Source: Gemmatimonadota bacterium
GTDB lineage: Bacteria > Gemmatimonadota > Gemmatimonadetes > Gemmatimonadales > GWC2-71-9
Reading direction: 5' to 3'
DNA: 36,747 bases
Assembly: GCA_003221045.1 (NCBI GenBank)
Contig: QHUC01000110.1
Span: forward strand, 1 to 36,747
Position numbers and translations under genes: made by a program. The notes beneath the pieces are model-generated. The model did not search any database. It was not told the DNA's origin and saw nothing but the letters and a program-made list of their open reading frames with translations. Of this stretch, positions 1 through 36,747 are shown in pieces (within the stretch, counting starts at the first letter, position 1; every line of letters starts with the position of its first letter).

Positions 1-1413
1 CTCGAAGCCGGGCGCGATGCGGCGGTGCTGTTCCGCCTGGTGCTCCTTTCGCAGCTCGCCTCCAGCCTGCCCGCCTTCCGGGCGAGCCTCGGGCGATACG
101 AGGCGTTCTTGGACTTAGGCGCGGCGGCTGCCGCCCAAGGCAAAACGCTCGGCCGAGACGATTTCAGACGGCTGTTCCCCGCCGGTGCAGAAGACTTGCA
201 GCTCGTTTTGCTTCCGCTCGTGCTCCAATCCGGTCCATTTCTCGCGACCGAGCGTGACCGGGATCTCGTTCGAAAACTCAGAGAATTGTCGCGGTCGGAC
301 ATCGACCCCAAGGCGGAGGCGCTCGAGCGGCTGCTCAACGAGGGAGGCAAGACAATCGTCTTCGTGCAGGCGCGAGCGACGCTACATCACTTGATGCGTT
401 GGTTGCGCGGGCGCCGCGTCGCGGGCGTGGCCGGCGATCGGGGCTGGTTCGGGAGCGAGGCCGCACGGCGCGACGAGGTGATCCGGGCCTTTGCGCCGCT
501 GGCGCAGGGAGCGCCCGCGCCGTCCGCCGCACTCGCGACCGATGTCCTAATCGTTACCGATCTGTTGAGCGAAGGGCTCAATCTGCAGGACGCCGCCCGC
601 GTCGTGCACTACGACCTGCCGTGGAGTCCGGCCCGCCTGGCGCAGCGAGAAGGCCGCATCGATCGCGCGGCATCGCCGCACCCGCGCATCGAAACGGTCG
701 CGTTCCGTCCCCCGCGCCCGCTCGCCGCGGCGCTAGCAGTCGAGCGCCGCCTAGCGGCGAAGCGGCGCGTGCAGGCGCGAGCCGGTGGGGGCCGGGAGGG
801 CTTCGATTGGTGCGACCGGCTCCAGGGCATCGCTACCACGCTGCCGCCCCCCGCTCCTCACCGCTCGTGGACCGCGATTGTTGCTCCGGAGCGAGCCGCC
901 GTGTTGGTGATAAGGATCGGCGGTCGGGTGGAGGGGTTCGTCGGCACGGATGCGGGCGTGCGGGCCGATCCCGAGCAGGCTGCGGTATTGCTCGAGCGGG
1001 CGGCTCGCGCTGAGCTCGCGCCCGACGCTCCCACGCATCGACCGTTCCTCGATCGTATGCTCCGGCAGGTAAGGCCCCTATGTCGCCGGCGGCTCGACAC
1101 CATCGAGGCAACCCGCTGGCGCGCCGCCGATCGCGACCGGCTGAGCCGCAGGTTGATCCCCTGGGTGTTGAGCGCCGCCCGGCGGGCGGCGGTCCAGCGC
1201 CGTCCGGCCGATCTGCGTCGGCTGGACGAGCTGGTTTCGCGGCTCGCGCTCGGTATGACGGCGGGCGAAGAGCTCCTGCTCGAGGACCTGGTGACTCGTC
1301 GAACCGCGCTCTCGGTCCGGGACGTGCTCGCCTGGCACGAGCGGCTGCGCCCTCCCCTTCCAACGGAAGACGTCGCCGTACCTCAGGTCGAGCTGGTGGC
1401 GGCAGTCGTCTGA
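1..1413 (+). CDS. SNF2/RapA-type helicase, C-terminal part (5' end outside window)
   Basis: Frame open from base 1; contains helicase C-domain motifs 'KTIVFVQARATLHHLMRWL', 'VLIVTDLLSEGLNLQDAARVVHYDLPWSPARLAQREGRIDR'. Confidence 0.8.
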   Translation, partial: LEAGRDAAVLFRLVLLSQLASSLPAFRASLGRYEAFLDLGAAAAAQGKTLGRDDFRRLFPAGAEDLQLVLLPLVLQSGPFLATERDRDLVRKLRELSRSDIDPKAEALERLLNEGGKTIVFVQARATLHHLMRWLRGRRVAGVAGDRGWFGSEAARRDEVIRAFAPLAQGAPAPSAALATDVLIVTDLLSEGLNLQDAARVVHYDLPWSPARLAQREGRIDRAASPHPRIETVAFRPPRPLAAALAVERRLAAKRRVQARAGGGREGFDWCDRLQGIATTLPPPAPHRSWTAIVAPERAAVLVIRIGGRVEGFVGTDAGVRADPEQAAVLLERAARAELAPDAPTHRPFLDRMLRQVRPLCRRRLDTIEATRWRAADRDRLSRRLIPWVLSAARRAAVQRRPADLRRLDELVSRLALGMTAGEELLLEDLVTRRTALSVRDVLAWHERLRPPLPTEDVAVPQVELVAAVV

Positions 1414-2902
1414 CAGCTAGGAGCTCACGCGTGAGGCGCCGGTGCGCGGCCGACTTGGCCTCCATTATTCCGTCCACCGTGCCATCCGCCCGGCTCTGGA
1501 GCCGGCGCGCACGATGCCGGTAGTGGTCGCGCGTGTCGCTCAGCGCATAGGAATGCACCCAGGGCTCTTTGGAAAGCTCCTCGAGGCGCGCCAGGGCGAC
1601 CTCGGCGGTCCGCAGTCGGGCCTCCGTCTCCTCGCGGCGCTCTTCCTCCCCCGTCTCCTTGACGCCGAGCCAGCGCAGCAGCAGGGCGAGCGTGAACCCC
1701 TGCCCGAGCAGGGTCACGACGATAACGCCGTAGGTGACGGCGACGATCGCATCGCGGCCCGGGAACGGTGCGCCCGCGGCGGTCGCGATCGGAACCGCAG
1801 CGGCGAGGATGAGCGAGTCGCCGCCGCGCAGGCCCGCCCAGCCAACGACCGTGAGGGTCTGCCAGCGAGGGCGCGCTTCACTCGGGCGCAGCCGCGGACC
1901 CAAGAGCCAGCGGAAATTCCCGGCGAAATAGACCCACAGGAGTCGCGCGACGATCGCGACGAGGCTCACCAGCGCCGCCTCCTTCGCCAGCTCGAGCGCG
2001 CTCGCGGCGGTCAGGCCCTCGAGAATCGGGCGCAGCGCGAGGCCGGTTATGACGAAGATGAGCCCCTCCAGGGCAAACACCACGACGGCCCACATTCCAT
2101 CGTTCTGGACGCGAGTGTCTGCCGCTACGAACCGCGGGCCCACGCGTCCGAGATAGATCCCCATGGCGACCACGGCCAGAATTCCAGAGACCCCGAAGCG
2201 CTCGGCGGGCAGATACGCCGCGTAGCCGGAAAGCAGCGAGATCGTGTTCTCGACTTCGGGATCGTGAATGTGCCGGCGCACGGCGCGCAGGAGCCACCCG
2301 ACGGCGAGCCCGACCGCGATTCCGCCGGCAGCTACCCAGAGGAACCGCACGCTCGCGGCGACGAGCGAGAACGCGCCCGTTACCGCGGCCGCGATCGCCA
2401 TGCGGTAGGCGACGATCGCCGCGGCATCATTGATCATGCTCTCGCCCTCGAGCACGGTCACGGTGCGGCGCGGCATCGGCAGCCGCCGCAGGAACGCCGT
2501 CGCGGCTGCGACGTCGGGCGGTGAGACCACGGCGCCGAGCACGAACGCCGACGCCCACGGCATCCCCGGGATCACACGGTGTGCAACCCAGGCGATCACG
2601 ATGGTCGCAAACAGCACGTGTCCCACGCCGAGCGATAGAATCGGGCGGAAGGTGGCACGCACATCCCGGTAGGACGCGAGCAAGGACGCCCGATACAGGA
2701 GCGGGGGGATGAAGATCAAAAAGACCAGCTGCGGCTCGAACCGAACCGCGGGTAGTCCCGGAAGGAGGGCGACGAGCAGCCCGCCGGTGACGAGCAGGGC
2801 AGGCGTGGGAATGGCCAGCCGCCGCGACACCAGGGCAAGAAACGTGACGCCTACCAACAGCGCGAGGACGGTCTCGAAATTCTGCACGCTATTCGCTGCC
2901 AA
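833..2902 (-). CDS. CPA1-family Na+/H+ antiporter (NhaP-like); ORF tail after about 1430 is suspect
   Basis: 'GAVVSPPDVAAATAFLRRLPMPRRTVTVLEGESMINDAAAIVAYRMAI' and about 12 hydrophobic segments; last ~190 codons are R/P-rich and antisense to the helicase gene. Confidence 0.8.
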   Translation of the reverse strand: MAANSVQNFETVLALLVGVTFLALVSRRLAIPTPALLVTGGLLVALLPGLPAVRFEPQLVFLIFIPPLLYRASLLASYRDVRATFRPILSLGVGHVLFATIVIAWVAHRVIPGMPWASAFVLGAVVSPPDVAAATAFLRRLPMPRRTVTVLEGESMINDAAAIVAYRMAIAAAVTGAFSLVAASVRFLWVAAGGIAVGLAVGWLLRAVRRHIHDPEVENTISLLSGYAAYLPAERFGVSGILAVVAMGIYLGRVGPRFVAADTRVQNDGMWAVVVFALEGLIFVITGLALRPILEGLTAASALELAKEAALVSLVAIVARLLWVYFAGNFRWLLGPRLRPSEARPRWQTLTVVGWAGLRGGDSLILAAAVPIATAAGAPFPGRDAIVAVTYGVIVVTLLGQGFTLALLLRWLGVKETGEEERREETEARLRTAEVALARLEELSKEPWVHSYALSDTRDHYRHRARRLQSRADGTVDGIMEAKSAAHRRLTRELLAVRRLPPPARPEVRRRLPLEGEGAAARARRARPGPRARFDESPGPRAGALRPPSYRARAAKPARPADADRPDGAGPPPAGRRSTPRGSTCGSAGRDRRRASGLPRWCRAAGDIGALPAGAYDRGTVDAWERRARAQREPPARAIPQPARDRPARPHPCRRTPPPDRRSLSPTRRLAPEQQSRSTSGEERGAAAW

Positions 2903-3089
2903 CGCCGGAAACGGAACCGCGGTTCCACCGACAGATTGGAGGCATGGCCGCCCTCACCCTGCGCGGCGCGATCGCCCGGCTCGCGAAATTGTACGGCCGG
3001 CCGCCCCGCCCGCCAGCCACGGACCGATGCGTGCCCCACTCTCCGCCGGTTGTCGCTGGTATCTCGCCCACCGGTAGTTACCTTCCGTC

Positions 3090-3743
3090 GTGCCCGCGCC
3101 TCTCTCCACCTTCCTGTTCGACCTGGACGGCACGCTCATCGACTCCATCGAGCTGATCTTACGCTCGTACCGGCACACGATGCGCGCGCACCGCGGACAT
3201 GAGCCCGGGGACGAGGTCTGGATGGACGGTTTAGGCACGCCGCTGTGGGTGCAGTTCCGGCAGTTCACGGAGGACCCGGCGGAAATCGACGCGATGGTCG
3301 CGACGTACCGCGCTTATAATCTGGCCCATCATGACGAGATGGTGCGGCCGTATGCCGGCGTGGTGGATGCGGTCCGCTCCCTCGAGCGCCGCGGGAGAGC
3401 ACTCGCGCTGGTCACGAGCAAGCTCCGGAGCGGCGCCCTGCGGGGGCTCCGCCTGGCGGGGCTCGAGGACGCCTTCACTGTGATCATCGGCGCGGACGAC
3501 GTCACGCATCCCAAGCCGCACCCCGAGCCGGTGCTCACCGCGCTCGAGCGGCTGGGCGCGCCCGCTCGCGACGCCGTGTTCGTCGGTGACTCCCGCCACG
3601 ACATCGAGTGCGGTCGCGCGGCGGGCGTGAAGACCGCCGCCGTGCTGTGGGGCCCGTTCGATCGTTCGGCCCTGGCGGACTTGGAGCCGGATTACTGGCT
3701 GGAAACGCCGGCAGACCTCACCTTACTGGCACCCGACACCTAG
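3090..3743 (+). CDS. HAD-superfamily hydrolase (phosphoglycolate phosphatase / PpaX-like)
   Basis: 'FLFDLDGTLIDS', 'VTSK', 'KPHPEPVLTAL', 'VFVGDSRHDIECGRAAG' HAD motifs. Confidence 0.9.
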   Translation: MPAPLSTFLFDLDGTLIDSIELILRSYRHTMRAHRGHEPGDEVWMDGLGTPLWVQFRQFTEDPAEIDAMVATYRAYNLAHHDEMVRPYAGVVDAVRSLERRGRALALVTSKLRSGALRGLRLAGLEDAFTVIIGADDVTHPKPHPEPVLTALERLGAPARDAVFVGDSRHDIECGRAAGVKTAAVLWGPFDRSALADLEPDYWLETPADLTLLAPDT

Positions 3744-3756
3744 CACCCAGCACCTG
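3725..3756. repeat. heptamer repeat arm, family D (reverse complement CCAGGTG CTGGGTG CTAGGTG TCGGGTG CCAG)
   Basis: Read directly; related copy in the opposite orientation at about 21625..21649. Confidence 0.8.
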
Positions 3757-3764
3757 GAGGTTTC

Positions 3765-4889
3765 TTGCGTTTCGTCTCATTCGAGCTCGAGCGCTGGCAG
3801 AGCACCTGGGAGAACCGGGTGCGTTATAACCTTTCGGAATCGGGCGTGCACCCGCTCTCGATTCAGGAGCTCCTCGAGCTGGCGGGTGTCACCGCGACGC
3901 CGCTGCTCGACGTGCGGCTCGGGTACAGCCAGTCGAACGGCACCGATCTGCTGCGCGGCCGGATCGCCGCGCTGTACCCCGGGGTCTCGCCGGAGCAGAT
4001 CCTCGTCACGACCGGAAGCGCGGAGGCAAACTTCGTCGTCTGCTGGCGTCTGATCGAGCCAGGCGACAAGGTCGCGGTCATGCTCCCGAACTACCTGCAG
4101 ACGTGGGGGCTGGCTCAGAACTTCGGCGGGCAGGTCCACGGGTTTGCGTTGCATGCCGAGGCGCAGTGGGAGCCGAGCCCCGAGGAGGTGCGCAGCGCGA
4201 TCGCACCGGGAACGAAGCTCGTCGTGGTCACCAACCCTCACAACCCCACAGGACACGTCCTCTCGGCCGAGATGCGCCGGCTCATAGTGAGCCGCGCGGC
4301 GGAAGTGGGTGCGTGGCTGCTCGCGGACGAGGTGTACCAGGGAGCCGAGCGCCACGGGGTGACCACGCCGTCCCTCTGGGGCAGCTACGAGCGGGTGATC
4401 GTGGTGAACGGGTTGTCGAAGGCCTACGGCCTGCCCGGCCTGCGCATCGGGTGGATCGTGGCGCCGCCCGCATTCTCGGCCGAGGCCTGGGCGCGGCACG
4501 ACTACACCACGATAGGACCGGCTGGAGCGAGCGACCATCTGGCGACCGTCGCACTCGAGCCGAAGGTGCGGGTGAAGGTGCTCGATCGCACCCGACGGAT
4601 TCTCGCGACGAACTACCCAGTGCTCGACGAGTGGTTGAAACGGTTCGGTGACACGTTCAGCTGGCACCCGCCGCAAGCCGGAGCGATCTGCCTCGTGAAG
4701 TACCGCCCGGGAATCGATGCCCTGGAGCTGGTTGAGCGCATGCGCGCCGAACACAGCGTGCTGCTCGTCCCGGGAGACCATTTTGGTCTGCCGCGTCACC
4801 TGCGACTCGGGTTCGGCGAGGAGCTCCACCACTTCCGAGAAGCGCTCGGCGAAACCGAGCGCGGCTTGAAGCGAGCGTTCGCCGACTGA
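3765..4889 (+). CDS. PLP-dependent aminotransferase class I/II
   Basis: 'NPHNPTGHVLS', 'LLADEVYQGAE', 'VVNGLSKAYGLPGLRIGWIV' fold-type I aminotransferase motifs. Confidence 0.92.
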   Translation: MRFVSFELERWQSTWENRVRYNLSESGVHPLSIQELLELAGVTATPLLDVRLGYSQSNGTDLLRGRIAALYPGVSPEQILVTTGSAEANFVVCWRLIEPGDKVAVMLPNYLQTWGLAQNFGGQVHGFALHAEAQWEPSPEEVRSAIAPGTKLVVVTNPHNPTGHVLSAEMRRLIVSRAAEVGAWLLADEVYQGAERHGVTTPSLWGSYERVIVVNGLSKAYGLPGLRIGWIVAPPAFSAEAWARHDYTTIGPAGASDHLATVALEPKVRVKVLDRTRRILATNYPVLDEWLKRFGDTFSWHPPQAGAICLVKYRPGIDALELVERMRAEHSVLLVPGDHFGLPRHLRLGFGEELHHFREALGETERGLKRAFAD

Positions 4890-4890
4890 G

Positions 4891-5838
4891 ATGCGGGTCG
4901 TCCCGCTCGAGGCGTTTCGCGACAAGATTCCCTTTTCGGTGGCTATCGCCGCGGCCGAGCGCGGCTTTCGAGCGCTCGGTCTCGGTGAAGCGGCGCTCCC
5001 CGACCCGATGGTGCTCGAGCTGCGGGGGCAGCAGGCGGAAGTGCACGTGAAGGGCGCGCACCTGCGAGGGGCACGTCACATCGTGCTCAAGGTGGCGACC
5101 GGCTTCTATCGGAACCGGGCGCGAGGCCTGCCGTCGGGCGACGGGATGTTCCTGCTGCTCAACGCCGAGACGGGCGTGCCGGACGTGCTGCTCGAGGAGC
5201 ACGGATACCTCACCGACTTTCGTACGGCAGCCGCCGTGGCGCTCACCCTCAGATACCTGGCGCGGAAAGACGTGCGCGAGGCCCTCCTCATCGGCGCGGG
5301 CGCGCTGGCTCGCCTCACGGCGCGTGCCATGATCGCGGAAATGCCGCTCGCGCGACTCACGCTGTGGAATCGCACACGCGAGCGCGCCGAGAGCCTCGCC
5401 CGGGAGCTCGGTCAGGTCGTGGAGACGCGCATCGCGCCGGCGCTCGAGTCGGCGGTTCGCGACAACCGCGTGATCGTGACCGCGACCGCCAGCACGATTC
5501 CCCTCGTCATGGCCTCGTGGGTGGCTCCGGGAACGCACGTCACGTCCGTGGGCACCGGCAGTCCGGAAAAGGTCGAGCTCGATCCGGCCCTCCTCGCTCG
5601 CGCCGACAAGCTCGTGGCAGATCGCATCTTCCAGACAGAGCGGTACGGCAACCTGCACCACGCCATCGCGGCGGGCGCCGTCACGCGCGAAAAGGTCTAC
5701 GCGGAGCTCGGCGAGCTCGCCGCCGGCCGAAAGGCGGGGCGGCAGGACGAGACGGAGGTGACGGTCGCCGACCTGACGGGCGTCGGCGTGCAGGACGCAG
5801 CGATCGCTCAGGCCGTCGTGGAGGTCCTGGGCCTCTGA
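4891..5838 (+). CDS. ornithine cyclodeaminase / mu-crystallin family protein
   Basis: 'HIVLKVATGFYRN...GLPSGDGMFLLLNAETGVPDVLLEEHGYLTDFRTAAAVALTLRYLA', 'LIGAGALARL', 'VTSVGTGSPEKVELDPALLARA'; immediately downstream of the aminotransferase. Confidence 0.88.
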   Translation: MRVVPLEAFRDKIPFSVAIAAAERGFRALGLGEAALPDPMVLELRGQQAEVHVKGAHLRGARHIVLKVATGFYRNRARGLPSGDGMFLLLNAETGVPDVLLEEHGYLTDFRTAAAVALTLRYLARKDVREALLIGAGALARLTARAMIAEMPLARLTLWNRTRERAESLARELGQVVETRIAPALESAVRDNRVIVTATASTIPLVMASWVAPGTHVTSVGTGSPEKVELDPALLARADKLVADRIFQTERYGNLHHAIAAGAVTREKVYAELGELAAGRKAGRQDETEVTVADLTGVGVQDAAIAQAVVEVLGL

Positions 5839-5882
5839 GCGGGGAGCCGGGTGTTACCCCCCCCTGAGCGACGATCCCCGGC

Positions 5883-6778
5883 TCACCCTCCGAACGCGCG
5901 CAGTATGACGTAGGCCAGGCCGGCGATCCCCGCCGCCGCCGGGATCGTGAGGAGCCAGGCCCACACGATGCGCCCCGCCACGCCCCACCGGACCGCCGAC
6001 AGACGGTGCGCCGCGCCGACACCCGAGATCGCTCCGGTAATCGTGTGCGTCGTGCTGACCGGAATGCCGTAGTGGGACGCGACGAAGAGCGTGATCGCGC
6101 CGCTCGTTTCCGCCGCAAACCCGCCGAACGGCGTGAGCTTGGTGAGACGCTGGCCCATGGTTTTGACGATGCGCCAGCCACCGGACATGGTGCCCAGCCC
6201 CATCGCCGCGCCGCACGCCACGATTACCCACCATGGCACCGCGCCGGCGTTGGTCAGGTGCAGCGCTCGCACAGGAAAGTCGGCGAACAATCGATCCAGG
6301 ACAGTGCGACCGTCAGCGCCAGGGCGAGCGTCAGGCCCATCACGGGAGCAACCACGATGAAGACAAGCGTCGCGATCCACTTGCCGGGGAACAGCAGCGC
6401 GGTGACGCCCGCCTTCGCCACGGCGGCCCCAGCGTATCCCCCGATGAGAGCGTGGGACGAGGACGTCGGCAATCCGAGCCACCAGGTGATCAGGTCCCAC
6501 AGGATCGCGCCCAGGAGCCCGGCCAGAATCACGGAGGCGTCCACGACCGCGAGGTCGACGAGCCCTTGGCCCATCGTCTTCGCGACGGCGGTGCCGAACA
6601 CGAACACGGCGATGAAATTGAAGGTGGCGGCCCACACCACGGCTGCGGAAGGCGCGAGCACCCGCGTGGAAACGACGGTGGCGATCGAGTTCGCCGCGTC
6701 GTGAAAGCCATTGATGAAGTCGAACAAGAGCGCGATCACGAGGATCGCGAGTACATACGTGACAGGCGCAGCCGGCAT
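5883..6778 (-). pseudogene. PiT-family inorganic phosphate transporter, frame-disrupted (two ORFs: 6254..6778 N-part, 5883..6635 frame carrying C-part)
   Basis: N-part 'FDFINGFHDAANSIATVVSTRVLAP' and 'LPTSSSHALIGGYAGAAVAK'; C-part 'LGTMSGGWRIVKTMGQRLTKLTPFGGFAAETSGAITLF...GIPVSTTHTITGAISGVG' in another frame; switch near 6290-6310. Confidence 0.85.
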
Positions 6779-7392
6779 CAGGCGTGCTTCAACGTGATGG
6801 ACTCGAGCACGTTGGCGACGTCCTCCGACTGATCGAGCGTGCGCTCAAGATTGTCGTAGATCTCCTTCCACTTGATGACCTCGAGCGCGTCCCGCTCGGT
6901 CTCGAACATGCGACCGAGGGCCTCGTGGTAGATCGCGTCGCCTTCTTCCTCCAGCTTTTTCGCCTCGACGCAGTACTTCATCACGTCGTCGCCCTTTTTC
7001 AGGCGCCCGACCCCCTCGGCGAGCACGCCCACCATCCGCTGGATGACTTCGGTGAGCTGTTTGACCCCCTCCGGTGCGACGCCAAGGTGGAAGATCTGGG
7101 AGCGGCGGGCGGTCCCGTCGATCGCGTCCATCACATCGTCCAGGTCGGACGCGAGCTGATGGATGTCTTCGCGGTCGAGCGGCGTGATGAATGTGCGGTC
7201 AAGGCGGTTCACCACTTCGTGCGTCACCTGATCGGCCTCGTGCTCGAGTCGCTTGATCGCTTCCACGTGCGGCGTGCGGCGCTCGGGCGGCGCCGCGAAC
7301 AGCTCGCGCAGATGCTGGGCGGCTTCCTTGTTACGGGTGGCGACCGCGGCGAACAGGTCGAAGAATTCCTCTTCCCTGGGCAACAGGCGCAC
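6778..7392 (-). CDS. DUF47 / PhoU-like phosphate transport accessory protein
   Basis: 'MRLLPREEEFFDLFAAVATRNKEAAQHLRELF', 'EAIKRLEHEADQVTHEVVNRLDRTFITPLDREDIHQLASDLDDVMDAID'; adjacent to PiT. Confidence 0.92.
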   Translation of the reverse strand: MRLLPREEEFFDLFAAVATRNKEAAQHLRELFAAPPERRTPHVEAIKRLEHEADQVTHEVVNRLDRTFITPLDREDIHQLASDLDDVMDAIDGTARRSQIFHLGVAPEGVKQLTEVIQRMVGVLAEGVGRLKKGDDVMKYCVEAKKLEEEGDAIYHEALGRMFETERDALEVIKWKEIYDNLERTLDQSEDVANVLESITLKHA

Positions 7393-7496
7393 GGTGGTCC
7401 TCTCGGGGAATGGGGGATTTGGCGCCGCAGAACATAGCGGCCTCCGTCGGGAGTCACTAGGTTACCGCTCCACCTAGACCGACCGGAGAACACCGG

Positions 7497-8933
7497 ATGG
7501 CGACCGCCCCCCCTCAGCAGCCGCAGACCGAGTTCGTCAAGGCGATCTCCCGCCTCGACGCCACGGCCCTCGTCGTCGGCTCCATGATCGGATCGGGGAT
7601 CTTCATCGTTTCGGCGGAGATCCTGCGCGAAGTCCACGCCCCGGGGCTGCTGCTGGTGGTCTGGGCGGTGTCCGGCATCGTCACCCTGATGGGCGCCCTC
7701 ACCTACGGCGAGCTGGCCGCGATGTTCCCGCACGCGGGCGGGCAGTACGTGTACCTCCGGGAGGGGATCTCACCGCTCTTCGGCTACCTCTACGGCTGGA
7801 CCCTGTTCGTGGTTATCCAGACCGGCACCATCGCGGCGGTCGCGGTCGCGTTCGCGCGGTTCACGGCCGTGTTCTGGCCCGGGCTCACGCCGGACGTCTT
7901 CCTGGGCTCGACGCTCCATTTCCCGAAGCCGATCGGAGACATCGCCGTGGGCCTGTCCCCACAGCGCGTCCTCGCGGTCGTCTCGGTCGCGATCCTGACC
8001 TGGATCAACCTGCGCGGCGTTCGCACGGCGGCGATCATCCAAACCACCCTCACCGCGGTCAAGACCGGCGCGTTGGCGCTCTTGATCTTGCTCGGCCTCA
8101 CCATCGGCCGACACCCCGAGGCCCTCTCGGCGAACTTCGGATCCAACTTCTGGGCGACGGGTGGGGTCGCCGTCGGCCTCGGGGCGGTCGGCGCCGCGAT
8201 GGTCGGCTCGCTCTTCTCAATGGACGCCTGGAACAACGTTGGGTTCGCGGGCAGCGAGCTCAAGCACCCGGAGCGCGACCTGCCGATCGCGATGGGGGCG
8301 GGGGTCCTCATCGTCACCGTGCTGTACCTGCTCGCCAATGTCGCCTACCTGTCCGTGCTCCCCGCCCCGGCGATCGCGACCGCGCCGCAGGACCGCGTCG
8401 CAACCGCCGCCCTCGAGGCGATCCTCGGCGCGCCCGGCCTGAAGCTCATGGCCGCGGCGATCATGATCTCGACGTTCGGCTGCAACAACGGCCTCATCCT
8501 GTCGGGCGCTCGCGTCTACTACGCCATGGCCAAGGACGACCTGTTCTTCAAGTCGGCCGGCGTCCTCCATCCGCGATACAAGACGCCCGCCGTGGCGCTG
8601 GTCGTCCAGGCGGTGTGGACGAGCCTGCTCTGCCTCTCGGGCACCTACACGCAACTCCTCAACTTCGTGATCTTCGCGGCGCTCGTGTTCTACGGTCTGA
8701 CCGCAGTCGGCCTGTTCACGCTGCGCGCGAAACGGCCGATGGCGGAGCGGCCCGTGCGCGCACCCGGATATCCCTGGTTGCCGGCCGTCTACGTGCTCGC
8801 GACCGCCGCCATCGCCGCCGACCTCCTGACCCAGGACGCCACACGGACGTACAGCGTGTTAGGCCTGGTCCTGGTCGTGATCGGCGTGCCGGTGTACTTC
8901 GCGTGGCGAGCGATGGTACGGCAGCGGAGCTAG
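7497..8933 (+). CDS. APC-superfamily amino acid permease (LAT-like)
   Basis: 'DATALVVGSMIGSGIFIVSAEI...GALTYGELAAMFPHAGGQYVYLREGISPLFGYLYGW'. Confidence 0.93.
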   Translation: MATAPPQQPQTEFVKAISRLDATALVVGSMIGSGIFIVSAEILREVHAPGLLLVVWAVSGIVTLMGALTYGELAAMFPHAGGQYVYLREGISPLFGYLYGWTLFVVIQTGTIAAVAVAFARFTAVFWPGLTPDVFLGSTLHFPKPIGDIAVGLSPQRVLAVVSVAILTWINLRGVRTAAIIQTTLTAVKTGALALLILLGLTIGRHPEALSANFGSNFWATGGVAVGLGAVGAAMVGSLFSMDAWNNVGFAGSELKHPERDLPIAMGAGVLIVTVLYLLANVAYLSVLPAPAIATAPQDRVATAALEAILGAPGLKLMAAAIMISTFGCNNGLILSGARVYYAMAKDDLFFKSAGVLHPRYKTPAVALVVQAVWTSLLCLSGTYTQLLNFVIFAALVFYGLTAVGLFTLRAKRPMAERPVRAPGYPWLPAVYVLATAAIAADLLTQDATRTYSVLGLVLVVIGVPVYFAWRAMVRQRS

Positions 8934-9071
8934 AGCGCCTGACCGAAGCCGGAACTCTCAACCCCACAATTGATTAGCGCTCACCATCCAGGCACTTGCC
9001 GTGCTGTGTGGTCACGGGTCATATTAATTCGGTACCCCGAACAAATACCGAAGATAGCCAGGGTTCCATCG

Positions 9072-9227
9072 ATGGCCGAATCGCTCGAGCTGCCGCTCCC
9101 GCCGCCGACTTCGCGGCGCCCATCCACGCCCTCTCAACCTGTGCCGTGCCCGGACTGCGGCGCGGGACTCACCCGTCAATCGGGTTGCCTGGTGTGCGTG
9201 CAGTGTGGGTGGGCGCGGTGCGGCTGA
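9072..9227 (+). CDS. small zinc-ribbon protein (51 aa)
   Basis: ATG at 9072; 'PCPDCGAGLTRQSGCLVCVQCGWARCG', two CxxC pairs; resembles the C-terminal zinc ribbon of B12-dependent ribonucleotide reductases. Confidence 0.5.
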   Translation: MAESLELPLPPPTSRRPSTPSQPVPCPDCGAGLTRQSGCLVCVQCGWARCG

Positions 9228-10368
9228 ATCGACGCGGTCAGGGGAAAGGGCGGGAGGGCGGGAGGGCAGTATGGATGTAGGGAAACGGGAGGCGAACTCA
9301 GCGAAGCGGTCCCGGCAGCTGCAGCTGCTCAACGTCCTACCGCCATACCGCCCTTCCGCCCTTCCGATTCTCGACCAGCGTCTCCGCGGGACCAAGTTCG
9401 TCGAGCTCACGCCCCGGTCGATTCTCAATTCGCCCGAGCAAACGGGGGTGGACTTCTGGTCGCTCAACCCCTACGTCGGATGCGAGTTCGGGTGCACCTA
9501 CTGCTATGCGCGGTACGCGCACCGTTACGCGGTCGAGCGCGCGCATGATGCGGGAACGCTGTCAGACGCCGAGTTCCGCGAGTTCCGCGGAGAACACGGG
9601 TGGGAAGCGTTCGAGCGCCGCATCTTCGTCAAGGAGCGCGTGCTCGACGCGCTGGAGTCCGATCTGCGCCGCTACTTCCGGACGAACGCGCGCGGACCTG
9701 AGCGCACCCCGATCGTGATCGGCACCGCCACCGACCCGTACCAGCCCGCCGAGCGACGCTTCCGGATCACCCGCCGGGTGCTCGAGCGCCTCGCTCGTTG
9801 CGAAGCGCTCAACGTCGGCATCATCACGAAGAGCCCGCTCATCGCGCGCGACGTGGACGTCCTTCGAGCGATTCGGGAGCGGAGCGACCTCGAGGTTCAC
9901 ATCTCCCTCATCTCTGTGGACGCGGCGCTCATCAAGCGGGTGGAGGCGCGCTCCCCGACGCCCGCGACACGGCTGCGAGCACTCGAAAAACTGGTGGCCG
10001 CGGGCGTGCGCGCCGGCCTGATCGTGGCGCCGGTTCTTCCGGGGATCACGGACGACGTGGCGCATCTGGAAGCGTTGTTCCGCGCCGCGCGCGACGCCGG
10101 CGCCCGCTTTGTGCACGCCGGTCCACTGCGACTCTACGCCGCGGTGCGAGACCGCTTCCTGCCCGTTCTCGAGGAGGGGTTCCCGGACCTCGTGGCGCGC
10201 TACCGGCATGCCTACGAGGGCCGCAGCGGCGTGCCGCCGGCATACGCACGTGCGCTGGCCGCGCGCGTCAAGAAGCTACAGGCTCGATTCGGCTTCCCGA
10301 TCAACGACGGGATGGTCGATCGCTACCGGCCGCGCCACGCGCCGGTTCAGGGATCGCTCGACCTTTAG
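9205..10368 (+). CDS. radical SAM protein, spore-photoproduct-lyase-like (start uncertain, probably ATG 9271)
   Basis: 'FWSLNPYVGCEFGCTYCYARYAHRY' radical SAM CxxxCxxC, 'VIGTATDPYQPAERRFRITRRVLE'. Confidence 0.88.
   Translation: MGGRGAAESTRSGERAGGREGSMDVGKREANSAKRSRQLQLLNVLPPYRPSALPILDQRLRGTKFVELTPRSILNSPEQTGVDFWSLNPYVGCEFGCTYCYARYAHRYAVERAHDAGTLSDAEFREFRGEHGWEAFERRIFVKERVLDALESDLRRYFRTNARGPERTPIVIGTATDPYQPAERRFRITRRVLERLARCEALNVGIITKSPLIARDVDVLRAIRERSDLEVHISLISVDAALIKRVEARSPTPATRLRALEKLVAAGVRAGLIVAPVLPGITDDVAHLEALFRAARDAGARFVHAGPLRLYAAVRDRFLPVLEEGFPDLVARYRHAYEGRSGVPPAYARALAARVKKLQARFGFPINDGMVDRYRPRHAPVQGSLDL
9243..9366. repeat. octamer repeat pair in inverted orientation (GGGCGGGA... / ...CCGCCCTT), family E
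   Basis: Left 'gaaagggcgggagggcgggagggcagtatgg' about 9243..9273; right 'ccgccataccgcccttccgcccttcc' about 9341..9366; imperfect inverted complement. Confidence 0.7.
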
Positions 10369-10371
10369 GGC

Positions 10372-10794
10372 TTAGGCGACTTCAGACTCGCTCTTGCGAC
10401 CGCGCGGCCGATAGTGCCGCACCAGCTCGAGGACCCAACGGGGGGCGCCCTGCCGGCGTGCTTCGTACGCCCGGGCGAGCAGATCGGCGACGTCGCGACC
10501 GAGTTGCGCCGCCTGGCCTGGGGACAGATCGGCCGCGAGCTCGTTCAGCAGCCGCACGAGCTGACCGATGTGTGGCGGCCGACTGCCCCGCCCGCGCGCG
10601 GCCAGCCAGCGCTCGAGCTTGCCGCGCGTCGCGGGGTGCGGCACGGAGCCCTTGAGGAAGTTCCGCAGGCCATTAGGGCTCACGGTGATCTCACTCGCGG
10701 CCTTCCGCAGCGAAAGCCCTACGGTCTCTCGGGCAACGGCGTCACGCAGGGCGGGGACAGGAAGGGTCGGAACGCTCCGGCGACCGGCGTTCAT
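10372..10794 (-). CDS. putative HTH (XRE-like) DNA-binding protein
   Basis: 'LSLRKAASEITVSPNGLRNFLKGSVPHPATRGKLERWLA' looks like a helix-turn-helix; rest uncharacterised. Confidence 0.55.
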   Translation of the reverse strand: MNAGRRSVPTLPVPALRDAVARETVGLSLRKAASEITVSPNGLRNFLKGSVPHPATRGKLERWLAARGRGSRPPHIGQLVRLLNELAADLSPGQAAQLGRDVADLLARAYEARRQGAPRWVLELVRHYRPRGRKSESEVA

Positions 10795-10913
10795 ACGACG
10801 CCCCCAAGGCGTGCAATTTGTGCGGTTTGCGCGCTGTTACACCGCCTACCCTACCATCACTTCGGGACTGTGGCAAGCACGCGGCTTCTCGAAATGAAAC
10901 GCCCGGCCACCCC

Positions 10914-11888
10914 CTACTCCCCGCCCCCGCCAGCCATCGCTTCCACCAGCGCCCGAATCGTTCCCGGCGCATTCCCTTCCAACCGATTGTTCACGAGGAG
11001 CAGCGCTTCCAGCCGTCTCCGCATCACCTCGGCGACGACGTGTAGCAGGTCCTGCCGTACCTCCGGCTGCGGATCGCGGATGCGGTCGTACGGCTCGAAC
11101 AGTTTCACCGCGTCGGCGTAGGCCCGGCCGGGTCGGAGGAGCGCGCGCACCACCGTGAACCCGGCCGGGAACGTCCACGGCAGCTCGAGCTGCTCTCCGA
11201 TCGGCGGCATCTCGTTCCACGAGTTGAAGACGTGGGCCACGCCGTGCCGTGCCAGTACCGCGCCGTGGACGTCGCTCAAGAGCTCCGGGTTCCGGAGCTC
11301 GATTGCGTAGCGGAAGTCGCGGGGTAACTGTCGCAGGAATTCATCGAGCTCTCCCGCCCACTGCGCCGGCTCGGGGAGATCCTTTCCGCGCATCGCCTGA
11401 AACTCGAACACAAACGCGCCGGCGTGGTCCGAGAAGACACGCCTGTACGGTCCGAGTACGGCCTCCTTGAACAGATCGGCGTTGAGAAAATCCGGGTTGC
11501 GCTGGCCGACGAGGTTCCCCCAGCGCGCGTCCTGATTGAAGCGCCGAGCCGTGATCCGATCCCACACCTTGCTGACGCAGGGGAAGCCGGGCGGTAAGGC
11601 ACGTGCATACGCCGCCAGGACCTCTTCGGTTGGCGGATCGTAGAACGCGCTGTCGATCCCGACGGTACGAAACAGGGGATACCGCGCGTACTCCTCGAGC
11701 CGCCGGGCGGGTTGGGCTCCCCGGTACGCTCGGTGATAGACCTCGCCTGCCCAGCCGTCGTAGGTCCACGTCGAGGTGCCGAGCCTGATGTTCGGCGGGA
11801 CGCGCCTGCCGAGCGCGACCAGATCGGCAGGTGGCGGCGGCAGGGTCGCCGGATCGTCGAAGAGGCTCGGTTGTTTGCGCGTGCTCAC
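10914..11888 (-). CDS. DUF72 family protein (YecE-like)
   Basis: 'IRLGTSTWTYDGWAGEVYH', 'YPLFRTVGIDSAFYDPP', 'FRYAIELRNPELL', 'LLLVNNRLEGNAPGTI'. Confidence 0.88.
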   Translation of the reverse strand: MSTRKQPSLFDDPATLPPPPADLVALGRRVPPNIRLGTSTWTYDGWAGEVYHRAYRGAQPARRLEEYARYPLFRTVGIDSAFYDPPTEEVLAAYARALPPGFPCVSKVWDRITARRFNQDARWGNLVGQRNPDFLNADLFKEAVLGPYRRVFSDHAGAFVFEFQAMRGKDLPEPAQWAGELDEFLRQLPRDFRYAIELRNPELLSDVHGAVLARHGVAHVFNSWNEMPPIGEQLELPWTFPAGFTVVRALLRPGRAYADAVKLFEPYDRIRDPQPEVRQDLLHVVAEVMRRRLEALLLVNNRLEGNAPGTIRALVEAMAGGGGE

Positions 11889-11999
11889 TGAATCAAGTTA
11901 ACTGGATACATCACAATAGCTTATCACCAGCATTCCCGATCTTGCCATCCCCTCGATCTTCGGGATATATTCGGGTCCCGTCTTCACGGCTGAGACCTG

Positions 12000-13295
12000 A
12001 TGTCCAGGCTGGTGAGCGACTCCGCTGCGTGCTGTTGGATCCCCCTCTTCGCGCTGCGCTGCGAGGTAGCCCGGATGGCCAGGCAGGGGTCTTCTTCTCT
12101 CCCCCTCCCCTTTCCCTTGGCGCTCCTCTCGCCGGACACCGGCCGCCGGCTCTGGCAGGTCAGTCCGGTCGCCCGGCGCGCGGGGGTCAAGCCGGGGATG
12201 ACGGTCAGCCAGGCAATCGGCCTGTGCCCCACCCTCAAGCTGTGCGAGCCGGACCCGGTTCACTATGACGAGCAATTCTCGCGGCTCGTCGCGACGCTTG
12301 CCACCGTGAGCCCTGTCGTCGAGCCCGCGGAACTGGGGCGAGCGTACATAGGAACCGACGGATTAGAAGGACTGTTCGGTGCGCCCGAGAAGATCGTTGA
12401 GATGATACAGTGCGGAGTGCGGAATGCGGAGTGCGGAATTGCAAATGAAAGCTCGCTCGTCAAATCCGCACTCCACACTCCGCACTCCACACTCCGAGTC
12501 GGGTGGGCCCGCGGAAAGTTCGTCTCCTGGGTGGCAGCGAGCAGGGCGAAGCCGGGGCAGGCCATCATCGTTTTCCCGGGGGAGGAGGGGGAATATCTCG
12601 CCGCTCAGTCGATCGCCGTGCTGCCCCTCGACCCCGATACACATCGCCGGCTGCTGCAGCTCGGGATCAGGACGCTCGGAGCGTTGGCCGCGCTTCCGGA
12701 AGAGGCAGTGGTCTCGCAGTTCGGCCGCGCCGGTCGTCGGATGTGGCGGCTCGCTGCGGGGCGGATCGCGGAGCCGGTGGTAGGGCGAGTCGTGCCCGAG
12801 CCGATCGTGGCGGCGCTCACGTTCTATTCCCCGGTTGGGGAGCGGGAACTGCTGGCGCGAACATTGGACACGCTCCTCGACCGTGCGCTCAAGAATCCGC
12901 GTCGGATCGGTTGGCGCGTGCACGTGGTGTGTGTCCGAGCCGAGCTCGAGCACGGCGCGTCCTGGCGCGCGACGGCGACGTTGAAGGATCCGACCGCGGA
13001 CCGGGAGCGGTTGGCCGCGCCCCTCCGTTCGCAGCTCGAGCAGTCGCCGCCTGCTGGAGCGGTCGAGCGGCTGGCGGTCGAGTTCACCGCGTTCGCGCCG
13101 GGCACAGCCGAGCTGCAGCTGTTCGCACGCGATGCGAATGCCGCAGCTCGCGCCGGGCGGCGGCACGCGCTCAAGAGCGCCGTCCGGGAGATCGAGCTCC
13201 GGATCAAACGGCCGATGTTGTATCACGTCATCGAGGTGCAACCATGGTCTCGTCTCCCCGAGCGGCGGTACGCGCTGATCGACTATGAACCATAG
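12000..13295 (+). CDS. imuB: ImuB-like Y-family polymerase homologue (start uncertain)
   Basis: 'RRAGVKPGMTVSQAIGLCPTL', 'PAELGRAYIGTDGLEGLFG', 'GIRTLGALAALPEEAVVSQFGRAGRRMWRLA'; directly upstream of a DUF6504-like ORF and dnaE2. Internal repeat-derived peptide 'CGVRNAECGIANESSLVKSALHTPHSTLR'. Confidence 0.87.
   Translation: MSRLVSDSAACCWIPLFALRCEVARMARQGSSSLPLPFPLALLSPDTGRRLWQVSPVARRAGVKPGMTVSQAIGLCPTLKLCEPDPVHYDEQFSRLVATLATVSPVVEPAELGRAYIGTDGLEGLFGAPEKIVEMIQCGVRNAECGIANESSLVKSALHTPHSTLRVGWARGKFVSWVAASRAKPGQAIIVFPGEEGEYLAAQSIAVLPLDPDTHRRLLQLGIRTLGALAALPEEAVVSQFGRAGRRMWRLAAGRIAEPVVGRVVPEPIVAALTFYSPVGERELLARTLDTLLDRALKNPRRIGWRVHVVCVRAELEHGASWRATATLKDPTADRERLAAPLRSQLEQSPPAGAVERLAVEFTAFAPGTAELQLFARDANAAARAGRRHALKSAVREIELRIKRPMLYHVIEVQPWSRLPERRYALIDYEP
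12411..12497. repeat. heptamer inverted-repeat element, family A, inside imuB
   Basis: Left arm TGCGGAG TGCGGAA TGCGGAG TGCGGAA TT (12411..12440); right arm CCGCACTCCACACTCCGCACTCCACACTCCGA (12466..12497). Confidence 0.85.
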
Positions 13296-13297
13296 TT

Positions 13298-13327
13298 CGG
13301 AATGTGGAGTGTGGAGTGCGGAATGAA
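13298..13327. repeat. heptamer arm, family A, upstream of the DUF6504-like ORF
   Basis: cggaatgtggagtgtggagtgcggaatgaaa. Confidence 0.8.
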
Positions 13328-13589
13328 AGCCGACCGATTGCGCGCGCTCAACGTGCCGCAACAGGTGAAGGTTGAACTGAGTGAGTGTGGAGATCCTGCT
13401 TTCGTAAAACGGGGACCGGAGAATGTGAAGCGTGTCGAGACCGTCGGTGAGACCTGGCGCGTGGACGATGAATGGTGGCGTCAACCGATCGTGCGACGCT
13501 ATGTCGAGGTCGTACTCGAAGGTGGAGGGCGAGTGATTCTGTTTCAGGATCAACTAAGTGGAGAGTGGTTCGCTCAGATGCCGACGTAG
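13302..13589 (+). CDS. DUF6504-like small protein between imuB and dnaE2
   Basis: 'VETVGETWRVDDEWWRQPIVRRYVEVVLEGGGRVILFQDQLSGEWFAQ'; genomic context. Confidence 0.7.
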   Translation: MWSVECGMKADRLRALNVPQQVKVELSECGDPAFVKRGPENVKRVETVGETWRVDDEWWRQPIVRRYVEVVLEGGGRVILFQDQLSGEWFAQMPT

Positions 13590-13603
13590 TGTGGGGTTCA
13601 CTC

Positions 13604-13632
13604 AGCACTCCACATTCCACACTCCGCACTCT
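13604..13632. repeat. heptamer arm, family A (inverted relative to 13298), immediately upstream of the dnaE2 ATG
   Basis: agcactccacattccacactccgcactct, abuts ATG 13633. Confidence 0.8.
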
Positions 13633-16600
13633 ATGTACGCCGAGCTCCACTGCCACTCCGCCTTCTCGTTCCTCGACGGCGCCTCGCTCCCCGAGCAGCT
13701 CGCGCTCACCGCCTCACAACTCGGGCTTCCCGCACTCGCGCTCACCGACCACAACGGGCTGTACGGCTCGATGGCGTTTGCACAGGAAGCGAAGCAGCTC
13801 GGTCTCCAGGCGATCACGGGCGCCGAGCTGACGTTGCTCGACGGCTCGCACGTGACGCTGCTCGCCGAGACGCCCGAAGGGTATGCGAATCTGTGCCAGC
13901 TGATCACGGAAGCGCATCTCGGCAGGGAGGACCGGCACGATCCGCGGCTCGACTTCGCCTCGCTCGAAGCACGTCACCATGGGCTCATCGTGCTGTCGGG
14001 ATGCCGAAACGGATTGCTCCCCGGCGTCCTGCGGCGCGACGGCCTGGCCGCAGCCCGCCGCTTCGCCGAGCGCTGCCGAGCGGTGTTCGGAAGGGAGCAC
14101 TTCTTCGTCGAGTTGCAGAGGAACTACGTCCGCGGAGACCTCGCCCTCACGCGAGCGCTGCAGGACGTCGCCGATTCCGTACGACTGAGCGTCGTAGCGT
14201 CGGGTAACGTGCATTACCACGCCCGCGCCCGGCATCACCTACACGACGTGCTGGTGGCGATCCGGCACCGCACCACGCTCGACGGCTCCCACAACGTGCG
14301 CCGTGCCAACAGTGAGTTCTTCCTGCGGCCGCCTGCAGATATCCATCAACTGTTTCATGACTGTCCGGATGCTGTCGCCAATACATTGACCCTCGCGGAG
14401 CGATGCCGGGGCTTCGATCTCACGCGCGACCTAGGGTATCGCTTTCCCGATTTCCACGGCGCCGACCGCGCCCCTGCGCCGCGGGCGCTCGCCGAGCTGT
14501 GTCGCGCGCGCCTCGACGAGCGCTACCCGGTGGGCTCCGTGCACCGCGATGAAGCAGAGCGGCGACTCGCCGAGGAGCTGCGGTTGGTCGAGCACCACGG
14601 GCTCAGCGGCTTCTTCCTCGTCTATCACGACCTGTTCGACCTGGCCCGCGAGGTCGCGGCCGATGTGCGGCACGGCTCACGGCGCGCGGCAGGGAATCTC
14701 CTGCCCGGGCGGGGGCGCGGCTCGTCCGTCTCTTCCGTCGTGTGCTACCTGCTCGGGCTGTCGCACATCGATCCGGTGGCGACGCGGCTCTTCATCGGGC
14801 GGTTCTTGAACGAGACCCTCGCCTCAGTGCCGGACATCGACCTCGATTTCCCGCGCGAGATCCGCGAGGAGCTGATCCGGCGCGTGTACAGGCACTACGG
14901 TGACGCACACGTCGGACTCGTCTGCTCGTTCCCCACCTATCGCCTGCGCTCGACAGTGCGCGAGATCGGCAAGGCGCTCGACCTGCCTCTGGGGGAGATC
15001 GAGCAAGTCGCGAAACTGGCAGACAGGCGGTCAGGCGGACTGGCGGACGAGCTGGAGCAACTCCCTGGGTTCGAGGGCCGGACCACGGCCCCGCTCTGGA
15101 AGGAGCTGTGCGAGCTGGCGGAGGAGATCGCCGGGCTGCCGCGGCACGTCTCTCAGCACGTCGGCGGCATGGTGATCTCGAGTCGCCCGCTCGTCGAGAT
15201 CGTGCCGCTCGAGCGCGCCGCCATGGAGGATCGCGTGGTGTGCCAGTGGGACAAGGATTCCTGCGACGACGCGCGGTTCATCAAGATCGACTTCCTGGCG
15301 CTGGGCATGCTGTCGCTCGTGGAGGAGTGCGTCGAGCTGGTCGCGACGCGACACGGGACGCCGCCCGATCTGTCGCGCATCGACTTCGAGGACCCCGCGG
15401 TCTACGACCGCATCTGCCGGGGCGACACGGTCGGGTTGTTCCAGATCGAGAGCCGGGCGCAGATGCAGATGATCCGTCGCACCCGGCCCAAGAACCTCGA
15501 AGACCTGGCGGTCGAGGTCGCGATCGTGCGACCCGGGCCGATCGTCGGTGGTGCGGTGAACCCGTACGTGCGGCGTCGGGAGGAGCAGCGCCGCGCCTGG
15601 GAAGCGGGCCGCCCCTACGAGCCGCCGCTCGAGCATCCCCTGCTCAAGGAGGCGCTCGCGGAAACCCTGGGCGTGATTCTCTATCAGGACCAGGTGCTGC
15701 AGGTGTGCCAGGCGCTCGCAGGGTTCACCGCGGGGCAGGCCGAGGCGTTGCGGCGGGCGATGAGCCGGCGGCGGAGCCGCGAGCTGATGGCGGGGTTCTG
15801 GGAGGAGTTCAGAGACGGCGCCGCGGCACGCGGGGTCGCGGAGCGGACCGCCGAGCGCGTCTTCACACAGGTGATCGCGTTCTCCGAGTTCGGCTTCCCC
15901 AAATCGCACGCCGCGGCGTTTGGCCTGCTCGCCTACCAATCGGCGTGGCTGCGGCACTACCATCCGGCCGAGTATTACACCGCGCTCTTCAACAACCAGC
16001 CGATGGGGTTCTATTCGCTCGACGTGTTGGGACGCGACGCGCTGCATAACGGAGTCGATATCAAGCTCCCTGACGTGAATGAGAGTGATGTGTGGTGCAC
16101 GGTGGACCTCACCCCCTCTCCCCCTCTCCGTTCCGGAGAGGGGGAACTCATCGCGTCCCCCCTCTCCCGAAGGGAGAGGGGGGAAGGGGGTAAGGCCGTC
16201 CGTGTAGGTCTCGCGTTCATCCGTGACTGGAGTGAAGAGACAGCGACCTCTGTGGTGACCGAGCGGGAGCGGTGCGGTCCGTTCGCGAGCATCGGCGACG
16301 TCGTTCGCCGCGCTCCGCCCAATCTCAAGCGCACCGCGATCGAGCATCTGGTGTGGGTAGGCGGCTGCGACGGCTTCGGGCTCACCCGTCGCGAGCTGCT
16401 GTGGCAGGTGGGGCTATGGCTCCCGCCCGAGGCGGAGCGCGGCGGCGATGTGGGCGGACGGCGCCAACTCGAGCTCGCGCTCAACCACCCACACGAAGGT
16501 CTCCGGTTCGGCGGCCTCGCGGCGGCCGAGCGCCTGCTCGCCGAGTATGACGTCCTCGGGTTCGCGGCGAGCGGTCATCCCCTGTCCCTCTTGCGAGGCG

Positions 16601-17022
16601 CGCTACCCCGGGGAGTGGTGCAGAGCGACGCGCTCCCCCGGCTCGAGCACGATGCCCCGGTCGAGGTCGCCGGGCTGGTGGTCGCGCGCCAGCGCCCAGA
16701 AACCGCCAAAGGATTCGTATTCGTCCTCCTCGAGGACGAAGGGGGGATGACGAACGTGATCGTCCGTCCCGACGTGTACGAGCGGTACCGCGCGGCGATC
16801 CGCGGCGAGCCGCTCCTGTGGGTGCGCGGTACGCTCGCCAAGGACGACGGGACGGTGAACGTGCTCGCGGAGGAGGCGAAGGGACTGCGTTGCGGATTGC
16901 GGATTTCGGACTGCGAATTTGAAGACCCGCCCGACGCATCCGCAATCCACAATCCGCAATCCGCAATGGCCTTCCTGAAGTCCATGCGCCGCGTGGCGCC
17001 GGAGTCGAAGGATTGGGGCTAA
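13633..17022 (+). CDS. dnaE2: error-prone DNA polymerase III alpha subunit DnaE2
   Basis: '[18 protein letters not shown]' PHP start, '[22 protein letters not shown]', '[21 protein letters not shown]', '[26 protein letters not shown]'. ORF track starts at 13558 but ATG 13633 matches the family start. Confidence 0.95.
16108..16195. repeat. REP-like double-hairpin element inside dnaE2
   Basis: Hairpin 1 CCCCCTCTCCG-TTC-CGGAGAGGGGG (16120..16144); hairpin 2 CCCCCCTCTCCC-GAA-GGGAGAGGGGGG (16157..16183); outer cctcaccccctctccc / ggggaagggggtaagg. Confidence 0.85.
16886..16967. repeat. heptamer inverted-repeat element, family B, inside the 3' end of dnaE2
   Basis: Left arm TGCGGAT TGCGGAT TTCGGAC TGCGAAT TT; right arm ATCCGCA ATCCACA ATCCGCA ATCCGCA AT. 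Confidence 0.85.
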
Positions 17023-17053
17023 CTTTCCAGCTGGACCAAAGGGAGGTGTTCGG

Positions 17054-17470
17054 ATGCCACAGCGCGAAGTCGCGACGCTCGCCGGGGGCTGCTTCTGGTG
17101 CCTCGAAGCGGCCTTTCAGGACTTGAAGGGCGTCGAGAGCGTCCAATCGGGATATGCCGGTGGTCGGGTCGCCAACCCGTCATACGAAGACGTCTGCACG
17201 GGGACCACGGGCCACGCCGAGGTCGTGCAGATCACATTCGATCCGCAGATCATCACGTTCGACGACCTGCTCCACGTCTTCTTCACGATCCACGACCCCA
17301 CTACCGTGAACCGCCAAGGCGCGGACGTCGGCACACAGTATCGATCGGCGATCTTTTACCACAGTCCCGAGCAGAAGGCCACCGCCGAGCGAGTGATCGC
17401 CGAGCTCCAGGCCGGGAAGCTCTGGGACGAGCCGGTCGTGACGGAGCTGCGGTTGAAGCAACCCGCCTGA
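17054..17470 (+). CDS. msrA: peptide-methionine (S)-S-oxide reductase MsrA, C-terminally short
   Basis: '[31 protein letters not shown]', '[13 protein letters not shown]', '[17 protein letters not shown]'; ends at '...[12 protein letters not shown]' without the usual 'YPAE.YHQ.Y' region. Confidence 0.88.
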
Positions 17471-17489
17471 TATCCTGGAGGAGGCAGGC

Positions 17490-17927
17490 ATGGTGCGTTG
17501 GTCCATACTCGGGGCACTGCTCGCGACGCCTGCCATGGCGATCGCGCAAGCGCCGCCCGCAGGCTCGACCGAGCCGTTCGTGGTCGAGTACTACTACAAG
17601 GCGCGCTGGGGGCACGCCGACGAGTTCATCCGACTCTTCAAGAAGAACCATTACCCGGTCTTGAAGCGCGAAATAGAGCTGGGCCACATCCAGCAGGTCA
17701 CCGTGGAAGCGCCCAGGTTTCACGGCACGGAGGACGGCCGTTGGGACTATCGCGTCACGATCGTGTGGAAGAACGCCGCAGCGCCGCACGAGCCGTTCCC
17801 GGATATGGAGCTCAAGCGGCTGTTCCCCGACCAGGATACCTTCCGGCGCGAAGAACAGCAGCGCTTCGAGATCCTCCTCGCGCACTGGGACTTGCCAGTC
17901 GTCACCGTGGATTTGACCCGCCCGTAG
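17490..17927 (+). CDS. secreted hypothetical protein
   Basis: Signal peptide-like 'MVRWSILGALLATPAMAIAQA'; intact 145-aa ORF with plausible RBS (cctggaggaggc). Confidence 0.6.
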   Translation: MVRWSILGALLATPAMAIAQAPPAGSTEPFVVEYYYKARWGHADEFIRLFKKNHYPVLKREIELGHIQQVTVEAPRFHGTEDGRWDYRVTIVWKNAAAPHEPFPDMELKRLFPDQDTFRREEQQRFEILLAHWDLPVVTVDLTRP

Positions 17928-18071
17928 GCCGGCAAGCTGGGGCTAGTCGCGCGCCGCGGCGGGCCGGCGGCTGGTCCTTCCAAGATAGGTTCGTACGAGA
18001 GGAGCGACGCGACCGCGGACCAGCGCCGATTTGAGCCGCTCCCGTTCGTCCGGGGTGACCTCAACCAGGTA

Positions 18072-18096
18072 GCGCTCCCCGCTCCCTGCTCCCTCC
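18072..18096. repeat. heptamer arm, family C, in lhr
   Basis: gcGCTCCCC GCTCCCT GCTCCCT cc. Confidence 0.7.
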
Positions 18097-18812
18097 TTGA
18101 GCGCCACCGGAATCCCGTCCCGGTACAGGACCCGATTCGTCGCGAGCCCCGCCACCACGTCCCCCGGGGTGACGATTCCAACCAGGTTGAGGGGGTCGGC
18201 CCCGCTCAACGCCACGAGCTCGCCTCTGCGCTCCTCACGCCGCACGCCGCGCAGCGAGCCAACCGCTTCGGGGAGCGCGTACTGCTCGCCCGAGAACCCG
18301 CCGACGAACCGTCCACCGCGGATCTCGCCACGCGCTTCGAGCCGGCGATACACGCGGAGGACATCGCGCCACGGGGTGAGGAGGGTCTCACGGGCCACCA
18401 CCCGCCGGAACACGACGCCGTAGCGTCGCAACAACTGCCACGCCACCGCTTCGGCCACCGCTTCATCGGGAATGGGGTTCGAGGGCCGCACCAGCGACCA
18501 CCGCCCGGCCGTCTCGACGCCGAACGGCGCGATCTTACCGCGACGGCGCAACCCGACAACTCCAAGCGGACGCCGCCGGTCGGATGGAACGAGCAAGGCC
18601 CGCAGGCCCGCGAAGCTGTCCGAAGTGACGTGCCCCCTCGCCACGAGCTCGCCGAGTCCTTTTTCGACTTCGGTACGCAAGAGGCCGGTCGCATTCACGA
18701 GATCGCCGAAGAACGACGCACCGCGCTGGCCGAGCACGTCGAGCAACGCACGTCCCGCATGCGTCAGTGGAAGGGCCGCCGGGTCGGGCTCTACCGTCAG
18801 GGACCGCCACAC

Positions 18813-18829
18813 CGCTCCCCGCTCCCGTC
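18813..18829. repeat. short heptamer arm, family C, in lhr
   Basis: cGCTCCCC GCTCCCG tct. Confidence 0.45.
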
Positions 18830-19550
18830 TGAATAGGGCAATCGGGGTCGTGCGGATCGGGCCGGACTTGTGACCGTTGCCGTTCGCCACCGGACTCACG
18901 CGCCCCCACGCGATCTCCCCGGAGAGGCACAGCCCGTCCAGCCACAGGGGATCGTATTCGCCAAGCCGGGCGGGAAGCACGTCCGCCTCCCACGCGCCCG
19001 CGGGCACTTCGTATCCGTCCAGCAGGTGCAGGACGGCCGCGAGTCCTTCGGGACCCTCGGCGCGGGTGTCGGGCGTGACGCGTTGCCAGCGCAGCAGGAA
19101 CCGCATGAAGTCGGCGGCCGTAACCGGCTCGATTTCCTGACGGAGGCGATCGAGCGTGTAGCGGTGGATCCGGGCCAGGAGCCTGCGCTCGCACCATTCG
19201 AGCTCCGTCACACCGGGTGAGAAGTGCCCGCGCAGGACGAAGCCCTCGTGCTCGAGCGCGCCGAGCGCGAAATCCACGTCCCCAACCGGGACGCCGAGCG
19301 TCGTCGCGATGGTCGCCGCCGTGGTCGGACCCGCCACTTCGAGTCGCCCACGCACCAGCTCGCGGAGCGCATCTTCCCGACTCCACGTCCTGGCGCGATC
19401 CCGCTCCGGCACGACGACCGCCGGCTCACACTGAGCGCCGGGGAACGCGGCCTCGAGCAGCGGGAGCCGTTCAGCGGCGAACCAGAGCTCGGGCTCGTAG
19501 AGCAGCGTTCCGGCCCGCCCGGCCTTCACCAGCTCCTGGAAATGCGCCTT

Positions 19551-19585
19551 CCATTCCGCATTCCGCACTCCGCATTCCGCACTCG
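19551..19585. repeat. solo heptamer arm, family A, in lhr
   Basis: cc ATTCCGC ATTCCGC ACTCCGC ATTCCGC ACTCG. Confidence 0.8.
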
Positions 19586-21624
19586 TCAGGGCACCGGTGA
19601 CGAGCAACGCATCGTGCAATTCGTCGGGAGAGCTGACGTCGGGCCACGCGTCGTCGCGCACCCGATCGATCGCCGTCTGGTCGAGTTTGCCGAGCTCCTC
19701 CGCGGTCTTCACGTCGAGCCCGCGGCGCGTGATCACCGCCTGCGTCCGGCGCTCCTCGAGCGGAGCGTCGTCCAGGAAGGCGTAGGGCTTCGCGTTGATC
19801 ACCTCGTGCGAGAGCGGTGAGGGCTCGGTGGTGTCGCGTGCCACCAGCCGCAGGCGCCCGGCGTCCATCGCCTCGAGCACCCGTTTCAAGCCCGGGAAGT
19901 CCATCGCTTCGAGCAGGCAGTCGGCGATCGTCTGGTTGACGAGGGGGTGGTCGGGAATCTCGCGGTCGCCCACCAGGTTCTCGGGGCAGGCGAGCTGGTC
20001 GGGGAAGACGGCGGCGACCAGGTCTTCCGCGTCCATCCGCTGCAGCGGCGTGGGTACCTTCCGCCCGCCGCGCGCCCGCAGCACCGCAAGCGCCCGCGTG
20101 GCGTTCCAGCGCCAACGGCTCCCGAACATCGGCGCATCGAGCATCGCCTGCACCAGCAGGTGCTCGGCGGTCTCGGGCTTGAGATAGTGGAACACGTCCT
20201 CCAGCGGGAAGCTGTGCTGCGGACCGAGCGACAGAACGATCGCGTCCTCGGTGGCGGCGGCCTGGAGCTCGAAGTTGAAGCTCCGACAGAAGCGCTTGCG
20301 CAGTGCCAACCCCCAAGCGCGATTCAACCGGCTCCCGAACGGCGCGTGCAGGACCAGCTGCATTCCACCCGCTTCGTCGAAGAAGCGCTCGAGCACGAGC
20401 GTCTCCTGGGTCGGGATGACGCCGAGGATCTTCTTGGACGCTCCGAGATACTCGACCATCTGCCGGGCCGCGGGCTCGGGCAACCCGGGGATCTCCTCCG
20501 CCAGCCATTCGATCGCGAGTCCGTGCTCCGCGTCCAGCCGATCGGCGACGTCCTGGCGGAGGCGCGATACCTGCTCGGACAGCTCGGCAGTGCGGCCCGG
20601 GGCTTCGCCGAGCCAGAAGGGAATGGAGGGTGGCTGTCCGTGCGCGTCCACGACGCGCACCTGGCCGGACTCGATCCGGTTGATCAGGTAAGAGGTATTG
20701 CCGAGCTGGAAGATGTCCCCCGGCATGCTCTCGATCGCGAAGTCCTCGTTGAGCGTTCCGACGAACGTTTCGGTCGGCTCGAGAATGACGCGGTAGTCGC
20801 CGATGTCGGGAATGGCACCGCCCGACGTGAGGGCGGCGAGCCGGGCGCCGCGCCGGGCCCGCAGCCGCCGGTTGACGCCGTCGTAGTGCACGTATGCGCC
20901 GCGCCGCCCTCGGCGCGTCGTGAAGCCCTCGGACAGCATCTGCACGACGGCGTCGAAGTCCTTCCGCGCGAGGTCACGGTACGGATAGGCGCCGCGCACC
21001 AGGTCGAAGAGCGCATCCTCTTGCCATTCCTCGCAGGCCACGGCCGCGACGATCTGCTGCGCGAGAATGTCGAGCGGGTGGTCCGGGATGATCAACCGGT
21101 CGAGCGTCCCCCCGCGCGCGGCCCGCACGAGCGCCGCGCACTCGATCAGCTCGTCACGCGATAGGGGGAACAGCCGGCCTTTGGGAACGGCGGCGAGGTG
21201 GTGGCCGGAGCGCCCCACGCGCTGTAACAACGTCGCGATCGAGCGCGTGGAGCCGATTTGACAGACCAGGTCCACCGTGCCGATGTCGATTCCCAGCTCG
21301 AGCGACGCCGTGGCGACGAGGGTCTTGAGCTTTCCCTCTTTGAGCCTGGTTTCGGCATCGAGCCGCTTTTCCTTCGACAGGCTGCCGTGGTGTGAGGTCA
21401 CCTGGTCCGCGCCGAGTCGCTCGGAGAGGTGCAGCGTCAGGCGCTCGGCCAGGCGCCGCGTGTTGACGAAGACGAGCGTGGTGCGGTGCTCCGAGATGAG
21501 CTGCACCAGACGCTCGTAGATCTCGTCCCACACTTCCGCCGCCATCACTGCCTCGAGCGGCGAGGACGGGATCTCGATCGCAAGGTCCAGCGTGCGGGTA
21601 TGGCCGGAGTCGATAATGCGGGGG

Positions 21625-21649
21625 CCAGGTGTTGGGTGTCGGGTGCCAG
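21625..21649. repeat. heptamer arm, family D, in lhr
   Basis: CCAGGTG TTGGGTG TCGGGTG CCAG. Confidence 0.8.
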
Positions 21650-22221
21650 AGAGAAAGGCGGCGACGTCCTCGATTGGCTTCTGCGTCGCCGACAGACCGA
21701 TCCGCTGAAGATGGCGTCCGGTGAGCTGCTCCAATCGCTCGAGCGACAGGGCCAGGTGGCTCCCGCGCTTGTCGCGCGCCACGGCGTGGATCTCGTCCAC
21801 GATCGCCGTGCGGACGGTGCGGAGCATCTCACGCGCTCGCTCGGAGGTGAGGATGAGGTAGAGCGACTCAGGAGTGGTGACCAGGATGTGCGGCGGCCGG
21901 CGCACCATCTCCTGTCGCTCAGCCCCCGGCGTATCGCCGGTGCGCACCAGCGTGCGGATCTCCACGTCCGGCAGGCACGCCGCTTCAAGCGCCCGGCGGA
22001 TCTCCGCGAGCGGCTCGGCCAGGTTCTTTTACGTCTTGCCCGAGCCGGTGGGAGCCGCGATCAGGGCGTTCTGACCGGCTCCGATGAGCGGCCAGGCTCG
22101 CCGCTGTGGCTCGGTGGGCTCCCTGAAGCGCGATTCGAACCAGCGTGCGATGACGGGGTGAAAGCCCGAGAGGGACATGACCTAAATATGGCTCGGCTAA
22201 CCCCGGGGCGACGCCCCGGCG

Positions 22222-23430
22222 TCAGGCGCCCGACACACCCTCCAAGGTCACCCCCCGAGTCGCCGCGATGCGCTCTACGGTCTCGCCGATCTTGTTGTTC
22301 GGGGTCGAGGCACCCGCGGTCACGCCGATCGTCACCCGACCCTCGGGTAACCACCCCTCCCGGCGCTCCTCGGTCTTGCCGCCCACCGGTCGGAACCGGA
22401 TGGTGCCCGCCTTCGGGTCGATGCAGGTTGCGTCCTCGATATGGTACGTCGGCGCCTTCTCGTGACAGATGGCCGCGAGATGCGTGGTGTTGCTGGAGTT
22501 GTATCCGCCGATCACCACCATGAGGTCGAGCGGCTCGGCGATCAGCTTCAACACCGCATCCTGCCGATCCTGTGTGGCAGAGCAGATCGTATCGAAGGTG
22601 CGGAAGTGCTCGGCCAGCGCCGCGTCGCCGTAGCGCCGAATCATGCTGCGCCGGATCTCGGCCGCGATGGCGAGCGACTCCCCTGAGAGCATAGTGGTCT
22701 GATTCGCGACCCCTACGCGAACGAGGTCACGGTCCGGGTCGAAGCCGGGGGACGACTTGCCCGCAAAGAGCCCGAGGAACCGCTCCGCGCTCCCCGCTCC
22801 CTCAATCTGCGTGCAAACTTCCCGCGCCTCCGTCATGTCGCGCACCACCAGGTATTTCCCGCCCGGATACTTGCTCACCTGGCTGGCCGTCGCCTTGGTC
22901 TCTTCGTGATGGTACTTGCCGTGAATGACGGCGGTGAAGCCGTCCTTCGCGTAGGAATCGACGCGCTTCCACACGTTCAGCACCGAGCCGCAGGTCGTGT
23001 CCACCAAAACGCAGCCGACCGCGCGCAGTCGCTCGAAATCCTGGACCGTCACTCCGAAGGCGGGGAGAATGACCACGTCCGCGGGCGTGATGTGAGCGAA
23101 GTCGAACTCCCCGTCGTCGGGGCGGCGCAGGAACTCGACCCCCATGGCCTGCAGCTTCTTGTTGACGTGTGGGTTGTGGATGATCTCGCCGACGAGGAAC
23201 ACGCGCCGTTCGGGGAACTTGGTCCGGGTTTCGTAGGCGTATTCGACGGCGCGGTCCACCCCGTAGCAGAACCCGAACTCGCGCGCCAGCTTGAACGTCA
23301 GGTCGCCGGCCGAGAGGACGTAGCCCCGGGCGCGGATGTGGTCCACCACCCTGCTGTGGTAGTCCGCCACCAGCGCGCCTTCGATGTCGCCCTTGAGCCC
23401 GAAACCGCGTCGAAAGTAGGTCTGCTGCAC
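22222..23430 (-). CDS. ispH: 4-hydroxy-3-methylbut-2-enyl diphosphate reductase
   Basis: 'EFGFCYGVDRAVEYAYETR', 'VFLVGEIIHNPHVNKKLQAMGVEFL', 'VDTTCGSVLNVWKRV', 'GVTAGASTPNNKI'. Confidence 0.95.
   Translation of the reverse strand: MQQTYFRRGFGLKGDIEGALVADYHSRVVDHIRARGYVLSAGDLTFKLAREFGFCYGVDRAVEYAYETRTKFPERRVFLVGEIIHNPHVNKKLQAMGVEFLRRPDDGEFDFAHITPADVVILPAFGVTVQDFERLRAVGCVLVDTTCGSVLNVWKRVDSYAKDGFTAVIHGKYHHEETKATASQVSKYPGGKYLVVRDMTEAREVCTQIEGAGSAERFLGLFAGKSSPGFDPDRDLVRVGVANQTTMLSGESLAIAAEIRRSMIRRYGDAALAEHFRTFDTICSATQDRQDAVLKLIAEPLDLMVVIGGYNSSNTTHLAAICHEKAPTYHIEDATCIDPKAGTIRFRPVGGKTEERREGWLPEGRVTIGVTAGASTPNNKIGETVERIAATRGVTLEGVSGA
22781..22803. repeat. heptamer arm, family C, in ispH
   Basis: cGCTCCGC GCTCCCC GCTCCCT c. 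Confidence 0.65.
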
Positions 23431-23434
23431 GCGG

Positions 23435-24496
23435 TCAATCTAACCGCGCGCCCCTCGGTGCGCGCACGGCGTCCATCACCCGTTGCACGGCGAGCCCGTC
23501 GTGAAAGGTCGCCGGCTCTCCCGTGGCTGGCCGGCCGTCCAAGACGCCCACCAGGTCGCGCATCAGCCGCACGAAAGAACGCGACCACATGTTGTTGGGA
23601 CTGGTCCGCTCCCAGAGGTCGTCGGGGACGCTGATGTCTTCGAGCTCCGCCACGCGCCGGCCGATCTCGAGCCTTGTTTCGCCGGTGAGCACGAGCGTGC
23701 CCTCGCTCCCCGTGATCTGGGCAAAGTGTCCAGGCCCGTGAGTCGCGACCGTTGAAAGCGTCACGGTCGCGACGGCGCCACCGCCGAGCCGCAACACGAA
23801 GCCGGCGAAATCGTCGGCGGTGACAGGCCGGGCGACGTGCTGCTCGTCGAAGCGCTCAGCGACGAAGGTCTTTACTCCGCCCTGGACCTCGACCACTTCC
23901 GTTCCAGTCCAGAAGCGGCACAGATCGATGAGGTGCGACCCGACCGCGCCCAGGATGCCACCGCCGCGGGCGGCGTCGTACCACCAGCTCCACGGTGCGT
24001 CGAGCGCCTGGGGCCGCCCGTCCCCCCGCAGATACGGCTTGAGAACGACCTCGATGTGCCACACCGAGCCGATCGCCCCCGCGCGAATCAGCTGCTGCGC
24101 CTTCCGGCGGTTCGGCTCGTACCGCAGCTCGTGGTCGATGCGGGCCAGACCGTTGCTCTTCGCCGCGACCTCGATCATCCGCTCCGCCTCGCGGGCCGTC
24201 AGGGCCATCGGTTTCTCGCAGAGGACGTGCTTCCCCGCCTCGAGCGCCGCCACCGCGTGCCGCGCGTGGGCGTCGGGCGTCGAGGAGACAATGACGAGGT
24301 CGACGTCGGGAGCCCGGGCGAGCGCCTCGCCGCTGCCGAAGGCGTGCGACACGTCGAATTCCGCCGCCACGGCGCGGGCGCGCTCCAGGCTGCCGCTCGC
24401 GACCGCGGTGACCTGGGCGCCGGGGACGAGGCGCAGCGCGGGGAGCTGGACTCGGCGTCCGAAGCCCGTACCGATCACGCCGATCCGGAGGGTCAC
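23435..24496 (-). CDS. Gfo/Idh/MocA family oxidoreductase
   Basis: 'IGVIGTGFGRRVQLPALRLVPGAQVTAVAS', 'HVLCEKPMALTAREAERM', 'GGILGAVGSHLIDLCRFWTG'. Confidence 0.93.
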   Translation of the reverse strand: MTLRIGVIGTGFGRRVQLPALRLVPGAQVTAVASGSLERARAVAAEFDVSHAFGSGEALARAPDVDLVIVSSTPDAHARHAVAALEAGKHVLCEKPMALTAREAERMIEVAAKSNGLARIDHELRYEPNRRKAQQLIRAGAIGSVWHIEVVLKPYLRGDGRPQALDAPWSWWYDAARGGGILGAVGSHLIDLCRFWTGTEVVEVQGGVKTFVAERFDEQHVARPVTADDFAGFVLRLGGGAVATVTLSTVATHGPGHFAQITGSEGTLVLTGETRLEIGRRVAELEDISVPDDLWERTSPNNMWSRSFVRLMRDLVGVLDGRPATGEPATFHDGLAVQRVMDAVRAPRGARLD

Positions 24497-25152
24497 GACC
24501 GGGACCGGCAGGACACGGTATCCGCGCCGACCGGCACCGCGTCGAACGCCACCTCGGCCGTCACCCGACCGGCGGCCGACACCGCGAGCCCCGCGCCGCG
24601 CACTACGAGCATCACCGAAGGCCGGAGGGCGGTGACGGTGACGGCGCCGCTGTCGAGCGCCACACCGTACGCGACCTCCCCAACCATGAACCGCACTCCC
24701 ACGGTCCCGCCGCGGAGGGAGACCGTATCGCCGCGTTGCACGAGGGGCCAGGTGCCGAGCGCGAGGGAATCGGGGGTACGGAGCCAGAGGATCGCCCCGT
24801 CACCTCCGCTCGACCCCCGAAACAGAAAGCCGTGCCCGACGCCCCCGACGCACTGGCTCGCGATCGCGGGCGCTGTGAACCGCACTGTATCCTTGGGTGG
24901 GCGGGTGACGAACGCCCGCACGACCGCGGCTTTTTGCCGGGGAGACGCGCTCCCGCACGCCCAGCTCAATGCCGCCACCGCGACGATCGCGTGGTTTCTC
25001 AGGAGGAGGCTGTCCGCGGCAGTGGGACGACGCCGAGCTGCGCCCGCGCCTGGTCGCTCGGGAGGGTGTGCGGGGCGAGGGCATCGACGAGCCCGTCCGG
25101 CAGGGCGCGCGGCCTCAGCCCGTGGCGATCCACGCAGACGAGCACCATCCAC
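24493..25152 (-). CDS. hypothetical (possibly lipoprotein); true start probably near 25002
   Basis: Start overlaps thioesterase stop; 'LLLRNHAIVAVAALSWACGSA' resembles a lipoprotein signal; N-terminal part of the tracked ORF lies antisense/out of frame within the thioesterase gene. Confidence 0.45.
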   Translation of the reverse strand: MDGARLRGSPRAEAARPAGRARRCPRPAHPPERPGAGAARRRPTAADSLLLRNHAIVAVAALSWACGSASPRQKAAVVRAFVTRPPKDTVRFTAPAIASQCVGGVGHGFLFRGSSGGDGAILWLRTPDSLALGTWPLVQRGDTVSLRGGTVGVRFMVGEVAYGVALDSGAVTVTALRPSVMLVVRGAGLAVSAAGRVTAEVAFDAVPVGADTVSCRSRS

Positions 25153-25478
25153 CCGGCGGCGCCGAGCGTCGGGCGGTCGTCCCGCAGCACGTCGAAGTTG
25201 AGCGTCATCGACTTCGTACCGACACGACCGACGTAGGTCGCCACGCGCAGCCGGTCGTCGAGGCGCGCGGGCCAGTAGAACTCGCTATGGACCGCCTTGC
25301 GGGGAAGAAAGATGTCGTAACGGTCGAACACCTGCGCGTACGCGAGGCCGCAGGCGCGGAACAGCTCCGTTTCGGCGATCTCGAAAAATCGCACGTAGGA
25401 GCCATAGAAGATGATGCCCGCGAAGTCCACGTCGGACCAGCGGACATAGTCCTCGATGACGAATGGTGTGGCCGGCAT
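24999..25478 (-). CDS. acyl-CoA thioesterase, 4HBT (YbgC-like) family
   Basis: 'VRWSDVDFAGIIFYGSYVRFFEIAETELFRACGLAY' hot-dog thioesterase motif. Confidence 0.88.
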   Translation of the reverse strand: MPATPFVIEDYVRWSDVDFAGIIFYGSYVRFFEIAETELFRACGLAYAQVFDRYDIFLPRKAVHSEFYWPARLDDRLRVATYVGRVGTKSMTLNFDVLRDDRPTLGAAGWMVLVCVDRHGLRPRALPDGLVDALAPHTLPSDQARAQLGVVPLPRTASS

Positions 25479-25552
25479 CGCTTCCCGACTGGAGAGGCCA
25501 GGTCGGGAAGGTAGAGGGCGTCAAACCTCGACGCTAGGACAGGAGCCTGGCG

Positions 25553-26092
25553 TTAGTCGCGTCCGGGGCGTCCATTGGGCCGCAGCCCGTAGGCGCGCAG
25601 ACGGCGCCACAGCGTGGTGCGGCTGATGCCGAGTCGGCGCGCCGTCTCAGCGAGTTTGCCGTGCGTTGCCTCGAGCGTGTCGAGGATCGCCTGGCGCTCC
25701 CGCTCGGCCAGCGTGTGGGTGCCGTCGCCTTCCGGCAGGAACACCACTTCGCCGAGCTCCATCGAGCCGTGCTTCAGCGTGCGCGCACGGCCGCCGTATG
25801 CGACGAGCCGCTCTCGGAGATTCTCACCGCGGCGGCCGGACGCATCGCCGAGGGCATCGAGCGTGCGACGCGCGCGCTGGTTGGTGTAGACGACGCGGCC
25901 GTACCCGTCGAAGACGACAATGCCCTCGCTCACGGTTTCCATCACGGCTTGTCCGAGCGGGGCGAAGGTAAGCGGCGGAGGTGGGTTGGAGGTCTTCTCT
26001 CGAGTAGCCATACGTCCTTGCATAGCCGGGTCCGCGGTCAGGGTTGCGGGTTGCATCACAATAGAGAGACCCGCCCAGCGTACGGAGGTCAC
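25553..26092 (-). CDS. PAS domain plus Fis-type HTH transcriptional regulator (start possibly 26011)
   Basis: 'METVSEGIVVFDGYGRVVYTNQRARRTL' (PAS) and 'ERERQAILDTLEATHGKLAETARRLGISRTTLWRRLRAYGL' (Fis HTH), no AAA+ domain. Confidence 0.8.
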   Translation of the reverse strand: MTSVRWAGLSIVMQPATLTADPAMQGRMATREKTSNPPPPLTFAPLGQAVMETVSEGIVVFDGYGRVVYTNQRARRTLDALGDASGRRGENLRERLVAYGGRARTLKHGSMELGEVVFLPEGDGTHTLAERERQAILDTLEATHGKLAETARRLGISRTTLWRRLRAYGLRPNGRPGRD

Positions 26093-28599
26093 AGGCGGTG
26101 TTCGCGCGCTCTTAGTGAATTCTTAACGTCGCCATCCCTTCCCTCGCCCTCCGCGGCCGCCCCGCCCCCCCTGCCCCCCTCGCCCCCCGCTTCCCCCGCG
26201 CCCAGCGCGCGCGAGGCGCTGCCGCTCCCCTCGCGAGCCTTGAGACGGAGCCGGACGATGCCCACATCCTGCTCCACTTCGTAGTCCACCGGGACCCGAT
26301 CGCCGTAGATGTGCACCGAATCCGGCAGTCCTTCGAGCGCCCGTCGCTCCGGTTCGGGAATCGCTCGTTCGACGTCCAGGATGAGCCGGGTATTGATGAA
26401 GTCCTCCCATGATGTGACGTCGGCCAGCTGCTCTCCGAGTAGGCCGGTCACGCGCTCGGTGGACGCCTGCACCAGCCGCCCGCCGGACCGACGCCAGTAG
26501 AAACCGAATCGCTCCAGCGCGCGGCGCACGCGCCCCTGATCGGGATGCGGCGTCTCTCCCGCGAGGAGCGGCTGCACCAGTGCCGCGCGGGCCGCGCCTG
26601 CAATGTCGGAGGGGAAGGGGTTCTGGAGCGGCTCCACCTCACGCTCCAAGAGGAAGCCGAAGTAGCTCACCGTACGCACCCGCATCAGGCCTTCCCGGCG
26701 CCGCTGCCGCTCGAACAGCACCGTCGGCGAGCCCCGCCTCGCGTAACGACGGATCGCGCGCTCCGAAAGCTGGGTCCCCTCGATGCTGGCGCGTGGCACT
26801 CCGAACCGATCCGCGAAGTAGCGCAGCGTCCCGGCCACCGCGCCCCAGCTGCCGGCCACCGAGCCGCGGCTGACGCGGGCCTCGCGCCCGTCGGCCGTCT
26901 CCTCGTCGATCACGAGGTCGAAGGGCATGATCTTGGCCACGAGATCCGCGAACGCAGCGACCGTCTTCTCGCCGGCGTGCGGGAGCCGCTCCGGCAACGG
27001 CAGCTCGAGCTGCCGGTACACCGAGGCGAGGCCGAGCGCTACATCCTCGATCGCCTTCACCAATACGCCGCGACCTTCGGCCCAGCGATCGATCGTGTCT
27101 CGGAACAGATGTCGCGGCAGGCCGTACACCTCACCCAGATATCCGTGCTTGTTCACCGCCTCGGCGTAGAGGTTGTAGGCCGTGAGGTGATCGCTCCCGG
27201 GCGCGATCAGCCCTCGCAGGTCCCGCTCCTCCCGGGTCATGCGATGGAGGGACTCGATGTTCGCGGCGACCGCCACGACGGGGACCAGGTCGGCGTCGGC
27301 GTGCCAGAGGAGCGCCCCCCAGGGCCGCTCGACCGGCATCGCCTCCACGTCGCGCCCGTAGCGCGTCAGCCGACCGCGCTCAATCAGTCCACGCTCGGTC
27401 AAGAGATCGACCGCGTCGCGATACGCCCTGCGGTCGAGGGGTACCGGCAGGTCGAGCTCGCGGGCGTCGACGCCGAGCGCCGCGCAGGTGATTGCCACTC
27501 GTTCCGCGTCGCCCGCCAGCTGAAACTCGGGCGGCGTGGGCGCGAGCTGGTCGAACACGAGGTCGCGGTCGCTCAGGATGTACACCTCGCCGCCTTGCAC
27601 GCGTCCATGGACACGGCCAGCCATCTGCAGGATCTCGTTCGCGCCGAGGTAGAGTCGCGTGAGCACGTTGCGGCCCCGCTCGACCACGTTGGCGTATCGC
27701 GCGTCGTAGATCACCACAGTGTCCAGGCCCCGGATATTCAGGGCGGATTGCCCCGCGGCGGTCATAGCGAGCAGGAACGGCCGTCGCACCTGACCGTCGA
27801 GAAACGGCCGGATGACGCGGATCGGCTCGCCACCGTGATAGAAGGCGGTCGGCAGTCCCTGCCAGCGGTCACCCAGCTCCTTCGCGATCTGCTCAACCTC
27901 CGCCCGCGTCGGCACGAACACGGCCACCCCACGCCGCTCCCGCAGGACGCGCTTCATGAAGCGAGCGTCCAGAAACGCGAGCGGCTGCTGCGGCAATACG
28001 CGCACATCGGCGGCTCGCGCGGGGTCGAATGCCCGGGTCTCGAGGACTTCGACGGACCCGAGGTAGCGGGCGTAGAACGACGGATCTACGGTGGCGGAGA
28101 GCCAGATGAAGCGACACCCCGCCCGCTTCCCGAGCGCGAGGCACAACTCCAGCTCCGCGGATGTCTGGTGGATCTCGTCGACCACCAGGGTGTCGCGCGC
28201 CGTGATCAGCCCGTCCTCGAACCAGCGACGCGCGATCCCTGTGGTGACGATGACGACATTCCAGGTTGGCGTCTCGGGCGTCGCTTCCCGCTCGCGGTTC
28301 ACGACGCCGACCTTAAGCGGAGCTCCGAGGATGGTCTCGGCGATCGGCCGGATCGCGAGCGTCTTCCCGGTCCCGGTCCCCGCGACGATTCCAAACCCTC
28401 GCCCCGATGCCGCCAGGCGCGCGATGTCCGCCCCGTGCTCGCGGGCGAGGAGCGTTTCGAGGTCCAGGCCCATCGCCAGCTCGATCGTCTCGCAGGCCGC
28501 GCGCGTCGGAGCGATCACGACGACCCGCCCGGTCGCGGGCTCGGCGGCGAGGAAGGCGTTAGGGTCGGGGGGAAGAAAGTGGTCCCGGGAGATGCGCAC
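26089..28599 (-). CDS. DEAH-type helicase (HrpA/Ski2-like)
   Basis: 'GIVAGTGTGKTLAI' Walker A, 'TLVVDEIHQTSAELELCLAL' (DEIH), 'FIWLSATVDPSFYARYL' (SAT), 'NEILQMAGRVHGRVQGGEVYIL'. Confidence 0.82.
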   Translation of the reverse strand: MRISRDHFLPPDPNAFLAAEPATGRVVVIAPTRAACETIELAMGLDLETLLAREHGADIARLAASGRGFGIVAGTGTGKTLAIRPIAETILGAPLKVGVVNREREATPETPTWNVVIVTTGIARRWFEDGLITARDTLVVDEIHQTSAELELCLALGKRAGCRFIWLSATVDPSFYARYLGSVEVLETRAFDPARAADVRVLPQQPLAFLDARFMKRVLRERRGVAVFVPTRAEVEQIAKELGDRWQGLPTAFYHGGEPIRVIRPFLDGQVRRPFLLAMTAAGQSALNIRGLDTVVIYDARYANVVERGRNVLTRLYLGANEILQMAGRVHGRVQGGEVYILSDRDLVFDQLAPTPPEFQLAGDAERVAITCAALGVDARELDLPVPLDRRAYRDAVDLLTERGLIERGRLTRYGRDVEAMPVERPWGALLWHADADLVPVVAVAANIESLHRMTREERDLRGLIAPGSDHLTAYNLYAEAVNKHGYLGEVYGLPRHLFRDTIDRWAEGRGVLVKAIEDVALGLASVYRQLELPLPERLPHAGEKTVAAFADLVAKIMPFDLVIDEETADGREARVSRGSVAGSWGAVAGTLRYFADRFGVPRASIEGTQLSERAIRRYARRGSPTVLFERQRRREGLMRVRTVSYFGFLLEREVEPLQNPFPSDIAGAARAALVQPLLAGETPHPDQGRVRRALERFGFYWRRSGGRLVQASTERVTGLLGEQLADVTSWEDFINTRLILDVERAIPEPERRALEGLPDSVHIYGDRVPVDYEVEQDVGIVRLRLKAREGSGSASRALGAGEAGGEGGRGGGAAAEGEGRDGDVKNSLRAREHRL

Positions 28600-28647
28600 G
28601 ATCGCAATATAGTGACGGCCATGTTCTCGACCGGTGCTCGGAAAAGA

Positions 28648-28679
28648 AAGCGGGAGGCGTGCGTGCGCGCCTCCCGCTT
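28648..28679 (-). terminator. rho-independent terminator-like hairpin
   Basis: aagcgggaggcg-tgcgtgcg-cgcctcccgctt, perfect 12-bp stem; on the minus strand followed by TTCTTTTCC; downstream of the 28773..29033 minus-strand ORF. Confidence 0.75.
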
Positions 28680-28772
28680 AGCGACCGTACCTGCGGCACT
28701 GTCTAGGACGCCAGCCGCCGCATCCGGAACCTTCCGTTGCACGCCGCACTCCGGAGGTACAGCCGATACGTA

Positions 28773-29033
28773 TCAGTCCCCGTCATAGTCGTAGCGGCAG
28801 TGGTGGCGGTGATGACGCCGAGCCACGTAAACGCGTTCCACGAAGAGCGGCGCGGGCCGATAGAACCGCGGCCGTGAGTGATAGAACCCGTATCGCCTGC
28901 CGACGACCACGACACCTGTGACGAACGGCCGGGGCGCGGCAAAGCCGATCGCGACGCTGACGCGGGTCTGCGCGCTGGCGGGTCGCGTCGCCAGTGCCAG
29001 GACGAGTCCGACGGCCAGAAGCATGTGTTTCAT
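28773..29033 (-). CDS. small secreted hypothetical protein
   Basis: Signal peptide-like 'MKHMLLAVGLVLALATRPASAQ', basic/His-Tyr-rich C-terminus; RBS-like ggaggtgacc upstream; terminator downstream. Confidence 0.6.
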   Translation of the reverse strand: MKHMLLAVGLVLALATRPASAQTRVSVAIGFAAPRPFVTGVVVVGRRYGFYHSRPRFYRPAPLFVERVYVARRHHRHHCRYDYDGD

Positions 29034-29186
29034 AGGTCACCTCCGGCTGCCACGCGTTGGAAGCGCCGTGCCAGAGGCGACAGCCTTAGCCAAGCTGCAC
29101 TGCTGGAGAGGGTTAGGACCGGTGGGAGGATCGGGGCCCGGGCGTGCGAGTGTCACTCACCGCGGTCCCACTGTGCCGGCCATCCG

Positions 29187-30353
29187 TCAGTCGCCCAGGC
29201 TGATCCCCAGGTCCCGTGCAGTAGCGATAGTGTCCGAGTCGAGCGGCACGCGCTTTGGCATGGCGAGGGCTTCAGCGATCGGCACGGCTGCGATGGCCGG
29301 CGGCCGGAGGGCCACCATGCTGCCGAAGCGCCCTTCGGCGATGAGACGCACGGCTGCAGCCCCGAAGCGGAGTCCGAGCAGCCGATCGAACGTCGTCGGG
29401 CTGCCGCCGCGCTGCAGGTGTCCGAGCACGAGGGAGCGCGTCTCCTTCCCGGTCATCTCCTGGATCGAGTGCGCGACCTTGTCGCCCATTCCGCCGAACC
29501 GCTCGTGCGCGGGATCGACGAGAGACGCCGTGCCCCCGCGTGGCGCCGCGCCTTCCGCGACGACCACGATGCTGAAGTGACGACCTTCGGCCTCGCGCCG
29601 GCGGATCTTATCGCACACCCGATCTAGGTCGAACGGGATTTCGGGGATGAGAATGACGTCGGCCGAGCCCGCGATGCCGGAGTGCAAAGCGATCCAGCCG
29701 GCGTGACGGCCCATCACCTCCACTACCATCACACGCTCGTGGCTCTCGGCAGTGGAATGGAGTTTGTCGATCGCGTCGGTGGCGGTCTGCACCGCGGTAT
29801 CGAACCCGAACGTCGCCGCGGTGCCGCCCACATCGTTGTCGATGGTCTTGGGCACGCCGACGATGGGGATGCCCTTCTCGCAGAGGCGCCGGGCAATCTC
29901 CAGCGAGCCGTCGCCACCGATGGCGATCAGGGCGTCGAGGCCGAGCCCACGGAACGCGGCGACGACCGCGTCCGAGCGGTCGTGCTTGACCCACGTACCG
30001 TCGGGTCCCTGCTCGCGCCACATGAAAGGATCGCCGGCATTGGTCGTGCCGAGAATCGTGCCGCCAAGGTGGGTGATGCCCCGCACCGCCGCGGCGTCGA
30101 GCGGGATGATGCAACGTGACAGCGGTGGGGCCATCCGCTGCATCAGCCGCAGCACCTCTCCTGGCTCGGCGTGGCGTCCGACGGCCTTCTTGGAGAAGAC
30201 TCGGCGCCCGTCCACCTCGACCTCGAACACACCGCCGGACGACTGGATCAGCTTCACGTCAGCATGCGGGTAAGCCTTGCGGATCTCGGCCGCCAGACCG
30301 GCGGCCCGGGGCTCGTAGTTTCAGACGACGCAGTATTCGATCGTGACACGCAT
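29187..30353 (-). CDS. SelW/Rdx-like selenoprotein (30353 to about 30130) running in frame into ATP/PPi-phosphofructokinase lacking its N-terminus
   Basis: ATG 30353: 'MRVTIEYCVVUNYEPRAAGLAAEIRKAYPHADVKLIQSSGGVFEVEVDGRRVFSKKAVGRHAEPGEVLRLMQ' with U = TGA at 30323..30321; then 'RGITHLGGTILGTTNAGDPF', 'IAIGGDGSLEIA', 'GVPKTIDNDVGGTAATFGFDTAV', 'MGRHAGWIALHSGIAG', 'LGHLQRGGSPTTFDRLLGLRFG' (PFK). Confidence 0.85.
30288..30323 (-). promoter_or_regulatory. bacterial SECIS-like hairpin immediately after in-frame UGA
   Basis: Minus strand TGA-AACTACGAGCCCCGGGCCGCC-GGTCT-GGCGGCC: perfect 7-bp stem GGCCGCC/GGCGGCC, apical loop GGUCU, 21 nt between UGA and loop. Confidence 0.75.
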
Positions 30354-30417
30354 AGCGTAAACGATAGCCGCGCTTGACACACCGCGCCAAGGGTCCGACT
30401 TTGCTCTTGGCTCCCCG

Positions 30418-32547
30418 ATGAGTGCCATCTCCCGTCTCAAAGCGTCGCCGGGCCTGTTGGTGCGGACGGTCGTCACGCTCGGCGCCGTCGCCGCGATCGC
30501 CGGAGCGGTGGTGGCCTTCGCTACCGGGCAGGCGACGCTCGGTGCCGACGCGCTCGAGGAGGCCTTGGCGCTCACCGTGGTCGGAGCGCTCGCGCGCCGC
30601 TACGGCATCGCCCTCCCCGGCAACGGCTTTTCCTCCTACATCGTTGGCGTCATGGCGTACGCCACGCTCGATCGCGGTTGGCCGTTCGCCGTGCTGGTCG
30701 CCCCGGTGGGGATGCTCGCGGGCGATGTCGCGCTACGCCGCGTTTCCATCCCCGCGGCGCTCGACAACGCGGCACACCTCGCCGTCGGCGGAGCGGTGGC
30801 AGGGTTGGTGTACGCCCGCCTCGGGGGCGCGACCGGCGCCGGCGCGCTGACGTCGGGCAATCTGCTTCCGCTCGCCGTCTACCTCCTCCTTCTGCCGTGC
30901 GTGGTGAACGGCACATTCTACCTCGAGCTCGCGCTGGGGCGCAGCCTGGTCTGGGTCGACGCCAGACTCACGGCCCGGTGGGAGGCGGCAGTCTACGCCT
31001 GCTCCGTCGGGCTCGGTCTCGGCTGGCTCGCGATCGCCCACTCGCACGTCGACCCGTCAGGGTTCCTGGCGATCGGTGCGGTGCTGGTCGGCGCCGCCGT
31101 CGTGAGCCTTTCGGTGATCCGTCGGGGCGTCCGCGCCGACGAGCTGGCGCTGATCCAGGGCCTCTCTCAGGCCATCGCGGGAGACATCAGCCTGGCCAGG
31201 AGCTTTCCGCGCATTCAAGAGCTCGCGCGCCGGCTGGTGAGATGGGAGCATATGGGCTTCGCGCGCTACGATCCGCTGACCAATGAGATGGAGCTGGTGG
31301 CCGACACCGCCGCGCACGGTCAGGCCTCTTTCCGGTTCGACGCGAACGCCGGGCTCACGGGTGAGGCGGTCCGCCTGCGACGCCCCGTCGTGGCACGGGC
31401 CCTGGCCGCAGAGCAGGTCGTGGTGCCCGGCCGCGAGCGTCCGGGCTCGGAGGTGCTGGTGCCGCTATACCACGCGGGGCAGCTCGTGGGGCTGTGGAGC
31501 GTGCGACACTCCGATCCGTTCATGTACCGGGACTCCGACGGCGCCATGCTCGCGCTCCTCGCGCCGCAGCTGGCCCTCATGCTGGCGATCGAGGGCTCGG
31601 TGCAGCCAGTGGTCGGTGCATCCGACCGAACGACCGCCTACATCCAGACGCTCACGGCCGCCACGGGACAGATCAATGCGTCGAGCGAACAAGTGGCCGC
31701 CTCCGCCCGTCGCGCGAGCCAGGGGGCTGCGCAGGCCGCGACCCTCGTGAGCGCGTTGAGCCGGGACTCGGCCCAGCTCACGCAACACGCGGGCGAGGTC
31801 GCGGCCGCGGGCGACGAGACCCGGGACTCGGGCGCCGAGATGGAGAAGACCACCGAAAAGATCCGCCTCGCGACACAAAGCGCGGTGCGCCGGCTCAGCG
31901 ATCTCGGGGTGACCACCGAGGAGAGCGCTCGCGAGGTGCGCCGCCTCCGCGACGTGGCCGAACAGGTCGAGAAGTTCTCGGAGGCGATCGGATTCATCGC
32001 CAATCAGACGAACTTGCTCGCCCTCAACGCCACGATCGAAGCGGCGCGCGCCGGCGTGCACGGCCGGGGCTTCGCGGTGGTCGCCGACGAGGTTCACAAG
32101 CTCGCGGAGGAGAGCGGCCGAGAGGCCCGCAACGTCGGCAGGTCAGCGCAGGAGACGAGGCGCGCCCTCGACCGGGCCGCCCAGCTGCTCGAACGGGTTC
32201 GAGGAGACCTGGCCGACGTCGTGCAAAGCTCGACCGATTGGGTGCAGGACCTGGCCCGCATTGCTGACACGGCCGCCGGCACGGCGCGCGCCGGCAAACG
32301 GGTCGCGGATCTCGCGCGCGGCATCTCGGCGCGCGCGGGCACCATCAGCCAGTCACTCGACCAGGCGAAGGCCGGCGCGCAAGCCTCCACCCAGGAGGCG
32401 GAGGCCGTAGCCGCTGCCGCCGGGGAGCAGGTTCAGGCCATTCAGAAGCTCGCCCGGGGCGCCACCGAGCTGGCGGCCCTCGCCGACAACCTCGCCAAGG
32501 CCGTCCGGTTCGTCCGCGGCGACAACGGGCGACAGCAAGGGGCGTGA
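30418..32547 (+). CDS. methyl-accepting chemotaxis-like protein with multi-TM N-terminus and GAF-like domain
   Basis: N-terminal hydrophobic segments, GAF-like '[45 protein letters not shown]', MCP hairpin '[44 protein letters not shown]'. Confidence 0.85.
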
Positions 32548-32562
32548 TCCGCATCACCATCG

Positions 32563-32591
32563 CGGCCGCCGGGGTTTCTAACCGGCGGCCG
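32563..32591 (+). terminator. terminator-like hairpin after the MCP gene
   Basis: cggccgccgg-ggtttctaa-ccggcggccg perfect 10-bp stem followed by aattatta. Confidence 0.55.
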
Positions 32592-32635
32592 AATTATTAC
32601 CGTAGGGCCACACTTTCGGACGGAGGGGCCGAACG

Positions 32636-34078
32636 GTGCGGACACTCGTAACACTGGGAGTAGCGCTCGCGTGCGGGACCTCGAGCCTTGGCGCGCAACG
32701 CGCGCACCAGTTCGAATTCGGAGCGTTCGGCACCTATACGCGTTTTGATCGGGCGTTCAACCTCGACAACCAGTTCGGCGGGGGCGGGCGGCTCGGGTAC
32801 TTTTTCACCGATGTCGTGAGCGCCGAGCTCGAAGCCAGCTACCAGAGCCCGAGTCCCACCGTCGGTAGTGCCTCTCCCACTCTCGCGTCGGGCAGCGCCA
32901 GTCTGATCCTCAACTTCGGCACCGCCAGGAATCTCTTCTATCTGTTGGGCGGGTACTCGCGACTCGACTTCGAGAAGAACTCGCCCTACCGCTTTACCGA
33001 CAACGCGGTGCAGGGCGCGATCGGCGATCGCGTGTTCCTCGGCAATTGGGCCGCCCTCCGCTTCGAAGTACGAGGCGTGTACGCCCCCAGCACCGGCTTG
33101 GCGGGGGCGGATTGGGCCGGCCACGTCGTCGGCTCGGTCGGGCTCTCCGTGTTCACGGCCGGCGGCCCGGCGCTGGATTCGGACCACGACGGCGTGCCGG
33201 ACAAGCGGGACGCGTGCCCGGGCACTCCGCTCGGGGCGACCGTCGACGCGCGCGGCTGCCCCACCGATACCGACCACGACGGCGTGTACGACGGCCTCGA
33301 CCGCTGCCCCGGCACGCCTGCGGGCGCGCGCGTCGACGCCACCGGCTGCCCGACCGACGCCGACCACGACGGTGTGTACGACGGCCTCGATCAGTGCCCG
33401 GACACGCCGGCCGGAGCGCGCGTGGACCCCAAAGGCTGTCCCGTGGATTCCGACCGCGATGGCGTGCCGGATGGTATCGACCAATGCCCCAACACGCCGG
33501 TCGGCGCCATGGTCGACGCGACCGGTTGCCCGCTCGACTCGGACAAGGACGGCGTGCCGGACGGCCTGGATAAGTGCCCCAACACGCCGCCCGGGGCCGA
33601 AGTGGACGACGTCGGGTGCCAGCGCTTCAAGGACTCGGATGGAGACGGGGTCGACGATTCGAAGGACAAGTGTCCCGGCACGGCGCCGGGCACCAGGGTC
33701 GACGCCGTGGGCTGCCCGATCCTGTTTACGCCCGAGCGCGCGCCGGTCATTCTGCGCGGTGTGATCTTTGAGACCGGAAAGTCGGCACTGAAGCCCGAGT
33801 CGTTCACGGTGCTGGACATCGTGGCGCAGTCGCTCAACGCGAACCCGGATATCCGAATCGAAGTCGCGGGCTACACCGACAACACCGGCTCGGCCGCAGG
33901 GAACCTCAGGCTCTCCCAGGCGCGGGCGGACGCGGTGCGGACGTACCTCGCGAGCAAAGGGGTGACACCGGACCGCATGATCGCGAAGGGCTACGGAGCC
34001 GCGAGCCCGATAGCCACGAACGCAACATCCGCCGGCCGGCAGCAGAACCGGCGCGTGGAGCTGCACCAGCTACCGTGA
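32636..34078 (+). CDS. OmpA-family protein with thrombospondin type 3 (calcium-binding) repeats, copy 1
   Basis: GTG start, six 'DSDxDGVPDGxDxCPxTPxGAxVDxxGCP' units, C-terminal OmpA 'IEVAGYTDNTGSAAGNLRLSQARADAVRTYLASKGV...NRRVEL'. Confidence 0.9.
   Translation: MRTLVTLGVALACGTSSLGAQRAHQFEFGAFGTYTRFDRAFNLDNQFGGGGRLGYFFTDVVSAELEASYQSPSPTVGSASPTLASGSASLILNFGTARNLFYLLGGYSRLDFEKNSPYRFTDNAVQGAIGDRVFLGNWAALRFEVRGVYAPSTGLAGADWAGHVVGSVGLSVFTAGGPALDSDHDGVPDKRDACPGTPLGATVDARGCPTDTDHDGVYDGLDRCPGTPAGARVDATGCPTDADHDGVYDGLDQCPDTPAGARVDPKGCPVDSDRDGVPDGIDQCPNTPVGAMVDATGCPLDSDKDGVPDGLDKCPNTPPGAEVDDVGCQRFKDSDGDGVDDSKDKCPGTAPGTRVDAVGCPILFTPERAPVILRGVIFETGKSALKPESFTVLDIVAQSLNANPDIRIEVAGYTDNTGSAAGNLRLSQARADAVRTYLASKGVTPDRMIAKGYGAASPIATNATSAGRQQNRRVELHQLP
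33170..33730 (+). repeat. TSP3 coding tandem repeat, copy 1
   Basis: Approx 72-75-bp period encoding DSDHDGVxDGxDxCPxTPxGAxVDxxGCP. Confidence 0.85.
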
Positions 34079-35685
34079 GCGCGTCGCGGCGGGGAATGCA
34101 CCCGGGACGGATCGGGTTGCTGGCCGTTGGGTTGGCGCTCCGCGCCGGTCCCCTCGCCGCGCAGCACGCCGGGCAATTCGAGGTCGGCGCGTTTGGCTCC
34201 TACACGCGATACGATCCCGCCTTCGGCCTGTCGGAGAAGATCGGCGGCGGCGCGCGCCTCGGCTATCTCGTCGGTAGCGTGGTCGGCGTGGAGGGAGACC
34301 TCCTCTTCCAGCCCGAGTACACGGTCGTGCCTCCGAGCGGAACACCCCAATCGCTACAACCGCTGATCGGCAGTGCATCATTGGTGGTGAACGCCGTTCA
34401 CGCCGATCGCCTGATGGTGTACGTGCTGGGCGGTTACACGTTGCTCGACTTCGGGACGCGAGCGCCGTACCGATTCACCGACAACGCCGCCCACGCCGGC
34501 GCCGGCGTCCGGTTGTTCCTGACGAACCGCATCGCGGTGCGGGCCGAAGGGCGCGCGATTTTCACGCCGAGCACGCACTACACACTCATCACCGGAAATC
34601 CCAGGCATTACGTCGGCACCGTCGGGCTCTCCGTGTTTCACCTCGGCGGAAAGGCGAAGGATTCCGACCACGATGGCGTCCCGGACAACAAGGACGCGTG
34701 CCCTAACACGCCCGCGGGGGCGGTGGTGGACCAGCGCGGCTGCCCCTTGGACTCGGATCACGACGGCGTGTACGACGGGCTCGACAAGTGTCCTGGTACG
34801 CCCGCGGGCGCCCACGTCGACGCGACCGGGTGCCCCACGGACTCGGACGGCGACGGCGTGCCTGATGGCATCGATCAGTGCCCCAACACGCCGAAGGGCG
34901 CGACCGTGGACGCCAAGGGATGCCCGATCGATTCCGACGGCGACGGGGTGCCGGACGGCATCGACCAATGCCCCGGCACGCCGGCGGGGACGACCGTAGA
35001 CGAAAAAGGGTGCCCGATGGACTCGGACGGGGATGGTGTCCCGGACGGCCTCGACAAATGTCCCAACACGCCGAAGGGCGCGATGGTCGACGCGAACGGC
35101 TGTCCGCTGGACTCCGACCTCGACGGCGTGCCCGACGGCATCGATAAGTGCCCCAACACGCCCACCGGCACGAAGGTCGATGCCGTGGGGTGCCCGCTCC
35201 CCGTCGAGGCGGTGACCCCCCCACCGCCCACCGCTGCCGCGAAGTGCCCGCCGGCGCCCCCGGGAAGCCAGGTCGACGCCAATGGCTGCCTCGTTCTGTT
35301 TGGGCCCGAAGCGGCGCGGTCCCCGACTCCGGGGGCTCCACCGCGGCCCACGCTGATCTTGACGGGCGTGAACTTCGAGACGGGCAGGTCGGTCCTGACG
35401 CGAGATTCGTACATGGTGCTCGACGCGGTCGCGGCGTCGCTTCTCGCGAACCCTGATATCCGGATCGAAGTCGCCGGCTACACCGACAGCACGGGCAGGA
35501 AGTACATCAACTACAGGCTCTCGCAGGCCCGCGCCGTCGCGGTGCGCTTCTACCTCGCGCGCAAGGGCGTCCCGCCGGCCCGGATGGTCGCGAAGGGATA
35601 CGGTGCGTCGGGGTACATCGCGCCGAACAGCACCGCCGCGGGCCGCGCCCAGAACCGGCGCGTCGAGCTGCACAAGCTCCCGTAG
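34075..35685 (+). CDS. OmpA-family protein with thrombospondin type 3 repeats, copy 2 (paralogue)
   Basis: Same architecture as copy 1, GTGA start/stop overlap with it; six complete units plus degenerate half-unit 'AKCPPAPPGSQVDANGC'. Confidence 0.9.
   Translation: MSASRRGMHPGRIGLLAVGLALRAGPLAAQHAGQFEVGAFGSYTRYDPAFGLSEKIGGGARLGYLVGSVVGVEGDLLFQPEYTVVPPSGTPQSLQPLIGSASLVVNAVHADRLMVYVLGGYTLLDFGTRAPYRFTDNAAHAGAGVRLFLTNRIAVRAEGRAIFTPSTHYTLITGNPRHYVGTVGLSVFHLGGKAKDSDHDGVPDNKDACPNTPAGAVVDQRGCPLDSDHDGVYDGLDKCPGTPAGAHVDATGCPTDSDGDGVPDGIDQCPNTPKGATVDAKGCPIDSDGDGVPDGIDQCPGTPAGTTVDEKGCPMDSDGDGVPDGLDKCPNTPKGAMVDANGCPLDSDLDGVPDGIDKCPNTPTGTKVDAVGCPLPVEAVTPPPPTAAAKCPPAPPGSQVDANGCLVLFGPEAARSPTPGAPPRPTLILTGVNFETGRSVLTRDSYMVLDAVAASLLANPDIRIEVAGYTDSTGRKYINYRLSQARAVAVRFYLARKGVPPARMVAKGYGASGYIAPNSTAAGRAQNRRVELHKLP
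34655..35205 (+). repeat. TSP3 coding tandem repeat, copy 2
   Basis: Same unit as copy 1. Confidence 0.85.
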
Positions 35686-35717
35686 TCGCGCGCGGGGACC
35701 GGGCTCGGTATTTTCCC

Positions 35718-36747
35718 GTGCCCGTGTCCCGCACGTTCACGCTGCTCCTCGCGGCCGCCGTTGTCGCCGCGTCTACCATTCCCCATCTTCTGTCGGGGCA
35801 GCAGCCGCCTTCGCGGCGGCAGGCGCGTGGGCGTCGCCCTGCCCCGCCGCCCGCCCTACGCACCACCGCCCAACGCATCCCGACTCCGCGATCGGTCCTC
35901 GGTTTCGAGCCCGGCGACGAGCGGAAGCTCGCCGACTGGCCGACGTTGGTCCGGTACTATCAGGCGCTCGCCGGCGCCAGTGATCGCATGCGGTACCGGG
36001 AGCTCGGGCGCTCCACGCTCGGCGCCCCATTCGTCGCCCTGGTGATTTCCAGCCCGCAAAACCTCCGGCGCCTCGATTACTACCGGGAGCTGAACGCCCG
36101 TCTCGCCGACCCGCGCGGGCTCAAGACCGCGAAGGAAGCGACCGCGGCGCTGAAAGACGCCAAGACCGTCGTCCTCATCACGTCGGGGATCCACTCGAAC
36201 GAGGTAGGCGGCCACCTCACGCCGGCCATCCTCGCCTACCGGCTGGCGACCGACACGAGCGCCGCGACGCGGGCGATCCTCGACAATGTGATCCTGTGGC
36301 TCGTGCCATCGCTCAACCCCGACGGCGTCACGATCGTCGCCCGATGGTACAACCGCACACTCGGGACGCCCGCGGAAGGTGCCGATCCGCCCGAGCTGTA
36401 CCACCATTACACCGGGCACGACAACAACCGCGACTGGTACGCGTTCACGCAGGTCGAGACGCAGCTGGTGGTGGACTCGATTCACAACGTGTGGCACCCG
36501 CAGATCGTACACGACATCCACCAGCAGGATACGGACGGCTCTCGTTTGTTCCTGCCGCCATACCTCGACCCGGTCGAGCCCAACGTCGACCCCTTACTAA
36601 TCGATGGCGTGAACGCCCTCGGTACGGCGATGGCCTGGGAGCTTGCCGGCCAAGGCAAGACCGGCATCGCGATCAACGCGATCTATGACGCGTGGACCCC
36701 GGCGCGGGCCTATCAGCATTACCACGGCGGCGTGCGGATCCTCTCCG
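35718..36747 (+). CDS. M14-family zinc carboxypeptidase-like, secreted (3' end outside window)
   Basis: GTG 35718; frame open to window end: signal-like 'FTLLLAAAVVAAST', 'YYQALAGASDRMRYRELGRSTLGAPFVALVISS', 'LITSGIHSNEVGGHLTPAILAYRL', 'VPSLNPDG', 'NNRDWYAFTQVETQLVVDSIHNVWHPQIVHDIHQ'. Confidence 0.82.
   Translation, partial: MPVSRTFTLLLAAAVVAASTIPHLLSGQQPPSRRQARGRRPAPPPALRTTAQRIPTPRSVLGFEPGDERKLADWPTLVRYYQALAGASDRMRYRELGRSTLGAPFVALVISSPQNLRRLDYYRELNARLADPRGLKTAKEATAALKDAKTVVLITSGIHSNEVGGHLTPAILAYRLATDTSAATRAILDNVILWLVPSLNPDGVTIVARWYNRTLGTPAEGADPPELYHHYTGHDNNRDWYAFTQVETQLVVDSIHNVWHPQIVHDIHQQDTDGSRLFLPPYLDPVEPNVDPLLIDGVNALGTAMAWELAGQGKTGIAINAIYDAWTPARAYQHYHGGVRILS

Follow-up and report, generated by a model that had tools for sequence, protein, structure and literature searches.

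What is a tandem heptamer repeat, folded back upon itself as an in-frame hairpin, doing inside the gene for ImuB? This question arises from contig QHUC01000110.1, which belongs to the metagenome-assembled genome (MAG) of a soil-dwelling member of the Gemmatimonadetes; the 36,747 nucleotides of the contig constitute the window, that is, the whole stretch of DNA analysed here. Profile matches and frame translation place imuB at 12000..13295 on the + strand, and the Pfam profiles IMS and IMS_C both match the open reading frame that contains the repeat. The element, which we call S1, begins with a left array (12411..12438, + strand) of four heptamers with a period of 7, which can be written as GCGGA followed in turn by GT, AT, GT and AT, or as TGCGGAG-TGCGGAA twice over (four TGYGGAR units, here TGCGGAR). 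A loop of about 23 nt follows (12439..12464, + strand), and then a right array of inverted heptamers (12465..12497, − strand), in which the inverse of the left array spans about 12465-12492. The best ungapped inverted pair joins 12409-12441 with 12461-12493 over 33 nt, is 88% complementary and leaves 19 nt between its arms. The predicted folds reach -29.2 kcal/mol as DNA (z -6.5) and -52.7 as RNA (z -8.0), and in each case 0 of 200 shuffles was equally good.

A preliminary description of this DNA had proposed inverted-complement heptamer arms at 12411-12497 that remain in frame within imuB and encode a peptide unlike ImuB sequence. The pairing of the arms and the DNA fold z of -6.5 bear out the first of these proposals, ImuB residues 138-166 (12411-12497) translate through with the reading frame kept, and the resulting peptide, CGVRNAECGIANESSLVKSALHTPHSTLR, indeed does not resemble ImuB. 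It sits between a helix ending in EKIVEMI and the strand VGWARGKF. In an AlphaFold2 model built with 18 relatives, whose mean confidence is modest (66.7), residues 144-163 have a pLDDT below 50 and are flanked by a helix (129-145) and a strand (166-171). No Rfam family matches the element above its gathering score. No evidence of regulation emerged, and nothing points to attenuation, for which an RNA-level check had been proposed: S1 is located mid-gene, and its sibling arrays reside in a variety of unrelated genes.

Some twenty heptamer hairpins, the imuB segment among them, are dispersed across the genome. Exact-pattern matching finds the two-unit motif TGYGGARTGYGGARTG at 57 places in the MAG (2.81 Mb), mostly as inverted pairs, and the reversed-pattern control at 0. 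Extracted copies carry a GCGGA-array on the left and an inverted array on the right, separated by loops of 16 to about 73 nt. This polarity is strict: in three well-sampled genomes and one region from each of three more, the GCGGA-array comes first in 64 of 64 array pairs and the opposite order is found in 0. In the same sample, 112 of 157 arms comprise exactly four units; the elements share tandem identical units with slippage-type simple repeats, but not their variable copy number. Members that lie in frame in this genome reside in ImuB, DnaE2, an Lhr-type helicase, RsmA and a ComF-like protein, and others are found at the end of a LeuB-like protein, in N-terminal or signal-peptide regions and between genes (the ComF and LeuB labels were assigned by eye from sequence motifs).

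Within the window, S2 is a heptamer array between the imuB stop codon and a small gene (13296..13325, + strand), and S3 is an inverted heptamer array (13608..13632, − strand) directly 5′ of the dnaE2 start codon (ATG at 13633). S4 is a GCGGATT-type hairpin in frame near the dnaE2 C-terminus (16882..16968, + strand; DNA fold z -4.9), and S5 is a single array in frame in the gene for the Lhr-type helicase (19551..19583, − strand). S2 probably provides the small gene with its ATG (13323) and with a GGAG motif. This small gene has no Pfam match.

Several side observations concern the same neighborhood. The S2 array is absent in G007 (L088) and G049 (L097), where the small gene seems to start within imuB; with S2 present, the gene appears to gain a new ribosome-binding motif and start codon. 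Depending on the genome, the small gene also contains other in-frame repeats, namely GGGAAAC, GGGATGC, GGCGGTCA or a 10-mer (L086, L087, L091, L096 and L098). Finally, dnaE2 carries a second palindromic insertion at 16111-16200, which belongs to a different family (CCCCCTCTCC...GGAGAGGGGG) and encodes a 30-residue peptide.

The main result comes from comparison with relatives, all of them MAGs of soil Gemmatimonadetes. A heptamer array is present at the same ImuB codon in 16 close relatives, which therefore carry repeats there rather than a homologous, non-repetitive ImuB segment. Three unit types occur among them: GCGGAAT/GT (RT), GCGGATT (TT) and GCGGAAC (AC). In more distant relatives the ImuB linker is unrelated and its length varies (G057 has 7 residues), and several distant genera exhibit period-8 repeats at the S1 position (L067, L070, L075 and L077). 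In an ImuB tree calculated with the insert removed, well-supported sister groups differ in S1 type, such that G024 (TT) is grouped with G053 (RT), G001 (TT) with G009 and G005 (AC), and G002 (AC) with G006 and G004 (RT). The insertion of about 87 bp originally described in imuB thus stands with regard to its hairpin, frame and peptide, but it is not a lone insertion; it belongs to a genome-wide set and marks an old, shared site whose unit has been exchanged repeatedly. Because S1 loop length follows type (16 nt for GCGGATT and 23 nt for GCGGAAC), the whole element, and not its arms alone, may be replaced at this site. The idea that the loop is inherited while only the arms change is unsupported at S1, where loops of different types are 0.34 alike versus 0.29-0.31 for unrelated loops.

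Other sites behave similarly. S2, S3, the DnaE2 C-terminal hairpin and the Lhr array are common to relatives and have differing unit types, and flank comparison outside this region indicates that many arrays of this genome have a TT array of G001 or an AC array of G009 at the corresponding place. Sites within one genome also tend to agree. The S1 type is the dominant type of the genome in 12 of 16 cases (p 0.0016), and the same is true of the junction arrays S2/S3 in 12 of 14 and of the RsmA arrays in 10 of 14. Over all sites, type concordance is 65 versus 31.5 expected (p 5e-5 by permutation), although the type table was coded by hand and the permutations are not ancestry-corrected, and shared ancestry explains part of this concordance.

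RsmA is the sharpest case among the shared sites. Its arrays, which are mutually inverse complements, occupy two linkers that bracket the conserved GDALxLDWHAL segment. Eight units are represented at RsmA across relatives (RT, AC, TT, GGGGCT-like, CAGGTGT, GTRCGCC, GGGGAGC and AAAAGGG), and some relatives have RsmA linkers without arrays. When linker 1 is compared with the reverse complement of linker 2, scores are 18-29 within a genome and medians are 7-14 across types; complementarity is confined to the same genome or unit type (permutation p 2e-5), and this includes five genomes with unrelated heptamers. A prediction derived from RsmA also passed: the unusual RsmA heptamers of G042 and G071 recur at 21 and 23 scattered places, respectively, in the genome that carries them and are nearly absent from the other genomes tested, with the caveat that the reversed pattern of AAAAGGG is also found in G042 and thus its composition is partly repetitive.

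The DNA that surrounds these elements is likewise peculiar. In sister species, the host DNA adjoining S1 is much more different than the remainder of imuB; between G001 and G009, identity is 0.95-0.98 farther away but 0.69-0.82 in the roughly 45 nt before S1 and 120 nt after it, and the same dip is evident beside five other orthologous sites. For five independent pairs, synonymous differences at codons with an unchanged amino acid amount to 0.43 near S1 (within about 100 nt) versus 0.12 far from it (OR 5.7, p 5e-18). Three control pairs that lack the heptamer element give OR values of 1.1-2.8, with a mild excess at the same place in two of them (OR 2.6-2.8), but these pairs are more diverged and therefore less telling.

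Fixed sites, block exchange of the unit in both arms, a genome-wide bias toward one unit and local hyperdivergence are thus established, and the sites include tolerant protein linkers and gene junctions. Moreover, arms at shared sites are spelled differently yet matched, so both must be rewritten together somehow. With slightly less than even confidence, we favor the interpretation that these are old, fragile and mostly neutral palindromes that are rewritten via copying between copies in the genome and template switching at the hairpin. Hairpins would act as fragile spots where replication stalls or breaks, and repair would then use a second copy elsewhere in the genome as the source of an array (ectopic copying). 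Template switching over the hairpin would subsequently make one arm from the other, preserving complementarity, and the flanks would be resynthesised in an error-prone manner. Within genes, copies would survive where they sit in a surface linker without disrupting the frame, and the element would be mostly neutral or selfish DNA rather than a regulator of imuB. Template switching is known to make the two arms of an inverted repeat alike, and stems can arise or be maintained through it (PMC8604942, PMC8794818, PMC7202029). The ectopic copying step, however, is challenged by units such as AAAAGGG and GTRCGCC, which are too dissimilar for simple homologous copying. We infer the rewriting of arms from comparison, the evidence comprising genomes rather than directly observed mutation events.

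The main rival to rewriting is repeated transposition of the whole hairpin, wherein a mobile REPIN- or MITE-like element repeatedly enters and vacates a small number of tolerant sites, the occupant each time coming from whichever family is active in that genome. We consider this scenario unlikely but serious. It accommodates the fixed arm size and polarity, the variant patterns that recur within arrays (e.g. AC/AG/AC/AC), the loop-length classes, the type-specific lengths of the S1 loop and the related loops found at other sites with 1-3 mismatches. It does not readily accommodate the identical position of all unit types, or the RsmA arms, which enclose conserved host coding DNA and hence cannot be produced by a single hairpin insertion. 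The preliminary description had proposed looking for target-site signatures at S1; no target-site duplication was recognised when empty and filled sites were compared by eye. The transposase search covered Y1_Tnp, and we rejected a link to RAYT proteins because the four Y1_Tnp loci in this genome carry other palindromes and no heptamer arrays nearby. As an aside, these four RAYT-like genes (L046-L049) have palindromes of their own, and a different short repeat borders the L049 gene on both sides, in inverted copies.

Exchange of S1 alleles between species by homologous recombination, together with about 100-150 nt of flanking DNA, seems rather improbable. Such exchange could yield the divergent tracts beside S1 in sisters that are otherwise 96% identical, the scattering of unit types over the gene tree and the identical S1 loop of G001 and G069. 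Yet same-type pairs are no more alike beside S1 than different-type pairs (excess 0.006, p 0.38), no near-identical donor is present in the sampled genomes (best near identity 0.87), and the agreement of many sites within one genome is left unexplained. Import from other species may contribute to the pattern, although the sampled genomes do not support this.

It is quite improbable, in our estimation, that a dedicated activity writes genome-specific heptamer arrays at palindromic sites, in pairs and with a fixed length of four units; if one did, a changed template or donor would rewrite sites genome-wide, much like a change of telomere repeat. A selected function is highly doubtful. On this view, the arrays would be binding sites for a protein or would work as hairpins in RNA, with unit and binder changing in step; the retained complementarity, the persistence of sites, the dominance of one unit in a genome and the GGAG motif and start codon that S2 arrays hold for the small gene would fit such a role. 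However, the arrays reside in unrelated genes and linkers, certain relatives lack them or have degenerate versions at the corresponding position (G003, G005 and G057, and G007 for S2), and many genomes contain mixed unit types. An artefact of metagenome-bin assembly has a vanishingly small probability, for although every genome is a MAG, an ordinary read is longer than these elements (70-130 nt), and the same sites recur with the frame kept in bins from independent studies.

If the rewriting interpretation is correct, block rewriting of both arms represents a little-known route of gene change. These genomes form a natural series: one and the same palindrome site in essential or repair genes is rewritten repeatedly while remaining complementary and in frame throughout. 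Comparison of close strains could therefore test directly whether arms are homogenised, whether repeats spread from one dispersed copy to another and whether local hypermutation is linked to the repeats. Two warnings also follow: complementary stem changes, which are usually taken as a sign of selected structure, can arise by DNA copying, and annotated proteins may contain linkers encoded by repeat DNA.

In the open-access literature we found no report of this phenomenon in Gemmatimonadetes, and the literature compared contains no description of fixed sites in multiple genes with the heptamer replaced in concert; because the search was restricted to open-access sources, this absence is weak evidence of novelty. 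Rickettsia palindromic elements (RPEs) are palindromic DNAs inserted in frame in genes, and members of a family share consensus sequences. The heptamer hairpins resemble RPEs in placing a palindrome in frame within unrelated proteins, but whereas RPEs have one consensus per family, the heptamer unit at one fixed site differs between genomes (for overviews of RPEs, see PMC2229807 and PMC10969869). REPINs (PMC3116915) are likewise dispersed inverted doublets that form predicted hairpins with strict polarity and many copies; unlike REPINs, the elements described here have arms built of tandem heptamers, lie partly within genes (in frame in ImuB, DnaE2, Lhr and RsmA), can enclose host coding DNA between their arms and are not adjacent to RAYT genes. 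TAACTGA heptamer repeats of Beggiatoaceae and cyanobacteria (PMC4679880) are dispersed, and some precede start codons, but they are direct repeats of a single unit, nearly all non-inverted and intergenic, unlike the inverted in-frame arrays described here. Coding palindromes of nematomorph mitochondria (PMC6649704) also place inverted repeats within functional coding sequence, although their arms encode conserved parts of proteins, whereas here the arms encode linker and the loop is conserved.

The nearest precedent that we found is the heptamer hairpin of Nostoc trnL P6b, with STRR sequences (2002, via PMC3488679). There, degenerate heptamers are similarly paired as a hairpin, and one site holds either of two sequence classes depending on the strain. 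P6b is one non-coding intron locus of cyanobacteria, whereas the arrays described here occupy many loci, include in-frame copies, comprise at least eight unit types and agree in type genome-wide.
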